A stretch of DNA of 64,000 nucleotides from a bacterium. GTDB lineage: Bacteria; UBA10199; 2-02-FULL-44-16; JAAZCA01. Location: positions 124,001 through 188,000 of the forward strand of contig JAJZQH010000001.1 of NCBI GenBank assembly GCA_021810905.1, in the 5' to 3' direction. The notes below the pieces were generated by a model. It was not told the origin of the DNA. It saw only the letters and a program-made list of their open reading frames with translations, and searched no databases. Each line of letters starts with the position of its first letter. The first letter of the stretch is position 1. This document shows, piece after piece, positions 1-64,000 of the stretch. The translations under genes and the position numbers were made by a program.

Positions 1-928
1 CGAGATCGAGCGCAGGAAAACGCCTGCGGTCCGGCTCTTCAAATGTGAGCGTTCCGATCTCCGCAAGCGAAAGTCTTGCCACGCCGCTCTCCACGCGTTC
101 GGGCCATGAGATCGCATATGCGATCGGAGCACGCATATCCGGCACGCCCAGCTGCGCCATGACGCAACCGTCACAATATTCAACGAGCGAGTGCACGATG
201 CTCTGCGGATGAACCACTACTTTTATCTTCTCCGCAGGCTGGCCGAAGAGCCACTGCGCCTCTATCACCTCTAGCCCTTTGTTCATGAGCGTCGCTGAAT
301 CGATGGTAATCTTGGCGCCCATGTTCCATCGCGGATGCGCGATGGCCGCCGCAGGCGTCGCGCGTTCCATATCCGCAGTGGTCGCTCGCAAGAAAGGTCC
401 GCCCGATGCGGTCAGCAGGATCGCACTGACGTGCTCGCGGCGATGGCCCGCGAGCGACTGGTGGATTGCCGCATGCTCGCTGTCGACAGGCAGGATATTG
501 ATCCCTTTTTCAGCGGCAAGGCGTGATACGATCTCCCCCGCCACGACCATCGTCTCTTTGTTGGCCAGCGCGATATCCTTGCCCGCTTCTATTGCCTTAA
601 GCGTAGGCAGAAGTCCTGCCGCGCCCACTATGGCGGAGACCACCATGTCCGCGTTAGAGGCAGCCGCCACAGAACAGGCGCCGTCCATGCCAAAGACGAT
701 CTCTGGACGATGAGCCTTGAGAAGGCCTTTCAGTTTTGACGCCGCGTCCGAATTTCTGACGGACACTACGTCGGGCCGGAACTTCTCTATCTGACGCGCG
801 AGGAGTTCCACGTCATGCCCTTCCGCCAGACCGGCAACGCGAAAACGATCTGGATGGCGCGCCACAACGTCCAGCGTGCTCTGACCGATGGAACCGGTAC
901 TTCCGAGTATTGAGAGAGTTTTCATCAT
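1..928 (-). CDS. dxr: 1-deoxy-D-xylulose 5-phosphate reductoisomerase (partial)
   Basis: Catalyses the NADPH-dependent rearrangement and reduction of DXP to 2-C-methyl-D-erythritol 4-phosphate, the committed step of the MEP isoprenoid pathway, in the cytoplasm. My translation from 928 gives an N-terminal nucleotide-binding GSTGSIG motif, then the metal/substrate segment VDSEH, the SGGPF motif and NKGLEVIEA, in the order expected for DXR. About 309 residues are present. Roughly 75-90 C-terminal residues lie beyond the window edge. The start ATG (926-928) overlaps the cdsA stop as ATGA; a second ATG follows directly. It is the last visible gene of the rpsB operon, downstream of uppS and cdsA, so isoprenoid precursor and lipid carrier synthesis are co-transcribed. 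Confidence 0.95.
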
Positions 929-1725
929 AAATTTAAAATATATTTAAAAAATGCGTACGCCGCCGGTCCGGTGAAGATCAGCGCGTCGAGCCTGTCGAGC
1001 ACTCCGCCGTGGCCTGGTATGATAGTGCCGGAATCTTTTACTCCGCAGCTCCTCTTCAGCATCGATTCAACCAGATCTCCCAGCGGCGAAGCGATCCAGA
1101 TTATCAGCGCAAGCAGGACGGCATTCAAGAAGGATATCTCGGGCAGGAGCAGATACCTGATAAAAAAAGTTCCAACGAGAGATCCAAACAGCGCGCCGAC
1201 AAACCCTTCGACCGTCTTCTTCGGGCTCACCAGCGGCGCGAACTTTCTATTACCAAAGGCCTTGCCAGACGCGAGTGCAAAAGTATCGCACAGACACGCG
1301 GGCGCCAGCGCAAGCATCAGATACGACCTGCCGTGGGGCTCTGAGGCGATCCATCCCCATAGCGGAAACGAAACCCCGAGATAGATAACACCCATGACTG
1401 CCAAGGCCAGCCGCTGCGCAACTCCCGGCAGCTCTCTCGCGCGCCACATGAACAGCATGGAGAGCGCGAAGAGCAGCGCCGGAAGAAGGAGCACTACACC
1501 TTCAACACCAACTGGCTCGAATATCACGAAAAAAGCCGACGCTGTTCCCGCTGCGAATGCGGCCCATCTCTCCCACCGATCTTCAAAGAACATCCTGCAA
1601 TATTCGATCAGCCCTATTGCCGCGGCGATCAGAATAAAAAGTTGGAGCCACCAGAGCGGCAGGAGCCAGATTACGGCTATTACGGCCGCCGCCATGATGA
1701 TCGCCGAAATCACGCGTACAATCAT
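925..1725 (-). CDS. cdsA: Phosphatidate cytidylyltransferase
   Basis: Makes CDP-diacylglycerol from phosphatidate and CTP, the branch point of membrane phospholipid synthesis. The protein has 266 residues, the usual length. It consists of hydrophobic segments from residue 3 onward and ends with the CdsA signature region ([19 protein letters not shown], then [11 protein letters not shown]), which carries the conserved acidic residues for metal and CTP binding. It is an integral inner-membrane protein. It starts 13 bp after the uppS stop and its own stop overlaps the dxr start by 4 bp, indicating translational coupling in the operon. Confidence 0.96.
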
Positions 1726-1738
1726 GAAAATCCCCCGC

Positions 1739-2437
1739 TCACTTCAATTGATCATCCGTGAGGCCGAACCGCCGCTGGCGCCTGGAGAACGACTCAATTG
1801 CGCGATCGAGTTCTTCTGCCGTGAAATCCGGCCAGTGCGTCTCGGTAAAATAAAGTTCCGCATACGCCAGCTGCCAGAGCAGAAAGTTGCTCAGGCGATA
1901 CTCTCCGCTGGTGCGGATGAGCAGATCCGGATCCGGGATGCCGGACGTATCCAGCGCCGTTTCAATTATCTCCGGTGTAACCTCTTTGACGCCGCGCCCT
2001 GCCAGCGAATTCACGGCGCGGCATATCTCCTGCCTGCCGCCGTAAGAAAGTGCCACTATCAGAGTCATGCGATCGCCGCCCTTTGTGGCTTCGCACGTCT
2101 CCCACAGCTCCTGCCTGACGTCTGCCGGTAGCCGTTCCAGGTCTCCTATGGCGCGAAATGCGGTCTTTTTCTCGATCAGCTCGGCGCGTTTGCTCGAAAG
2201 AAAATGGCGGAGCAACTGCATCAGAGCCAGAACTTCTTCGGACGGCCTGCGCCAGTTTTCTTCCGAAAACGCGTAGAGCGTAAGGTGCCTCACGTTACGG
2301 TCGCGGCAGGCCGATACTATATTTTCGATCGTCTCCGCTCCACGGCGATGGCCTTCCGCGCGCGGCTGGCCCCTTTCACGCGCCCATCGGCCGTTGCCGT
2401 CCATGATTATCGCTATGTGGCGTGGAATTTGTTTCAT
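1739..2437 (-). CDS. uppS: Undecaprenyl diphosphate synthase (cis-prenyltransferase)
   Basis: Condenses isopentenyl diphosphate units onto farnesyl diphosphate to form the C55 lipid carrier for peptidoglycan and surface polysaccharides. The 232 residues open with the family signature IIMDGNGRWA, where Asp13 is the catalytic/Mg-binding residue. ALSYGGR lies in the middle, and the second signature PDLLIRTSGEYRLSNF is at about residues 175-190. Length is normal for the family. The 96-bp gap to frr upstream is filled by a heptamer hairpin. Confidence 0.97.
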   Translation of the reverse strand: MKQIPRHIAIIMDGNGRWARERGQPRAEGHRRGAETIENIVSACRDRNVRHLTLYAFSEENWRRPSEEVLALMQLLRHFLSSKRAELIEKKTAFRAIGDLERLPADVRQELWETCEATKGGDRMTLIVALSYGGRQEICRAVNSLAGRGVKEVTPEIIETALDTSGIPDPDLLIRTSGEYRLSNFLLWQLAYAELYFTETHWPDFTAEELDRAIESFSRRQRRFGLTDDQLK

Positions 2438-2442
2438 TAGAT

Positions 2443-2529
2443 AGTGATCAGTGATCGGTGACCGGTGATCAGTAATAACTTCTCAATTCTCTGGTTTTTC
2501 TGATCACCGCTCACTGGTCACCGGTCACG
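2443..2529. repeat. Heptamer palindromic array, GTGATCA family
   Basis: The left arm reads as 7-bp units GTGATCA, GTGATCG, GTGACCG, GTGATCA. After an AT-rich loop, the right arm is its inverse (24 of 29 positions complementary). It fills the gap between the frr stop and the uppS start within the operon, so it would be transcribed as a hairpin. Confidence 0.85.
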
Positions 2530-2533
2530 GCCG

Positions 2534-3091
2534 TTACACTTCCATTATATCCTTCTCTTTATGTGCAAGGGCTTCGTCGACCTGTTTGATGAAGTTGTCG
2601 GTGAGCTTCTGGACACGCTCAAGCCCTTTGCGTTCATCGTCCTCGGTGATTTTACTATCCTTCATGAGGGACTTGAGCTCGTCGTTGGCGTCGCGCCTGG
2701 CGCTGCGCACGCTGACCTTGCACTCTTCGCCGTACTTGTGAGTCATCTTCACGAGATCCTTGCGGCGCTCCTCGTTGAGCTGCGGAATCGGAATGCGGAT
2801 GACCTTGCCGTCGTTGGCCGGGTTGAGCCCTAGATCCGATTTCTGGATGGATTTCTCGATCGCCGACGCTGCCGACGAATCCCACGGCTGTATCACGATC
2901 GTGCGCGGATCGGGCACCGAAAGCGAGGCGAGCTGTTTGAGCGGAGTGGGCGTCCCGTAGTAGTCTACGCGGATGTCGTCCAGCACCGAGAGCGAGGCCC
3001 GGCCGGTCCTGAGCTTGGAGAGCTCGTGCCGCAGCGCCTCCATCGCCTTCTGCATCTTCTGGTTCGTCTTTTCGTAGACTTGATTAACCAT
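2534..3091 (-). CDS. frr: Ribosome recycling factor
   Basis: Splits post-termination ribosomes together with EF-G. The 185-residue length is typical. Characteristic segments are [20 protein letters not shown] near residues 27-46, TIVIQPWD near 65-72 and [17 protein letters not shown] near 100-116. The start codon lies inside the end of pyrH (8-bp overlap), so translation is probably coupled. Confidence 0.97.
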
Positions 3092-3797
3092 AGACCACCG
3101 TCCCTAGGTTTTTCCCTGACACCACCTTCTTGAGATTGCCGGCATCGAAGATGTCGAAGACGATGACGGGGAGGTTGTGATCCATGCACATGGAGATCGC
3201 AGTAGCGTCCATCACCTTGAGCCTCTGCGAAAGCACTTCTATGAACGAAAGCTTATCGTAGCGTACGGCGGATGAATCCTTCATGGGATCGGCAGAGTAG
3301 ACTCCGTCGACCTTTGTACCCTTGAGGATCACGTCTGCGGCGATCTCGACTGCCTTCAGCGCCGCGGCTGTATCGGTAGAGAAGAACGGACTGCCGGTGC
3401 CGCCTGCAAAGACGACAACGCGGCCTTTCTTGAGGTGCGACAATGCGCGGCGCCTTATGAAAGGTTCTGCCACGGAAGGCATGGACGTTGCGGTCATGAG
3501 CCTCGCGTCGAGCCCCCTGCGCTCGAGGGCTGACTGAAGTGCCAGGCCGTTGATCACCGTGGCGAGCATGCCCATGGTATCGGCCTGAGCCTGTTCGATC
3601 AGACCGCCAGACGCCGCCGGAGCGCCGCGGAATATATTGCCGCCACCGATGACGATCGCTACCTCGACGCCGGTTTTCACCACCGACTCGATCTCGCCGG
3701 CGATGTTATAAGCAGCGTCGAGACTCACGCCCTGCGCAGATGCGGCGGGCGACAGGGCCTCCCCCGAAAGCTTAAGAAGCACCCGCTTGTATTTCAT
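3084..3797 (-). CDS. pyrH: Uridylate (UMP) kinase
   Basis: Phosphorylates UMP to UDP in pyrimidine nucleotide synthesis; it is a hexameric amino-acid-kinase-fold enzyme. I place the start at 3797, giving [15 protein letters not shown], because the longer frame upstream lies inside tsf and has no family similarity. Seen motifs are [17 protein letters not shown] and [18 protein letters not shown]. The protein has 237 residues, a normal length. The start overlaps the tsf stop as ATGA and the stop overlaps frr by 8 bp. Confidence 0.97.
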
Positions 3798-4663
3798 TCT
3801 GACTTTTTCTCCACTCCCTCGCCCACCTGCAGGCGGACAAAGGTGTCGACCTTGATCCCCTGATCGATCTTCTTGAGCCACGCGCCAACCGATGATTTGC
3901 CGTCCGGATCGCGCACGAAGATCTGGTCTTCAAGGCAGATTTCAGTAAAGAGCTTGCCGATTTTTCCTGAAACGATCTTGTCGAGAATCTCCGGCGGTTT
4001 CTTCGTGTCGGCCATCTGCGCGATCATGATCTCTCGCTCCTTGGAGAGCACGGACTCGGGTACGTCGTCCCGGCGGACGTACTGCGGATGCATGGCCGCG
4101 ACGTGCATGGCCACCTCGCGCGCGGTCTGATCGTCGAGCTTGCCCGCTGGATCGAAAAACGAAACGATCACTCCGATTTTCGAGCCGGCGTGTATGTAGC
4201 GCGCGAGCTTCTTGCCGGCGCCCGCCTCCACGCGCGCGAACCTGCGCACGCCGAGGTTCTCGCCGATCTTTGCTACGAGCGCGGTCTGCACTTCGAGAAC
4301 CGTTTGCGACTCCAACTTTGCGGACATCAGATCGTCAAGCGTTGAGGGGTTTGTCTTGCTGGCGACCTCTGCAACCCTGGTGACGAATTTCTGGAAGTCT
4401 TCGGTCTTGGTAACGAAATCGGTCTCGCAGTTCACCTCTACCAGTACTCCGTGCCTGCCGTCGGGGCACAGCTGCGAACCCACCAGGCCGTCGGCCGCGG
4501 TGCGGCCTGCCTTCTTCGCTGCAGTTGCGATCCCCTTCTTGCGAAGGATCTCAACCGCCGCATTCATGTCGCCCTGCGCCTCGGACAGGGCCGTTTTGCA
4601 ATCCATCATACCTGCGCCCGTTTTTTCGCGCAGGTCCTTAACCATGCTCGGTGTGATAGTCAT
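3794..4663 (-). CDS. tsf: Translation elongation factor Ts
   Basis: Nucleotide exchange factor for EF-Tu. The chosen start at 4663 gives [20 protein letters not shown], with the N-terminal UBA-like domain and the hallmark [12 protein letters not shown] at about residues 16-27. The following core contains [10 protein letters not shown], also a family signature. The protein has 289 residues, the usual length. It follows rpsB by 23 bp, the nearly universal bacterial order. Confidence 0.97.
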
Positions 4664-4686
4664 GTGATTCCTCCCGTATGTCGGAT

Positions 4687-5601
4687 CTATTCTTCCTTCA
4701 AAGTCACATCTGCAGGTACTTCCTCCGGCTTTTCGGCCTTTGCGGATGCAAAACCTACCACTTCCGCTTCCTTTACACCCTTCTCCTCGCGGCGGGCTAC
4801 CCATGCCTTGCCCTTGCCGCCGATCTTCTGCTCGCGAACTGCGGGACCGCGCGGCTTGCCTGCGCCGCTCGAAGTCTCTCCCTCGCGCGCCTGCTGCTCA
4901 CGCAGCGACGCCTCCCGCCTCCTGCCGCCCTCTTCGCACGCATCGGCCACAAGCTTGGTGAAAAAAGCTATGGAGCGGATAGCGTCGTCGTTGCCGGCTA
5001 TGAGGTAATCGATGCCCGTGGGGTCGCTGTTGGTGTCTGTAAGAGCCACGATGGGGATGCCGAGTTTGATTGCCTCGCTCTTTGCAATGGCCTCGTTGTT
5101 CGGATCGATAATGAAGAGCACTCCCGGGAGCCTCGTCATTTCGCGGATGCCGCCGAGTGAGTGTTCGAGCTTTGCGATTTCGCGGTCGATCTGGAGCGCC
5201 TCTTTCTTGGAGAGCCTCTCCAGCTCGCCCTTTTCTTTTCTTGCGGAAAGTTCGTTGAGCCTGCCGATCGATTTCTTGATCGTCTGGAAGTTGGTGAGCA
5301 TTCCTCCGAGCCAGCGTTTGGTAACTCGGTACTGCTTCACGCGCTGAGCTTCGGTTTCAATGATCTCCTGCGCCTGTTTTTTGGTGCCCACGAAGAGCAC
5401 GCTGTTGCCAAGAGCAACCGTGTCGGCGACGAACTTGAAGGCGCGATCGGCCTGTTTTGCCGTCTGGTCCAGATCGATGATGTGGATACCGTCGCGGGCT
5501 GCGAAGATATACGGCCTCATCTTGGGATTCCAGCGCCTGGTCTGGTGACCGAAATGAACCCCTGCTTCGAGCAACTCCTTTACTGCGATCTCTGGTGCCA
5601 T
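4687..5601 (-). CDS. rpsB: 30S ribosomal protein S2
   Basis: Small-subunit protein S2. The start at 5601 is set by a strong AAAGGAG Shine-Dalgarno sequence 7 bp upstream and by the canonical opening MAPEIAVKELLEAGVHFGHQ. Other signatures are RWNPKMRPYIF, RWLGGMLTNF and the conserved PGIDYLIAGNDD-type segment. At 304 residues it is about 50 longer than usual. The excess is a charged, Ala/Glu/Lys-rich C-terminal tail (from about residue 235), probably disordered. First gene of the operon. Confidence 0.97.
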   Translation of the reverse strand: MAPEIAVKELLEAGVHFGHQTRRWNPKMRPYIFAARDGIHIIDLDQTAKQADRAFKFVADTVALGNSVLFVGTKKQAQEIIETEAQRVKQYRVTKRWLGGMLTNFQTIKKSIGRLNELSARKEKGELERLSKKEALQIDREIAKLEHSLGGIREMTRLPGVLFIIDPNNEAIAKSEAIKLGIPIVALTDTNSDPTGIDYLIAGNDDAIRSIAFFTKLVADACEEGGRRREASLREQQAREGETSSGAGKPRGPAVREQKIGGKGKAWVARREEKGVKEAEVVGFASAKAEKPEEVPADVTLKEE

Positions 5602-5733
5602 TGCCTTCTCCTTTGGTTTGCCTCTGGGCCCCTCGAGACCGCTACAGAGTCGCGGACGATTCCGCAGGCTTCGGGCGGCACCAAAGGGAGGGGCTTGAGG
5701 GATTTCCACAGCGAAGCCGAAGCTACGATGCGG

Positions 5734-5804
5734 ATTTTATTGCAGAAAAACCCCGAAAAAAGTGTGCAGCCATTAACATGCTGATATTTAAGATGCAATA
5801 AAAT
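5734..5804 (-). promoter_or_regulatory. Long-range inverted repeat in the rpsB leader
   Basis: Two perfect 11-bp arms, ATTTTATTGCA (5734-5744) and TGCAATAAAAT (5794-5804), lie about 130-200 bp upstream of the rpsB start. They flank a C/G-rich loop. This could be part of a leader that controls the operon, since S2 autoregulates in other bacteria, or it could overlap the promoter. No known leader consensus was recognised. The rest of the 5602-5967 gap holds only the heptamer array at 5824-5916. Confidence 0.4.
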
Positions 5805-5823
5805 ATTTAACTCTGTGAGAAGG

Positions 5824-5916
5824 CAGAAGCCAGAATCCAGAAGTCAGAATACAGAAGAAGGTTTATTCAGATGTCATTCTGAATTCTGTATTCTGGCTTC
5901 TGTATTCTAGCTTCTG
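5824..5916. repeat. Heptamer palindromic array, CAGAAT family
   Basis: Five left units (CAGAAGC, CAGAATC, CAGAAGT, CAGAATA, CAGAAGA), a 16-bp loop, then six inverse units (CATTCTG, AATTCTG, TATTCTG, GCTTCTG, TATTCTA, GCTTCTG). Unlike most arrays here it lies between two divergent 5' ends. The same family with the same loop recurs at 6880-6951, and again at 43253-43348 with another loop. Confidence 0.9.
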
Positions 5917-5967
5917 TTTCTTCAATATTGCTTTCATAAAGTTTTAATTCTATTATTAATTATAACC

Positions 5968-6876
5968 ATGAGGGATTTAATGAGATTTATTATTCGATCT
6001 TTTCTGATCGCAGCTTTATTGCTCCTGCCTTCCCTGCCTGGCACCGCGCAGGTCCCCGCGCAAAAACCCGTTGCTCCGTCTGCTGTCCCCGCGGCAGCCC
6101 AGCCCGCTGCCCCGTCTGGTCAGACACTGGCTCCGTCTGCCCCTGCTGCGGCGAGCCCCGCTCCCGCTGTACAGGAGCAGACCATCACAAAGGACGACTA
6201 TCAGCTCTATCTCAAGTCCGGGGATCGCAATCCTTCGTGGGACGAATATATTGAGCCGGCATTTACTTCGTTCGACAGCGAAAACTTCGCGACTGCGGGA
6301 ATCTTTCTGGCAAAGGCCTATGAAAAAGGATGCAGGGATCCGCTGGTGATGTTCAGACTCGGCATCTACAGGGAGAGCAGGCGTCAGTTCAAGGAGGCGG
6401 CCGAGCTCCTGTCTCAGGCTGCCGACGGTATTGCACAGCGCTACCCGGGTCATCCGCTCAACAACTCAATAGCATTGCACGCAGGCCGGGCGCTCTACCA
6501 GATCGACGACTACGTCAAGGCGCTCCCTTATCTGCAGAAAGCCCTGCAGCAGAACCCGAACGATTTCATGATATTGCTGATGCTGGGGCAGATCGCGCGT
6601 TCGGGCAAACTGTACGCGGAGGCGAGGTCGCTCTTTGAGCGGGCCATCGCCTCAAAACCTCCGGAGAATGTCACGCCGAATCCTGTGAGGACGGTGCTGG
6701 GCGAGCTGATCATCCTCACCTATGCGCTCAAGGATTCCGAAGCCTGCCAGAAATACGTAGACATGGTGCTCTCGGCATGGCCACGGGACCCGGTCGCCAA
6801 TACCTACCGCACCCGCCTCGACAAAGAGCGCTTCGAAAAGAAACAACAGGAAATGTTAGACAAGATCGTAAAGTAA
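5968..6876 (+). CDS. Secreted TPR-repeat protein
   Basis: The 302-residue protein has a signal peptide (hydrophobic residues about 8-24, cleavage near GTAQ), then an Ala/Pro-rich linker to about residue 65. A helical domain with at least three TPR-like units follows from about residue 95 to 285, for example ALYQIDDYVKALPYLQKAL. It is likely periplasmic and a scaffold for protein-protein contacts; the partner is unknown. The start could be Met1 or Met5; both leave the signal peptide intact. The stop is followed after 3 bp by a heptamer array. No enzymatic domain is visible. Confidence 0.8.
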   Translation: MRDLMRFIIRSFLIAALLLLPSLPGTAQVPAQKPVAPSAVPAAAQPAAPSGQTLAPSAPAAASPAPAVQEQTITKDDYQLYLKSGDRNPSWDEYIEPAFTSFDSENFATAGIFLAKAYEKGCRDPLVMFRLGIYRESRRQFKEAAELLSQAADGIAQRYPGHPLNNSIALHAGRALYQIDDYVKALPYLQKALQQNPNDFMILLMLGQIARSGKLYAEARSLFERAIASKPPENVTPNPVRTVLGELIILTYALKDSEACQKYVDMVLSAWPRDPVANTYRTRLDKERFEKKQQEMLDKIVK

Positions 6877-6879
6877 CAA

Positions 6880-6951
6880 CAGAAGTCAGAATCCAGAATT
6901 CAGAATCCAGAAGAAGGTTTATTCAGATGTCATTCTGACTTCTGAATTCTG
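6880..6951. repeat. Heptamer palindromic array, CAGAAT family
   Basis: Left units CAGAAGT, CAGAATC, CAGAATT, CAGAATC, CAGAAGA. The loop is identical to that of the array at 5824-5916, and the right units are CATTCTG, ACTTCTG, AATTCTG. It begins 3 bp after the stop codon of the TPR gene, so that gene is bracketed by two copies of the same family. Confidence 0.9.
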
Positions 6952-6965
6952 TTCTTAAAAACCGA

Positions 6966-6992
6966 CCCCGGGGAGCTTTCGCTCACCCGGGG
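6966..6992 (-). terminator. Rho-independent terminator of the large TSP3 gene
   Basis: A GC-rich stem of CCCCGGGGAGC and GCTCACCCGGGG around a TTTC loop. On the minus strand it is followed by GTCGGTTTTTAAG, giving a U-run at the right side for the gene ending at 7024. It sits between two convergent genes and may serve both weakly. Confidence 0.65.
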
Positions 6993-7023
6993 CCTATGGG
7001 GGAGACCCTTTTAACCCTCCATC

Positions 7024-10000
7024 TCAAGCAGGGGTCTTGCGCATCCTTATTGCTATCCCCTTCACTGCCGCGAGCAATCCCATCATTAGGAAGAAGATGC
7101 TGCTCGGTGCCGTACCTGCCGACGTCCCTGCGATCGAGCAACCTTCACGGCCGGTGCTGGCGCGGTCGATGTTGCTCAGGTTGAAGTAACCGCCCTGAGT
7201 CATCTCCTCGTAGTCGCCTATGCCGTCCATATCTGAATCTGGGTTGCGCGGGTCGGTCTCGGTGAAGTGGCCGTCAGCTGCGATGTCGCGTGTTCCGCTG
7301 CAGTTGAGGTCCTCGCCCAGGCCGCTGGAGGCTACCCAGCCGTCAGGCAGACCGTCGCCATCGGTATCCGGGCTGTTGGCGTTGGTTTCGGAACCTTCGT
7401 CATAGTGACCGTTGCCGTTGACGTCCTCGCCCGAGCTCTGGATCTGCTGGCCGGTCGAACGATCTACGATCGTCATCGGGCCGTCCGGGATGCAGTCGCC
7501 ATCCGAGTCGATGTTGGTGGGATCAGTGCCGTAGGTCATTTCCATGCCGTCGGAGAGTCCGTCGCCGTCCGTATCCGGATTTTTCGCATCTGTCTCGCCG
7601 AGGTTCGGTTCATACGTACCGTTGTGGTTCCTGTCCTCGTCGCCGTCCTTCACGCCGTCCTTGTCCGTGTCGTACCCATTCGGCGGCAGTGGATCCGTTC
7701 CAAGCTTTGCTTCCGCGTCATCCGGTTCACCGTCGCCGTCCGAATCAAGACCGCTGCCGCTGTCCTTGACATCAGAGCCCAGGCAGTTGTTGTCAGGGTT
7801 GAGCTGGCAGCCAAATTGCTCTGCGCTGTCAAGTTTGATGTCTCCGTCGGAGTCCGGCATGCACGGGTTGGAGTCATAGTACGTGATGACCGAGCCGTTG
7901 TATTCCTGGTTATCCATAAGCCCGTCGCCGTCCGAATCCTTGGCGTTCGGGTTGGAGCCAGCGGGTATCCCGCCCTCGCCCCAGATCGCAGGATCGCTGA
8001 TCAGGACCTTGAAGTTCGCCTGGTCGATCTGCTGGGCATTGGCAAGTTCCTGCTTGTCGGTCAGTCCGTCGCCGTCCGTATCCGCCTTGCGCGGATCCGT
8101 GTCCTTGCCGATCACGTTGGGGCCGCAGCCCTGGCCGGAGAGGTCGGCGCTCGGGCCGAACATGCCGTCCTTGTTGCGATCCTCGACATTGACGTCTCTC
8201 TTCTCCGGCTCCACGGTCATGTTGCTGTGGTTCTCGTCGATCTGGCCGTCCCAGAGTCCGTCGTCATCCGTGTCGAACTTCGCCGGGTTGGTCCTGTAGG
8301 GCCAGCCGTCGCGTGCTTCCTGGGTGTCGGTAAGACCATCGTCATCCGTGTCCACCTTGAGGAAGTTGCTCTCCGAGGTGAAGATGCCCTGCATGCCGGT
8401 AACCGGGGCATCGACCTGACCGTCCATATCTTTGTCTTCCTGACAATCGCGCAATCCGTCGTCGTCGCGATCGAGGAAGCATGAGAGGATCTTCTGTACC
8501 GTACCCTGCGTATACACTGCGTTCGGATCGCAGGAGTAGTTCGGATTGCCGCTTGTGGTGAACTCGTCCGACTGGCCGGCAGCAGGCGATTTGAACGGGC
8601 AGATATCTTCCTTCTTTGAGCCCTTCCTCATGCCGTCCAGCAGTCCGTCGCCATCGGTATCCGCTTTGTACGGATCGAGGTAGATAGTCTGGGCCGAGCT
8701 GTTACCGCACAGGCCGTCGAAGCGTTCCACGCAATCCGGTATGCCGTCGTTGTCAATGTCCGAACACGCCTGCACCACTTTTTCCCAGTCAGGCCTGTTC
8801 CAGCTGATGCCTGTGTCCGCATCGGTCTCGGCCTTGGTCTGATCGAAGAGGTCCTTCACGCCGTTGTCGTCGTCGTCCTTGAGCTCCAGCGGTTCGACAA
8901 CTTTGTTCTGGCTGTCGTGCTTGAGCCACTCGGGCGCCTTGATCTTGACGTAGTTGAGCGTCTCATAGTCGATGCAGCTGGGCGTACATTCATTGGTCAA
9001 CTGCGGGTCGAGCGGGCAGTGGTCGTTCATCCACAAGGGATTATCCCTCGTGGGCGTTCCGTTGTGCGAATCCAGGCATTTTTTGCCATCGATCACGCTG
9101 CTGAAGGTATCCTGGTCAATAGCCGCGCATCCCACGTCGCCGCCGTCGCACACGCAGTCCTTGTCCGTATCCGGCGAACGCGCGTCGGTCTCGCCCATGC
9201 CCTTTTCAAACTCACCGTTGAAGGCGTTGGGGCTGGCAACCGTCTCGTTGATACACGCGAGGATATAGAGGCCGGTGCCTGCGGGCAGCGGAGTCGGATC
9301 GAACATATTGTAGCGTATCGGCTGGGAGATGTAGGTCTGCGCATTGCCGCCAGCGCGGTAGATACCCCACCTGATACCCCTGTTCTTGAGTTCCTCGGTA
9401 TCGAGTTCGCTCGTGCAGTCCACTTTCTCGTTGCCGCCCGGGGCCTTGGGATAGACTTCAAAGTTCACGGAACCCGGCTTGTAGAGATAGGCCTTTACTG
9501 ACGTTCCATCGGTCCTGCGGAAGAGCCTGGAGCGGTCTTCCATTCCGTCCTCGATGCCGTCCTTGTCAGAATCCGTGTCCTTCACGTCCGGAATCAAATC
9601 AGCAGCGCCTGCGGGATAATTCTGGTCGGTATTCATCGCGGCGACTGGCTGAGTCACATCGGTAGCTGCCGCCACGTTCAGATAGTCGTTCCACTTGAGC
9701 TTATAGTTGTCCTTGCCGTCCGGAATGCCGTCGCCGTCCGTATCGGTCATGTACCAGCAGGTGAGCGTATCGGCGCAGGAGCAGGAGGCGCGCTTCGGGT
9801 CATAGACCCATCCGCCGCTGCCATTCTTGACAACGCGCATCTCCAAGAAGTCCGGGATGCCGTCGAGGTCTGAGTCCTTCTTCGCGTCTGCAGCAGACAC
9901 GGCGAACTTGTATTTCTGGTTACACTCCGCCTCGCTCGAAAAGCCGAGCATGCTACCTTCGCCGCCTGAAGAAGAGCCGCCAGGACCGCTGCCCTCGATA

Positions 10001-11256
10001 TCAGGTGCAGTGCCTGCGATACAATCGCTCTCGCCGCCAAACGACTTGTAGTTGCCCGCGCGGCCCACGAGCTGCCACGCCTGGTTGATCGGCACGAGCA
10101 CGAACCTGCTGCCCGTGATCAGGTCCGGGTTTTTGCTCTTGTCGATGATGAAGTCGAAGGTGCCTGTATCAGAGATGATGCCAAAGGCAGGGGTCTTGCC
10201 GACCACGCCCACGAGCTTGTACTCCACGTCCTTGACCATGAAGACGGCAAGCCGATCCACGGACTTCTCTCCGGCGCCGCTGCAGTCCATGGGCTCGAAT
10301 CCTGCCAGACCTTCTGTGTCGCTCTGTTCCTGAATTGAGGAGGAGCGCTTGAAGACGCCGAAGACCTCGTAACGAGTTCCAGCGCCACCGGAGACATCTT
10401 CGATCTTGGTGACAAGTGGAACGATCGGCAGCGTGGATTGCAGGATGCCTTTGCGCCCTGCGAGCGAAATCTCCATGAGGTCCGTACCACTCCCCGTGCT
10501 GAGAAGCGTGAAGTCCGATTCCATTTCAGGCACGGAGAGGAACTCATTGTCCATCCAATCCACAAAACCGTCTTCATCCACCTTGTCGCTCAGATTATCC
10601 ATGTCGCTCTTCTGCGCGATGCGGTTGTTCATGAGGATCGAGTTGACTCCGCTCTCGCCCGAGAGATCGACGATGCCGAATTCGGAACCTGCCTTCACGC
10701 TTGAGTCCGGGAGTACGCGGTTGCCTGTCGCGTCCTTGCCTAAGTAGATGCCGTTTTTGCCGCCCAGCACCTCAACGCCCTGCGCCGTGCCGTCCGCGCC
10801 CATAAAGCAGATGCCGTTGAAATTGTTGCCTGAGGGGCCATTGATCTTGAGATTTCTGATCTTGACGTCGGAGCCGGAAACGTAGATGGCGCAACCGGAT
10901 GCGCCTGAAGGCGCAAACGCATTCATATCCAGGGTATGCCCGTGCCCGTCGATGGTCACGCCGCTCCTAGTGATTACCAGCGTGTCTTTCACCTGGATAT
11001 CAGTCTTGACGTCGATGAGCCTTTGGCACATGCCGTAATTGGGATCGTTTGCGTAAAATGCTGCAAGCGAAAGCGATAGGCCCTCTGGATCCCCTTTGTT
11101 ACCCCAGCGCGGACTCTTGATGATGCAGTGGCTGGGATCCGCTGGGTTCACGCCCACGGGCACGCCCGCGAACGCCTCCGAAGAGATTACGATTGCGAAA
11201 CACATGGCCATCGCAACCGCCGCGATCCTGATCATTCTCCCCGTTATTCTCAACAT
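7024..11256 (-). CDS. Giant secreted thrombospondin type-3 repeat protein with C-terminal sorting tail
   Basis: The 1410-residue surface or exported protein has a signal peptide (residues about 1-30, cleavage near AFAG). A segment at about 45-220 looks like a right-handed beta-helix (short repeated strands with GVTIDGHGHTLDM and NFNGICFMG). A mixed region follows, and then from about residue 450 dozens of calcium-binding aspartate motifs of the DTDGDGLTD type, typical of TSP3 repeats. The C-terminus has Cys-Ser after EG, a 20-residue hydrophobic stretch and a basic end (IRMRK), a tripartite tail like MYXO-CTERM-type sorting signals. Processing at the Cys is inferred. It is probably a Ca-stabilised rigid stalk on the cell surface. 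The second TSP3 protein at 29214 has a matching tail. Confidence 0.85.
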   Translation of the reverse strand: MLRITGRMIRIAAVAMAMCFAIVISSEAFAGVPVGVNPADPSHCIIKSPRWGNKGDPEGLSLSLAAFYANDPNYGMCQRLIDVKTDIQVKDTLVITRSGVTIDGHGHTLDMNAFAPSGASGCAIYVSGSDVKIRNLKINGPSGNNFNGICFMGADGTAQGVEVLGGKNGIYLGKDATGNRVLPDSSVKAGSEFGIVDLSGESGVNSILMNNRIAQKSDMDNLSDKVDEDGFVDWMDNEFLSVPEMESDFTLLSTGSGTDLMEISLAGRKGILQSTLPIVPLVTKIEDVSGGAGTRYEVFGVFKRSSSIQEQSDTEGLAGFEPMDCSGAGEKSVDRLAVFMVKDVEYKLVGVVGKTPAFGIISDTGTFDFIIDKSKNPDLITGSRFVLVPINQAWQLVGRAGNYKSFGGESDCIAGTAPDIEGSGPGGSSSGGEGSMLGFSSEAECNQKYKFAVSAADAKKDSDLDGIPDFLEMRVVKNGSGGWVYDPKRASCSCADTLTCWYMTDTDGDGIPDGKDNYKLKWNDYLNVAAATDVTQPVAAMNTDQNYPAGAADLIPDVKDTDSDKDGIEDGMEDRSRLFRRTDGTSVKAYLYKPGSVNFEVYPKAPGGNEKVDCTSELDTEELKNRGIRWGIYRAGGNAQTYISQPIRYNMFDPTPLPAGTGLYILACINETVASPNAFNGEFEKGMGETDARSPDTDKDCVCDGGDVGCAAIDQDTFSSVIDGKKCLDSHNGTPTRDNPLWMNDHCPLDPQLTNECTPSCIDYETLNYVKIKAPEWLKHDSQNKVVEPLELKDDDDNGVKDLFDQTKAETDADTGISWNRPDWEKVVQACSDIDNDGIPDCVERFDGLCGNSSAQTIYLDPYKADTDGDGLLDGMRKGSKKEDICPFKSPAAGQSDEFTTSGNPNYSCDPNAVYTQGTVQKILSCFLDRDDDGLRDCQEDKDMDGQVDAPVTGMQGIFTSESNFLKVDTDDDGLTDTQEARDGWPYRTNPAKFDTDDDGLWDGQIDENHSNMTVEPEKRDVNVEDRNKDGMFGPSADLSGQGCGPNVIGKDTDPRKADTDGDGLTDKQELANAQQIDQANFKVLISDPAIWGEGGIPAGSNPNAKDSDGDGLMDNQEYNGSVITYYDSNPCMPDSDGDIKLDSAEQFGCQLNPDNNCLGSDVKDSGSGLDSDGDGEPDDAEAKLGTDPLPPNGYDTDKDGVKDGDEDRNHNGTYEPNLGETDAKNPDTDGDGLSDGMEMTYGTDPTNIDSDGDCIPDGPMTIVDRSTGQQIQSSGEDVNGNGHYDEGSETNANSPDTDGDGLPDGWVASSGLGEDLNCSGTRDIAADGHFTETDPRNPDSDMDGIGDYEEMTQGGYFNLSNIDRASTGREGCSIAGTSAGTAPSSIFFLMMGLLAAVKGIAIRMRKTPA

Positions 11257-11328
11257 GGCAACCCTCCTGGATTAATCACTCTCTGTATCGGCCCTGACTG
11301 CCGGCCGGTGAATGTTACTCCTCCTTCA

Positions 11329-12480
11329 TTACGGCAGCTCAAAACCGGCCGGCGCAAGATTACCGCTTGCGGGTTGCTGCACTCGATCCTGCGTCATTGC
11401 CGGAGTCTGCTGGGACTGCTGCGAGGTAGGCGCTGAACTGGAACCCGAGCTTTTTATGCAGGCACCCATCATGATCCTGCCGCCTTCGCACTTCTCCATC
11501 GGCGCCTTTTCCTGGTTGTAGAGAGGCAAGACGCCCATGAGGCCAAGGCCAACTGTAAAGATCGGAAGCGTCCCGACCTGCGTCATGTTACCTAATGTGT
11601 GATCGCGATCCTTGACGTTCGTATAGTCGGCGAAAAGAGAAAGCGCAAAGTTGGTGCTGAACTGGTAAGCGCCCTGGACTCCTATGTTAATGCCGCTGCC
11701 CTTGAATAGATTATCCTCTGTCGTGAATTCATCGGTAGCAGGGTTATAGGCAGTGGCGACCTGATCCCCCTCGCCCGGCCAGTAGAACTTCGTGCCATCG
11801 CCAAATGGGCTGAAGCCTCCGAACGTGGCATAGCCAAAGTGTGCACCCACAAGCCAACCTGGCTTCTCGACGTTGAACTCAAGGCCAACGGTCCACATGT
11901 GCGAATAGCCCTGCGGCCTGCGCATGCCGTTGTTTCCTTCGACCGCCATGTTGTTGTAGAGGCGATAGTCGAGATAGGGCATGAAATGGAGGCGGGTATC
12001 GTCATTGATGCCAGGCGCAAAAGTAACGCCAAATTGCACATCAGCACCAGGTATCCCGACTTCTCCGGAAGATGAATCTGGGATCTCGTTGTCAGTCTTC
12101 AGGGCGCCCTTGCCGAGCGTCAGATGAAGTTTCGGAATAAGGGCAATAAGAAAAGGCGCCTTCTCTCCATGATAGTTATCGCCAACTTCATTAGTGTTCA
12201 CCGCTACACTAACGCCCGGCTTTACCCATGGGCCCTTGCCGGCCTTTACGGCTTCCATATTGTTGTATTCTGTCTGATCGACATCAGCGCCCTTATATAC
12301 GGGGTCGTTCGCGTCATAGGTAGGGTTGGGATTTGTAACGTACTTGTCAATACAGGCCGCCCTTTCCGGGGTCTCTGAATCCCTCTGGAACAAGTCACCG
12401 CAAGCCTTTACGACTGCGTTAAACACCTGTGTACACGTGTCATTGCCACAATCGGAGATCTTGAAACCGGCGGAAATCAT
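11329..12480 (-). CDS. Signal-less Cys-rich protein with beta-barrel-like domain
   Basis: I do not recognise a family. The 383-residue protein starts MISAGFKISDCGNDTC with a good GGGAG ribosome site, and there is no signal peptide. Cysteines occur at 11, 16, 27 and 43 in a helical N-terminal part. From about residue 85 to 335 the sequence alternates polar and hydrophobic residues with many Gly and aromatics (for example GVSVAVNTN, FGVTFAP, VGLEFNV, ALSLFADYTNV), as in outer-membrane beta-barrels. The C-terminal tail is Ser/Gln-rich and low in complexity. It lies between the TSP3 gene and another signal-less barrel-like gene on the same strand. Function unknown. How such a protein would be exported is unclear. 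Confidence 0.75.
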   Translation of the reverse strand: MISAGFKISDCGNDTCTQVFNAVVKACGDLFQRDSETPERAACIDKYVTNPNPTYDANDPVYKGADVDQTEYNNMEAVKAGKGPWVKPGVSVAVNTNEVGDNYHGEKAPFLIALIPKLHLTLGKGALKTDNEIPDSSSGEVGIPGADVQFGVTFAPGINDDTRLHFMPYLDYRLYNNMAVEGNNGMRRPQGYSHMWTVGLEFNVEKPGWLVGAHFGYATFGGFSPFGDGTKFYWPGEGDQVATAYNPATDEFTTEDNLFKGSGINIGVQGAYQFSTNFALSLFADYTNVKDRDHTLGNMTQVGTLPIFTVGLGLMGVLPLYNQEKAPMEKCEGGRIMMGACIKSSGSSSAPTSQQSQQTPAMTQDRVQQPASGNLAPAGFELP

Positions 12481-12501
12481 ATCTTCTCCCTTTCTTCCCC
12501 C

Positions 12502-12520
12502 TACCCTGGTGCACAGGGTA
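12502..12520. promoter_or_regulatory. Inverted repeat upstream of the 12480 gene
   Basis: TACCCTG-GTGCA-CAGGGTA is a perfect 7-bp palindrome with a 5-bp spacer. It sits 22 bp upstream of the start codon at 12480 and could be an operator. The rest of the 12481-12747 gap contains a small GTGCCAGGCAC hairpin near 12650 and an AAATATCACGCAAC motif (minus strand), but no gene. Confidence 0.4.
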
Positions 12521-12747
12521 CTCTACGCCTTTTTCCTCCATACAAATTATCGGAGACCTTTAGAAAAAGTTGCGTGATATTTCTTCGGGAGCGAAGATTT
12601 TTCGAAAATCAGCTTGTAGTGCAGTGGGTTAAGCGAACAGAAAAAAGGTGCCAGGCACGCTGCGATGCGGCAGGGGTAGTGCCTCGGGATGAGACGCAGA
12701 GCTTGAACACTGGCTTGAGAAGTGGCGGAATATTGATATAGATGTCC

Positions 12748-13653
12748 TCACATTCCGTGTGATTCCAGGATTCTATCCCTTCGCTCTCGCGCCTTGCCTT
12801 GAGCAAGGTCAACTAGTTCGGGTATACCAAAGAATAGACCAAGCATGAAGCCTTGAGTTATAAAACGTTGCTCATAGTCTTCTATATATTCGCCTGAAAT
12901 AGTTGTATGTCTTATTGACTTATCCGCCTTGCAGAAAATCATCTGGGCGGCCGCAAGGAGTTTAATGGAACCTGTGAAAAAGGAAATCCCGAGGCCAGCA
13001 TTTACATCTCCACCCAACTTGAAATCTGTGGGTACGCTAACCTCATTTGTCACCTGATAGTCTTCAGTTGTGAGATAAGTCAACCCTCCGCCAAGCAACC
13101 AATGAACGCCAATATTTTGACGTCCTAAGTAAGTACCCCCGTCAATTTGCAGATTAAACTGATATGCCTGCAGAGATCCAAAGTTTTTTTCACTAGTATT
13201 CAGATAAGAATGACGAAGAATGCTGGAAACGACAAGTTCGCTTCTTCCACTCGACAGCACATCATGACCGATATTCAACTGCGTAAAATTACCGTGGTAA
13301 TTTGTTCTAGCACTTTCCAAGTACCTATCCACAGTTAGATATTGATACCCCTCGCCTAAACTGAGTCGAAACCCGCTCCGCGGCTTTCCAAATTCGGGGA
13401 CAGAATCTTGCGGCGAATCAGATTCATCTTGATGAGAAAGAGGCCCCTCATTTGATGGAATTGACCTTGCCGAATCAATACAGCTCTTGAGGTCATGGGT
13501 AATCTCAACATCGCCCTTTGGCGTGGGAAGCGTAAAATCACGTACTCCTCGACTAGATTGATCAAGGCATTCCCTTGCGAGATACTCGCAAGACGATCGA
13601 AGGTTCTCGGCAAGAGAGCTACAGTGTTTTTCGATATTGAACCTGTCTCCCAT
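12748..13653 (-). CDS. Signal-less Cys-rich protein with beta-barrel-like domain
   Basis: Unrecognised 301-residue protein. I choose the start at 13653 (MGDRFNIEKHCSSLAENL) because a strong GGGAGGAGTT lies directly upstream; the frame is open for 29 more codons without a signal peptide. The N-terminal helical part has Cys 11, 22 and 29. From about residue 95 the sequence shows alternating strands rich in Gly and aromatics (GVHWLLGGGLTYLTT, GLGISFFTGSIKLL), like an outer-membrane barrel. The architecture matches the preceding gene although the sequences differ. The N-terminus resembles that of the protein at 30589. Confidence 0.75.
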   Translation of the reverse strand: MGDRFNIEKHCSSLAENLRSSCEYLARECLDQSSRGVRDFTLPTPKGDVEITHDLKSCIDSARSIPSNEGPLSHQDESDSPQDSVPEFGKPRSGFRLSLGEGYQYLTVDRYLESARTNYHGNFTQLNIGHDVLSSGRSELVVSSILRHSYLNTSEKNFGSLQAYQFNLQIDGGTYLGRQNIGVHWLLGGGLTYLTTEDYQVTNEVSVPTDFKLGGDVNAGLGISFFTGSIKLLAAAQMIFCKADKSIRHTTISGEYIEDYEQRFITQGFMLGLFFGIPELVDLAQGKARERRDRILESHGM

Positions 13654-13920
13654 AACTCCTCCCGTCCCTCCCTTGTCGTCGATTTCTAAATAAAGTTGCG
13701 CGGTTTTTTGCATGTTGTTACCGCAACGGTAAAATGTCACCCTGAGTGCAACGCAAGAATGTCACTGAACCGCGTTTGGGAAAACGCTGATGCTGAAGGC
13801 AGTCACTGTTCCGCCGAAGAATCCCGTGGAATCATGGGATTCTTCATTCATGACTATACTCTAGATCGTGAGTAATAATACTCAGGGTATTGAGTAATTT
13901 TTATTAGCGAGGATATCTAT

Positions 13921-13992
13921 ATGTATAACCGCACGTTTTCCCAGACTCTCCTCAAGAGACTCCGCACCGCAGGCTGTTCTACATCTCTATAA
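13921..13992 (+). other. Possible 23-codon gene remnant
   Basis: ATG with a GAGGA site upstream opens a 23-codon frame (MYNRTFSQTLLKRLRTAG and so on) whose end overlaps the thiolase stop. Upstream lie GAGTA-ATAA-TACTC and AATAC-TCAGG-GTATT inverted repeats and AT-rich promoter-like DNA. It may be the N-terminus of a lost gene, possibly an AAA-type ATPase, or a short peptide. The rest of the 13654-13978 gap holds two AATGTCAC direct repeats (about 13734-13771) and a GAATCCC/GGGATTC hairpin near 13822. Confidence 0.3.
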
Positions 13993-15151
13993 TGATGGCA
14001 GTTGCTTCGCCGCCGCCGTTGCATAGCGTGGCTAGCCCACGTTTTGCACCACGGTGCTTCATGGCATAGAGAAGGGTCGTGAGGATTCGCGCTCCGGACG
14101 CGCCGATCGGATGGCCCATGGCAACAGCGCCCCCATTAACGTTCACCTTTGAAGGGTCGATCGAGAGTTCTTTGATGGCCGACATCGTGACCGCAGAGAA
14201 GGCCTCATTGACCTCAAATAGATCTATATCTCCAATAGTTAAATTGGCTTTCTTAAGAAGCGACTTTATGGCGCCGATAGGCGCTGTAGTGAACCATTCA
14301 GGCTCGTGTGAATATGATGAATGGGCAATTATGCGGGCAAGAGGCGCGATCCCGTCTTTTTTTGCCCGCTCCTCGGACATTACCACGAGCGCCGCCGCCC
14401 CGTCTGAAAGCGAACTGGCATTGCCGGCCGTGATAGTCCCATCCTTCTTAAATGATGGCTTTAAGGCGCGCATCTTCTCAAAATCGACCCTTCCAGGCTC
14501 CTCGTCCGTATCGAACATGACCGGGTCGCCCTTCTTGCGGGGCACGGGCACTGTAACGATCTCGTCCTTGAATGCCCCGGATTTAATGGCCTCAATGGCC
14601 TTGCGATAGCTCTGCTCGGCAAAATCGTCCTGCATCTGCCTGGTAAGCCCGTACCTCTCGGCGCAGAGTTCGGCGCAGGAGCCCATGTGCTGATCGGTGA
14701 AGATGTCCCACAGCCCGTCAAGAATCATAGCGTCAACGATCTTGCTGTCGCCGAGCCTGAGCCCGGCGCGTGCGGCTGGCAGGATATACGGTGTGTTGGT
14801 CATGGATTCCATGCCGCCGGCTACCATCACGTCGCGATCCCCGGCCCGAATCAGCTGATCGGCGAGCATTACGGCGACCAGACCCGAGCTGCAGACCTTG
14901 TTGACGGTCAGAACGTCCACGCTCTTGGGGAGGCCGGCGCCAAGGGCGGCCTGCCGCGCCGGAGACTGGCCAAGACCGGCCGGAAGCACGCAACCCATGA
15001 TGACTTGATTCACGCATGCGCCATCAATGCCAGCCCGTTTCACGGCCTCGCGGACCGCAACGGCGCCGAGATCCGTGGACTTGATTGGGGCGAGCCCCCC
15101 CTGAAAACTGGCAAGTGCCGTACGTGCTGCAGAGACGATAACTGATGACAT
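13979..15151 (-). CDS. atoB: Acetyl-CoA C-acetyltransferase (thiolase)
   Basis: Condenses or cleaves acetoacetyl-CoA and acetyl-CoA in fatty-acid, ketone-body or butanoate metabolism. The 390 residues start MSSVIVSAARTALASFQG at 15151 after a GGGGGAACAC ribosome site; the open frame upstream is encoded by an intergenic repeat and is not family-like. Active residues are visible: the nucleophile Cys in NKVCSSG (about residue 87), His in GHPIGASGARI and the C-terminal Cys in CNGGGEA. The start lies 43 bp after the DnaJ gene, with a heptamer array filling the gap. The CoA-transferase pair at 44.5-45.8 kb could act on the same acetoacetyl-CoA pool. Confidence 0.95.
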   Translation of the reverse strand: MSSVIVSAARTALASFQGGLAPIKSTDLGAVAVREAVKRAGIDGACVNQVIMGCVLPAGLGQSPARQAALGAGLPKSVDVLTVNKVCSSGLVAVMLADQLIRAGDRDVMVAGGMESMTNTPYILPAARAGLRLGDSKIVDAMILDGLWDIFTDQHMGSCAELCAERYGLTRQMQDDFAEQSYRKAIEAIKSGAFKDEIVTVPVPRKKGDPVMFDTDEEPGRVDFEKMRALKPSFKKDGTITAGNASSLSDGAAALVVMSEERAKKDGIAPLARIIAHSSYSHEPEWFTTAPIGAIKSLLKKANLTIGDIDLFEVNEAFSAVTMSAIKELSIDPSKVNVNGGAVAMGHPIGASGARILTTLLYAMKHRGAKRGLATLCNGGGEATAIIIEM

Positions 15152-15163
15152 GTGTTCCCCCCT

Positions 15164-15197
15164 GGTTCGTGGATCGTGGTTCGTGATTCGTTGATCA
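15164..15197. repeat. Heptamer array, GTTCGTG/GATCGTG family
   Basis: Units GTTCGTG, GATCGTG, GTTCGTG, ATTCGTT, GATCACG occupy the whole gap between the DnaJ gene and the thiolase gene. On the minus strand the DnaJ stop codon TGA lies inside the array. The same words recur at 25155-25234. Confidence 0.8.
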
Positions 15198-16142
15198 CGT
15201 CTTTGGATCGTACGGATATTCCTCTGCAAGGCGTTCAAATTCTTTTTTTGCATCCGACGACAAATCCTTGGGCGGCACGACATAGACTATGACGTATTGA
15301 TCCCCGCGCTTGCCCTTGCCGCCGAGCTGCGGAGCGCCTTTGCCAGCAAGGCGGAATTTCTGGCCGCCTGGCGAGCCTGCCGGAATCTTCATGCGGGCAT
15401 GTCCTTCCAGAGTGGGCACCTCAACCGTAGCACCAAGGACCGCATCATATATAGTGATTGGAACCTCAGTGTAGACGTCTGTATCCTCGCGCCAGAAGAC
15501 AGGGTCGGGCTTCACGTGAATCCTCAGAAAGAGATCTCCTGAACTCCCACCGCCGAAACCGGGCTGACCCTTACCAGCCACGCGGACCTTTGAGCCGTTA
15601 TCCACGCCGGGTGGGACCCTGACGTTCAGATGCTCCACCTTGTCGCCCCGGCGGATGGAGATCTTGCGCTCGGTGCCGTCGATCGCCTCTTTGAAGTCAA
15701 TATCCACGTCCGCGTACGTATCGTGGCCGTTGACCGGGGCCTCTGGCCCTGCGGCGCGCCTTCCCCCGCCCTGCCTATAGGCGCCCCTGCGCACACCGCC
15801 CATTTCGAAGAGCTCGGAAAAGAGGTCCCCGAGGTCTACGTTGCCGAAGTCGAAACCCGCGCCCTGCTGCGCGCCAGGCTCCCACCGGTATCCACCGTAT
15901 CCGCCCTGTGCCGGTCCCTCGCCGCCGAACTGGAGCATGATATCGTATTTCTTTCGCTGCTCCGGATCGGAGAGAACGTTGTACGCCTCGGAGATGTCCT
16001 TGAATTTCTCCTCTGCGTCTTTTTCACCCTTGTTGACGTCCGGATGATATTTTTTTGCGAGCCTGCGGTAGGCCTTCTTTATCTCGTCATCGGTGGCAGC
16101 GCGCCCCACGCCCAGCACCTTGTAGTAATCTTTCAGATCCAT
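15195..16142 (-). CDS. cbpA: CbpA-type DnaJ co-chaperone
   Basis: The 315-residue Hsp40 has an N-terminal J domain (residues 4-68) with the HPD motif in [11 protein letters not shown] Gly-rich linker follows (about 75-135), and then two C-terminal substrate-binding domains without the CxxCxGxG zinc fingers, so it is the CbpA/class B type and not DnaJ itself. It stimulates DnaK ATPase and delivers clients. The last codon and stop (ACG TGA) lie in the heptamer array that separates it from the thiolase gene. Confidence 0.93.
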
Positions 16143-16188
16143 GACGCGCGATAATCCGATTCGATCAGCACGATGTCAACGCCAATAA

Positions 16189-16408
16189 CACAACCTGCAA
16201 GCAACGCCGGCAACGCGAGAAACGCAAGCAACGCTGAACAACTCCGTGCTACGAAGTACAGAGCGGCTCCGTGCCACAGAGTACGCGCGGCTCCCGCCCT
16301 CCCGGCGAATGAGTCGACACGGAGTAATAATCAACTCTTAAGGCTAACGGCGGATTCTGAGCCATCGCGTTCCCGTTCATTCGGCGGGAGGGCGAAATCC
16401 GCGCTTGC
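16189..16408. repeat. Composite intergenic repeat with 9-bp units and a large palindrome
   Basis: It begins with imperfect 9-bp units (CAACGCCGG, CAACGCGAG, AAACGCAAG, CAACGCTGA). A palindrome follows, with arms CGCCCTCCCGGCGAATGA (about 16295) and its near-perfect inverse (about 16377). Related copies occur at 50249-50350 (9-mer part plus the CTTAAG segment) and 58863-58892 (30 bp, one mismatch). The gap 16143-16598 holds no convincing gene. Confidence 0.75.
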
Positions 16409-16598
16409 TATGTGCCTCTACGCAATTTGAGTTAAGGCAGAAAATGAGCTGTTTCTCCTCAGGGCCGCCGGGCGATCGGGAACGCATTGGCTCGATATAC
16501 GCTGATATGCGCGTATGAGCTCGATGAACTCCGTGTCGATTCGTCCCGCCGGCCCGGAGGAGGAACAGCGGACTTCATGGCATGGAACAGCGGCGAGC

Positions 16599-17111
16599 TT
16601 AGAGCGAACTGGATAGCTCGCTTGCGCCTTTGGCGGAATTGCCCAGGAGTTTTTCCTTGTCGTAGATGAGCGGAGTGCGGCTGAAAGCGGCGTTTTCATA
16701 GCGGCCCGTGTCCATGCGTATGGCGTCGCACGGGCAGGCCTCGACGCAGAGCCCGCAGAATACGCAGCGCAGTTCGTCGATCACAAAACTCCTCGCGCGC
16801 TTTTCAACTGCCGGATCGGATACTTCCTCGGCCTCGACGGTAATGCAATCAGCGGGACAAGCGGCAACACAGAGCATACATGCGGTGCACCTGATTGAGC
16901 CGTCGGCCCTGCGCATGAGCCTGTGCTCCGCGCGATAGCCAGGCGGGAGGCGCTTCTTCTCCTCTGGATATTCGATCGTGATACGACGATCTATGTGGAT
17001 GAGATTCCTGATAAAGTGACGTGCCGTAGTGGCGAGGCCGCGTATGATCTCCGGGAGATATGATCTCTCCCAAAGCGACATCTTCTCGTTTCTGTCGATC
17101 TGATAGGCCAT
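16599..17111 (-). CDS. nuoI: NADH-quinone oxidoreductase subunit I (NuoI-like ferredoxin)
   Basis: The 170-residue protein carries two 4Fe-4S cluster motifs: CTACMLCVAACP followed by Cys, and CVFCGLCVEACP. The N-terminal GLATTARHFIRNLI region and the GYRAEHRLMRRADG segment are typical of NuoI, which passes electrons through complex I. Met11 is an alternative start. No other nuo gene is nearby, so it is an isolated copy whose partners must lie elsewhere, or it serves another hydrogenase/oxidoreductase-like complex. Confidence 0.9.
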   Translation of the reverse strand: MAYQIDRNEKMSLWERSYLPEIIRGLATTARHFIRNLIHIDRRITIEYPEEKKRLPPGYRAEHRLMRRADGSIRCTACMLCVAACPADCITVEAEEVSDPAVEKRARSFVIDELRCVFCGLCVEACPCDAIRMDTGRYENAAFSRTPLIYDKEKLLGNSAKGASELSSSL

Positions 17112-17139
17112 CAGGCAAAGAAAATACCACAGACCGGTT

Positions 17140-17553
17140 TCAATGCAAGCGGCGGTGTTTTTTCAGATTCTTCTGCAGCTGCACAAGAGAGCGGCGTGCG
17201 GCTGCCGGCTCAGTCACGCAATGCCAGTGCCTCACCTCCGGCTCGCCATACTGCCAGGAGAGGCAGATTTCCTCACCGCCGAACCACGAATAGAAGCGTA
17301 CGATGCCATGATCGGCATCTTCCACTACCACGCCCAGTTCGCCTATCTCGTGCAGACGGCGGAGATATTCCTCTGAGAGGGTGCGCACGCGCTCGTCCGC
17401 GTGAAGAGTCGAGAAATCGGACGATCTCTTTGCGGTGCGGCTCAGGGTATTCACCCTCTCCTGAATACGCGCCAGTTCGGAGAAGAGATATTCGAGGCGA
17501 GGCACAAGTTCGTTCGCCTCGCTGAGATTATAATATGTGCGCAGTTCGTGCAT
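17140..17553 (-). CDS. DUF2203 family protein
   Basis: A 137-residue soluble protein. An N-terminal helical hairpin (YYNLSEANELVPRLEYLFSE, then ARIQERVNTLSR) leads to a C-terminal beta part with VVVEDADHGIVRFYSWFGG and LSWQYGEPEVRHWHC. The spacing of EAN...VP, G-V-V-D and W-x-x-GE...WH fits the DUF2203 family, whose function is unknown. It follows dcd on the same strand across a palindromic repeat and precedes nuoI by 28 bp. Confidence 0.8.
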   Translation of the reverse strand: MHELRTYYNLSEANELVPRLEYLFSELARIQERVNTLSRTAKRSSDFSTLHADERVRTLSEEYLRRLHEIGELGVVVEDADHGIVRFYSWFGGEEICLSWQYGEPEVRHWHCVTEPAAARRSLVQLQKNLKKHRRLH

Positions 17554-17578
17554 AATTCCCTCAAATCCAAGTGCAGCG

Positions 17579-17672
17579 GCTCCTCCCCTTTGTAAGGGGA
17601 GGGTGGGAGGGGTAGACCGCTGATGCAGCCATGATCTACCTCCCCCTGCCCCTCCTTACAAAGGAGGGGTGT
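17579..17672. repeat. Palindromic repeat, CTCCCCTTTGTAAGGGGAG family
   Basis: Two long complementary arms of C-rich and G-rich sequence (about 17581-17617 and 17634-17671), each containing a TTTGTAAGG or CCTTACAAA core. The arms are separated by a short loop. A half copy lies at 19884-19919. It fills the gap between dcd and the DUF2203 gene. Confidence 0.85.
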
Positions 17673-17680
17673 GATGTCCT

Positions 17681-18238
17681 TTATCCGTGTCCTTTTGATA
17701 CAGTTATTTCTTTTTGTGCCTGGTATTTGCCCTTTTTGTCGGCGTAGGAGACTTCACAAATATCCTCGGCGCCCAGGAAGAGTATCTGCCCGATGCCTTC
17801 TCCGGCGTAGATGCGCGCAGGCAGCGGCGTGGCGTTGGAGATGGCGATGGTCGCATGCCCCTCCCACTCCGGCTCGAACGGCGTTACGTGTATCTGAACG
17901 CCGCAGCGCGCATACGTGGACTTGCCGAAGCAGATCGTGATCACGTCGCGGGGGATGCGGAAATACTCCACCGTGCTGCCGAGGACGTAGCTGTTCGGCG
18001 GTATCTCGCATACCTCTCCCGTGAAATCGCGGAAATGAACGTGCGCAAAGTCTTTCGGGTCCATAATGCCCGTGCCTGCAGGTTCGAATATCTTGAACTT
18101 TGTGCCGATGCGAAAGTCGTAGCCGTATGATGCCAGTCCATATGAAATGCCGGTGCGGATCTGTTTCTCCTCAAACGGTTCTATCATCCCGCACTCTCTC
18201 GCCATCGATCTGATCCATCGGTCGGATTTTATCGCCAT
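17681..18238 (-). CDS. dcd: dCTP deaminase
   Basis: Deaminates dCTP to dUTP, feeding dTMP synthesis. The 185 residues show SYGYDFRIG, the nucleotide/active-site loop GKSTYARCG and [17 protein letters not shown], which contains the catalytic glutamate. [10 protein letters not shown] follows near the end. Length is normal for the trimeric enzyme. It is divergent from mtgA. Confidence 0.96.
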
Positions 18239-18376
18239 GTTTCCTCCGCGGCCGGAAGGGCCTCAAGGCGCGGCAATATACAGAAGTGTTCTTCCATATC
18301 AAGTCCAATGGAGGACGCCACAAAATACTTGATTATTGACATGACACTGCACATCATCGCGAGCGAGGTGGAGTCG

Positions 18377-19036
18377 ATGGAACGCAAGCGCTCGATATAT
18401 CTGGCGATCGTAACCATGATCGGCCTGTTCTGGTTCTGGGGGCTCAGCATGCACGTTGGAACGCCGCCCGTGCTGCAGCTTATCTGGTTCAATCCGGATA
18501 CGACTTCCTACATGCGCAATGATCCTAATCCGGAAATCAAACACGAGTGGCGGCCGCTTTCGAAGATATCGCCTTATCTAAAAAGGGCCGTGGTGGAGGC
18601 CGAAGACGACCTTTTCTACGAGCATCAGGGTTTTGACTGGGAGGCGATGAAGCGGGCCGCTGAATACAATCTCAAAAAGAAGCGTTTTGCGCGCGGGGCT
18701 TCCACGATCACGATGCAGGTTGCACGCAACCTCTTTCTCACGCCGGACAAGTCTCTGCTGCGAAAGTTCCGTGAACTGCTTATCGCTCTGAAGCTGGAGC
18801 GGGAGCTTTCAAAGGATCGCATACTTGAAATATACCTTAATGTTGTCGAGTGGGGGAATGGTATATATGGCGCAGAGGCAGCGGCCAGGCATTACTTCGG
18901 CAAGAATGCAACAAACCTGACGCCGTATGAAGCCGCATATCTCGCGTCAATACTGCCAAAGCCTAAATTTTATGACCGGCATAGAGGCTCAGGATTTCCT
19001 AAACGAAGGGCTACATCGATCATGAGCAGGATATAG
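18377..19036 (+). CDS. mtgA: Monofunctional peptidoglycan glycosyltransferase
   Basis: Polymerises lipid II into glycan strands at the inner membrane. A short cytoplasmic N-terminus and one membrane segment (about residues 6-27) precede a GT51 domain with VEAEDDLFYEHQGFDWEAM (catalytic Glu in EDDLFYEH), RGASTITMQVARNLFL and KDRILEIYLNVVEWG. I prefer the ATG at 18377, with GGTGGAG just upstream, over an in-frame ATG at 18308. The 219-residue length fits MtgA and there is no transpeptidase domain. Confidence 0.93.
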   Translation: MERKRSIYLAIVTMIGLFWFWGLSMHVGTPPVLQLIWFNPDTTSYMRNDPNPEIKHEWRPLSKISPYLKRAVVEAEDDLFYEHQGFDWEAMKRAAEYNLKKKRFARGASTITMQVARNLFLTPDKSLLRKFRELLIALKLERELSKDRILEIYLNVVEWGNGIYGAEAAARHYFGKNATNLTPYEAAYLASILPKPKFYDRHRGSGFPKRRATSIMSRI

Positions 19037-19040
19037 ACAT

Positions 19041-19072
19041 AAAAAAAGGCTTGGCAGAGCCAAGCCCTTTTT
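19041..19072. terminator. Bidirectional terminator between mtgA and the histone gene
   Basis: Stem GGCTTGGC-AGA-GCCAAGCC (19048-19066) flanked by seven A on the left and a T-rich run on the right. It can end transcription of mtgA (plus) and of the small gene at 19090-19269 (minus). Confidence 0.9.
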
Positions 19073-19089
19073 ATACGCCAACGCGGAAT

Positions 19090-19269
19090 TTAGATGTCGC
19101 GATCCTTTACCGTCTGACGGCCATTGTCCTTGGCCCGCTCTACGGCCTTGTCGAGGACTTCGCGCACGGCAGTTGACAGCGCATCGATCGCCGTTTCGGA
19201 AGTCTGCAGGCCCTTCGTCTTCACGTAATCCTTCACCTTAGAGACGACCACCAGTGTTTCATTTGCCAT
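19090..19269 (-). CDS. Bacterial histone (single histone fold, HBb-like)
   Basis: The 59-residue protein is encoded from an ATG with a near-perfect AAAGGAGG site. The sequence begins MANETLVVVSKVKDYVKTKG (helix 1), continues with a long helix from SETAIDALS to ERAKDNG (helix 2), and ends in GRQTVKDRDI. That last motif matches the loop-2/helix-3 signature of archaeal histones (GRKTIKAEDI in HMfB) and of the Bdellovibrio histone Bd0055. The protein stops directly after the signature, so helix 3 is minimal. A basic K/R content supports DNA binding. Upstream on the minus strand is a TTGACA hexamer (19331-19336). It is flanked by a strong terminator and by tRNA genes. The fold assignment is from motif comparison by eye. 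Confidence 0.85.
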   Translation of the reverse strand: MANETLVVVSKVKDYVKTKGLQTSETAIDALSTAVREVLDKAVERAKDNGRQTVKDRDI

Positions 19270-19359
19270 ACATCCCCTCCTTTGGTTACGATTGGGTTTA
19301 GGGCCCTTATCTTGAGTATCGCCTGTTAGTTGTCAAATAAAAAAGAAGACACGGTTGAA

Positions 19360-19387
19360 TTGACAATAAAAAAACCTTCTGTTAGCT
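19360..19387 (+). promoter_or_regulatory. Promoter of the tRNA pair
   Basis: TTGACA (19360-19365) with a 16-bp spacer to TTAGCT (19382-19387), ending 18 bp before tRNA-Lys. The -35 is consensus and the -10 is weak. Confidence 0.5.
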
Positions 19388-19405
19388 TGCGCCGCCTTTA
19401 GATAT

Positions 19406-19478
19406 GGGCCGCTAGCTCAGTCGGCAGAGCAACGCCCTTTTAAGGCGTGGGTCCCCGGTTCGAATCCGGGGCGGCTCA
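19406..19478 (+). tRNA. tRNA-Lys (TTT)
   Basis: Cloverleaf folded by eye: acceptor GGGCCGC/GCGGCTC, D arm GCTC...GAGC, anticodon stem ACGCC/GGCGT with loop CTTTTAA (anticodon TTT), T arm CCCGG-TTCGAAT-CCGGG. CCA is not encoded. Confidence 0.96.
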
Positions 19479-19488
19479 CCCTGAAAAC

Positions 19489-19553
19489 AGTGGGAAGTGA
19501 AAAGTGAGAAGTATGAAGTAACTTCTCAGTTCGTTCTTTACGCTTCTCACTGA
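19489..19553. repeat. Heptamer palindromic array between two tRNAs
   Basis: Units GTGGGAA, GTGAAAA, GTGAGAA, GTATGAA, GTAACTT, then the inverse type TTCTCAG, TTCGTTC, TTTACGC, TTCTCAC. It occupies nearly all of the space between tRNA-Lys and tRNA-Glu, so the tRNA precursor would contain this hairpin. Confidence 0.85.
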
Positions 19554-19559
19554 ATTCAA

Positions 19560-19631
19560 GACCCCATCGTCTAGCGGTTAGGACACCGCCCTTTCACGGC
19601 GGCAGCACGGGTTCGAGTCCCGTTGGGGTCG
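19560..19631 (+). tRNA. tRNA-Glu (TTC)
   Basis: Acceptor GACCCCA/TGGGGTC, anticodon stem CCGCC/GGCGG with loop CTTTCAC (anticodon TTC), T arm CGGG-TTCGAGT-CCCG. CCA is not encoded. Confidence 0.96.
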
Positions 19632-19632
19632 C

Positions 19633-19671
19633 AAAAAATACGGAAGGGCTTTTGCCCTTCCGTATTTTTTT
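19633..19671 (+). terminator. Terminator of the tRNA pair
   Basis: Perfect stem of AAAAAATACGGAAGGGC with its inverse around a TTTT loop, ending in seven T. It lies directly after tRNA-Glu. Confidence 0.93.
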
Positions 19672-19883
19672 GCTTCCACGGACTCGAACGGAGCTGAAAG
19701 GCTCCTGTTCGACGACCTTCAATGGCTTGAGCACTCCGAAGGAGTGCATATGACGATGAAGTGTCGGCGAGTGTGTGCGCGAGCCGACCGACCGAGGCCG
19801 GGTACCCGCAGAGCGGGTGGCCGAGGAAGCACCCGAAGGCGCGAGCCGGAGGGTGAAAAGAGGGTACAGAGGGATAGGCCCTG
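19672..19883. other. Structured GC-rich intergenic segment, function unknown
   Basis: About 210 bp without a credible gene but rich in short hairpins: GCACTCC-GAA-GGAGTGC (about 19732), GGAGC-TGAAA-GGCTCC (about 19690) and ACCCGC-AGA-GCGGGT (about 19804). It resembles a folded RNA, but no RNA family was recognised and no promoter is evident after the tRNA terminator. A 62-codon open frame in it has no sensible protein features. Confidence 0.35.
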
Positions 19884-19919
19884 TTCTACCTCCCCTACCC
19901 CTCCTTACAAAGGAGGGGA
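19884..19919. repeat. Half copy of the CCTCCTTACAAAGGAGG repeat
   Basis: Matches the right arm of the palindrome at 17579-17672 (CTACCTCCCC, then CCTTACAAAGGAGGGG). It sits 16 bp downstream of the histidine kinase stop, in inverse orientation relative to that gene. Confidence 0.75.
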
Positions 19920-19935
19920 ATTTATGAAATGAGTT

Positions 19936-21582
19936 CTATTCGCTTCTCTTCACGTGAGCGCACTTGCGCTTGAGCGGCAGGAGTATCTTGACCTTGGTAC
20001 CCAATCCCCTGGCGCTCTGCACCTCGATCTTGCCGCCGTGTTCTGCAATGACGGAGTGCGATACAAACAGGCCCAACCCTGCTCCGGATTTTTCCTTTGT
20101 TCTAAAGAACGGCTCGAAGATATAAGGAAGCGACTCCGTTTCTATTCCACAACCAGTGTCGTTTATCTCTACGGTCAGATGGCAGCCTCCAGGAGAAGAG
20201 GCTATTTCAAGCTCTCCACCCCTCTCCATGCTGTCGTACGCATTGAGCATCACGTTGATAAATACCTGCTGCAGCTTGGCGCCGTCGCCGCAAAACAGCG
20301 GCAATTTCTCATCCAAGTTCCACCTTACGTTGATACCCTTCATATCTATCAAATGCGCGATCAACTTATAGGCGCTTCGGAGAAGGGTATTGAGATCCAG
20401 ATCGCGCTTCTGTTCGGATCCCTTTTTCACGCTGATGAGCCCGGCCACAATCCCGGCTATGCGATTGAATCCATCGGCCACAAAACCCAATTCACGACGG
20501 CCTTCGTCGTCCACGTGGTCCTTGAGGCTATCAAGGTGCAGAATTATGCTCTGCAGAGGATTATTGATCTCGTGCGTAAAACTCGCGGTCAGGCGCCCTA
20601 TCGCGGCAAGTCGTTCCGATGCAAGGATATCCGTCTCGAGCCGGTTACGTTCGATCTGCTGCGCGATGATTCGGACGATGCCGTGCATGAGTTCGATGTC
20701 CATCATCTTACACAGCGCCTTGTCCGAACATTCATCGAACCCAATGAAACCGTAAGGATTTCCAAAAGTGAATATCGGTATCATGAGAGACGACTTGACT
20801 CCCTGTCTCTCGAGTAGCTCCCGCAGCTCCGGCGACGGGCAATTGCCACCGGCGTCAACGCAAACGAGACGCCCCGCCAGCATCTCCTTGCTCAACCATG
20901 GCTGCGATGAGACAGGTACGTCTTGCATATGATCGATGAGAGGTGGAATGCCATCTGCCACCCATTCATGTTTGTTGGAGGCTTTTTGACGTATCTGATC
21001 GTATTCGAAGATAAACGCGCGGCTTACGGAAAGGCCCTCGCCCAGGATTCGGGTAACCTCGCCGAGGAACTCATCGATCGGACGACTCGGAATGGCTTGT
21101 TTGATTATCTCCTTAACGATATTTTCATGATGCACCCACTGTCCATAGCGCGACTCGAATTGTCTTGCCGAAATCTGAAGATCCTCCGTCATGCGCTTCG
21201 ACTCGGTTACGTCATGTCCTATGCCCATGAGGGCCGATACGCTTCCTGATTTGCCGAATATGGGAATCAGCTGAGTCGAGATACACCTGAGGCCGTCCGC
21301 CAGCTGTATCCACTCCTGCAACAGAAGCGGCTTGCCGCTCTTCAAGACCTGCGCATTATTTTTGTGGAATGGCGTACCGAGTTTCCTGCCAAAGGCTTGT
21401 ACGGGCGTTTTTCCTATAACATCTTTCCTGCTGAAGCCGCATTTATTGAGTCCACGCTCATTGAAAAGGACGTAACGTCCGTCAAGACCCACTACAAAAA
21501 TCAGGTCGTCATTCGCCTCTACAAGTGTGCCGTAGAGCTGTTTCGGATCGACACCGATCCGCTTCTTGCTTCTCACCATCAA
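19936..21582 (-). CDS. Soluble PAS-GAF sensor histidine kinase
   Basis: The 548-residue kinase has no membrane segment. A PAS domain (residues about 15-130, NDDLIFVVGLDGRYVLFNERG) is followed by a GAF-like domain (about 165-312). The HisKA helix then carries phospho-acceptor His337 in FTHEINNPLQSI. The HATPase_c domain has the N box (FINVMLNAYDSM), G1 (DTGCGIE), F box (EPFF) and G2 (GAGLGLF). It senses a cytoplasmic signal of unknown nature. It lies 19 bp after a response regulator gene, so the two form one operon and a likely cognate pair. Confidence 0.93.
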   Translation of the reverse strand: MMVRSKKRIGVDPKQLYGTLVEANDDLIFVVGLDGRYVLFNERGLNKCGFSRKDVIGKTPVQAFGRKLGTPFHKNNAQVLKSGKPLLLQEWIQLADGLRCISTQLIPIFGKSGSVSALMGIGHDVTESKRMTEDLQISARQFESRYGQWVHHENIVKEIIKQAIPSRPIDEFLGEVTRILGEGLSVSRAFIFEYDQIRQKASNKHEWVADGIPPLIDHMQDVPVSSQPWLSKEMLAGRLVCVDAGGNCPSPELRELLERQGVKSSLMIPIFTFGNPYGFIGFDECSDKALCKMMDIELMHGIVRIIAQQIERNRLETDILASERLAAIGRLTASFTHEINNPLQSIILHLDSLKDHVDDEGRRELGFVADGFNRIAGIVAGLISVKKGSEQKRDLDLNTLLRSAYKLIAHLIDMKGINVRWNLDEKLPLFCGDGAKLQQVFINVMLNAYDSMERGGELEIASSPGGCHLTVEINDTGCGIETESLPYIFEPFFRTKEKSGAGLGLFVSHSVIAEHGGKIEVQSARGLGTKVKILLPLKRKCAHVKRSE

Positions 21583-21601
21583 GCCCCTCGTGTGAATTGG
21601 A

Positions 21602-22222
21602 TCAGACCTTCTTCTTTCCTTTCTTTCTTTTCACGGCGCGCACGCCGGGCCTCGGTTTGAGCAGATTCTCTATAGATTCATATAGAACTCTCTGATCGAT
21701 CGGCTTTGCAAGACAGACGTCGGCGCCAAGCTCAGAGACGCGTTCGATGTTGCGTTCGGATGGAAAACCGGTGAGCACCATTATGCGCACATGCGAAAGC
21801 GCCGGCGAATTTTTTATGCTCTGGCATACCTTAAAACCGTCCATGCCCGGCATCACGAGATCGAGTATAACTACGTCGGGCCTTGTGGATTCCATCATAG
21901 AACCGGCTTCAAAACCATCTGACGCTTCATAGATATCGAGTCGTTCGGGATACTTGCCGAGTGAGTCACGAAGTGCAATGCGTATGGCTTCTTCATCATC
22001 CACTATCAACACTTTCTTGTGTATGGGCTCGGCATGCTCATCCATTGGAATGCCGTGCTCGCGGCAGAAAACCTGCAGATCGTCATTCTTGATTCGCAGA
22101 TGTCCGCCCGCCGTCCTGTATGCCGACAGCAGGTCTCGTTTGATCCAGTTCTTAATTGTGTTGTAGCTCACGCGGCAAATGCGAGCGGCCTCAAATGTCG
22201 TAAGCACATCCTTTGTCTTCAT
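21602..22222 (-). CDS. Response regulator with N-terminal MerR/excisionase-type HTH
   Basis: The DNA-binding domain comes first: residues 5-55 (TTFEAARICRVSYNTIKNWI, then RTAGGHLRI) match the MerR/excisionase-like winged helix used by BldC-type proteins. A receiver domain follows at about 69-190 with acidic residues D75-D76, phospho-acceptor D121 in VILDLVMPG and Lys in CLAKP. The C-terminus is strongly basic. This order is the reverse of most response regulators. I choose the second ATG of an ATGATG pair (22222), 5 bp after GGAGG. It probably binds the phased repeats in its own promoter region. Confidence 0.9.
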   Translation of the reverse strand: MKTKDVLTTFEAARICRVSYNTIKNWIKRDLLSAYRTAGGHLRIKNDDLQVFCREHGIPMDEHAEPIHKKVLIVDDEEAIRIALRDSLGKYPERLDIYEASDGFEAGSMMESTRPDVVILDLVMPGMDGFKVCQSIKNSPALSHVRIMVLTGFPSERNIERVSELGADVCLAKPIDQRVLYESIENLLKPRPGVRAVKRKKGKKKV

Positions 22223-22367
22223 CATGGCCTCCATATGCTGGCAGCAGACCCGCCGTAATTGGTTGATAGCTCTTTCACAATTGATACTGAAGATTTGCCT
22301 CAGTACCAGAACCTTTCACTTTCGACAACACAAAAAATATTCAAACCTTTCGCAGGTTTGAGAATGC

Positions 22368-22395
22368 ATTATGCCGATTGGATAACATTTGGCAA
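22368..22395 (-). promoter_or_regulatory. Promoter of the response regulator-kinase operon
   Basis: On the minus strand TTGCCA (22395-22390), a 16-bp spacer and CATAAT (22373-22368). The spacer contains the first of three operator-like repeats. A TCAAACCT-TTCGC-AGGTTTGA hairpin (22341-22361) lies in the leader just downstream. Confidence 0.5.
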
Positions 22396-22433
22396 GAAAT
22401 TGGATAACATTCTGCGACAGCTTGGATAAATTT
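22378..22433 (-). promoter_or_regulatory. Three direct repeats at exact 22-bp spacing (operator candidate)
   Basis: TTGGATAACATT at 22378 and 22400 and TTGGATAAATTT at 22422 (plus-strand reading) are spaced by exactly 22 bp, about two helical turns. All sites therefore face the same side of the DNA. The first overlaps the promoter spacer of the operon. A bound regulator, likely the neighbouring response regulator, could oligomerise along them. Confidence 0.7.
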
Positions 22434-22440
22434 TTGCCGC

Positions 22441-22470
22441 TTGCGGGCAAAGATAATTATTTGCTATAAT
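22441..22470 (+). promoter_or_regulatory. Strong extended -10 promoter pointing into rsmB antisense
   Basis: TTGCGG (22441-22446), 18-bp spacer, TGCTATAAT with consensus -10 at 22465-22470. No sense gene follows on this strand; the next gene, rsmB, is on the other strand. Confidence 0.6.
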
Positions 22471-22568
22471 TGATATGCCGAGATGGGTTGCTCAGGTAGC
22501 CACCGCTAATGCCCGAGTTAGGGGCTTGTTGAAAGGGGGAAATGGCGCCTGACAAACCAGTCTCGGTT
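22471..22568 (+). ncRNA. Candidate small RNA or leader from the 22441 promoter
   Basis: About 100 bp downstream of a good promoter contain potential stems GGTTGCT/AGCCACC (22487-22505) and GCCC/GGGC (22513-22527). A GGGGG ribosome-site-like run and an ATG at 22542 follow. The ATG opens a 147-codon frame that lies almost entirely antisense to rsmB and shows no protein family features. I see either a small RNA or an antisense transcript of rsmB. No known riboswitch matched. Confidence 0.3.
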
Positions 22569-23840
22569 TTATTCTATGCGCTGCATCGATGCTGCGAAGA
22601 AACCATTCCACTCACCTTCCCGCGGATCTGTCGCGAGATAACCGCCTTCGGCTGTGATCCCTTTGGTATCGATCTCTCTCCGGGCAAGAATTGCGCCTAC
22701 ACCTATCACTCGATAATTTTTCGAACGCAAAAAATCTTCTACTATATTCTCGTTCTCGTCGCGGAGGATGCTGCAGGTCGCATACACAAGACGACCGCCC
22801 GGCCGAACCCAGTCCGCATAGCGAGTGAGCAGGGCCTTCTGTTCAACGACACTCTGCCTCACATCTTCAGGATTGAGCCGCCACTTGAGATCCGGGCTCC
22901 TGCGCAGCGTGCCAGTGCCTGTGCATGGCGCATCTACAAAGACCAGATCGAACGCACCTTTGAAAGTATGAGCCTTTCTGCATAGATCCTTTGCGGCCAG
23001 TATCTCGATCATGGAAAGTCCGGCCCGCGAGGCCCTGCGCGAAAGCTCTCGAAGCTTCGTGGAATCGACGTCTGACGCGATGATCCTGCCGCGGCCTCCC
23101 ATGAGCATCGCAATCATGAGCGATTTGCCGCCCGCGCCGGCGCATGCATCGAGCACCGTCTCTCCTTCTTTTGGATCGGCAGCGATCACCGCAAGCTGAC
23201 TCGATTCATCCTGCACCTCCACAAGACCTCTGGAATATGCATCTACAGAGCCGAGTGTTATGCGCCGAAAAAGCCTGAGCCCATAAGGTGAACGTCCGCT
23301 AGGTTCTGCTTCGACGCCCGCCGAATTCAGCATCCGTATCGCTTCATCGAGCGTAGTACGCATTGAATTGACGCGAAGGGAGGGCCTCGACTGAGAATTG
23401 AGGGCGCACGCCATTCGAGCGGCCCCCTTTTCTCCATACTGAGCGACGAGCTTTTCGTACAAAAAATCCGGAAAGGAGTGAAACGCCGCTATTCCGCCAG
23501 GAAAACGCCCAGGCATAGTCAAATCTGGAGAAAAAACTTCGGACGGGATCTCAATTCCTTTATCACTGCTGTTGCTGGCGTACTCCAGAGCCGGATTCGC
23601 GCGAAGACAAGCGCGCACCCTCATCGCGTCATCAGGTTTGGCTGCGCCCGAGGAGATGAGAAATCCGTCGATCCTGCGGCGCCAGCGCATTACGCAGAAC
23701 GCGGCGTCAGAGATCGCGCGCCTCAATCTGCTGTTTATTTCGCGATGACGAGAAAGATACCTCTCAAGAAGTCGATCGAGAGGCATGGGCTCTATATCGA
23801 ACATCCGAAGAACCGCCACAGCATGGTGGGTGACGTCCAT
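22569..23840 (-). CDS. rsmB: RsmB/NOP-family 16S rRNA (cytosine-5) methyltransferase
   Basis: Uses SAM to methylate a cytosine in 16S rRNA (C967 in E. coli). The 423 residues comprise an N-terminal NusB-like helical domain (about 1-135) and a Rossmann methyltransferase domain. That domain contains LDACAGAGGKSLMIA (SAM binding), VFVDAPCTGTGTLRRSPD (motif IV Cys) and YATCSI (motif VI, catalytic Cys). It follows purA by 9 bp and is the last gene of the xerC-hslV-hslU-argF-purA-rsmB string. Confidence 0.93.
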   Translation of the reverse strand: MDVTHHAVAVLRMFDIEPMPLDRLLERYLSRHREINSRLRRAISDAAFCVMRWRRRIDGFLISSGAAKPDDAMRVRACLRANPALEYASNSSDKGIEIPSEVFSPDLTMPGRFPGGIAAFHSFPDFLYEKLVAQYGEKGAARMACALNSQSRPSLRVNSMRTTLDEAIRMLNSAGVEAEPSGRSPYGLRLFRRITLGSVDAYSRGLVEVQDESSQLAVIAADPKEGETVLDACAGAGGKSLMIAMLMGGRGRIIASDVDSTKLRELSRRASRAGLSMIEILAAKDLCRKAHTFKGAFDLVFVDAPCTGTGTLRRSPDLKWRLNPEDVRQSVVEQKALLTRYADWVRPGGRLVYATCSILRDENENIVEDFLRSKNYRVIGVGAILARREIDTKGITAEGGYLATDPREGEWNGFFAASMQRIE

Positions 23841-23849
23841 GATGGGATT

Positions 23850-25229
<1,380 letters not shown>

Positions 25230-25234
<5 letters not shown>

Positions 25235-26147
25235 AGTGCATGTACATCTCAAGTATCGCCTTCTGCACGTGCAGCCGGTTCTCGGCCTCGTCAAAAACTC
25301 TGGAATGAGGTCCGTCCATCACCTCATCCGTTATTTCATCTCCGCGATGCGCCGGTAGGCAATGCAGGACGATCGCATCTTTTTTTGCGTAAGACAATAA
25401 TTTCGCATTCACCTGATACGGCGCAAAAAGCTTGTGCTTCGCATCTTCGCCGCTTCCCTCCTGGCCCATGCTGATCCAGGTATCGGTATTGATGGCATCG
25501 CATCCTTCCACAGCTTCCTTTGCATCCCGAGTTACTCTTATATTCTTGTGGCCGCCGCTCTTGACCTTATCGAGAATGAGCGCGGCAGGCGTGTAGCCCT
25601 CGGGGCAGGCGAGCCTGAGCTCAAATCCCAGAAGGATTGCCGCCTGGATCCAGGTGTTGGCCATATTATTGCCGTCGCCGACATAGGAAATAATCTGATC
25701 GCGTACCGAACCGCGGTTTTCGATGACGGTGAAGATATCCGTGAGGACCTGACAGGGGTGCAGGAGATCCGAAAGCCCGTTGATTACAGGCACAGATGCT
25801 CCCGCCGCCATTCGCTCGATGCGGGTCTGCTCGAACGTGCGCATCATTATGCAATCCACGTAGCGCGAGAGCACGCGCGAAGTATCTTCGTATGTTTCGC
25901 CGCGGCCGAGCTGAGATGCCTGCGTCGTGAGATTGAGCGCGTGTCCACCGAGCTGGAACATGCCGACCTCAAACGATACGCGTGTGCGCGTGGAGGATTT
26001 TTCAAAGACCATTCCGAGAGTCTTGCCCTCGAGCGGACGATGGCGCTTCCCTGCCTTCTGCATGGCCTTAAGTTCCGCGGATCTTTTCATGAGCGATTCA
26101 ACTTCGACAGCCGTGAGATCGAACAGCGACAGCAGATGCCGTACCAT
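25230..26147 (-). CDS. argF: Ornithine carbamoyltransferase
   Basis: Makes citrulline from ornithine and carbamoyl phosphate in arginine synthesis. The 305 residues show the carbamoyl-phosphate site SSTRTRVSFE, the HPCQVLTD motif, the ornithine-side loop WISMGQE and the catalytic HCLPAHRG. It follows hslU by 9 bp. The final codons SHORT of the stop run into the downstream repeat, which supplies TAA. Confidence 0.96.
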
Positions 26148-26156
26148 TGTTCCTCC

Positions 26157-27557
26157 CTATAGGATGTATCTCGTCAGGTCTCGATCCTTTACGATTTCAG
26201 CGAGCTGCTGCTGTACATAGTTGCGATCTATCGCTATTTTTTTGCGCCCTAGTTCCGGGGCGTCGAACGAAATCTTTTCCAAGAGTTTTTCCATAACGGT
26301 ATGAAGGCGTCTGGCACCTATGTCTTCCATCTGAGAGTTTACCTCTGCGGCAAAATCGCATATCTCCTTGAGCGCATCTTCTCCGAATTCGATTTCCACG
26401 CCTTCGGTCGCGATCATCGCCTTGTACTGCTTGACCAGCGAGTTTTCGGTTTCCGTGAGTATTCGGTAGAAATCCTCTTTTGTAAGCGAATCCAGCTCCA
26501 CGCGTATAGGGAAACGTCCCTGAAGTTCGGGGATGAGATCGGACGGCTTCGATACGTGGAACGCGCCCGACGCTACAAAGAGGATGTGATCGGTTCGCAC
26601 CACGCCGTACTTCGTGGTTACCGTGGAGCCCTCAACTATCGGAAGGATGTCGCGCTGAACACCTTCGCGCGAGACGTCCGGACCAAAGCTGTGTTCGCCG
26701 CCCCTGGGGCTCGCGATCTTATCGATCTCGTCGAGGAAGACTATGCCGTTCTGTTCGACGCGCTCTACCGCCATTCGGACCACGGCGTCCATGTCGATGA
26801 GCCTCGCAGCCTCTTCCTCCGCAAGAAATGCCAGCGCCTCCGGTACCTTCATTCGGCGATGTTTCTGTCCGCCGGCGAACATATTGGAAAACATATCGCG
26901 GATATTGGAACTCATCTCCTCAAGGCTGGATGCCGCCACCACTTCTACTGAAGGAACTGCTGATCGAGGCTGCTGCTTTATCTCCACGGATCGTTCGTTC
27001 AACGCACCCTTCCTCAGCAACTCTCTCAGCCGTTCGCGCGTTGCAGCGCGCCGACGCTGATGATCTGCCTGTGCCAAGGCATCCGCCTCGGTAGAATCGC
27101 CGCCTGGTGGAACCTCTCGTGCCTCTTCAGTTTCCGAACCCGGCAGAAGCAGGTCCAGCAACCGTTCTTCGGCGTGCTCCTGCGCTCGAACGTGCACTCT
27201 CGACGTCTCTTCCTCGCGCACCATCTTCACGGCGATCTCGGTGAGCTCTCGGATCATGGACTCAACATCCTTGCCCACGTATCCGACTTCGGTAAACTTC
27301 GAGGCCTCCACTTTAATGAATGGCGCCTGCGCCAGCCGCGCCAGCCTCCGTGCTATCTCTGTCTTGCCCACGCCGGTAGGCCCGATCATTATGATGTTTT
27401 TGGGAACAATTTCGTCGCGAAGTGAGGCGTCAACCTGCCTGCGGCGCCAGCGATTGCGCAAGGCGATAGCCACCGAGCGCTTGGCCTTTCCCTGACCGAT
27501 GATAAAGCGGTCGAGTTCTGAAACGATCTCTCTGGGGGTGAAATTAGTCTCAGTCAT
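26157..27557 (-). CDS. hslU: HslUV protease ATPase subunit
   Basis: AAA+ unfoldase that feeds substrates to HslV. The 466 residues show the Walker A motif in [17 protein letters not shown] (about 57-71), an intermediate I domain (about 110-250), Walker B in [11 protein letters not shown] and the sensor-2/C-terminal region [14 protein letters not shown]. The C-terminal YIL end fits docking into HslV. The start overlaps the hslV stop as ATGA. Confidence 0.97.
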
Positions 27558-28084
27558 GCGAGATGCTCGATGTTTATGTTGTCGTTGGTGTAGATGCAGA
27601 TACCTGCAGCGATGTTCATTGCCGCCTCCACTACGGCCCGCGCATCGAGGTTCGAATGCCTTATCAGTGCCCGCGCCGCGGACATGGCGTATGGGCCGCC
27701 CGACCCGATTGCTGCGATTCCATCGTCCGGCTCAAGCACGTCGCCCGTTCCCGAGATAGTGAACGTATTCTCTCGGTCGGCGACTATCATCATGGCCTCA
27801 AGGCGTCTCAGCACGCGGTCGGTGCGCCATTCCTTGGCAAGTTCGACGGCGGCCCTGGTGAGGTTGCCACGGGCCTGCTCAAGCTTCCCCTCGAACCGCT
27901 CGAAGAGCGTAAAGGCGTCGGCGCTGGAGCCTGCAAAGCCCGCCAGAACCTCTCCATTGCGCATGGTGCGGATTTTGTTGGCCGAACTCTTGATGACCGT
28001 ATTGCCGAAGCTAACCTGACCGTCACCGCCTATTGCTACCTTTCCATCACGGCGAACGCAGAGGATTGTGGTGGCGTTGAACAT
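27554..28084 (-). CDS. hslV: HslUV protease peptidase subunit
   Basis: Proteasome-like threonine protease. I choose the start at 28084 ([15 protein letters not shown]) with an AAGGAG site upstream; the catalytic threonine would be exposed after removal of a short MFNA leader. Other signatures are [26 protein letters not shown] and [15 protein letters not shown]. The protein has 176 residues. It lies between xerC and hslU, the order found in many bacteria. Confidence 0.96.
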
Positions 28085-28180
28085 GGAACTCTCCTTCCAC
28101 TGAATCACTAACGAATGAAGATCGGCGCGAGGTGTACCAAAGGGATGAGCAGTAGATCAACTAAAAACACGTCGCAACGG

Positions 28181-28230
28181 CTTGCGAACGACGATTCACG
28201 AACGACTAACGACGAAAGACGAACGACTGG
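28181..28230. repeat. Heptamer array, ACGAACG family
   Basis: Units ACGATTC, ACGAACG, ACTAACG, ACGAAAG, ACGAACG, ACTGG start 3 bp downstream of the xerC stop (minus strand). Related words recur in inverted pairs at 38266-38366. The rest of the 28085-28180 gap is not repetitive. Confidence 0.8.
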
Positions 28231-28232
28231 TG

Positions 28233-29135
28233 TTACGCTTTTGGATGCGCTTCGTCGTAGGCCTTCATCAGGTTTTCGATTCCTACGTGCGTATACTTCT
28301 GTGTGGTGGAGAGGCTCGAATGACCTAGAAGTTCCTGGATGCCGCGCATGTCGGCGCCTTGTCCAAGCAGATGAGTGGCGAACGTATGCCGGAGCACGTG
28401 AGGAGTGACGGTCTTCTGCAGGCCGCAGCGGCGCAGGTATTTTGTAAGCAGGCGCTCGATGGAGCGCGCTGTCAGGCGTCCGCCATGCCTGTTTGCGAAG
28501 AGCCACGATTGGGCCGGGTGCGTGGGGAGAACCGATCTCTTGCCCAGATACACGCCAAGCGCCGCCACTGCCTTGCCGCCCATCGGAACGATGCGTTCCT
28601 TGCGCCCCTTTCCAAGGACGCGAACGGTCGCCGATTGCAGATCGGCATCTTCTATGTTGAGCCCCACGAGCTCGCTCACGCGCAGGCCGGACGCATAGAG
28701 CAATTCAAGTATCGCCCGATCGCGCGCGCCCAGCACGTCTTCGCCTGCTGCCGCATCGATGAGAGCGAAGACCTCGTCCACCGTGAGAAATTTCGGCACG
28801 CGCTTAGGTATCTTGGGCGTGGCCACTTCCTTTGCAGGATTCTTTTCCATCAACTTCTCGCGCATGCAGAAGTTGAAAAACGTACGAAGCGATGCAAGTT
28901 TGCGGGCCATCGAGGAAGCTGAGAGGCTCGACCAGCGCCTCTCCATGTATTCGCGTACGACGGACGCATCCAACTCGCCCATGCGCCCTGCCACACCGCT
29001 TGTCATGCCTGGATACTTTGACTCAAGGAAAGCTGAAAATTGCTGTATATCCACCAGATAGTTCTTGTGTGTATGCGGTGAGACCATCCTCTCGTGCTGC
29101 ATATAGGACGAAAAACGGTCTATGAGACCTTTCAT
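28233..29135 (-). CDS. xerC: Tyrosine recombinase XerC
   Basis: Resolves chromosome dimers at dif together with XerD. The 300 residues comprise an N-terminal SAM-like core-binding domain (about 1-95) and a catalytic domain. Visible catalytic residues are Arg in YASGLRVSELVGL, Lys in GKGRKERIVP, His-x-x-Arg in TPHVLRHTFATHLL and His plus nucleophile Tyr in GHSSLSTTQKYTHV. It heads the operon with hslV and hslU, a conserved pairing. There is no adjacent integrase target or phage gene. Confidence 0.95.
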   Translation of the reverse strand: MKGLIDRFSSYMQHERMVSPHTHKNYLVDIQQFSAFLESKYPGMTSGVAGRMGELDASVVREYMERRWSSLSASSMARKLASLRTFFNFCMREKLMEKNPAKEVATPKIPKRVPKFLTVDEVFALIDAAAGEDVLGARDRAILELLYASGLRVSELVGLNIEDADLQSATVRVLGKGRKERIVPMGGKAVAALGVYLGKRSVLPTHPAQSWLFANRHGGRLTARSIERLLTKYLRRCGLQKTVTPHVLRHTFATHLLGQGADMRGIQELLGHSSLSTTQKYTHVGIENLMKAYDEAHPKA

Positions 29136-29159
29136 ACTCCCCCCGGGTTATGTTGACTG

Positions 29160-29189
29160 ATTTTACAGAAAGAAGGGCAGATAAATCAA
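29160..29189 (-). promoter_or_regulatory. Promoter of the xerC operon
   Basis: Minus-strand TTGATT (29189-29184), 18-bp spacer, TAAAAT (29165-29160), about 25 bp before the xerC start. A similar CTGTAAAATCA occurs before folD. Confidence 0.55.
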
Positions 29190-29213
29190 CTAGTTTGTCG
29201 CATAAAAGAATAT

Positions 29214-30320
29214 TTAGACGCGACGGCCGGAGGTAAGCGACAAGGCGGCGCCAAGAGCGACTACCGCCAGCAGAAGAAGGCCCGCGAGTCTCGGAAGAGT
29301 GATGAGCCCTGCATCGCCCTCCCTGTGGATGAGCGAGCACGAAGCGCCGTCGTAACCGTCCCTCGGGAAAGAAAATTGTCCGAGCGCTCCGCCCTGGTCA
29401 TCTCCGTCGCCGGCGCCGCCTGCGGTATCTCCCTGAGCCGGCTTGCTCTCAGAGGTCTCTGGACATGCCTTTGCCTCATTATCATAGAGATCGGGAATGC
29501 CGTTGGCATTGGCATCGACCCATCCGCCCTCCTGAGCGTCGGGACAGCCGTCGTTGTCAGAGTCGTCGTCGCGCGCGTTGGGAATTGCGTCGCAGTCGAC
29601 ATCGGAGACGCTCTTCGGCGGACGGCAGTCTCCTTCCCCCTGCACCAGCTGTACATCGAAGTCGGGAAGGCCGTCGCCGTCGAAATCTCCCTTTGTCTCG
29701 ACTCCATCATCGACGCCGTCCCTGTCCGTATCGACGATTGTAGGATCGGTCTCATCTGGATCGAGCCAGCCGTTTCCGTTCGCGTCTTCCTCTCCATCCT
29801 TCAAGCCGTCGCCGTCGGAATCAGGATTCAGAGGATCCAGCGCATGCGGATTCCTGAAGTTCGTGCCCGCGGCCTGCAGGCCGTGGCAGCCGTTGACATC
29901 CTCCGGTTGAATAGCACCCAGCTCGACCCCGTCTGAAAGCCCGTCTTCATCGGTATCGCAACGAGTAGGTTTCGTACCTATCCGCCGTTCCTCCCCATCC
30001 GAAACGCCATCCCCGTCCGTATCGGCATTCTTCGGGTCTGTTTCGTCAGTTCCCAACATGCCATCGCTGTCGCGAACCCCCTCCTCGCTGTCTGGCAGAC
30101 CATCGCCATCACTGTCCACGTCGCTGTCTATTACCGTGATGGGCGGTATCTTTATTTTTGCACGGATAATCGTATGCGCCGCAGGGTAAATGTCTGAGAG
30201 ACTGGAGAGCGCGCTATCAATGCGCACAAGGCATACCGCGGCCAGCACCATGAGAAAAAGCGCCGCCTTGAACGATGGCGTTAGCCATCCGCGGAATCGG
30301 TCTGTCGAAGAATCGCCCAT
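29214..30320 (-). CDS. TSP3-repeat surface protein with C-terminal sorting tail
   Basis: The 368-residue protein has an N-terminal membrane/signal segment (about residues 18-38). About ten aspartate-rich calcium motifs ([27 protein letters not shown] and relatives) follow between 65 and 280, and then a Gly/Asp-rich linker. The end is a Cys-Ser pair (GASCSL), a hydrophobic stretch (about 340-360) and Arg-Arg, the same tripartite tail as the giant protein at 7024. It is probably anchored to the cell surface with its TSP3 rod outside. The partner is unknown. Confidence 0.85.
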
Positions 30321-30508
30321 ACAGCCCCTTTTCGTCTGCGCACGAAAAATGTTGCGTGATATTTAACAGGAAGGTTCGCGCGGCAAAAGGCGCAGCGCGA
30401 CATCAATCGGACGCCCCCTTACACGCCGCGTTACCCATTGACGCGGCGTCCGTTGAAAGTGCGCAACTTTCTGCGCGTAATGCCGATACAAAGATCAATG
30501 AGATGATT

Positions 30509-30573
30509 CCCCGCAGCCTGCTGCGGGGTTTCCGCCACCCTCTCCCTTGAAGGGAGAGGGAAGGGTGAGGGTG
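30509..30573. repeat. Two adjacent palindromic repeats
   Basis: CCCCGCAG-CCTG-CTGCGGGG (30509-30528) is followed by a CTCTCCCTTGAAGGGAGAG palindrome with flanking CACCCT/AGGGTG (30537-30573). A third stem, ACGCCGCG/CGCGGCGT, lies at about 30422-30449. All are in the 30321-30588 gap, which otherwise holds no gene. Confidence 0.75.
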
Positions 30574-30588
30574 ATCGGAGATGTTATC

Positions 30589-31707
30589 ATGGCAGACCCC
30601 GTTAAAGGAACAAACAACTGCAGCGCTTTGAAAACGGAAGAATTGCGCCGCTCGTGCGAACAACGGCAGGCGCAGCTGAAAACCGCACAACAGAGATGCG
30701 ACGGGCGTGCAACTCCGGGTACTCCTCCGAACGACGCATGCAAGGCGGCGATGGAAGTCTGCTCCTCCGATGCGGCAGGTCCCTACACGCTCGAGACGGA
30801 TCAACAATTATTTTCAGCGCATACTCAGGATGAGTGCATGAGCATGGCGCCGATCATTGCCGGCTTCGGATACACGATCAAACGGGTCACTACCGGCAGG
30901 CCGAATTCCCAACCGCCAGCCGCACCTGCCCCAGGCGGCAGGAGCGCAAACAGCTCCGCAGCGGGTAGCGCATCTCCGTCCGGCGGAGGTCGGCAGGCGG
31001 GCCCTGGCAACAACGTACAGAAGCCCCCGGCCGCACCGGAAAATCTGCGCGCCAGATGCGACGCCCGCTCGACTCCGGGAACGCCTCAAAATAGCGCGTG
31101 CAAGGCTGCAGTAGATTCCTGCGTTTCAAATACGAAAGGTCCATATACTCTGGAAACCGCCGAGCGATCATTTTCCGCGAGCAATCAGGACGAGTGCGTC
31201 AGTTTGGCGCCGATAATTGCCGGATTCGGTTACACGATAACGAAAGTAACTACTGCACCGCAAAAACCTCAATCGCCATCACAGCCGTCACCTCCGTCCA
31301 CCGGTCAGACCACAAACAGTTCCACAGACAACGGCGTACCTCTTGTAGATAATCCTCTTCCTACCGACGCTGCCGGCGCTCGTCTTGTAAAACCGTTCGG
31401 CGATGTCAACATGCGGCTTCGCGTGACGAACGGAACCTTTGTCGAGGAAAGGAGAACCCTCCTCTTCGATGGAACTAATGGAATAAAGGGAATCCCCATA
31501 AGGATGAGGTATTCTGTCACGAGATTGCAGCCAGACAGATACCGCATCGCGTATAGTATCTATGACAAGGATGGCGCACAGATCGGAGAAGCGCAGTCAC
31601 TGGACTTCGACGCAAGCGGCGGCAGCATTAATCTGGGTTTTGAAGTGACGCTCTGGTCAGCCGGCAATTTCGGAAGCGTGAAATCGATCAAAATCGTTCC
31701 CCTCTAA
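30589..31707 (+). CDS. Signal-less protein with a duplicated Cys domain
   Basis: Unrecognised 372-residue protein. I choose the start at 30589 (MADPVKGTNNCSALK) with GGAG upstream; 14 upstream in-frame codons are repeat DNA. The N-terminus has Cys 11, 23 and 37. Two copies of a 67-residue unit (36-102 and 156-222, period 120) share RCD-R-TPGTP, ACKAA, a Cys, GPYTLET, QDEC and APIIAGFGYTI; each has four Cys. Pro/Ser-rich linkers separate them. A beta-rich C-terminal domain (about 265-372, LRVTNGTFVEERRTLLFDG) has no Cys. No signal peptide or membrane segment. Its N-terminus resembles that of the barrel-like protein at 12748. Confidence 0.75.
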   Translation: MADPVKGTNNCSALKTEELRRSCEQRQAQLKTAQQRCDGRATPGTPPNDACKAAMEVCSSDAAGPYTLETDQQLFSAHTQDECMSMAPIIAGFGYTIKRVTTGRPNSQPPAAPAPGGRSANSSAAGSASPSGGGRQAGPGNNVQKPPAAPENLRARCDARSTPGTPQNSACKAAVDSCVSNTKGPYTLETAERSFSASNQDECVSLAPIIAGFGYTITKVTTAPQKPQSPSQPSPPSTGQTTNSSTDNGVPLVDNPLPTDAAGARLVKPFGDVNMRLRVTNGTFVEERRTLLFDGTNGIKGIPIRMRYSVTRLQPDRYRIAYSIYDKDGAQIGEAQSLDFDASGGSINLGFEVTLWSAGNFGSVKSIKIVPL

Positions 31708-34011
31708 TCACTCTTCCGTCTTCTTCTTATACCCGCATTCCGGCTTTGGACAGGCCACATACGGCGCTCCACCCTTTCTCGTTTTCTCCACGAGCACGGG
31801 CGAACCGCAGTCAGGGCATGGGCCAGGAATCGGTTTGTCCCACAGGGCGAATTTGCATGATGGATAGCGGGCGCATCCGTAGAATATGCGGCCGCGCTTG
31901 GAGCGCTTCTGCACCAGTTGCCCCTTGCCGCACTCAGGGCAGGTGACGCCTGTGCCTATTGATTTCGTCCCCTTGCATTCGGGATACCTGGAGCATGCCA
32001 GAAATTCGCCGAACTTCCCTCGCTTCTTGAGCATGGGGCTGCCGCAGATATCGCAGCGCTCATCGGACTGAAGTTCTTTCTGGACCTCGATTCCCCCGTC
32101 TTCCCTGCGAACGAATTCCTTGGTCGTGCGGCACTGAGGATAGGTAGAGCAGGCGAGAAATTCGCCGTGACGCCCCCACTTGATTACCATGGGATTGCCG
32201 CATTTTTCGCAGACTATATCGGTAGTCACCTGCTCGCGCTTCACGTTGCGCATCGTGGAACGCGCCTGCGAAAGCGCGCTCTCAAAAGGCGTGTAGAAGT
32301 CGCGCAGCGCCGCTATCCAGCTTCGACGCCCTTCCTCCACATCGTCAAGCTCGCCCTCCATCTGCGCGGTGAAACCGACGTCAAGTATCGCAGGAAAACT
32401 TGCCACCAGCAGCTCGTTGACCAGTTTGCCGAGTTCAGATGGCCGAAAGCGTCCCTCGAGTTTTTTCACGTAGCCCTTGTCCTGTATCGTGCTCATGATC
32501 GAGGCGTAAGTCGACGGCCGCCCGATCCCTTTTTCTTCCAGCTCCTTGACGAGCGAGGCCTCGGTGAAGCGCGGCGGAGGCTGCGTGAAATGCTGGTTCG
32601 GATCGATCTCGACGACCTTTAAGATCTCGCCTTCTTTCAAATCCGGCAGCGTGGGATTTTCCTCCTCGTCCTTCTCCGCGATTTCATCCTCGCCTTCTAT
32701 ATATACGGAGATGAAGCCAGGAAACTTGAGGACCTGACCCGTCGCGCGCAGGAGGAATCTTCCCGCCTCCACGTCGAACGAAGTCTGATCGTAGACAGCC
32801 GGCTTCATCTGAGAGGCCACAAAGCGCTTCCAGATAAGATCGTAGAGGCGCAGCGCATCTCGCTCCAGATAAGGTTCGACCGCGTCCGGTGGATAGCTGA
32901 GGGAAGTAGGCCTCACCGCTTCGTGCGCGTCCTGCGCCCCTCGCTTGCTCTTGTAGACGACCGGCTTGTCCGGCAGAGATTCTACGCCAAAGCGATCGCT
33001 TATAAACGCGCGCACCTCGGTTATCGCGCTGTCGGCGACCCTCGTTGAATCGGTACGCATGTAGGTGATCAGACCCACGGCGCCTTCGGAGCCGATCTCG
33101 ACTCCTTCGTAGAGCATCTGCGCGAGGGTCATCGTCTTCTTGGCAGTGAAACCCAGTTTTCGCGCTGCCTCCTGCTGGAGTTTCGAGGTCGTGAACGGCG
33201 GAGACGGATTGCGGCGGCGCTCGCTCTTTTTGATTGTCGCCAACCGGAATTTCTCGCCTTTGAGTTCATTCACTACCGAGGATGCGCCTGATTCATTGGC
33301 TATCGAGGCGTCCTTGCCGTCGATCTTTAAGAGCTTTGCCTCGAATTGCGGAGGCACGCTGCCTTCCAGATGCGCCACGACGGACCAATACTCGGTAGTC
33401 ACGAACGCTTCGATGGCGGCCTCGCGCTCGCACACGATGCGGACCGCGACCGACTGGACGCGCCCCGCGGAAAGCCCCCTGCGGACCTTTTCCCAGAGCA
33501 GCGGGCTTATGCGATAACCCACGAGCCTGTCGAGGATGCGGCGCGCCTGCTGCGCTTCGAAGAGGTTTTGATCGAGCTCAGAGGGATTGTTGATCGCATC
33601 CTTGATAGCGTGAGAGGTGATCTCGTTGAATCGCGCGCGAACGATGCGCGGCCCGGCGGCGACTGCTTTGCCCTTCGCCTTTCGCCCGCCCTTGCCTTTG
33701 CCGGCGCTGCGGCGGATATGGTCCGCGATGTGCCATGCGATCGCCTCTCCCTCTCGATCGGGGTCGGGCGCCAGAAAGACCTCATCGGCGGTCATCGCCG
33801 CGTCGGTGATTTGTTTTAAGACCTTGGCCTTTCCGCGAATGATTACGTAGTTGGGCGCAAAATCGTGAGTGACGTCCACACCAAGATCGCGTTCGGGCAG
33901 GTCTATCACGTGACCGACCGAAGCCATCACGGAATAGCCTTTGCCCAGGTATTTCTTGATCGTCTTGGCCTTGGCAGGCGATTCTACTACGACCAGTGCG
34001 TTAGGCATCAT
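31708..34011 (-). CDS. topA: DNA topoisomerase I
   Basis: Relaxes negative supercoils. The 767 residues show a TOPRIM domain (LVVVESPAKAKTIKKYLG and PDPDREGEAIAWH), the catalytic tyrosine in GLITYMRTDS, QDAHEAVRPT and GIGRPSTYA. Four C-terminal zinc-ribbon units follow (CEKCG...C, CDICG...C, CPECG...C, CPDCG...C). The stop is directly adjacent to the convergent gene at 31707 without a terminator. The start overlaps dprA as ATGA; Met2 is an alternative start. Confidence 0.97.
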   Translation of the reverse strand: MMPNALVVVESPAKAKTIKKYLGKGYSVMASVGHVIDLPERDLGVDVTHDFAPNYVIIRGKAKVLKQITDAAMTADEVFLAPDPDREGEAIAWHIADHIRRSAGKGKGGRKAKGKAVAAGPRIVRARFNEITSHAIKDAINNPSELDQNLFEAQQARRILDRLVGYRISPLLWEKVRRGLSAGRVQSVAVRIVCEREAAIEAFVTTEYWSVVAHLEGSVPPQFEAKLLKIDGKDASIANESGASSVVNELKGEKFRLATIKKSERRRNPSPPFTTSKLQQEAARKLGFTAKKTMTLAQMLYEGVEIGSEGAVGLITYMRTDSTRVADSAITEVRAFISDRFGVESLPDKPVVYKSKRGAQDAHEAVRPTSLSYPPDAVEPYLERDALRLYDLIWKRFVASQMKPAVYDQTSFDVEAGRFLLRATGQVLKFPGFISVYIEGEDEIAEKDEEENPTLPDLKEGEILKVVEIDPNQHFTQPPPRFTEASLVKELEEKGIGRPSTYASIMSTIQDKGYVKKLEGRFRPSELGKLVNELLVASFPAILDVGFTAQMEGELDDVEEGRRSWIAALRDFYTPFESALSQARSTMRNVKREQVTTDIVCEKCGNPMVIKWGRHGEFLACSTYPQCRTTKEFVRREDGGIEVQKELQSDERCDICGSPMLKKRGKFGEFLACSRYPECKGTKSIGTGVTCPECGKGQLVQKRSKRGRIFYGCARYPSCKFALWDKPIPGPCPDCGSPVLVEKTRKGGAPYVACPKPECGYKKKTEE

Positions 34012-35114
34012 TTACCTTTCAGGCGCCATCTGCGCCCGGGAAGCTCGCAGGCGATTCCCTCAAGAGAGAGCTCCGAGAGTTTTGCAAGCACTTCGCTCGC
34101 GTGCAGGCCGGTTATGGACACGATATCGTCGACGCTCGCCTCGCCGCGTGTTGCGATCGCCCTTAAAAGCGGTGAGTCCATATCCCAATCGTTTTTCAAA
34201 TGTCCAGGTTTTTTGAAAAATGCACCCGTCGCGACGAGCGGGGAAATGAGCGCCAGTACGTCATCTGCGGATTCCACAAGCGCCGCTCCATCGCGGATCA
34301 ATTTGTGCACGCCGCGGGCGTTCGACGAACCCGCGGGCCCAGGTACCGCAAAGACCTCGCGCCCCTGCTCCAGCGCATATCTTGCCGTGATAAGACTTCC
34401 GCTCCTCTCGGCCGCCTCCACGACCACCGTGGCCAGCGAGAGTCCGCTTATGATCCTGTTGCGCTGAGGAAAATTCGACGGGTGCGGCGGTTCTCCCGGA
34501 GGAAATTCGGAAATTCGCAGGCCGTGGCGCTCTATGTCGCGCGCCAGCTTTGCGTGAGAGGCGGGATAATCGATGTCATAGCCGCAGCCCTGCACCGCAA
34601 TCGTGACCCCTCCGCCTTGAATCGCGCCGCGGTGCGCGGCCGCATCGATGCCGTAGGCCATGCCGCTCACCACTGCAACACCTGCGGCTGCAAGCCCCTC
34701 GGCCATCTCCGCCGCAATATCCATCCCGCGCCTGGACGCGAGCCTCGAACCCACGATCGCCACCGACGGCATGGAGAGAGCGCAGCCGGCTTCGCCTATT
34801 ATAATGATGGAGGGAGGAGGATCGTGGATTTCAAGCAGATACTGCGGGTAATCGTCCGCACCAAGTCCTGTGATCCTACCTCCTCGCGCTACAATTTCTT
34901 TGAGCTCCCGTTCGAAGCGCGCCCAACCGTCGTTAGCGAGGAATCTGAGAAAGAGTTCCTCATTTTCTCCGAAACAATCGCGCAGACTTTGCCTGTCGCC
35001 CAGGAAGGCCGCCTGGGCCGTGCCGGTGCGTTCGATTATCGCTCTTGCGATTCTTGGATGGTGAAAGAAGAACTTCTGCAGCGCGAGCAAAAAAATACGC
35101 CCGTCCTGATCCAT
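34008..35114 (-). CDS. dprA: DNA-processing protein A
   Basis: Binds incoming single-stranded DNA and loads RecA in natural transformation. The 368 residues have an N-terminal helix-hairpin-like domain and the Rossmann core with VAIVGSRLASRRGMDIA, SGMAYGIDAAAHRGA, FPQRNRIISGLS and AERSGSLITA. A C-terminal winged-helix domain starts at about 305. It is paired with topA in many genomes, as here with a 4-bp overlap. Confidence 0.95.
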   Translation of the reverse strand: MDQDGRIFLLALQKFFFHHPRIARAIIERTGTAQAAFLGDRQSLRDCFGENEELFLRFLANDGWARFERELKEIVARGGRITGLGADDYPQYLLEIHDPPPSIIIIGEAGCALSMPSVAIVGSRLASRRGMDIAAEMAEGLAAAGVAVVSGMAYGIDAAAHRGAIQGGGVTIAVQGCGYDIDYPASHAKLARDIERHGLRISEFPPGEPPHPSNFPQRNRIISGLSLATVVVEAAERSGSLITARYALEQGREVFAVPGPAGSSNARGVHKLIRDGAALVESADDVLALISPLVATGAFFKKPGHLKNDWDMDSPLLRAIATRGEASVDDIVSITGLHASEVLAKLSELSLEGIACELPGRRWRLKGK

Positions 35115-35171
35115 GGGATCCTCCTCCTCATGTGACCTGGCACTGGCGCGGAAGAGTTGCTATTCTCTAAA

Positions 35172-35489
35172 TCATTTCAATGTGTCGGCATCTTCGGATA
35201 CGTCTGCCAATTTCACCCCGTCGACGCGTTCCTTGAGTTCCTTGCCGACCTTGAAAAACGGGAGTCTCTTCGGCTTCACCGCGATCGATTCCCCTGTACG
35301 CGGGTTGCGGCCTTTATACGCGCCGTATTCCTTTACTATGAAACTCCCGAGTCCCCTGATCTCTATTCTGTCTCCACGCGCTATGGCCTCAACCATGGAG
35401 TCGAAAATGAGATTTACCACGTCCTCCGCAGTCTTCTTCGTTATCTGCGCCTTCGCAGCAATCGCTTCGATGAGTTCCGACTTGTTCAT
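35172..35489 (-). CDS. HU/IHF-family nucleoid protein
   Basis: The 105-residue DNA-bending protein shows the family core IEIRGLGSFIVKEYGAYKGR, with the NPRTGESIAV DNA-arm and KRLPFFKVGKELKERV. The RGLGSF-x-V and GRNPRTGE motifs favour an IHF subunit over HU. The C-terminal 13 residues are an extra acidic tail. ATG at 35489 follows GAGGTGA; a GTG one codon earlier is possible. It lies upstream of dprA-topA. Together with the histone at 19090 it shows that this organism has both nucleoid protein types. Confidence 0.93.
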   Translation of the reverse strand: MNKSELIEAIAAKAQITKKTAEDVVNLIFDSMVEAIARGDRIEIRGLGSFIVKEYGAYKGRNPRTGESIAVKPKRLPFFKVGKELKERVDGVKLADVSEDADTLK

Positions 35490-35605
35490 CACTCACCTCA
35501 GTGTAATCTGCGGATTTCACTGAAAAAAGTAGCAACTCGACCTCTCAGTGTCAAGCGGCATTTACCTGATTTGATCGAACGCAGCGAGTCGAAGGAGCAA
35601 GAAAG

Positions 35606-36238
35606 TCATGATGGACTACTTATCGAGAGCAGGTTTTTGTCGCGCGGTGTCGGATAGGCCCACGCGGCCGTGAAGCGCTCAAGCGGAACACGCAAGTTCG
35701 GTTTCGGCGGCATGCCCGGGTCGTGAATCTCGATCCAGTCATCGCCGATGTCGCAGACGACTACGAAATGCCCTGAGTATCCCTCCGTGCCGTACAGAGG
35801 CGCAGCGTTGATGTTGACGATAACGACCGCACCGCGAGCGAGCTCGTTGCGCAAATCGCCGATGTCGGCGATTCGCCTTTCGATCGGCGCCATCCCGGCA
35901 AAGCGCCTGGAGATGCCGCGCTCAAGTTCCACGTCGCTGTGATCGATCTGCGACCGGCCGACCTCCTCACCGTAGCGCTCGATGAGGTACTCGCCGCCCC
36001 GAGCGGCAAAATCCGCATAGTCGAAATCTTCGATGAGTTTGATCGCAAGACCCTGTTCGATCATCCACAGCATCGCAGCAGTGGGCCATGTCCACTTTCC
36101 CTCGATCTTCTGCGAAATCGCATCGAGTTCCGAGTAGGTGAATTTGCGTTCGGGCATGAACACGGCGAGTGCCATCCTCAACGCCGCCTGAAAGCAGTGA
36201 GTGCCATCGCCGGTGTTTGGGAAAAAGGGTATTTTCAT
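35606..36238 (-). CDS. C39-like papain-fold peptidase family protein
   Basis: The 210-residue protein opens MKIPFFPNTGDGTHCFQAAL with the presumed nucleophile Cys15. The catalytic His lies in YSGHFVVV and the Asp in IHDPGMPP, the layout of Peptidase_C39_2 proteins. There is no signal peptide, ABC transporter domain or double-Gly substrate nearby, so it is not a bacteriocin exporter; its substrate is unknown. I chose the ATG at 36238, six bases downstream of an in-frame TTG. Confidence 0.8.
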   Translation of the reverse strand: MKIPFFPNTGDGTHCFQAALRMALAVFMPERKFTYSELDAISQKIEGKWTWPTAAMLWMIEQGLAIKLIEDFDYADFAARGGEYLIERYGEEVGRSQIDHSDVELERGISRRFAGMAPIERRIADIGDLRNELARGAVVIVNINAAPLYGTEGYSGHFVVVCDIGDDWIEIHDPGMPPKPNLRVPLERFTAAWAYPTPRDKNLLSISSPS

Positions 36239-36262
36239 GCACAACTCTTTCCGTGACTGGTG

Positions 36263-36296
36263 TTACGATTCACGATTCACGAATCACGATTCACGG
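36263..36296. repeat. Heptamer array, ACGATTC family
   Basis: Units ACGATTC, ACGATTC, ACGAATC, ACGATTC, ACGG between the tRNA-Arg 3' end and the peptidase start. The same words appear at 40118, 41836, 42449, 44440 and 60267. Confidence 0.85.
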
Positions 36297-36301
36297 TTTT
36301 A

Positions 36302-36377
36302 TGGTGACCCCGGCGCGAGTCGAACGCGCGACCCCCTGCTTAGGAGGCAGGTGCTCTATCCACTGAGCTACGGGGCC
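36302..36377 (-). tRNA. tRNA-Arg (CCT)
   Basis: Reverse complement folds with acceptor GGCCCCG/CGGGGTC, anticodon stem CCTGC/GCAGG and loop CTCCTAA (anticodon CCT), and T arm GCGCG-TTCGACT-CGCGC. CCA is encoded (36302-36304), unlike the other two tRNAs here. Confidence 0.95.
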
Positions 36378-36380
36378 AAG

Positions 36381-36679
36381 GCAGACCGTTGAAAATAGCC
36401 ATCTGCTGCGTTGCCCGTCGCGCCCACTCCCTGCGACGTACATTCAGTACGACTCGGTCGGGTCGCGACGTGCGCCTTGCATATGGCTATTTTGAACGGT
36501 CTGCGAACAAGTTGTCAAATATTTCCCAGTACGACTCGGCCGGTCTCCTCGCTCCGCCTTGTCTCACGCCATTTCTTAACGTCGACAAACAAGTTTTCAA
36601 TTTACTGACGTCTCGGTCGGGTCGCGACGTGCGCCTTGCATATGGCTATTTTGAACGGTCTGCAAACAAGTTTTCAAAT
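36381..36679. repeat. Large hairpin repeat with duplicated right arm
   Basis: Left arm GCAGACCGTTGAAAATAGCC and onward (36381-36422) pairs with 36464-36504 over about 40 bp. A 67-bp segment containing this right arm (36454-36520) is repeated at 36613-36679 with two mismatches. It begins 4 bp upstream of the tRNA-Arg 5' end and fills the gap to apt. In the 36680-36725 stretch a degenerate CACGATC heptamer array runs into the apt stop. Confidence 0.85.
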
Positions 36680-36707
36680 TGCTTACGCCTCAGTCACGAT
36701 CCACAAA

Positions 36708-37229
36708 TCACGCGTAATTCACGAGCGAGAAGATCGGAGTATTTTTCATCTTTTCGCGGCCGCAGAGAAAAGCCAGCTCCACTACAAAAGCGCATTCCAC
36801 TACTTCTCCTCCCTGCTTTCTAATCAGTTCGCATGCGGCGCCCGCTGTGCCGCCTGTTGCAAGCAGATCGTCCACTATGAGCACGCGCTGTCCCTTGGAC
36901 ACGGCGTCCGTGTGTATCTCGATGGTCGCGGAGCCGTACTCCAAGTCGTAGGAGATCTCAACCGTCTTGTAGGGGAGTTTGCCTTTTTTTCTCACAGGCA
37001 CAAACGATGCCCCGAGCTGGTGCGCAATCGGGGCGCCGAAGAGAAACCCGCGCGATTCTATTCCTGCGACGACATCTATGTCTTTTCCCTTATACCGATC
37101 CACAAAGCGCTCGATAGCCGCGGAGAACGCGGCATGGTTGTGAAGCAGCGGCGTAATGTCTTTAAATACGATCCCGGGTTTCGGAAAATCCTTAACGTCG
37201 CGAATGTGCTTTTTGAACATTTGTTCCAT
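36708..37229 (-). CDS. apt: Adenine phosphoribosyltransferase
   Basis: Salvages adenine with PRPP to AMP. The 173 residues show [40 protein letters not shown] and the PRPP loop [17 protein letters not shown]. The start has a GGGGAAGG site that lies inside the end of the nlpD-like gene (38-bp overlap in another frame). The last codons lie in a degenerate repeat. It may recycle the adenine freed by MTA or SAM turnover. Confidence 0.95.
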
Positions 37230-38259
37230 TGGCCTTCCCCTTTGAAGAAGTCGTTACCGCTTTTTTTGCAGAAGTAGTTGACGCCTTTGTTCCAGATTTT
37301 GCGACGGAGGCCTTGCCCTTTTTTTTGTCGGCGGACGCGATCGATGTCTTTTTATTCGAGCTTGCCGCCTTTTCGCCCTTGCGCACGGAAGCCAGGGTCT
37401 TCTTCTTTACTTCGTCCCGCTTAACCTGCGCGCGAACTACGGGAACCTCGTCGTCATCATGGCGATCGATACGACGCGCCACTGCAGTGCCGGAGTCGTT
37501 CCGGGCGGGCAGAAAAAATAGGGGATTGCGGGCGGTTTGTCCATCTCGAATCTCAAAATGCAGATGAGGGCCAGTCGCCCTTCCGCTGTGTCCTATATCG
37601 GCGATCACCTGTCCCTGTTTCACGATCTGCCCCTTGCGAACCTTGTTGGAGCTGTTGTGCGCGTACGTTGTAAAAATGTTGTCCTTATGACGGATCAGCA
37701 CGAGATTTCCATAGCCGCGCATGGAGCCGGCATACACGACTTTTCCTGCGGCAGCCGCATAAATAGGAGTCCCGTCCGAGCCGCTCAAATCGACGCCGTC
37801 ATGTCTGCGGCCGTCGCGATAGCCAAAGGGCGAGACGACTCTCCCGCCCACGGGCCATATGAATCTGCCTCTGTATACCTGAATCGGAGGCGTATACTGC
37901 TCGCCACCGCCATTTGCCATTTTTCGCCCGTGCTGTTTGACGCCTTCGTTCGAATTGCTGATGACTTCTCCCTTCCCAACGTCCTCTCCAAAGGGCAGCC
38001 GCTTGAACGCACCTCTCTTCTTGTGCGGAGGTATGTACAGACGAGTGCCTGGTTCAATACCGTCGGGGTTCAGCACGTTGTTGTATTCGGCGAGGCTCTG
38101 CGCGTCTGTCCCGTAGATGCTCGCCACGCGATAGATCGACTCGCCGCTGCGAACCCTGTGATATAAGCCGCGCTTGTCGTAGGAAGTTGCACACCCTGAA
38201 ACGAGTGCAAGCGTAATCGCCACCATTATTATGCGAGAATATCGAAACATATGCGCCAT
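37192..38259 (-). CDS. nlpD: LysM-M23 lipoprotein, NlpD-like murein hydrolase activator
   Basis: The 355 residues have a lipoprotein signal with lipobox LVSGC (Cys23). A LysM domain follows at about 32-78 ([18 protein letters not shown]), then an M23/LytM domain at about 130-250 with HDGVDLSG and [10 protein letters not shown] Lys/Ser/Ala-rich C-terminal tail of about 80 residues ends the protein. The metal ligands His...Asp and HLH look intact, so it may be an active endopeptidase, unlike E. coli NlpD, which only activates amidases. It follows surE-pcm as in E. coli. Confidence 0.9.
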
Positions 38260-38265
38260 TCAGGT

Positions 38266-38366
38266 CTCGTCGTTCGTGAATCGTCGTTCGTCGTTAGTCG
38301 TTAGTCGTTCGAAAACCGTGAATATCACGGCCTGCGAACGACGAAATACGAACGACGAACGACGGT
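38266..38366. repeat. Heptamer palindromic array, CGTTCGT family
   Basis: Left units CGTTCGT, GAATCGT, CGTTCGT, CGTTAGT, CGTTAGT, CGTTCGA and right units GCGAACG, ACGAAAT, ACGAACG, ACGAACG around an AAACCGTGAATATCACGG loop that is itself self-complementary. It fills the pcm-nlpD gap. Confidence 0.9.
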
Positions 38367-38368
38367 CT

Positions 38369-39055
38369 TCATTGCCACCCTTGCGCCCCAACGAGTTTCA
38401 CGAACCTGCAAGCTGTAATGCTGTGCTTGTGGAACTCCTCGCCGGAACGCGAAATTATATCCAGGATCTGAACGTCTTCTCCTCCGACCGGTATGACAAG
38501 CCTCCCGCCGTCAGCAAGCTGCTTCATGAGTTCCTCAGGCACGGACGGTGCACCCGCTGTGACGACGATTCTATCAAATGGCGCCTCTTCTGGCCACCCA
38601 AGAGTTCCGTCGCCGATCCTGAGCTTGATATTCTCGTAGCGCAGACGATAGAGGATCTTCCTTGCACGTATCGAAAGATCCTTGATCCGTTCGATGGTGA
38701 AAACCTCGCGTACGAGTTCCGCCAGTATCGCCGCCTGATAGCCTGAGCCTGTGCCGATCTCCAGCACGCGCTCCGTGCCGCAGAGGGCCAGAGACTCCGT
38801 CATGATGGCGACCATCAAAGGCTGGGAAATGGTCTGCCCCATGCCGATGGGGAGCGGCCGATCGAGATATGCCTGATCCTCCATTCCCTGGCTGACAAAG
38901 GCATGCCGAGGGACTCGCCCCATGGCCTCGATCACGCGGGAGTCGCGGATGCCGCCTGGGATGAGTTGTTCTGAAACCATTCGGCGCCGAGCCACAGCGT
39001 ACGGGTCCGGCGCACCGTTGTTCTTCCTCATCGAATTGTTCCGCCTCTCGTTCAT
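38369..39055 (-). CDS. pcm: Protein-L-isoaspartate O-methyltransferase (cytoplasmic)
   Basis: Repairs isoaspartyl residues in aged proteins with SAM. The 228 residues show the canonical substrate/active loop GMGQTISQPLMVAIMTE, SAM motif VLEIGTGSGYQAA and APFDRIVVTAGAP. It has no signal peptide. It lies between surE and nlpD. A paralogue with a lipoprotein signal lies at 42514. Confidence 0.95.
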   Translation of the reverse strand: MNERRNNSMRKNNGAPDPYAVARRRMVSEQLIPGGIRDSRVIEAMGRVPRHAFVSQGMEDQAYLDRPLPIGMGQTISQPLMVAIMTESLALCGTERVLEIGTGSGYQAAILAELVREVFTIERIKDLSIRARKILYRLRYENIKLRIGDGTLGWPEEAPFDRIVVTAGAPSVPEELMKQLADGGRLVIPVGGEDVQILDIISRSGEEFHKHSITACRFVKLVGAQGWQ

Positions 39056-39074
39056 CCAGGCCTCGTTTGCCCGC

Positions 39075-39884
39075 TCAACTTGTTACCGCGCCACGGAGAC
39101 GCCATCTGGAAAGCCAGTCGAGCGCCGCCTTGTCCGTAAGATTCACGCGTAGCGGGGTGATTGAGACAAAACCCTCGCGAACAGCATTGCAGTCGGAAAA
39201 CGGCACGTCTTCAAATCCGCTTTCGTCCCCACCGATCCAGTAATATTTCCTGCCGCGAGGATCGACCTTCTCGACAATAATACCGCCATAGTTGCGTTTT
39301 CCCTGCGTCGTAAACCGTATCCCTTTAACTTTTTTTAGCGGGACGTCCGGCACGTTGATATTGAGAACAATCTCTCTTGGGAGTCCTTCGCAAAGGGACC
39401 TCTTCACCACGCGCGCGGCGATCGTTGCAGCGGTCGCAAAATGTTTTCCGCCGTTGCCTGCGAGGGAAACGGCGACGGAAGGAATACCCATGATCCCGCC
39501 CTCGAACGCGGCCGAGACAGTGCCGGAATAGTGGACGTCGTCGCCGAGATTTGCGCCGTGATTGATGCCGGAGACTACAATATCGGGCCAGCGTCCGAGG
39601 ATCTCGTGCATGCCAAGCATTATGCAATCAGTGGGAGTTCCGTCCACGGCATAGACATCTCTGGAGATCTGTTCTACGCGCAGCGGGCGATGAAGCGTAA
39701 TTGAATGACTGGCCGCGCTGCGCTGCTGATCGGGAGCCACGACGACGACCCTGCCCAAACCTGCGAGCGCGCGCGAGAGGTGAGTAAGCCCGTCGGCCTG
39801 CACGCCGTCGTCGTTGGAACACAAAATGAGGGGACGTTCCTTGCTCGCCCCCGCTCTCTTTCTTCGCTTATGGGACATGTTCAA
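39075..39884 (-). CDS. surE: 5'/3'-nucleotidase SurE
   Basis: Metal-dependent nucleoside monophosphate phosphatase involved in stress survival. The 269 residues show the metal site LCSNDDGVQADG, APDQQRSAASHSIT, VVSGINHGANLGDDVHYSGTV and a C-terminal DKAALDWL segment. Met3 is an alternative start. It is the first gene of surE-pcm-nlpD-apt. Confidence 0.95.
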   Translation of the reverse strand: MNMSHKRRKRAGASKERPLILCSNDDGVQADGLTHLSRALAGLGRVVVVAPDQQRSAASHSITLHRPLRVEQISRDVYAVDGTPTDCIMLGMHEILGRWPDIVVSGINHGANLGDDVHYSGTVSAAFEGGIMGIPSVAVSLAGNGGKHFATAATIAARVVKRSLCEGLPREIVLNINVPDVPLKKVKGIRFTTQGKRNYGGIIVEKVDPRGRKYYWIGGDESGFEDVPFSDCNAVREGFVSITPLRVNLTDKAALDWLSRWRLRGAVTS

Positions 39885-39972
39885 ATGGTCGGCCGGATGT
39901 GGAAAATCATTAATATTTATAGCTACTTATGACATATTTCGTCGACATGTCAAGGTGAAAAACTCGCTATCG

Positions 39973-40134
39973 CTCAGCATTCAGCCATCAGCACTCGGCC
40001 TTCAGCTTAAATCTTGTGAGATCACAGGATTTAGCTGAGTGCTGACAGCTATATGCTGACGGCTGCCACCTGAATAGTTACCAACCTCGTAATATTGGAG
40101 TCGAATCGCTGATTTTACGATTCACGAATCACGG
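39973..40134. repeat. Heptamer palindromic array, TCAGCAT family, plus an ACGATTC piece
   Basis: Left units TCAGCAT, TCAGCCA, TCAGCAC, TCGGCCT, TCAGCTT and right units AGCTGAG, TGCTGAC, AGCTATA, TGCTGAC, GGCTGCC. A short ACGATTC, ACGAATC, ACGG array follows at 40118-40134. It lies between the divergent starts of surE and purM. The remaining 39885-39972 part is AT-rich and promoter-like. Confidence 0.85.
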
Positions 40135-40187
40135 CTCAGTTCGCTTTGCTTGCATTTTCACGATCGCGTTGCTATGCGCCAGAACCC

Positions 40188-41222
40188 ATGAATGACGCCT
40201 ACAAAAAAGCCGGAGTCGACATCGACGCCGGAAACCGTTTTGTCGAAAATATCAAGCCACTTATCCGAGCCACGCAGCGACGCGGTGTGTTGGGTGACAT
40301 CGGCGGATTCGGCGGTTTCTTTGCGCTGGACGGCGCCGAATACCGCGAGCCCGTGCTCGTGGCGGGAACCGACGGCGTGGGCACAAAGCTCAAGATCGCC
40401 ATCGATCTGGGCGTGCTGGACACGATCGGAATCGATCTCGTAGCGATGTGCGTCAACGACATCGCATGCAGCGGCGCGGAACCCCTCTTCTTCCTCGATT
40501 ATTTCGCAACTGGCAAACTGGAACCCGACGCGCACACCGCTATAGTTGCTGGCATTTCCAAGGCCTGCCAGAAGACGCGTTGCGCGCTCATCGGTGGCGA
40601 GACAGCGGAGATGCCCGACATGTACGCCAAGGGCGACTTCGATCTCGCGGGATTCGCAGTGGGCATCGTGGATCGGGCGAAGATAATCGACGGCAGCGAC
40701 ATCGGCGTCGGCAACGCTATAATTGGGCTCGCGTCATCCGGCTTTCACAGCAACGGCTATTCACTTGTAAGGCGTATAGTGCGTGAGGCTGGACTGGACC
40801 TTGCGAAGAAGTACGACGGCATGGAACGGCCGCTTGGTGAAGTGCTCCTGACGCCCACAAAGCTCTACAGCACGCTGATCGGCCAGCTCGGGCGAGTCTT
40901 CCATCTCAAGGGGATCGCGCACATCACGGGCGGAGGCTTCTGGGACAATATCCCCCGCATCCTCCCGAACGGAGTTCAGGCGGTGATCTCAGGCCACAGC
41001 TGGACGATGCCTCAGCTCTTCAGGTTTTTCCAGCGCCAGGGTCAGGTCAGCGACGAGGAATTGCTGAGAGTATTCAATTGCGGCGTCGGCATGGTGCTTG
41101 TAGTACCCTCGGAAGAAGCTCAGGAGATCGTATCTGCTATAGCGGCGCAGGGAGACGAAGCCTGGGTCATAGGTGCAACCAGGCTGCGCCCCAAGAACGG
41201 CCCCGCTATCGTAATCGAATAA
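40188..41222 (+). CDS. purM: Phosphoribosylformylglycinamidine cyclo-ligase
   Basis: Closes the imidazole ring to give AIR in purine synthesis. The start at 40188 gives MNDAYKKAGVDIDAGNRFVE, the usual PurM opening; no clear ribosome site is visible. Motifs seen are VAGTDGVGTKLKIA, VNDIACSGAEPLFFLDY, GGETAEMPDMY and HITGGGFWDNIPR. The protein has 344 residues, a normal length. It is followed after 3 bp by purN. Confidence 0.96.
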   Translation: MNDAYKKAGVDIDAGNRFVENIKPLIRATQRRGVLGDIGGFGGFFALDGAEYREPVLVAGTDGVGTKLKIAIDLGVLDTIGIDLVAMCVNDIACSGAEPLFFLDYFATGKLEPDAHTAIVAGISKACQKTRCALIGGETAEMPDMYAKGDFDLAGFAVGIVDRAKIIDGSDIGVGNAIIGLASSGFHSNGYSLVRRIVREAGLDLAKKYDGMERPLGEVLLTPTKLYSTLIGQLGRVFHLKGIAHITGGGFWDNIPRILPNGVQAVISGHSWTMPQLFRFFQRQGQVSDEELLRVFNCGVGMVLVVPSEEAQEIVSAIAAQGDEAWVIGATRLRPKNGPAIVIE

Positions 41223-41225
41223 GAT

Positions 41226-41873
41226 ATGAAACAAGTCGGCAAGATTAACATCGGAGTTCTGGCCTCCGGCTCTGGGACGAATCTGCAGGCGATCATCGAT
41301 GCCGCGGAAGCGGGCCGCATCGACGCGGAAGTCCGCGTCGTCATAAGCGACGTTGCTAAGGCTTATGCGCTCGCACGCGCCAGAAAGGCTGGCATCCCCG
41401 CCGTATTCGTCGAGAGAAATATGTTCTCCTCGCGCCGGGAATTCGAAGGAGCAATCACCGCCGTGCTCAACGAACATGGCGTGGAGCTGGTATGTCTTGC
41501 CGGCTTTATGAGGATAATTGGCAAGGCTCTTCTCGATGCATTTCCGAATCGCATCATCAACATACATCCCGCACTTCTGCCGTCTTTTCCAGGCCTTCAT
41601 GCCCAGAAGCAGGCGCTGGAACACGGGGTAAAAATCGCCGGATGCACGGTGCACGTGGTCGATGTGGAGACGGATCATGGGCCTATCATCAGCCAGGCGG
41701 CGGTCGAGGTGAAAGAAGGCGACACGCCCGATACTCTCGCGGACCGCATTCTCCGCGAGGAACATAGAATATACCCTGAGGCCATCCAGCTCTTTGCCCA
41801 TGGCAGACTGAGGATCGAAGGAAGGCGGGTGTACATCACGAATCACGAATCACGAAATGGGGGATTCGAATGA
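41226..41873 (+). CDS. purN: Phosphoribosylglycinamide formyltransferase
   Basis: Transfers formyl from 10-formyl-THF to GAR. The 215 residues show VLASGSGTNLQAIIDA, LAGFMRIIG, the catalytic stretch INIHPALLPSFPG and VVDVETDHGPIISQ. The last 10 codons (from about residue 205, ITNHESRN) are encoded by three exact copies of the heptamer TCACGAA, so the C-terminal tail is repeat-derived. The stop overlaps the next start as ATGA. FolD at 50.4 kb supplies the folate cofactor. Confidence 0.95.
   Translation: MKQVGKINIGVLASGSGTNLQAIIDAAEAGRIDAEVRVVISDVAKAYALARARKAGIPAVFVERNMFSSRREFEGAITAVLNEHGVELVCLAGFMRIIGKALLDAFPNRIINIHPALLPSFPGLHAQKQALEHGVKIAGCTVHVVDVETDHGPIISQAAVEVKEGDTPDTLADRILREEHRIYPEAIQLFAHGRLRIEGRRVYITNHESRNGGFE
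41836..41856. repeat. Heptamer array inside the purN reading frame
   Basis: Three perfect TCACGAA units in coding sequence, directly upstream of the GGGGG ribosome site of the next gene. Confidence 0.85.
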
Positions 41874-42448
41874 AAAAATTGATTGTACTTACGGCGGCGA
41901 TCGCAGCCCTTCTGCTCTGCCATGAGGCAAGAGCGACAACAGCCGGAGGCAATTATTCAGTGGGCCTGGGCCCGGTCGGCAACATATTCGTCATCGATTC
42001 AAATCCTGAACTGAGCCCTGGCGTGGGAGGGTATTTATATTTCGACTATAGATGGTCGCCTCAGTTCTCCACTCAATTCGGGGTGATCGTCACGACCGAA
42101 GACGGCCAGGGCATTTCTGCCGGCGACAACGGCATTGAATTTCTGGGGATACCGACCTTTGATCTCAAATTTTACGTACTCTCCGAACCGTCGCGCTGGG
42201 ATCCTTACGGGCTCATCGGCATAGGCGTATATGCCGTGACTGAAGGAAGTAACAGCAACGGTACTCTCGCTGTGGGAATCGGTGCCGATCTGGGATTAGG
42301 TACGGATTTCTACATCTCCGAACGTTTTTCAGTGGGACTTGCGGCCGTATTCCGCTCCATAGGGCTCATCGATTCTACGAGCGGCCCTAACAACGGAACT
42401 GCCCTCTTCCCGTTCACAATGATGGGTAACGTAGCTTATCATTTTTAA
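41870..42448 (+). CDS. Small outer-membrane beta-barrel protein
   Basis: The 192-residue protein has a signal peptide (residues 1-22, cleavage near ARAT). Eight or so amphipathic strands follow, rich in Gly and aromatics (YSVGLGPVGNIFVI, GYLYFDYRW, FDLKFYVLS, GTDFYISERFSVGLAAVF). It ends in a C-terminal Phe (VAYHF), the classic BAM recognition end. It is probably an eight-stranded OmpA/OmpW-like barrel. Function unknown. It is translationally coupled to purN. Confidence 0.8.
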   Translation: MKKLIVLTAAIAALLLCHEARATTAGGNYSVGLGPVGNIFVIDSNPELSPGVGGYLYFDYRWSPQFSTQFGVIVTTEDGQGISAGDNGIEFLGIPTFDLKFYVLSEPSRWDPYGLIGIGVYAVTEGSNSNGTLAVGIGADLGLGTDFYISERFSVGLAAVFRSIGLIDSTSGPNNGTALFPFTMMGNVAYHF

Positions 42449-42478
42449 ATCGTGAATCGTGATTCGTGAATCGTAAAA
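42449..42478. repeat. Heptamer array, CGTGAAT family
   Basis: Units CGTGAAT, CGTGATT, CGTGAAT, CGTAAAA begin 2 bp after the TAA of the outer-membrane protein gene. It is the inverse of the ACGATTC words. Confidence 0.85.
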
Positions 42479-42513
42479 ACAGAGAATATCTTTAACGACG
42501 GGATACGGTAATC

Positions 42514-43251
42514 ATGATGGTATCGAAAACGATCAGAAATCTCGCGTTGTTCGCGATAATGGCGCTGGGAGCGGTGGCGCTGATTTCGGCATGCTCGCAA
42601 AAACCGAAGGGTTTTGAAGATCAGCGCGCTGAGATGGTTCGCTTGCAGCTTAAGCAGCGTGGCATAACAGATCCCGCGATACTCAAAGCATTTATGACCG
42701 TGCCTAGAGAAGAGTACGTACTCCCGAATTTCAGGAATAATTCCTACGACGACGTCGAGGCGCCGATAGGCCACGGCCAATCGCTCGATCGCCCGTACGA
42801 AAACGCATTCATGATCCGCGCGCTGGCGCTCACGCCTCATGACCGAGTGCTTGAGGTGGGCACGGGCTCCGGCTATCTGGCCTCGCTCATGTCGCGCATT
42901 GCAAAGGACGTCTACTCCATCGAGATCGAACATCCGCTGGCTCAGGAATCTGCCGAGCGCGTGAGACGGCTGGGATACGACAACGTGCACATAAAAGAAG
43001 GTGACGGGTTCATCGGGTGGCCTGAAAATGCGCCTTTTGACGCGATAGTAATGACTGCAAGTCCATCGGAAGTACCGAAACCTCTAGCCCAACAACTGGC
43101 TGAAGGCGGCAGGATACTGCTGCCGCTGGGCGGGACGAAGAAATTTCAGGAACTCGTGCTCTATGAAAAGAAGGACGGCGTGCTCCTGGGACCCAAAATG
43201 CTTGCGCCCACTGAATTCGTGCCGATGAAGGGAAAGATACTGGAACAATAA
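42514..43251 (+). CDS. Lipoprotein-type protein-L-isoaspartate methyltransferase homologue
   Basis: The 245-residue second isoaspartyl methyltransferase has an N-terminal lipoprotein signal: a hydrophobic stretch ending ALISAC with lipidated Cys27. The catalytic domain keeps the SAM motif VLEVGTGSGYLASL and APFDAIVMTASPSEVP. The substrate loop, however, reads GHGQSLDRPY where PIMTs have GxGQTISQP. Thr-Ile-Ser is replaced by Ser-Leu-Asp. Export would place it where SAM is not known to be available, so either it works on secreted or nascent proteins by another mechanism, or it has changed function. Confidence 0.85.
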   Translation: MMVSKTIRNLALFAIMALGAVALISACSQKPKGFEDQRAEMVRLQLKQRGITDPAILKAFMTVPREEYVLPNFRNNSYDDVEAPIGHGQSLDRPYENAFMIRALALTPHDRVLEVGTGSGYLASLMSRIAKDVYSIEIEHPLAQESAERVRRLGYDNVHIKEGDGFIGWPENAPFDAIVMTASPSEVPKPLAQQLAEGGRILLPLGGTKKFQELVLYEKKDGVLLGPKMLAPTEFVPMKGKILEQ

Positions 43252-43252
43252 T

Positions 43253-43348
43253 CAGAATCCAGAAGTCAGAATCCAGAAGTCAGAAGAAAAGTCCAACCAG
43301 TTTATACTCACGTTATTCTGTATTCTGACTTCTGAATTCTGTATTCTG
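43253..43348. repeat. Heptamer palindromic array, CAGAAT family
   Basis: Left units CAGAATC, CAGAAGT, CAGAATC, CAGAAGT, CAGAAGA and right units TATTCTG, TATTCTG, ACTTCTG, AATTCTG, TATTCTG. It begins 1 bp after the methyltransferase stop and fills the gap to the convergent flhB end. Third copy of the family seen at 5824 and 6880, with a different loop. Confidence 0.9.
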
Positions 43349-43362
43349 AATTATAGTTACGA

Positions 43363-44427
43363 TTATTCCTCTTTCTCGCGTTTCAGCTTGTAGACGAACA
43401 CCAGAATTTCGGCGATTGCTGCGTATAGTTCCTCCGGTATCTCGTCTCCGATATCGAGCTCGATGAGAGTCCATGCAAGCGGAGGATTCTGCACGATCGA
43501 GACGCCGGTCTCTTCGGCAAACTCGCGGATCTGCTGCGCGAAGAGGCGCTGCCCCTTCGCCATTATTTGAGGCGCCACCATCTCCTTCTCATCGTATTTA
43601 ATGGCGATCGCCAGTTCGGTGGGGTTCGTTATTACCGCATCGGAAGATTTTACCGCCTGTTTCACGTCTCCCATCGCCAATTCCTGGTGAAGGTGCCTGC
43701 GCATGCTCTTGATCAGCGGGTCGCCCTCGTCCTGTTTGTATTCTCGTTTGACCTCGTCCTTGGACATGCGCATCTGTTTTTTATAGTTCCATCGCTGCAC
43801 CGCGAAATCGATGAGGGCGATCGCGATAAACACAACGAACACCTTCATCAAAAAAGATACGACCATCTTGACCGCGATCGCCGTGGACTGATCCGGCGTG
43901 GCGCTCACGGTGAGCACCACCTCGCGCAGGCTGTCGGCGATCACCAGATAAGCGAGCAGGAATATCAACGAGATTTTTGCGATGTTCTTGAGCAGTTCGA
44001 TAAACTGCGTCAGCTTGAACATGTTTTTGAAATTTTCTATCGCGTTGAGCCGCTTCGCTTCCGGTTTGACGGGATCTGCGGAGAAAACAGGACCGATCTG
44101 CAGAAAGGCTACGGCAAATGCGACAACGGAAATGGCGAAAAGAAACGGAGCAGCGATTTTCACGTAGGCCATGAAGTTTCGCTGCACGTCCATCAGCATA
44201 GCTTCAACGGTCAAATCCTTCCGCGATACGAGATCAAAACTGCCCTGCATGAGCGCGCGAAACTGATCGCCCATGTAACCGCGCATGAACGCGAGGATCG
44301 CAAAGGCGCCTATGAGGATGACTATAGTATTGAGATCGCGCGAACGCGCCACCTGCCCTTTTTTGCGCGCATCACGCAGGCGTTTGGGCGTAGCGTCTTC
44401 GGTTTTTTCCTGGCTGCTCTCGGCCAT
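43363..44427 (-). CDS. FlhB/SctU-family type III export switch protein
   Basis: The 354-residue inner-membrane component of flagellar or type III secretion export gates. The N-terminus EKTEDATPKRLRDARKKGQV is typical. Four membrane segments follow (about 32-50, 88-110, 143-165, 183-205), then the cytoplasmic autocleavage domain. The cleavage motif reads NPTE instead of NPTH (TNPTELAIAIKYD). Cleavage after Asn can still occur in principle, but the histidine is missing. No other flagellar or secretion gene is in the window, so it is an isolated copy and the system it serves cannot be decided here. Confidence 0.9.
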   Translation of the reverse strand: MAESSQEKTEDATPKRLRDARKKGQVARSRDLNTIVILIGAFAILAFMRGYMGDQFRALMQGSFDLVSRKDLTVEAMLMDVQRNFMAYVKIAAPFLFAISVVAFAVAFLQIGPVFSADPVKPEAKRLNAIENFKNMFKLTQFIELLKNIAKISLIFLLAYLVIADSLREVVLTVSATPDQSTAIAVKMVVSFLMKVFVVFIAIALIDFAVQRWNYKKQMRMSKDEVKREYKQDEGDPLIKSMRRHLHQELAMGDVKQAVKSSDAVITNPTELAIAIKYDEKEMVAPQIMAKGQRLFAQQIREFAEETGVSIVQNPPLAWTLIELDIGDEIPEELYAAIAEILVFVYKLKREKEE

Positions 44428-44439
44428 GAATCATCCCCT

Positions 44440-44475
44440 GTGATTCGTGAATCGTAATCCGAACGACTTTACGAT
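44440..44475. repeat. Heptamer array, GTGATTC family
   Basis: Units GTGATTC, GTGAATC, GTAATCC, GAACGAC fill the gap between scoB and flhB. The scoB stop (TCG TAA, minus strand) lies inside. Confidence 0.8.
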
Positions 44476-45143
44476 CGTCTATACTGCTTCACGCCATCCA
44501 CGATGAGTTTTGGCTCCGTTACTGCCTGTACTTCATCCGCCGTCCATCCCGGAGCTGCTTCGCGAAGCACCAGACCCGCAGGAGTCACGTCGATGACCGC
44601 GACGTCGGTAACGATCATCGAGACGCATCGCTTTCCGGTCAGCGGATATGCGCATTGTTTTACAATGCGCGCCTCTCCATCCTTCGTAGTGTGCTTCATC
44701 AGCACAATTACCTTGCGGGCGCCGACGGCCAGATCGAGCGCGCCGCCGTAGCTGCCGACCTTTCGCTGAGGCAGCTTCCAGTTGGCGAGATCGCCCTTCT
44801 CCGATACCTGGAATCCGCCGAGCACTGTTACATCGAGGTGCCCGCCCCTGATCATATCGAATGATACTGCGCTGTCGAAGAAGGACGCGCCTGGAATCGC
44901 TGTGATATCTTCATCTCCGGCGTTCGACAGATCCGGATCGACCTCGGCGCCCTCCGCATGCGGACCGCAACCCAGGATGCCGTTCTCCGCCTGGAAGATC
45001 ACCATGCGGCCCTTTGGTATGTGCGTCGAAACGAGCATCGGCATGCCGATGCCGAGATTGACGTAGAAGCCATCTTTAAGTTCCAGACCAACGCGCGCAG
45101 CCATCTCCCCTTCGGACATCCTGGGTTTTTCCATGGAATTCAT
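44469..45143 (-). CDS. scoB: 3-oxoacid CoA-transferase subunit B
   Basis: Transfers CoA between succinyl-CoA or acetyl-CoA and acetoacetate-like acids with subunit A. The 224 residues show LGIGMPMLV and the catalytic glutamate in FQAENGILGCGP. GGHLDVTVLGGFQV follows. The start overlaps the subunit A stop as ATGA. It could link to the thiolase at 13979 in ketone-body or butanoate use. Confidence 0.94.
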   Translation of the reverse strand: MNSMEKPRMSEGEMAARVGLELKDGFYVNLGIGMPMLVSTHIPKGRMVIFQAENGILGCGPHAEGAEVDPDLSNAGDEDITAIPGASFFDSAVSFDMIRGGHLDVTVLGGFQVSEKGDLANWKLPQRKVGSYGGALDLAVGARKVIVLMKHTTKDGEARIVKQCAYPLTGKRCVSMIVTDVAVIDVTPAGLVLREAAPGWTADEVQAVTEPKLIVDGVKQYRRS

Positions 45144-45835
45144 CTCGCACCTCGCCTTGGAATTTCCACGATGCGATGGACGTAGATGCAGGGGGTCATC
45201 ACGTTGTCCGGATCTATGCTGCCTGCATCGACTATCTTTTCCGCCTCGACGATCGTCGTCGTTGCGGCTGTGGCCATGATCGGATTGAAGTTGCGCGCAG
45301 TCTTGCGATACATGAGATTGCCGAACCTGTCGGCCTTGTGCGCCTTGATCAAGGCGAAGTCGGCCTTGAGAGGATATTCAAGCAGCATCTCCCGCCCGTC
45401 TATCACCCTCACTTCTTTGCCTTCGGCCGCCACAGTACCCGCGCCCACCGGGGTATAAAAGGCGCCGATTCCTGAGCCGCCGGCTCGTATACGTTCGACG
45501 AGCGTTCCCTGCGGCACGAGTTCGAGTTCGGTCTTGCCCTCCATCACCTTCGCCTCGAGAGCGCTTACCATCTTGGGAGAGCCGAATACCGCAAAGCACG
45601 TGACTACCTTGCGCACGTGTCCGGCCTCTATGAGGATGTTGACGTCGTTCGGATTCGTACGGCTCCCGGCGGAATCGTTGCGTATGATCGTGAGATCTTT
45701 GAGGTTTCGCTCCCGCAGCGCAAGGAGAAGACCGGAGGGAGTGCCCCTCCCCAGAAAGCCGCCGACCATTATCGTGGCGCCGTCTTTAATATCCGCCAGG
45801 GCGTCCGCGGCGGCGGGAAAAATTTTATTTTTCAT
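45140..45835 (-). CDS. scoA: 3-oxoacid CoA-transferase subunit A
   Basis: Partner of the B subunit. The 231 residues show the family glycine signature GATIMVGGFLGRGTPSGLL near residues 18-36, and FYTPVGAGTVAAEGKEVR and KADRFGNLMYRKTARNFN further on. Length is normal. It forms a two-gene unit with scoB on the minus strand. Confidence 0.94.
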   Translation of the reverse strand: MKNKIFPAAADALADIKDGATIMVGGFLGRGTPSGLLLALRERNLKDLTIIRNDSAGSRTNPNDVNILIEAGHVRKVVTCFAVFGSPKMVSALEAKVMEGKTELELVPQGTLVERIRAGGSGIGAFYTPVGAGTVAAEGKEVRVIDGREMLLEYPLKADFALIKAHKADRFGNLMYRKTARNFNPIMATAATTTIVEAEKIVDAGSIDPDNVMTPCIYVHRIVEIPRRGAR

Positions 45836-45963
45836 GGAATGACTAGTTATGTCATCAACAGATCATTGTCAATTTTGGCGAAGAGCGTGTTCTGCCTTGA
45901 CGGCTATCTGCGACGTTGATAAAAGTTTGCAACTTCAATCAACAACTCGAAAGGGGAGTAACT

Positions 45964-46890
45964 ATGAAGAAGATTGCGATTATTACGGCAGTCGCAATGC
46001 TGGCATTAAGCGCGGCATCGTGCGGCGGCAGCAGTGACGGAGGTACAACAGGCGGCACGACGAGCGGCGGCGCAACGGGCAGCGGCACGCAGGCGACCAG
46101 CACGCAGGCCGCGACATTCAAGGTCGTGCAGCTCATGCAGAACACGATGTCAACAGCCATGTCAAACATGGGCAATGCCGGCGCTGCGCAGGTCGTCAAG
46201 AATCTCAAGGACCTGGGGATCTTCAAAGAGACTGGCACCGCCATCCTCACCTGCACGCCGACATTTGCTGGCACGTCCGAAACGGTGAGCTGCACCAGCG
46301 GCTGTGCCGCCACGAATGCCAACGGCTCGATGACCTTCACCTACAACGACATCACCCAGATAGCGGGAGGAACGGTAATCGCCGATATCGCCTATAACAA
46401 TTTCTCTTATGACTGCGTTGGTTCCCTCACCGGCAAGGCCCGCTACACCATGACCTTTGATATGGCCGCCATGCAATCTGGAGGGCAGAATGCCAACCAG
46501 AATTGCACGTATACTTCTCCAACCGGGACTAACGCTTGCCCGCCGGCGACCACCTCGGACAGCGACGTAGACAACACGCTCACGGCCTATGGTTGCGGAC
46601 TCACGGACACCGCCTGCTCGGCGAGTGGCGCGCTCCTGTCTGTTCAGGAAGAGGTCCTCGAAGACATGATCTATACGCGTTCGGATTGTACGCCGCAGAC
46701 TGCGACCGTGGGTGCCGGCTCAGTCCTGACCATGACCATATGCGGCGCCTACTTTGCAGATGCGAATTGCCGCAACGTGTACAACTCCTCGTTAAACTTC
46801 ACAGGGAGCTACAATGGCCAGCCGGTCAACGACGCGCCATTCAATATCTCCTGCGACAGCCCGACGGACCTGGCGAACTACCAGCCCTGA
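45964..46890 (+). CDS. Lipoprotein of unknown function
   Basis: 308 residues with a lipoprotein signal (lipobox SAASC, Cys20), then a Gly/Thr/Ser-rich linker (about 21-45). The globular part has about fourteen Cys, most in close pairs (LTCTPTF...VSCTSGC), suggesting disulfides outside the cytoplasm. The start at 45964 follows GGGGAG; 16 upstream in-frame codons are not credible. A terminator follows the stop. No family recognised. Confidence 0.75.
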   Translation: MKKIAIITAVAMLALSAASCGGSSDGGTTGGTTSGGATGSGTQATSTQAATFKVVQLMQNTMSTAMSNMGNAGAAQVVKNLKDLGIFKETGTAILTCTPTFAGTSETVSCTSGCAATNANGSMTFTYNDITQIAGGTVIADIAYNNFSYDCVGSLTGKARYTMTFDMAAMQSGGQNANQNCTYTSPTGTNACPPATTSDSDVDNTLTAYGCGLTDTACSASGALLSVQEEVLEDMIYTRSDCTPQTATVGAGSVLTMTICGAYFADANCRNVYNSSLNFTGSYNGQPVNDAPFNISCDSPTDLANYQP

Positions 46891-46912
46891 GTCGTCGGAA
46901 GGACGATATACG

Positions 46913-46946
46913 GACGCGCCCCTCTATCGGGGGGCGCGTTTTTTTA
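46913..46946 (+). terminator. Rho-independent terminator
   Basis: Stem ACGCGCCCC/GGGGCGCGT with seven T, 23 bp after the lipoprotein stop. Confidence 0.92.
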
Positions 46947-47030
46947 TAGACCTGTAGCGAACCCGCATGTCCTGGCCTGTTGCTTTCCCGCAAAATTCCA
47001 GCTATTTTAGGACAATTCCAAGGACAGTTC

Positions 47031-49220
47031 ATGGCCGGAGAATCGTCAAAAAAACAGCCGCAGGCAGTGGGCCAGTATTACATGCTGGAGAAGGTCGCCC
47101 AGGGCGGCATGGCCGAGATCTTCCGCGGGCTCGCCTACGACGTCCACGGCATCAGCCAGAAGACGGTCTGCATCAAGAAGATACTCTCCCACCTCTCGGC
47201 TGATCGCGATTTCATCGGCTCTATCATCGACGAGGCCAAGATCGCCGTAAAGCTCGTGCACGGAAATATCGCCCAGACATATGACCTGGGCAAGGTGGGC
47301 GACGACTATTACATGGTGATGGAGTTCGTGGACGGCGCCACCCTCTCCCAGATCAACAAGCGCTGTCTGGCTCAGGACAAGCGGATACCCGTCGAGTTCG
47401 TCGCATACTTTATATCGGAGGTGGCGAGCGGCCTCGACTACATGCACCGCCGCACAGACGAAACCGGCTCGCCGATCCACATCGTGCACCGCGACATATC
47501 TCCGCAGAACATCATGGTCTCCTACTCGGGGACAGTTAAGATCATCGACTTCGGCATCGCAAAGGCCGCGTTCAAGGCCGGGCATACCGACTCCGGCATG
47601 CTCAAGGGCAAGTTCGCCTACATGTCGCCCGAGCAGGCGTACGGCGACGCGCTCGACCATCGCTCCGACATCTTCTCGCTTGGGGTGATCCTGCACGAAC
47701 TGCTCACGGGAAAGCGCCTCTTCAAGGCGACCGACAGCCGCCAGACCATACGCAACGTGCGCAGGACGCATGTTGACCCTCCATCCCTCATAATACCCGA
47801 ACTGCCGGAGGAGCTGGACCGCATCACGCTCCGGGCGCTGGCAAAGGATCGCAGGCACCGCTATCCCTTTGCATCCGAGATGCGCGACGATCTGGTCAAG
47901 TTCCTCCATGCCAATTATCCCGACTTCAAGTCGTCCGATGCGGCCGCGTTCGTACAGGAACTCTTCAAGGATGAGATGTCGCGCAAACAGCCGGTAGAGG
48001 CCGATGCGAAGACGCCCGCCCTGATCATAGACCGCACGAATTCCGCGCTCGCGGACGAAAGCCAGTTCGAGGCCACGGGTGTTGCTCGCGCACCGGTGGA
48101 CATGGGCGAATTCATGATGGAGGAAGCGCCTGCACAGGAAAAGGAATCTCCCGAAGAAGTTTCCGAATCGACCTCTCGCAGGGAGCTGCCGCCTGTAGAG
48201 GAAGAGCCTTCGCATCCTGGACGAATCAAAAAAGGACTGCTTCAAACGATGCATCACCCCATGATGCGCAGGGCAGTATTTCGCGGCCTCATCGCCGCTG
48301 CAGCTGTCATGGCGCTCTCGCTTACATTCGCATACCTAAGACACCACAAGACCGAGGTGCTGCCCTCGGCAGGCAAATCCGCAGCGATGATCGTGACCTC
48401 GCCGTCAGATGCAGTGGTCTCGCTCGACGGCCGGCCCGTAGGTCAGGGTTCTCCCGTGACCATACGAGACATAACCCCTGACGAGGAACATACGATCTCC
48501 GTGACGAAGAACGGTTTTCTCACCCACGAAAGTCGCGTCACTCTGAAGCGCGGCGAGTTTGCGAGCTTCAATGTAGAGCTTACGCCAGCAGGCCCCGCAA
48601 CAGCCACTATTGAGGTCATCACTTCCCCTCCCGGCGCCACGGTATTCATCGACGACAGGGAGACGAAATACCGCACCCCGGCGACCATCGCAGATTTCGA
48701 CGCAAAACAGGCGCACACGATCGGCCTCTATCTTCAGGGCTATAAATACTGGAGCAAACCCGTGGAACTCAAAGGCGGCGAATCCAAATCCTTCGACGTG
48801 TCGCTTGCAAGGGATCTCGGCGCCGTATTCATTGATTCCGATCCGCCGCAATCGCTTGTCATGATCGACGGCGTGCCGGTCGGGCAGACGCCGATCGAGC
48901 GAAGCGATCTGGAGCCGAATCGCGTCTATAAAATAGAGGTCTGGCGCGAGGGTTATGAACCTATGTCGCGTGAGGTCAAAGGAGAGGCCGGAAGACGTCT
49001 GGAACTGCGGCTGACGCTCAAGCCAATGCCGCGCGAAGAAAAAGAGCCTGCGCCGTCCCCTATGCAAGTAGCTCCCGAGGCACAGCCGCCTGCGGGAGAA
49101 TCCAAGGCGCCGCCCGAAGACAAGGCGCCTGAGGCGCCGCTGCTTGGACCGGCCGGCATCGAGAAAAACACGGTACCTCCTGCCAAGGCCACGGAATCGC
49201 CGGACAAGGCAGTACAATGA
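47031..49220 (+). CDS. Transmembrane Ser/Thr protein kinase with three PEGA domains
   Basis: 729 residues. The PknB-type kinase domain (about 16-300) has glycine loop VAQGGMAEIF, Lys49 in VCIKK, HRDISPQN (153-160), DFG (173-175) and MSPEQA. A juxtamembrane acidic linker leads to one membrane helix (about 415-437). Outside the cytoplasm lie three PEGA repeats (about 450-520, 524-592, 597-668), each with SP-x-A-x-V-x-DG or a variant. The C-terminal end is Pro/Glu-rich. The design matches myxobacterial signalling kinases that sense envelope cues. ATG at 47031 is preferred to an in-frame start 17 codons upstream. The next gene has a phosphothreonine-reading FHA domain. Confidence 0.93.
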   Translation: MAGESSKKQPQAVGQYYMLEKVAQGGMAEIFRGLAYDVHGISQKTVCIKKILSHLSADRDFIGSIIDEAKIAVKLVHGNIAQTYDLGKVGDDYYMVMEFVDGATLSQINKRCLAQDKRIPVEFVAYFISEVASGLDYMHRRTDETGSPIHIVHRDISPQNIMVSYSGTVKIIDFGIAKAAFKAGHTDSGMLKGKFAYMSPEQAYGDALDHRSDIFSLGVILHELLTGKRLFKATDSRQTIRNVRRTHVDPPSLIIPELPEELDRITLRALAKDRRHRYPFASEMRDDLVKFLHANYPDFKSSDAAAFVQELFKDEMSRKQPVEADAKTPALIIDRTNSALADESQFEATGVARAPVDMGEFMMEEAPAQEKESPEEVSESTSRRELPPVEEEPSHPGRIKKGLLQTMHHPMMRRAVFRGLIAAAAVMALSLTFAYLRHHKTEVLPSAGKSAAMIVTSPSDAVVSLDGRPVGQGSPVTIRDITPDEEHTISVTKNGFLTHESRVTLKRGEFASFNVELTPAGPATATIEVITSPPGATVFIDDRETKYRTPATIADFDAKQAHTIGLYLQGYKYWSKPVELKGGESKSFDVSLARDLGAVFIDSDPPQSLVMIDGVPVGQTPIERSDLEPNRVYKIEVWREGYEPMSREVKGEAGRRLELRLTLKPMPREEKEPAPSPMQVAPEAQPPAGESKAPPEDKAPEAPLLGPAGIEKNTVPPAKATESPDKAVQ

Positions 49221-49232
49221 TCTCTGCGTAAA

Positions 49233-49260
49233 CTTCACGCAGTGTAAAGTCTGGCATAAT
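49233..49260 (+). promoter_or_regulatory. Extended -10 promoter upstream of the cyclase gene
   Basis: CTTCAC (49233-49238), 16-bp spacer, TGGCATAAT with -10 CATAAT at 49255-49260. It would give the cyclase gene its own transcript besides read-through from the kinase gene. Confidence 0.45.
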
Positions 49261-49326
49261 TGCGTGGTTGAAATCCCGGGCAATATCGGTCAAAATTAAT
49301 AACGAGCGAGAGAGGATTAATTACAT

Positions 49327-50244
49327 ATGTCCGACAAAGAAAAAGAGCCGAATGCGAGAGAGGACGTCTCCGAGAGGACAGTAGTCTCCTCGATAAAAAA
49401 AGTTCAAAAGCCTGAGGAGGAAAAAGCGTATATCCTCTTCATCTCCGGCCCACTCATGGGAAAGATGTATTTTCTCAAGGACCAGGTCACCGTTATCGGT
49501 CGAGCGGAGGACTGCAACATAGCCATAACAGATCCTCGGGTATCCCGCCGCCATCTCCAGATCAGCCTCATAGAGGGCAAGGCGGTTATCGAGGACCTCG
49601 GTTCCACCAACGGAACGTTCTTGAACGGCGAGCGCCTTGAGCGCACGGCTGTCCTCAAAAACTCGGATCTTATCCATATTTCCAGCGACACCCTCTTCAA
49701 CTTTGCGACCGGCTCGGAGGCCGAACGCCTTTTCCATGAGGCGATGCACCAGATGGCCAATTACGATGCGGTCACAGGCATCAACAACAAGCACGTCTTT
49801 TCCAGGAGATTCAAGGAGGAGTTCAGCTACGCAAAGCGCAGCGGAAGTCCCCTCTCCCTGCTGATGATCGACATCGACTTCTTCAAGAAGGTAAACGACA
49901 CCTACGGCCATATGGCTGGAGATTACGTACTTCAGGGAGTGGCCAAGCGCATGGGCAAGGCGCTGCGCGACGAGGACATACTGGCCCGTTACGGTGGAGA
50001 AGAATTTGTCGTGATCCTGCGAAACACGGACGGCCCCGGGGCGATCCAGCTGGCGGAACGAATCCGCAGCATCGTCGCCGCAGAGCCATTTATATTCGAA
50101 CAGAACAGAATCCCTGTAACGGTCAGCGTAGGGGTTGCCAGTCTCCCGAATGATAATGCCGCCACCGCTGAAGAGCTCATCGCCATCTCCGACGCGTGTC
50201 TCTACAGGTCCAAGGAAGAAGGACGCAACAAGGTCACTGCGTAA
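49327..50244 (+). CDS. FHA-GGDEF diguanylate cyclase
   Basis: 305 residues. An N-terminal FHA domain (about 36-125) has VIGRAEDCNIAI, RVSRRHLQI and LGSTNGTFLNG, all residues for phosphothreonine binding. The cyclase domain (about 140-305) follows, with DIDFFKKVNDTYGH and the active-site GGEEF at about 223-227. An RxxD product-inhibition site (RDED) lies five residues before it. It makes cyclic di-GMP, so it is predicted active and feedback-inhibited. It lies 107 bp after the PEGA kinase, suggesting phosphorylation-dependent recruitment. Confidence 0.94.
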   Translation: MSDKEKEPNAREDVSERTVVSSIKKVQKPEEEKAYILFISGPLMGKMYFLKDQVTVIGRAEDCNIAITDPRVSRRHLQISLIEGKAVIEDLGSTNGTFLNGERLERTAVLKNSDLIHISSDTLFNFATGSEAERLFHEAMHQMANYDAVTGINNKHVFSRRFKEEFSYAKRSGSPLSLLMIDIDFFKKVNDTYGHMAGDYVLQGVAKRMGKALRDEDILARYGGEEFVVILRNTDGPGAIQLAERIRSIVAAEPFIFEQNRIPVTVSVGVASLPNDNAATAEELIAISDACLYRSKEEGRNKVTA

Positions 50245-50248
50245 ACAC

Positions 50249-50350
50249 CTGCAAGCAAAGCAAGCAAGGCGAGAAACGCAAGCAACGTGTGAATAACAAG
50301 TTGATTCCTTAAGACTGGCCATCAAGTTTGCTTGCGTTGCATTGTGACGA
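50249..50350. repeat. 9-bp-unit composite repeat, second copy
   Basis: Units GCAAGCAAA, GCAAGCAAG, GCGAGAAAC, GCAAGCAAC, then a GATTCCTTAAGACTGG segment and an inverse GTTTGCTTGCGTTGC. Both the unit array and the CTTAAG segment match the copy at 16189-16350. Confidence 0.7.
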
Positions 50351-50371
50351 TTGACATTTCCCCTGTAAAAT
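50342..50371 (+). promoter_or_regulatory. Probable promoter of the folD-gcv operon
   Basis: TTGTGA (50342-50347), 18-bp spacer, TAAAAT (50366-50371), 37 bp before folD. No glycine riboswitch is visible here or before gcvT. Confidence 0.45.
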
Positions 50372-50408
50372 CATACCTCGTAGCCCCTTTCGAATCGAGG
50401 TCATATCC

Positions 50409-51263
50409 ATGCCGGCAGCCCTGATCGACGGAAAATCGCTTGCCGCGGGCATACGCGACGAACTCGCAGCCGAGGTTTCAGAACTGGCCGCGCGCGGCGT
50501 ACGCCCAGGGCTCGCGGTTGTCCTCGTCGGCCAGAACGCGGCCTCTCAGGTTTACGTACGCAACAAACGCTCGGCCTGCGAAAAGACTGGCATCGCCAGC
50601 TTTGCCCACGATCTCCCTGAATCCGCCTCTGAAGAAGAACTCCTCTCGTTGATTAAGCTCCTCAACGAAGACCCGGCGGTTCACGGCATCCTCGTCCAGC
50701 TGCCCCTGCCTCGACAGATTGATGAAAAGCGCGTGATCCGCTCCATTCTTCCTGAAAAGGACGTTGATGGCTTTCATCCGGTAAACGTGGGACTGCTTTC
50801 AATCGGTGATTCCTGCCTAGCGCCGTGCACGGCAGCAGGAGTCGTCGCACTCATCGATTCGACTGGCATCGAAATAGCTGGCGCGCGTGCCGCAATCGTG
50901 GGCCGCAGCAATATCGTGGGCAAGCCAGCCGCGATGATGCTGCTAGCGCGCAACGCAACCGTCACAATCTGTCACTCGAAGACGAGAGAGATCGCAGAGG
51001 AGATCGGAAGATCAGATATCGTCGTCGCCGCTGTCGGCAAGCCGTCGTTCATCAAGGGCGAGTGGATAAAACGCGGAGCCGTTGTGATCGACGTCGGCAT
51101 CAACCGCATGCCGGACAGGAAACTCGCAGGGGACGTGGAGTTCCACGAGGCCTCAAAGCGCGCTGCGGCGATAACGCCGGTACCCGGAGGCGTTGGGCCG
51201 ATGACAATCGCGATGCTTCTGAAGAACACGGTGGAAGCCGCAAGACTTAAAATCGTACGTTAG
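50409..51263 (+). CDS. folD: Methylene-THF dehydrogenase / methenyl-THF cyclohydrolase
   Basis: Interconverts 5,10-methylene-THF, methenyl-THF and 10-formyl-THF. The 284 residues show [14 protein letters not shown] with catalytic Lys, [10 protein letters not shown], the NADP-site [15 protein letters not shown] and [10 protein letters not shown]. It stands just before the glycine cleavage genes, whose T protein produces methylene-THF, and its product feeds purN. The stop TAG is the first part of an octamer array. Confidence 0.96.
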
Positions 51264-51408
51264 TACGTTGGTACGTTAGTACGTTAGTACAAAAAATGTT
51301 ATAGAACGAGGTTACAATTTAAGTACCAAAGTACCAAAGTACCAAAGTACCAAAGTACCAAAGTACCAAAGTACCAAAGTACCAAAGTACCAAAGTACCA
51401 AAGTACCA
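51255..51408. repeat. Octamer array, GTACGTTA / AAGTACCA
   Basis: Left units GTACGTTA, GTACGTTG, GTACGTTA, GTACGTTA, then a short AT-rich gap and about ten near-identical AAGTACCA units (51320-51408). It covers the folD stop and reaches the gcvT ribosome site. The period is 8 bp, unlike the 7 bp elsewhere. Confidence 0.9.
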
Positions 51409-51423
51409 ACGGGAGACAATATC

Positions 51424-52518
51424 ATGCCAAGAAAGACTCCGCTCTACGACGAACATGTAAGGCTCGGCGCACGCATCGTGGATTTCGCCGGGTGGGAGAT
51501 GCCGGTGCAATACACGGGCGTCATCGACGAGCACCGCGCCGTGCGCGCGGCAGCGGGACTCTTTGACGTATCGCACATGGGACAGCTGGAAATCACGGGG
51601 CCCGGCGCCACTGAAGCTGTGCAGTATCTCACCACGAACGACGTTCGAAAGATGACCGACGGCCGCGCCCAATACTCCATCCTGTGCAATGAGCGCGGCA
51701 CCGTGGTCGACGACATCATCGTGTACCGATTCTCACCAACCCGCTACATGCTCGTCGTGAACGCATCCAACGCTGCAAAGGATTTTGCGTGGTGCAGGTC
51801 TCATCTGAAGGGTAACGCCGCGATACGCGACAAAAGCGACGAATACGCCCTCATCGCATTTCAGGGTCCGCTGGCGGCTAAGATCCTCTCGAACTTCACC
51901 GACTACGACCTTCCCTCCATGATTTCCTATCATTTCGGCGAAGGCAAGGTGGCGGGAAAGAGCGCCATCATTGCGCGCACGGGCTATACTGGCGAAGACG
52001 GCTTCGAGATCTTCACGGCCCCGGCCGACGCAGTCCACGTCTGGCAGGCGCTCCTGGAAAAGGGAAAAGGCATGGGCGTTGCCCCCGCAGGACTCGGCGC
52101 TCGCGACACGCTTCGCATGGAGATGAAATACAGCCTGTACGGCCACGAAATCACCGAGGAGACGAATCCTCTCGAATCCGGTCTCGGCTGGGTCGTAAAG
52201 CTCGACACGCCTGACGACTTTATCGGCAAGGCTGCTCTTGTGGACGTGAAGAAAAAGGGACTCTCGCGAGCTCTCGTCGGTTTCAAGATGCAGGATTCGG
52301 GAATACCGAGGCAGGGCTATCCTATCATCGTTGCGGGAAAGCAGGCAGGCATCGTCACGAGCGGCACCATGTCGCCTTCACTTGAATACGCCATCGGCAT
52401 CGGCTTCGTGCCTCGCGAGAGCTCGGCACTCGGCACGGAAATATCTGTTGACATACGGGGGCGGGCAAGGAAAGCAACTATCGTCGAAACGCCGTTTTAC
52501 AGAAAAAAAACAGTTTAA
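51424..52518 (+). CDS. gcvT: Glycine cleavage system T protein (aminomethyltransferase)
   Basis: Transfers the methylene group from aminomethyl-lipoyl-GcvH to THF, releasing ammonia. The 364 residues show FAGWEMPVQYTGVIDEHRAVR, GLFDVSHMGQ, TGYTGEDGFEIF and the C-terminal EYAIGIGFVPRE. GGGAG precedes the ATG directly after the octamer array. Length is normal. Confidence 0.97.
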   Translation: MPRKTPLYDEHVRLGARIVDFAGWEMPVQYTGVIDEHRAVRAAAGLFDVSHMGQLEITGPGATEAVQYLTTNDVRKMTDGRAQYSILCNERGTVVDDIIVYRFSPTRYMLVVNASNAAKDFAWCRSHLKGNAAIRDKSDEYALIAFQGPLAAKILSNFTDYDLPSMISYHFGEGKVAGKSAIIARTGYTGEDGFEIFTAPADAVHVWQALLEKGKGMGVAPAGLGARDTLRMEMKYSLYGHEITEETNPLESGLGWVVKLDTPDDFIGKAALVDVKKKGLSRALVGFKMQDSGIPRQGYPIIVAGKQAGIVTSGTMSPSLEYAIGIGFVPRESSALGTEISVDIRGRARKATIVETPFYRKKTV

Positions 52519-52543
52519 ATATTACACTTATGGGGAGTGAACT

Positions 52544-52933
52544 ATGAACGCACCGGACGATCTCAGGTACACCAAGGAACACGAGTGGGTAAAGGTCGAA
52601 GGAAACGTGGCCACGATTGGCATCACCGATCACGCGCAGTCCCAGCTGGGAGACATCGTATATGTTGAATTTCCCGGCCAGGGTGAAACGGTTACCAAGA
52701 GCGATTCCTTCGGAGTCGTCGAATCTGTCAAAGCGGTCTCGGACTGCTACGCTCCGGTATCCGGAAAAGTCGTAGAGGTTAACGACTCTCTCACCGATTC
52801 ACCCGAGACCCTCAACGAAGACTGCTACGGCGAAGGATGGCTCTTGCGAGTGGAGATGAGCGATCCCGCGGAAATAGAAGACCTCATGGATCAGAAGCAA
52901 TATATCGCTTTTGTCGCCGAAGAGACCGCCTGA
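52544..52933 (+). CDS. gcvH: Glycine cleavage system H protein
   Basis: Lipoylated shuttle between P, T and L proteins. The 129 residues have lipoyl Lys63 in ESVKAVSDCYAPVSG and the opening RYTKEHEWVKVEG. A stop and then a heptamer array separate it from gcvPA. Confidence 0.97.
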   Translation: MNAPDDLRYTKEHEWVKVEGNVATIGITDHAQSQLGDIVYVEFPGQGETVTKSDSFGVVESVKAVSDCYAPVSGKVVEVNDSLTDSPETLNEDCYGEGWLLRVEMSDPAEIEDLMDQKQYIAFVAEETA

Positions 52934-52936
52934 GCA

Positions 52937-53046
52937 CAAAAATCGAAACTCAAAAAGCGAAATCCTAAACAAATCCTAAACTCTAAATTTCAATGTTCCA
53001 AACAAAAGAGGATTGAGAAGTGATTTCAAATTTAGGATTTTGAACC
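52937..53046. repeat. Heptamer array, AAATCCT family
   Basis: Units AAAATCG, AAACTCA, AAAAGCG, AAATCCT, AAACTCT, AAATTTC with one 11-bp irregularity. The inverse follows: TTTCAAA, TTTAGGA, TTTTGAA. It begins 4 bp after the gcvH stop. Confidence 0.75.
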
Positions 53047-53076
53047 TCTACGTTCTATCAAAAGCAGGAGTATGCA

Positions 53077-54423
53077 ATGCGCTACCTTCCACACACAAAC
53101 GAAGAAATCCGAAAAATGCTGGCCGTAATCGGAGCGAAGGACGTAGGCGATCTATTCTCGTCGATTCCCAAAGATCATCGCTGCAACCCGGAACTGAATA
53201 TTCCCGGCGGCATATCCGAGCAGGAACTCTGGGCGCAGATGAACTCCATCGCGATGAAAAACCGAACGCTCTCATGCAGCGCATCCTTCATCGGCGCGGG
53301 GGCATACCGCCACTATATCCCGGCTGCGGTATCGGAGCTCGCATCGCGCTCGGAATTTACGACCCCCTACACTCCATATCAGCCTGAAATCAGCCAGGGA
53401 ACATTGCAGGCGATGTTCGAATATCAGTCTCAGATCTGCAGGCTCTTTGACATGGACGTCTCCAACGCCTCGCATTACAGCGGCGCCACAGCCCTGGCTG
53501 ACGCCGCGCTGATGGCACGCAGGATAAGCAAGGGCCGAAAAGCCATCATCGTGCCTGATAGCGTGCATCCGGAATACCGCCGCGTGCTCGAATCAGTTCT
53601 GTGCGACGGCGATTCAATTCGGCTCATCCCCTCTTCCTGCGGCCGCGTGGATCGCGCAAAATTTGCGGCCGCGCTGGATGGAGACGTGGCCGCGGCCGTC
53701 GTACAGTTTCCGAACTTCTTTGGCATCGTAGAGGATTTCCGCGACATCGCCGATTCGCTGCACAAGGCGGGCGCCCTGCTCATCGCAGCGACACCGGAGC
53801 CGATAGCGTTTGGAATTCTTACCCCGCCCGGCTCCTGGGGCGCCGACATCGCGGCCGGCGAGGGGCTGTCGCTCGGTCTTCCGGTCAGCTTCGGCGGACC
53901 GACGCTGGGAATCTTTACGACGCGCGATCAGTTCACGCGGCAGATGCCGGGTCGAATCTGCGGAAAGACTATAGATGCGGAAGGCAGAGAAGGCTACGTG
54001 CTCACGCTCTCTACTCGCGAGCAGCATATCCGTCGCGAAAAGGCCACGTCCAATATCTGCTCGAATCAGACGCTCTGCGCCACTACCGCTGCAATCTACC
54101 TCTCCATGCTCGGCAAGGAAGGTATCCGGGAACTGGCCAACATCAACGCGGCAAAGGCCGATTACCTGAAAAAGACGCTCTCTGCGATCAAGGGCGTATC
54201 CATTCCGTTTGAAGCGCGTACGTTCAACGAGTTCGTTTTCGAGACGGCAAAACCTGCTGCGGAACTCCTCGCAAAACTGGATGCGCAGGGCATCATCGGC
54301 GGCGTGGACCTCGGCCGCTTTTATCCGGACACAGACCAGATGATCCTCGTCTGCGTCACTGAGATGAACACGCGCGAAGAAATGGATAGATATGCACAGG
54401 TGCTGGCTCAAGTGGTACGATAG
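53077..54423 (+). CDS. gcvPA: Glycine dehydrogenase (decarboxylating) subunit 1
   Basis: N-terminal half of the two-subunit P protein, which decarboxylates glycine with PLP. The 448 residues show RYLPHTNEEIRKMLAVIG, FIGAGAYRHYIPAAVSEL, TPYTPYQPEISQGTLQ and FGGPTLGIF. The final codons run into an octamer array, which supplies the TAG stop. Confidence 0.97.
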   Translation: MRYLPHTNEEIRKMLAVIGAKDVGDLFSSIPKDHRCNPELNIPGGISEQELWAQMNSIAMKNRTLSCSASFIGAGAYRHYIPAAVSELASRSEFTTPYTPYQPEISQGTLQAMFEYQSQICRLFDMDVSNASHYSGATALADAALMARRISKGRKAIIVPDSVHPEYRRVLESVLCDGDSIRLIPSSCGRVDRAKFAAALDGDVAAAVVQFPNFFGIVEDFRDIADSLHKAGALLIAATPEPIAFGILTPPGSWGADIAAGEGLSLGLPVSFGGPTLGIFTTRDQFTRQMPGRICGKTIDAEGREGYVLTLSTREQHIRREKATSNICSNQTLCATTAAIYLSMLGKEGIRELANINAAKADYLKKTLSAIKGVSIPFEARTFNEFVFETAKPAAELLAKLDAQGIIGGVDLGRFYPDTDQMILVCVTEMNTREEMDRYAQVLAQVVR

Positions 54424-54625
54424 TACGTTGGTACGTTAGTACGATTGAAAAAACGTACGATAGTACGATGGTACGTTGGTACGTTAGTATGATAGTACAA
54501 AACCATAGGACTCTGGAGGATGAGTGAATGGAAAGGCGAAATAGCAAATCGTTGTCAGATACCAACCAACGAACCAACGAACCAACGTACCAACGTACGG
54601 ATTCATCGTACCAACGTACCGCTTG
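54418..54625. repeat. Octamer palindromic array spanning the gcvPA stop and the gcvPB start
   Basis: Left part: TACGATAG, TACGTTGG, TACGTTAG and variants (54418-54500). Right part: ACCAACGA, ACCAACGA, ACCAACGT, ACCAACGT, then ACCAACGT (54560-54620). The inverse arms enclose the GGAGG site (54515-54519) and ATG (54528) of gcvPB. The right part lies inside the gcvPB reading frame. Confidence 0.88.
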
Positions 54626-56081
54626 CGGGGCCACGGGCCTCGTGCTCGAGGAGCCCACGCTCTTCGAGCAGAGCGTTCCGGGCCGGCGCGGGATTTCGCT
54701 GCCCGCCATTGACGTCCCGGCTTTCAACCCATGCGAAGCGTTCGGCGACCTCGTTCGCGACAAGGCGCCTGAACTGCCGGAACTTGCGGAATCGGATGTC
54801 GCAAGGCACTTCACGCGCCTCTCAACGCGCAACTTCAGCAAGGATCTCGGTTTCTACCCGCTCGGTTCGTGCACGATGAAATACAATCCGAAGATAGCCA
54901 ACAAAGTGGCGGCAATGCCCGGCTTTGCGGACACGCATCCTTTTCAGCCCCTCTCGTCCGTGCAAGGAAATCTGCGGATCTGTTATGAACTCGAGAGATG
55001 GCTGTGCGAGATCACAGGCATGAACGCGGCTACGCTCTGGCCCGCAGCCGGCTCCCACGGAGAACTCACCGGCATGCTCATGATCCGCGCGTACCATACT
55101 GCCCGCGGCAATCCGCGCAGCAAGGTCCTCATCCCCGACTCCGCCCACGGTACAAATCCTGCCTCGGCGGTCACGTGTCACTATGATGTCGTGACTGTGC
55201 AGTCCGGCCCCGACGGTTTGCTGGACCCGAAGGCAGTGGCGGAGGCGATGGATAAAGAGGTCGCCGCTATCATGATAACGAATCCAAATACGCTGGGAGT
55301 TTACGAGGAGAACTTCAAGGCGGTGGCGGATATCGTGCATGCAAAAGGCGGACTCGTCTACTGCGACGGTGCCAATCTCAACGCGCTCATGGGTTTTGTG
55401 AAACCAGGGGAAATAGGCGCAGACGCTATGCACATAAATCTCCACAAGACGTTCGGCACCCCGCACGGAGGGGGCGGTCCCGGCGCGGGTCCCGTCGCCG
55501 TGTCACGCGCGCTGGAACCTTATCTGCCGATGCCGCGGATCGCAAAGAACGGCGATAATTATACAACCATTTCTGACAAACCTGAATCGATCGGACGCAT
55601 CAACACGTTCTTCGGAAATTTCGGAGTGCTGCTTCGCGCTTATGTCTACATACGCGAGCTCGGCGCCGAAGGTCTGGTGGGCGTCACGAAGATGGCGACG
55701 CTCAACGCGAATTATGTGAAGGCGAGGCTCAAGGATGCATACGACCTTCCGTATTCCAGACCGTCGCTTCACGAATGCGTTTTCAGCGACAAGCGCCAGA
55801 ACGCCTACGGCGTGAAGACTCTCGACATAGCCAAACGCTTGATGGACTATGGTTGCCACCCTCCGACAATCTATTTCCCGCTTATCGTTCACGGTTCTAT
55901 CATGATCGAACCTACGGAGACCGAGTGCAAGGAACTGCTGGACGAATTCTGCGATGCAATGCTGACCATCGCCAGCGAATGCGAAAAGACGCCTGAACTA
56001 GTAAAGAACGCGCCCAGCCGCCCGTTCCGCCGCAGGCTCGACGAGGCCAAGGCGGCCAGAGACGCCGTACTCAAGGAGTAA
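54528..56081 (+). CDS. gcvPB: Glycine dehydrogenase (decarboxylating) subunit 2
   Basis: C-terminal half of P protein. The 517 residues include the PLP lysine in MHINLHKTFGTPHGGGGPG, PDSAHGTNPASA and PLGSCTMKYNP. The first ~35 residues (NQRTNEPTYQRTDSSYQRT) are encoded by the right arm of the octamer array and are not typical of the family, whose similarity begins near LIFE-like LFEQSVPGRRG. The ATG has an ideal GGAGG site 8 bp upstream; an in-frame GTG at about 54648 is the alternative start. Confidence 0.95.
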   Translation: MERRNSKSLSDTNQRTNEPTYQRTDSSYQRTACGATGLVLEEPTLFEQSVPGRRGISLPAIDVPAFNPCEAFGDLVRDKAPELPELAESDVARHFTRLSTRNFSKDLGFYPLGSCTMKYNPKIANKVAAMPGFADTHPFQPLSSVQGNLRICYELERWLCEITGMNAATLWPAAGSHGELTGMLMIRAYHTARGNPRSKVLIPDSAHGTNPASAVTCHYDVVTVQSGPDGLLDPKAVAEAMDKEVAAIMITNPNTLGVYEENFKAVADIVHAKGGLVYCDGANLNALMGFVKPGEIGADAMHINLHKTFGTPHGGGGPGAGPVAVSRALEPYLPMPRIAKNGDNYTTISDKPESIGRINTFFGNFGVLLRAYVYIRELGAEGLVGVTKMATLNANYVKARLKDAYDLPYSRPSLHECVFSDKRQNAYGVKTLDIAKRLMDYGCHPPTIYFPLIVHGSIMIEPTETECKELLDEFCDAMLTIASECEKTPELVKNAPSRPFRRRLDEAKAARDAVLKE

Positions 56082-56092
56082 CGAAGAGGGAG

Positions 56093-56563
56093 ATGATGCG
56101 CCATATCGCAATTGTCATGACATTAACGCTCTCGATGGTGTCCATGCTGGGATGCGCAACCTGGAGGGTCAATACGACCTCCGAGCTCACTGCCGCAGAA
56201 TATAGCCACGCGAAGGCGAAGAAATTCTCTGAAGTGAAGGTCTTTCTCAAGAGCGCTCCTGCCGCCCCCTACCAGAAGATCGGAACCCTGCGTTCAGTCG
56301 GAGTCGAAGACTCCGACCCCGAAGTCCTGTTGCGCGCGATACGCAAGCGCGCGGCGAAGATGGGAGCTGACGCCATCGCGGAAGTACAGTTCGGAATGCA
56401 ATCGATAGACGGATCCTATCAGGGCGGCATGGTCTGCCCTACGTTCATCAAGTGCACCTACATGGAACACGGCAGCACGGTCAGCAGCGTACCGACCGTC
56501 AGTGCAACAGCGATAGTGTTTACTGACGGCGTTGCTACACAGGATGCCGGGTCGGCCGATTAA
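56093..56563 (+). CDS. Small lipoprotein of unknown function
   Basis: 156 residues, lipoprotein signal with lipobox MLGC (Cys21). The mature part has one alpha-beta domain with KIGTLRSVG and VLLRAIRKRAAKMGADAIAEVQF, a pattern like the YbjQ/DUF4156-type small envelope proteins. It starts 11 bp after gcvPB, but its function is probably unrelated. Met2 may be the start. A strong terminator follows. Confidence 0.75.
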   Translation: MMRHIAIVMTLTLSMVSMLGCATWRVNTTSELTAAEYSHAKAKKFSEVKVFLKSAPAAPYQKIGTLRSVGVEDSDPEVLLRAIRKRAAKMGADAIAEVQFGMQSIDGSYQGGMVCPTFIKCTYMEHGSTVSSVPTVSATAIVFTDGVATQDAGSAD

Positions 56564-56583
56564 TGGACGGATAAGTCGCATAC

Positions 56584-56619
56584 AAAATGCCCCGGGAAAT
56601 TTTCCCGGGGCATTTTTTT
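56584..56619 (+). terminator. Terminator of the gcv operon
   Basis: Stem AAATGCCCCGGGAAA with its inverse and a run of seven T. Perfect 15-bp pairing. Confidence 0.95.
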
Positions 56620-56672
56620 GAGTTCATGTATCTTGCTATTCGCGCTCGTCTAACCGAACAAGGTTCGATATG

Positions 56673-57116
56673 TCACTTTGCGCTCGTAATTACTGCCAGT
56701 TCCTGCTGCGTGAGCGGATAGGTAGATGTAATCGTGACGGTGTCGCCCGGCTTCTTCTCCAGCATTATTTTCTTGTCGCTGTCGGATAGCGTATGCTTGA
56801 GGCGAAGGACTTTGTTGTCCTTCATAACGTAGATGTAGTCGCTGCCCTTATCGAACTTGTGAAGCGTGACAGTATCCTTCCATACCTTGCCTTCCTTGTT
56901 TTCAACAACTTCCTTCGATTTAACGTCGCCTGTTGCCGCGGTCGTCTTTACCGTATCTTTCACCTTCGTCTCAGTGGTCTTCACTTCCGTTTTTTCAACA
57001 GTCCCCGTAGCCGTCGGCTTTACCTCAGTCTTGGTCTTCGTCTCTTCGGCGTTCGCCTTGCCAGCAACAACGGCGGCGAACACAACTGCTATCGCAACCA
57101 CCAGAATCTTCTTCAT
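56673..57116 (-). CDS. Secreted Lys/Thr-rich protein
   Basis: 147 residues. Signal peptide (1-23, cleavage near ANAE), a low-complexity Thr/Lys/Glu/Val stretch (24-75) likely disordered, and a small beta-rich C-terminal domain (YIYVMKDNKVLRLKHTLSD, GDTVTITSTYPL). No family recognised. It is preceded by a CCTCCTTTT region giving an AAAAGGAGG ribosome site. The gap to the TonB-like gene holds nothing clear. Confidence 0.7.
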   Translation of the reverse strand: MKKILVVAIAVVFAAVVAGKANAEETKTKTEVKPTATGTVEKTEVKTTETKVKDTVKTTAATGDVKSKEVVENKEGKVWKDTVTLHKFDKGSDYIYVMKDNKVLRLKHTLSDSDKKIMLEKKPGDTVTITSTYPLTQQELAVITSAK

Positions 57117-57227
57117 ACCCCCTCCTTTTAGTGTGAAAGTTTGTCGGATACTAGGCCTAACCGGAAGAAATGTAAATTCTTTCTTCGATATTTATCAGCA
57201 AGATAGGACATTCGGGCCTGCGAGCGA

Positions 57228-58064
57228 TCAGAGGTACACGGAGAAGGTCCAGGTCATCCGCAAGAGGCCGTCATCGTCCGTAAATTTGGCGGGCGGAGTT
57301 GCAAACGGCGAAGACGCGCGCACGGTTCTGAGCGCCTCTCCATCATAAGAAGAGACACCCGAACTCCTGAATATGAAGAGCTCCGCAAGATTGCCCATCT
57401 TGTCGACAGTCACCCCCAGCACCACGTCGATCGAACCGCGGGTAACCATATTCTGCGAAAAATAGTCGCGCAGCACAGGCACCGGATTGAACGCCACCTT
57501 GAATACGCGTTTGAGCCTGACGAAGTACTCGACGTCCGGATAACGCAATACGTTGAGATACGTATGCGCGCCGCGCCTGAAATCCGGGTAGAAATCGTCC
57601 AGCGCGCCATGGTTGCCGGGGCTCTGCTCTTTCTCTATCTTCGGCGCAGGCTTGCCGCCGAAGATCGAGCTGTCGAACGCAAAGATCCGATCCCTTGCCT
57701 TTGCTCGGGGCTCCTTGGACGCTGCATTTTTCTCGGCCTTGGGCTTGGGCCGCTTCTTGCCAGACTCGCCCGATGTGCCCGGCCTCTGTATCGCGGCAAC
57801 CGACTCGTGTGATACGGAGCTGTCGTACATGCCGAGGAACTTGGCCGCCTTGGGTTTTTCCTGCACCTCGGGCTCCGCGATATCGGCTATGCGAAAGGCG
57901 GATTTTGCATCCGGCTCCTCGACCACCGGGACAACCTCGATCGCTTTTTCGGCATAGTTGGGCGCCGGTATGACGCGCGGCACGAACAGCAAAAGCAGCG
58001 CATGAAATATAAGCGAGAGTAAAATGAACGGCCAAAGAGTGGGCCTGTCTTCTATGATATGCAT
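57228..58064 (-). CDS. TonB-like energy transducer
   Basis: 278 residues from the ATG at 58064. A short cytoplasmic N-terminus and a membrane anchor (about residues 11-31, FILLSLIFHALLLLFVP) are followed by a Pro/Lys/Glu-rich periplasmic spacer (about 40-145). A C-terminal TonB-type domain has GSIDVVLGVTVDKMGNLAELFIFRSSG. No ExbB/ExbD genes are nearby. The usual (R/K)xxV-x(I) TonB features are present only loosely, so its role in iron uptake is uncertain. It starts 4 bp after recO. Confidence 0.75.
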   Translation of the reverse strand: MHIIEDRPTLWPFILLSLIFHALLLLFVPRVIPAPNYAEKAIEVVPVVEEPDAKSAFRIADIAEPEVQEKPKAAKFLGMYDSSVSHESVAAIQRPGTSGESGKKRPKPKAEKNAASKEPRAKARDRIFAFDSSIFGGKPAPKIEKEQSPGNHGALDDFYPDFRRGAHTYLNVLRYPDVEYFVRLKRVFKVAFNPVPVLRDYFSQNMVTRGSIDVVLGVTVDKMGNLAELFIFRSSGVSSYDGEALRTVRASSPFATPPAKFTDDDGLLRMTWTFSVYL

Positions 58065-58068
58065 GATA

Positions 58069-58779
58069 TTATCTAACCGCCAGAGGTCTCCCAAGCACGT
58101 GATCTATATAGCGAGAAAGCACAGCTCGCGCGGCGACAGCATGTTCTGACTCGCCTGCAACCAACCTATCGCCAACCGACATGAACCCCTGGAGCGCGGC
58201 ATCGCTGAGAGGGGCGCGCAGTCCGGTCACGTTGCCGCACCCCGCGCATACGAGCCCTCCTCGATCGAAGTCAAAAGACCAGCGCCCCGGCGAATCGGCC
58301 TTTCGGCCGCACGAGGCGCAACACGAGACAGTAGGTCCGAAGCCGCAGCGCGCGAGCCACTCCAGCTCGAATGCAACGGCCTCATGCGGAATAGGCTCGT
58401 TCTCGCAGAGCGAACGGATCCTTGCGGCCAGCAGGTCGAACTTGCCGGGATTGGCCTCCCCTTCCTGAAGAAATGCAAGTGCGAGCCCCAGTGCCCTCTG
58501 CATGGCATTTATGCGTTCCAGCGACTTGAGCACTCCGTTCACGGGCCATATGATCGCAGCCTCTTCCAGGCGCACGAGATGCGAAGAACCACGCATATTG
58601 ATGCGCATATCGACCAGGGAACCGGGCTCCAGTGCGCCCCCAAAACGGCGCTGCGAGGCGCGCGCTGACTTTGCAATGCCGCTCATGCGGCCATGCTCCC
58701 TGGAGAAGAAGCAGACGATCCAGTCCGCCTCGCCATAGCCCACCCTGCGCAGGATTATGCTTCTGACCATCGATTGCAT
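58069..58779 (-). CDS. recO: DNA repair protein RecO
   Basis: Loads RecA with RecF/RecR at gaps. The 236 residues have an N-terminal OB fold (SIILRRVGYGEADWIVCFFS) and a C-terminal helical domain with a zinc site CCASCG...CAGCG. Length is normal. A GGGAG site precedes the ATG. Confidence 0.92.
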   Translation of the reverse strand: MQSMVRSIILRRVGYGEADWIVCFFSREHGRMSGIAKSARASQRRFGGALEPGSLVDMRINMRGSSHLVRLEEAAIIWPVNGVLKSLERINAMQRALGLALAFLQEGEANPGKFDLLAARIRSLCENEPIPHEAVAFELEWLARCGFGPTVSCCASCGRKADSPGRWSFDFDRGGLVCAGCGNVTGLRAPLSDAALQGFMSVGDRLVAGESEHAVAARAVLSRYIDHVLGRPLAVR

Positions 58780-58862
58780 CTGATCTCCCGGAGATGCGCA
58801 TTATAGGCCAAAAAGCCGACAGCTCGCAACAGGTGCTTTTCCAGCTGGCTGCAGTGACACAT

Positions 58863-58892
58863 AGTACGCGAGGCTCCCGCCCTCCCGGCGAA
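58863..58892. repeat. Short copy of the CTCCCGCCCTCCCGGCGAA repeat
   Basis: 30 bp matching 16280-16309 with one mismatch, in the gap between recO and the small secreted protein gene. Confidence 0.8.
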
Positions 58893-58932
58893 CGCGGAGG
58901 CAATAAAGCATTTCCTCATTATGCCGACGGTA

Positions 58933-58941
58933 TGCTATTAT
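58933..58941 (+). promoter_or_regulatory. Extended -10 promoter
   Basis: TGCTATTAT with -10 at 58936-58941, the same extended type as at 22462 and 62322. Start of transcription near 58948 would leave a very short leader containing GGGAGGAGG before the ATG at 58960. Confidence 0.45.
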
Positions 58942-58959
58942 CATGGGAGGAGGAAATAT

Positions 58960-59319
58960 ATGAGAAATATCATTTTATTAGTATCAGTGCTCGCTCTTGC
59001 ATTATTGGCATTTGCTGGCAAGGCCGTGGCGCAGGATCAAAAAGCCGGGCAGGAACTGACGTTCCCTAACGTTGACGAGGTCAAGCAGAGGCCATCGGAT
59101 ATCCACGTGGGATCTGACCCATATTACCAGAAAGGCATGGAGCAGCAGATGAAGGGCACGGATCAGAGCGGTTATCAGAAGGGCAACGTGGAACAGGACA
59201 AGGTCTACGAGGAAGAGAAGACCGAGTACAAAATCATCAAGAAGGGCAAGAAAACCGCGGAGCCCGAAGCAGCACCTTCCACCGAATCCCAGGCCGCGCC
59301 GTCAAGATGGAGCAACTAG
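58960..59319 (+). CDS. Small secreted charged protein
   Basis: 119 residues. Signal peptide (1-25, cleavage near AVAQ). The mature part is polar, with SDPYYQKGMEQQMKG and a Lys/Glu-rich stretch, probably disordered. A strong GGGAGGAGG site supports the start at 58960 rather than 13 codons upstream. Its stop overlaps the stop of the convergent kinase gene. No family recognised. Confidence 0.65.
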   Translation: MRNIILLVSVLALALLAFAGKAVAQDQKAGQELTFPNVDEVKQRPSDIHVGSDPYYQKGMEQQMKGTDQSGYQKGNVEQDKVYEEEKTEYKIIKKGKKTAEPEAAPSTESQAAPSRWSN

Positions 59320-60239
59320 ACAAAGACCGGCATGTGATCGAAACGTGTAATTTCTGTTAAATCACGGAAGCGTCCGTCTATCTCGTCGCGCGTGAGGTTC
59401 TTGAGCCTCTCCAGCCCGAAGTCCTCCACCTGAAATGAAGCCATAACGCTGCCGCAGACCGCAGCGCGGCGTATCGATGCGTCGTCCACGCGGCCCGCGC
59501 GCGCGATGTAGCCCAGGAAGCCGCCGGCAAAGGTGTCGCCTGCGCCAGTTGGGTCCGTGACCGTCATGAGCGGGACCGCGGGCGCCATGAAGATCTTTTC
59601 GTCGTTATAAACGAGAGCGCCGTGCTCCCCCCTCTTTATGACCACCGTCTTTGGCCCCCACTCCATGATTTGATGCGCGGCCTGGCTCACGTTTTTGCAG
59701 CCCGTGAGCAGCCTCGCCTCGGCGTCGTTCACAAAGATCATGCCCACGCGCTCGATCACCTTCTGCAGCGTATCGCGGGTGGTGTTGATCCAGAGGTTCA
59801 TCGTGTCCATTGCGACGAGGGTAGGATTTTTTATCTGCGAGAGGACCTTGAGCTGAAGCTCGGGATGGATATTCGCCAGAAATATGTACGGCCTCTCCCT
59901 GTGATGTTCGGTAAGTTCGGGGTCGAAGGTGGAAAAGACGCCCAGTTCGGTCTGAAGGGTCTCGGCCTGATTGATGTCGTTCATGTAATGGCCGGACCAG
60001 TGGAAGGTTTTCCCGCCCGGCACTATCTTGAGGCCGGCAAGGTCAACGCCGCGGCTCTTTAAGAATTCGATATGCGCGTGTTCGAAGTCATCGCCCACGA
60101 CGCCTATCAGGTGCACCGTGGCAAAGAAGCTCGCAGCAGTTGCAAAGTGAGTTGCCGCGCCGCCCAGCACCCGCTCACGCCGCCCTGCCGGAGTTTCAAG
60201 GTTATCGTATGCGACGCTGCCGACTACGAGGATGCTCAT
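59316..60239 (-). CDS. PfkB-family sugar or nucleoside kinase
   Basis: 307 residues, ribokinase fold. N-terminal VVGSVAYDNLETP and GGAATHFATAASF, and the C-terminal PfkB signature DPTGAGDTFAGGFLGY with the catalytic Asp. The substrate cannot be read from sequence. Pairing with mtnP (same strand, next upstream) suggests a nucleoside or methylthioribose-related role. Confidence 0.88.
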   Translation of the reverse strand: MSILVVGSVAYDNLETPAGRRERVLGGAATHFATAASFFATVHLIGVVGDDFEHAHIEFLKSRGVDLAGLKIVPGGKTFHWSGHYMNDINQAETLQTELGVFSTFDPELTEHHRERPYIFLANIHPELQLKVLSQIKNPTLVAMDTMNLWINTTRDTLQKVIERVGMIFVNDAEARLLTGCKNVSQAAHQIMEWGPKTVVIKRGEHGALVYNDEKIFMAPAVPLMTVTDPTGAGDTFAGGFLGYIARAGRVDDASIRRAAVCGSVMASFQVEDFGLERLKNLTRDEIDGRFRDLTEITRFDHMPVFV

Positions 60240-60266
60240 TGTTCCTCCAGTAATTTATGGGGTTAC

Positions 60267-60300
60267 GTGAATCGTAATTCGTGAATCGTGATTCGTAAAA
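60267..60300. repeat. Heptamer array, GTGAATC family
   Basis: Units GTGAATC, GTAATTC, GTGAATC, GTGATTC, GTAAAAC between the mtnP stop and the kinase start. Same words as at 42449 and 44440. Confidence 0.85.
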
Positions 60301-60315
60301 CCACAAGTTGATCTC

Positions 60316-61200
60316 TCAAGAACCCGCGAATGAATTTTCACGGTTCAAGTATTTGCCAACAATCGGCGCCAGCTTCTTCTTCACGCTCTCGGGAATCGCG
60401 GCCGGGTCGGTCATGATGGCGCCGTCCAGTGCGTGCCTGCACGCGCAGTCTGCATCCGTGAGCTCAGGCAGGAGTTTCTTGATCGTTGCCTGAGCCTTTT
60501 CCACGTTTTCCTTGAGAGTCTTCACCACCGTGGCCACGTCGACGTGACCTGCGGCCACATTCCAGCAATCGTAATCAGTAGAGAGAGCGATCGTCGCGTA
60601 GCAGATCTCGGCCTCGCGCGCGAGCTTGGCCTCCTGGTAATTCGTCATGCCGATCACGTCCACGTCCCATGATCGGTAGATCATGGATTCCGCGCGCGAG
60701 CTGAACATCGGTCCTTCGATGCAGATGTAGGTCCCGCGCTCATGCGCGGTGATGCCGAGCGAACGCGCCGCCTGCACGGCTGCCTTGCGAAGCGCGGGAC
60801 AGCATGGCTCCGCAAAGCCCACGTGCGCCGCGATACCATCGCCGAAGAAGGTCTGCGGCCTGCACTTGGTGCGATCCATGAACTGATCCACGATGACAAG
60901 ATGCCCAGGAACGATCCCTTCCTTCATGCTGCCGACCGCGGAGACCGATATGATCTGATTCACACCGAGCATTTTGAGTGCAAAGATATTTGCGCGATAG
61001 TTGATCTCGTGCGGCAGGATCCTGTGGCCGCGGCCGTGGCGCGGGAGAAATGCGACCTTGCGCCCTTCGAGCGTGCCGATCATGATTGCATCGGATGGAG
61101 CGCCAAACGGTGTCTCGACCTTTTTCTCCTCCGTGATCTTTACGCCGTCCATCTGATAAAGCCCGCTGCCGCCGATAATGCCGATGATACCCTCTGTCAT
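60316..61200 (-). CDS. mtnP: S-methyl-5'-thioadenosine phosphorylase
   Basis: Phosphorolyses MTA to adenine and methylthioribose 1-phosphate. The 294 residues show GIIGGSGLYQ, the phosphate site FLPRHGRGHRILPHEINYRA, SAVGSMKEG and EGPMFSSRAES. MTNYQEAKLAREAEICYA and TDYDCW support MTAP over PNP. The freed adenine can be taken up by apt (36708). Confidence 0.94.
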   Translation of the reverse strand: MTEGIIGIIGGSGLYQMDGVKITEEKKVETPFGAPSDAIMIGTLEGRKVAFLPRHGRGHRILPHEINYRANIFALKMLGVNQIISVSAVGSMKEGIVPGHLVIVDQFMDRTKCRPQTFFGDGIAAHVGFAEPCCPALRKAAVQAARSLGITAHERGTYICIEGPMFSSRAESMIYRSWDVDVIGMTNYQEAKLAREAEICYATIALSTDYDCWNVAAGHVDVATVVKTLKENVEKAQATIKKLLPELTDADCACRHALDGAIMTDPAAIPESVKKKLAPIVGKYLNRENSFAGS

Positions 61201-61344
61201 GATATTCGCTCCCTTTTGTCATTCCCGCGGGTAAAAACGGGAATCCATTGTAAACACTCTATTTTCGTAAGCTAGAGCATGTTTTTTTGACAGGATCAAG
61301 AAACAAGCGGCCCTGGCTGAACGAGGAGATCGGGCAACGGACTC

Positions 61345-61908
61345 TCATAAGCTCATTTTTTTGAGAACTGCTTCCCAGATATCTCCGAGCTGAAGACGCT
61401 CGACCCACAGGGAAATATATTCGCGGTCGATGAGATCCTCCGAGATCTTCAACATTCCTGTGATATCACGGAGGTGTTTTTCCGACCCGCCCATCCGATA
61501 ATATTCCATTTTCATAAGGATCACATCCTCGGGAGAAGCAAAATCTGCTCTCTTGCCTTCTGAAAGCTGCAGTGTCCTCCGCCGTTCAAATTCGCTGTCG
61601 CCAAACTCAGATTCTTTTCTCACTATAATATCAACCTTGAGTCCGGACGTCGGATGAATGATATTGAACTGTCCATGCATGGCAACGGCTTCGCGAACAG
61701 CATCTTCACTGATATAAAATTCCGGCATCGGGAAATGCTCGAGAAAAAAAGCTATGTTTTCCCTCTGAATGTCGGCAACAATGTCGATATCGTTGGTAAG
61801 CCTCGGCTCGCCGTATGCCATCGACGCGCATGATCCCGTGATAAAATAGGGAATGGAGAGCTCATCCAAGTCCGACGTCACTTTCAACATGAGCTCAGTG
61901 AGTTCCAT
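61345..61908 (-). CDS. Nucleotidyltransferase (DUF6036-like, MNT-type fold)
   Basis: 187 residues. The core has GSCASMAYGEPRLTNDIDIVAD (GS motif plus DxD metal residues), the third acid in KVDIIV, and FASPEDVILMKMEYY, as in AbiEii/DUF6036 nucleotidyltransferases. It overlaps the preceding small gene by 14 bp, typical of a two-gene module. It could be the toxin or antitoxin of a toxin-antitoxin pair, or a small-molecule nucleotidyltransferase. Confidence 0.8.
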   Translation of the reverse strand: MELTELMLKVTSDLDELSIPYFITGSCASMAYGEPRLTNDIDIVADIQRENIAFFLEHFPMPEFYISEDAVREAVAMHGQFNIIHPTSGLKVDIIVRKESEFGDSEFERRRTLQLSEGKRADFASPEDVILMKMEYYRMGGSEKHLRDITGMLKISEDLIDREYISLWVERLQLGDIWEAVLKKMSL

Positions 61909-62110
61909 TCGACAACCTCTTGACTACCTCGGCCTGGATAGCGATCTCTTCCCAACCCGGATGTTGGGATCTCAAAGAAGCCGCTATCAGAAGTCTAGCC
62001 AGGCGCAACATTGAATCGGCGATAAATAGCCGCTCCAAAGGTGTCTTGGCCCTGAGTGACTGAGCTGAAATTTCATCAAGAACCTCTATCTGGCCCATAT
62101 CAAGCCGCAT
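61895..62110 (-). CDS. Small partner of the nucleotidyltransferase
   Basis: 71 residues, start at 62110 with AAAGGAGG. The helical sequence has TPLERLFIADSMLRLARLLIAASLR, then HPGWEE and EVVKRL. Proteins of this type often precede nucleotidyltransferases. Function unknown. Confidence 0.7.
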   Translation of the reverse strand: MRLDMGQIEVLDEISAQSLRAKTPLERLFIADSMLRLARLLIAASLRSQHPGWEEIAIQAEVVKRLSNGTH

Positions 62111-62163
62111 GCATCCTCCTTTGTTTACGAATATCAGCAACCTGAAAATTTATGCAATTGGAA

Positions 62164-62234
62164 ATAACGGGGCAACCCATTTTCTATTACTTATCCTTAT
62201 CAAAGTAATTGATCGCTGTTCATTACCCCGTTAT
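62164..62234. promoter_or_regulatory. Nested inverted repeats upstream of the small-partner gene
   Basis: Outer arms ATAACGGGG/CCCCGTTAT (62164-62172, 62226-62234) enclose inner arms ATTACTT/AAGTAAT (62186-62192, 62203-62209). It may be an operator or RNA element of the nucleotidyltransferase module. The remainder of the 62111-62453 gap holds only a promoter. Confidence 0.5.
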
Positions 62235-62321
62235 GCGGTGTTCAACATGGGATGAAGAGGAACCGGTCAGACGAAGCAACGAGAGCCGTCGCATAATATA
62301 CTGAAATATAAGAGAAAGATT

Positions 62322-62330
62322 TGCTATGAT
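62322..62330 (+). promoter_or_regulatory. Extended -10 promoter for the last gene
   Basis: TGCTATGAT with -10 TATGAT (62325-62330), about 120 bp before the start at 62454. No good -35 is seen, as usual for extended -10 promoters. Confidence 0.4.
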
Positions 62331-62453
62331 GGTTTTCCAACAGGTCAAAAAAAATAGAGAATGATCAGGGACTAGCTTTTCGAGCAACAATCCCGGGGAT
62401 ATGCCGATAATAAAGGAGAGGGAAATACGGCTCCCGTGGAGCCAGAGAGACCT

Positions 62454-64000
62454 ATGACCGCACTGTCTGACATAAAATCCATCGCTGACCTCATCAACTT
62501 CATATGGGAGAGGGATAAGTTCCCTGACTTGTTCCTTGATGAACTCTCGGATATCAGCAAGGAAGAATTCACGTTAATCGATTCCGACAAAGACGGCCGA
62601 CTTACGATCTCTGAGATCGCCAGATATCGTCATCTCCCGCTGAACGGCCGCATCACAATTTATGGCAGCAACTATCTTCCGCTGCAGGATACACAGCTCT
62701 GCGGCATCCCATTCAAGCGCCAGGAGCTGTTTGAAATGGGTATCGAAGGCAGCTGCCGTGGCGTACTTGCGAGAGATATCAGGATCGGCGATCATACCTA
62801 TAAGGCCAACACCGTCATCGTCCTCGACCTCGATCGCACCGTAGAATACGGAACTCGCATCGACGCAACGACTGTTGGAACAGAGCCGAATCACCAAAGA
62901 TCAACGATGAATTTTGTGTTGCTCCAGGATGCAAGACTGAACGACAGACACGTACTGGAACCGCCGACATCGGGCAGCACCACTGGAAAACAATTTGAAA
63001 TGATCCTTCCGGCCGGGACGTACATCAGCCGAGATGAACTCGGAGCCGTGTCCTACGTACAATTCACTCCCGATGCCTCGATCCGTTTTAATCCGCTCGG
63101 CAGCCGGTTTGAAGCGGCCATGCGCACGATATCCTTCAAGGAAAATGAAACTGCAGAAGTGTGGCTGAAAGAAACTATGCGTGTGCCCGTCAAGCGGATC
63201 ATTGAACGGATCGGCGAAATCGTTCCCCTCTCCATCAGGACGCTCGTCAATTTTCTACCCACTGCTATGGTGGGCCTCCGTACGGAAGAATTGAAGCGGA
63301 ACAAAGACGGCGGTCACATGACAGATGTCAAACCGCTATCCCCGAAGGATCTCGTCCTCAAGATCCTCGATTCCGACGTTCGTGAGCTGAATGCCATGAT
63401 GGGCCTGAGGTACGATGCCTCGGGAAAACCGATCGAAATCAACCTCATCATCGACCCGTTCTCATCGCAGCCGACAAACATTGCTTTACGCAATTACCCC
63501 ATGCCCACCTCCATGCCCTACTTCGATGAGATCCTTAAGATCATCGACGAGGAGCTCGCCGCGGCGAATCCGCTGCCTGAAGTGAAGACGACTGCAGCGA
63601 GTGAATCGCACGCCGATGCCCCGGCCATCGCCGTGAGCAGGCCTGCGGGCAATGCACCCTCTCCGCTGCCGAACCTCCGCCTTGACGCGTCGTATCTCGT
63701 CGGCAGAGGTCAGCGGCCTGGAGTGGAAGTAGAGGCCGGCTTCAAGGCCGTCGGCATCGGCGGCGAATATGCGCGGGTCATTCCTTCTGGGGATGCAGCC
63801 GGGTTCAACGAATGGCGAGCGAACGCGAGATTGCGCCTGGAACTGCTCCCTGTTCTCGGGACGCAATTTTTTACTGGCGCTCGCGGCAGAGACGACGGCG
63901 AGAGCAGCGTTGGATTGGAAGTCGGTGCAAAGGCCTCAGCCATGTTCACATCAAACTGGCTCATCGATCTCTCGCCTTCCTACACGATCATGAAAGGCGC
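62454..64000 (+). CDS. Signal-less EF-hand protein with barrel-like C-terminal part (partial)
   Basis: The frame stays open from 62454 to the window edge, at least 515 residues. The N-terminus (MTALSDIKSIADLINF) has no signal peptide. A canonical EF-hand loop DSDKDGRLTISE lies at residues 43-54. A middle part of mixed structure has no recognised domain. From about residue 410 the sequence has amphipathic strands (LDASYLVGRG, GVEVEAGFKAVGIGGEYARV, NARLRLELLPV) like an outer-membrane barrel. A GTG at 62436 is an alternative start. Function unknown; the 3' end is missing. Confidence 0.7.
   Translation, partial: MTALSDIKSIADLINFIWERDKFPDLFLDELSDISKEEFTLIDSDKDGRLTISEIARYRHLPLNGRITIYGSNYLPLQDTQLCGIPFKRQELFEMGIEGSCRGVLARDIRIGDHTYKANTVIVLDLDRTVEYGTRIDATTVGTEPNHQRSTMNFVLLQDARLNDRHVLEPPTSGSTTGKQFEMILPAGTYISRDELGAVSYVQFTPDASIRFNPLGSRFEAAMRTISFKENETAEVWLKETMRVPVKRIIERIGEIVPLSIRTLVNFLPTAMVGLRTEELKRNKDGGHMTDVKPLSPKDLVLKILDSDVRELNAMMGLRYDASGKPIEINLIIDPFSSQPTNIALRNYPMPTSMPYFDEILKIIDEELAAANPLPEVKTTAASESHADAPAIAVSRPAGNAPSPLPNLRLDASYLVGRGQRPGVEVEAGFKAVGIGGEYARVIPSGDAAGFNEWRANARLRLELLPVLGTQFFTGARGRDDGESSVGLEVGAKASAMFTSNWLIDLSPSYTIMKG

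Follow-up and report, generated by a model that had tools for sequence, protein, structure and literature searches.

Known α3 histones

The α3 histones include FtF tetramers, whose interface is characterized by an arginine and an asparagine, and HBb-like dimers without these residues (PMC11390915). This Arg/Asn pair belongs to the FtF tetramer and is absent from bacterial dimers (PMC11390915, PMC12701072). HLp of Leptospira perolatii (PDB 9QT0-9QT2) is, according to the 2025 paper describing it, the only bacterial FtF histone to have been characterized, and its host bacteria are said to lack HU; Leptospira species carry no HU/IHF (PMC12701072). Its dimer–dimer residues are R49 and N53, plus R55, while R59, K21, K15, S14, and K17 provide 52% of the computed DNA-binding energy (PMC12701072). 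The dimer type is typified by HBb (Bd0055) of Bdellovibrio bacteriovorus (PDB 8CMP, 8FVX; PMC11317129, PMC10627809). Archaeal FtF histones include HTkC of Thermococcus kodakarensis (PDB 9F2C) and haloarchaeal proteins encoded on plasmids (loci L062-L064). A further published type is the ZZ histone (PMC11390915).

Gene organization and expression signals

The 64,000-nt window examined here carries at 19090..19269, on the minus strand and with the stop codon included, a gene for a 59-residue protein (MANETLVVVSKVKDYVKTKGLQTSETAIDALSTAVREVLDKAVERAKDNGRQTVKDRDI), which is backed by the ORF listing, by orthologs, and by a structural model. Its C-terminal residues are GRQTVKDRDI, in agreement with the initial annotation, and it is present as a single copy in the genome. 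A consensus ribosome-binding site, AAAGGAGG, lies 6 nt 5′ of the ATG (19276..19283, minus strand); GGAGG-type sites of a similar kind precede most of the histone homologs.

The sequence TTGACA at 19331..19336 (minus strand), 67 nt 5′ of the start codon, is a likely −35 element. TTGAC[AT] is found at −59 to −75 from the histone start in all nine genomes of the order; in 2000 mononucleotide shuffles, 0.68 of the nine genomes had it on average and never more than five. A generic promoter scan did not include TTGACA at 19331..19336 among its predictions, and the −10 region (about 19308-19315) is a poor match. At the level of the class, 15 of 23 FtF-type genes but only 2 of 25 dimer or ZZ genes have TTGAC[AT] in the 120 nt preceding them, and the loci possessing it at the same place are L002-L011, L014-L016, and L018. 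It is a promoter common to FtF-type genes and no general trait of the histones of these genomes.

On the 3′ side is a terminator hairpin at 19041..19074, whose stem occupies 19048-19066 and which has T-runs on both strands, and a hairpin followed by a T-run is found 3′ of the histone gene in 9/9 genomes of the order. The gene had been credited with a terminator of its own; the hairpin is indeed present, but it is common to the histone gene and a convergent gene resembling that for monofunctional transglycosylase (mtgA; 18308..19036, plus strand). The tRNA genes reported to adjoin the histone are those for tRNA-Lys (TTT; 19405..19481) and tRNA-Glu (TTC; 19560..19632), both on the plus strand and thus divergent from it, an arrangement kept in seven of the nine genomes of the order. 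The mtgA-like gene is close to the histone in five of seven order genomes compared, and thiolase, dnaJ-like, and dcd genes are close to it in all seven longer neighborhoods compared; these names were given by reading the sequences rather than through family searches. Elsewhere in the window, at 35172..35492 (minus strand), is the HU/IHF-family protein noted previously, one of five PF00216 loci in this genome (2.98 Mb, 99.5% complete).

Evidence for a histone fold

The 59-residue protein is a histone. A phmmer search matched it to HLp (E 5.5e-10, 42.2 bits), HBb (E 2e-9, 40.3 bits, a near tie), and HTkC (E 3.5e-5), and a profile built from 23 relatives recovered HLp (E 1.2e-24, 89 bits), HBb (1e-17, 67 bits), and HTkC (1.7e-11, 47 bits), followed by nucleosomal histones. 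The NCBIfam profile archaea_histone gave a match with an E value of 8.7e-6, under that profile's cut-off. The comparison to the Pfam family CBFD_NFYB_HMF, recommended with the initial annotation, also produced a match (E 0.0015), which falls slightly under the gathering score. A match of the same ORF to Flagellin_N (E 0.005) was judged to be helical noise.

The protein was modeled as a single chain using AlphaFold2. An alignment of five near-identical rows at first yielded a low-confidence model (pLDDT 70, pTM 0.41) in which helices 2 and 3 were fused; it was replaced by a second one from a nine-row alignment that took in four relatives from viral contigs. The latter exhibits a histone fold (pLDDT 86, pTM 0.60): helix 1 spans residues 3-18, helix 2 residues 25-48, and helix 3, a single turn, residues 56-58. 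The shortened helix 2 and a helix 3 of three to four residues are those of an α3 histone; the minimal helix 3 had been correctly recognized, but it is the norm for this group and not peculiar to this protein. The chain stops at I59, one residue past D58, and has no room for the 10-residue helix 3 of nucleosomal histones. The top nine Foldseek matches are all chains of HLp, HBb, and HTkC (TM 0.74-0.79); an HLp chain heads the list and is the only match to pass E 0.001. HLp thus ranks first among PDB entries whether searched by phmmer, the family profile, or Foldseek. By comparison, the nucleosomal histones HMfA and HMfB share the fold and the RxTxxxxD loop-2 motif, but their helices 2 and 3 are longer and their TM-scores to the query are 0.52-0.54. 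With a histone-like model and strong matches to HBb and HLp, the proposed bacterial histone fold stands.

Subfamily assignment

Bd0055 had been put forward as the functional model for this protein. Its subfamily is probably the wrong one, and the sequence features point instead to FtF. The unusual DNA-binding mode for which Bd0055 was invoked is itself in dispute, the straight-DNA filament having been challenged by a DNA-bending study (PMC11317129).

Residues R45, N49, and R51 of the query correspond to R49, N53, and R55 of HLp, the first two being R48 and N52 of the FtF profile. The RxTxxxxD motif of FtF histones is represented by R51, T53, and D58, and the helix-1 lysine (K16 of the profile) by K13. 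Dimers are recognized by the loss of R48 and N52, both of which the query retains, and by the motif RKTxxxD, where the query reads RQTVKDRD with Gln in place of the Lys found in 25/25 dimer or ZZ sequences of the class. Further resemblance to HLp lies in the RD clamp, the short loop 1, the Ser/Lys DNA contacts of helix 1, and a chain that ends one residue past the clamp Asp.

These features separate the histones of the class. All 23 class sequences with R45 have N49, and N49, R51, T53, K55, and D58 are invariant among them; by comparison, position 49 is Asn in none of the 25 dimer or ZZ sequences, and position 55 is Met in 23 of those 25. Loop 1 consists of five residues in 24/28 sequences with R45 versus six in 25/26 others, and the chain ends one residue past the clamp Asp in 25/26 versus 0/20 dimers; the HBb-type dimers of the class lack both R45 and N49 and possess longer C-termini. 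Since the sequences were sorted by R45, the invariance of this residue is circular; that of N49, K55, loop-1 length, and chain end is not.

The assignment is also supported when the two interface positions are set aside. In a FastTree phylogeny of 56 columns, from which columns 45 and 49 had been removed, the sequences with R45, among them HLp, HTkC, and the haloarchaeal proteins, form one split (support 0.83). Using profiles with the order held out and the same columns masked, all nine orthologs prefer FtF (86-92 bits) to dimer (71-83 bits). HTkC and the haloarchaeal FtF histones share R45 and this tree branch with the query, but they are archaeal and only 36-40% identical to it. The R/N signature is not absolute, since HTkC, a proven FtF tetramer, has Glu at the Asn position.

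An HBb-type dimer, bending DNA in the manner of HU/IHF, is the best-placed alternative, although we regard it as unlikely. Raw identity is 53-56% to HBb versus 41-43% to HLp, and in one-to-one scoring HBb ranks above HLp for two of the nine order orthologs. HBb shares with the query the α3 architecture with its truncated helix 3, the RD clamp, the SK motif of helix 1, and G50; R57, moreover, is a DNA-binding residue in HBb, where HLp has T61. The monomer is equally like HBb, and TM-scores do not split the HLp type from the HBb type; single-chain folds are alike for dimers and tetramers, and the subfamily therefore rests on sequence. There, HBb has Ser and Asp at the two tetramer positions occupied by R45 and N49, and K52 and M55 of its RKTVM are replaced in the query by Q52 and K55. 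HBb also possesses one more residue in loop 1 and a chain continuing past the clamp, an extension that the query lacks, and the dimer profile scores lower for every ortholog. Because HLp forms a long branch in the phylogeny, profile, tree, and signature were given more weight than raw identity.

Proposed assembly and DNA contacts

The five principal DNA-contact residues of HLp, R59, K21, K15, S14, and K17, are kept as K55, K17, K11, S10, and K13, and it is on this basis that a wrapping ring is proposed. We consider it likely that the gene product is a tailless FtF α3 homotetramer that wraps about 60 bp and acts as a nucleoid protein alongside HU/IHF. Two chains would pair via helix 2, and two such dimers would close to a ring via R45 and N49, which lie where helix 2 ends, and R51 in loop 2; the free C-terminal carboxylate, one residue past D58, probably joins the ring contact. 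About 60 bp of DNA would wrap the rim, presumably without sequence preference, held by S10, K11, K13, K17, T23, T53, and K55.

HLp differs in having an N-terminal tail and a more positive charge, and its S52, K54, T56, and T61 are not kept, the query having D48, G50, Q52, and R57. The query carries a net charge of only about +0.5 and lacks a basic tail, features that speak against strong DNA packing by this histone alone and suggest that it binds DNA more weakly than does HLp. Conservation of the TTGACA 5′ of the start codon suggests a housekeeping gene that is well expressed, as would befit a nucleoid protein working together with HU/IHF.

The near-zero charge also accords with a histone-fold protein that is no longer a general DNA organizer but serves in another role, such as that of a regulator or an HU/IHF partner. 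Five HU/IHF loci could cover the general work, and the gene stands alone among housekeeping genes with no chromosome-organization partner adjoining it. Yet helix 1 and the loops retain their main DNA-contact residues, and both the protein and its promoter element are strongly conserved across the order, such that we hold this reading to be very improbable.

The histone ORF is a real gene under purifying selection. An ortholog is found in each of the eight other genomes of the order (72-83% identity), and for the five of eight pairs with computable dS, dN is 0.09-0.17 versus dS of 1.0-2.4, a ratio of about 0.07-0.13; it is for these reasons that the ORF is not due to chance. A spurious ORF or contaminating archaeal sequence, which the small size and the Pfam score slightly under the cut-off might suggest, is refuted by this order-wide conservation, the kept neighborhood, and the purifying selection, and its probability is negligible.

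The FtF type is already known, and the 59-residue histone is a further member of it. It is a short, tailless relative of HLp that occurs order-wide and, unlike in the Leptospira hosts, is accompanied in its genome by five HU/IHF loci. It therefore allows a clear-cut test of whether the R/N signature by itself suffices for a wrapping tetramer, and also of the role of an FtF histone beside HU. One possible, though rather doubtful, extension is that a tailless, nearly uncharged FtF tetramer would be a second, specialized DNA wrapper beside a full HU/IHF set and that, in sister orders with FtF and dimer in one cell, two or three histone types would form a chromatin in which they divide the work or mix.

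Histones of the class, viruses, and plasmids

A histone match was found in 39 of 46 genomes of the class, in which FtF, dimer, and zinc-finger histones occur side by side. Among the genomes whose sequences were read, FtF is the sole type in 13 and dimer in another 13, one of which lies outside the class; 8 combine FtF with dimer, 1 has FtF, dimer, and ZZ, 1 combines FtF with ZZ, and 3 have ZZ alone, the ZZ label having been assigned by hand. FtF and HBb-type dimer occur together in nine class genomes, one of them also with ZZ (L036/L010, L037/L015, L038/L011, L035/L018, L040/L021/L050, L043/L025, L047/L049, L042/L013, and L026/L039). Five open frames of 164-183 codons (L050, L051, L052, L053, and L041) specify a Cys/His-rich, zinc-finger-like N-terminal domain and a C-terminal dimer-like histone fold ending in MGRDF or MGRDV, and resemble the published ZZ histones.

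No relative was found in the phage collection searched, and a search of viral contigs with a haloarchaeal/HTkC alignment gave no match. The plasmid matches seen are haloarchaeal (38-44% identity). FtF-like histones are present in two predicted-viral contigs (L082:1944-2177, 87 kb; L061:3959-4141, 196 kb), near a terminase-like and a RusA-like gene. Both possess the interface Arg, followed by Asn in L082 and Ser in L061, end one residue past the clamp Asp, and keep RxTxxxxD, unlike published phage histones. Two predicted-viral contigs of 44 kb (L080:1980-2165 and L081:1980-2165) encode histones that combine the dimer motif GRKTVMDKD with two traits otherwise found in the FtF type, a short loop 1 and a chain end that is likewise short.
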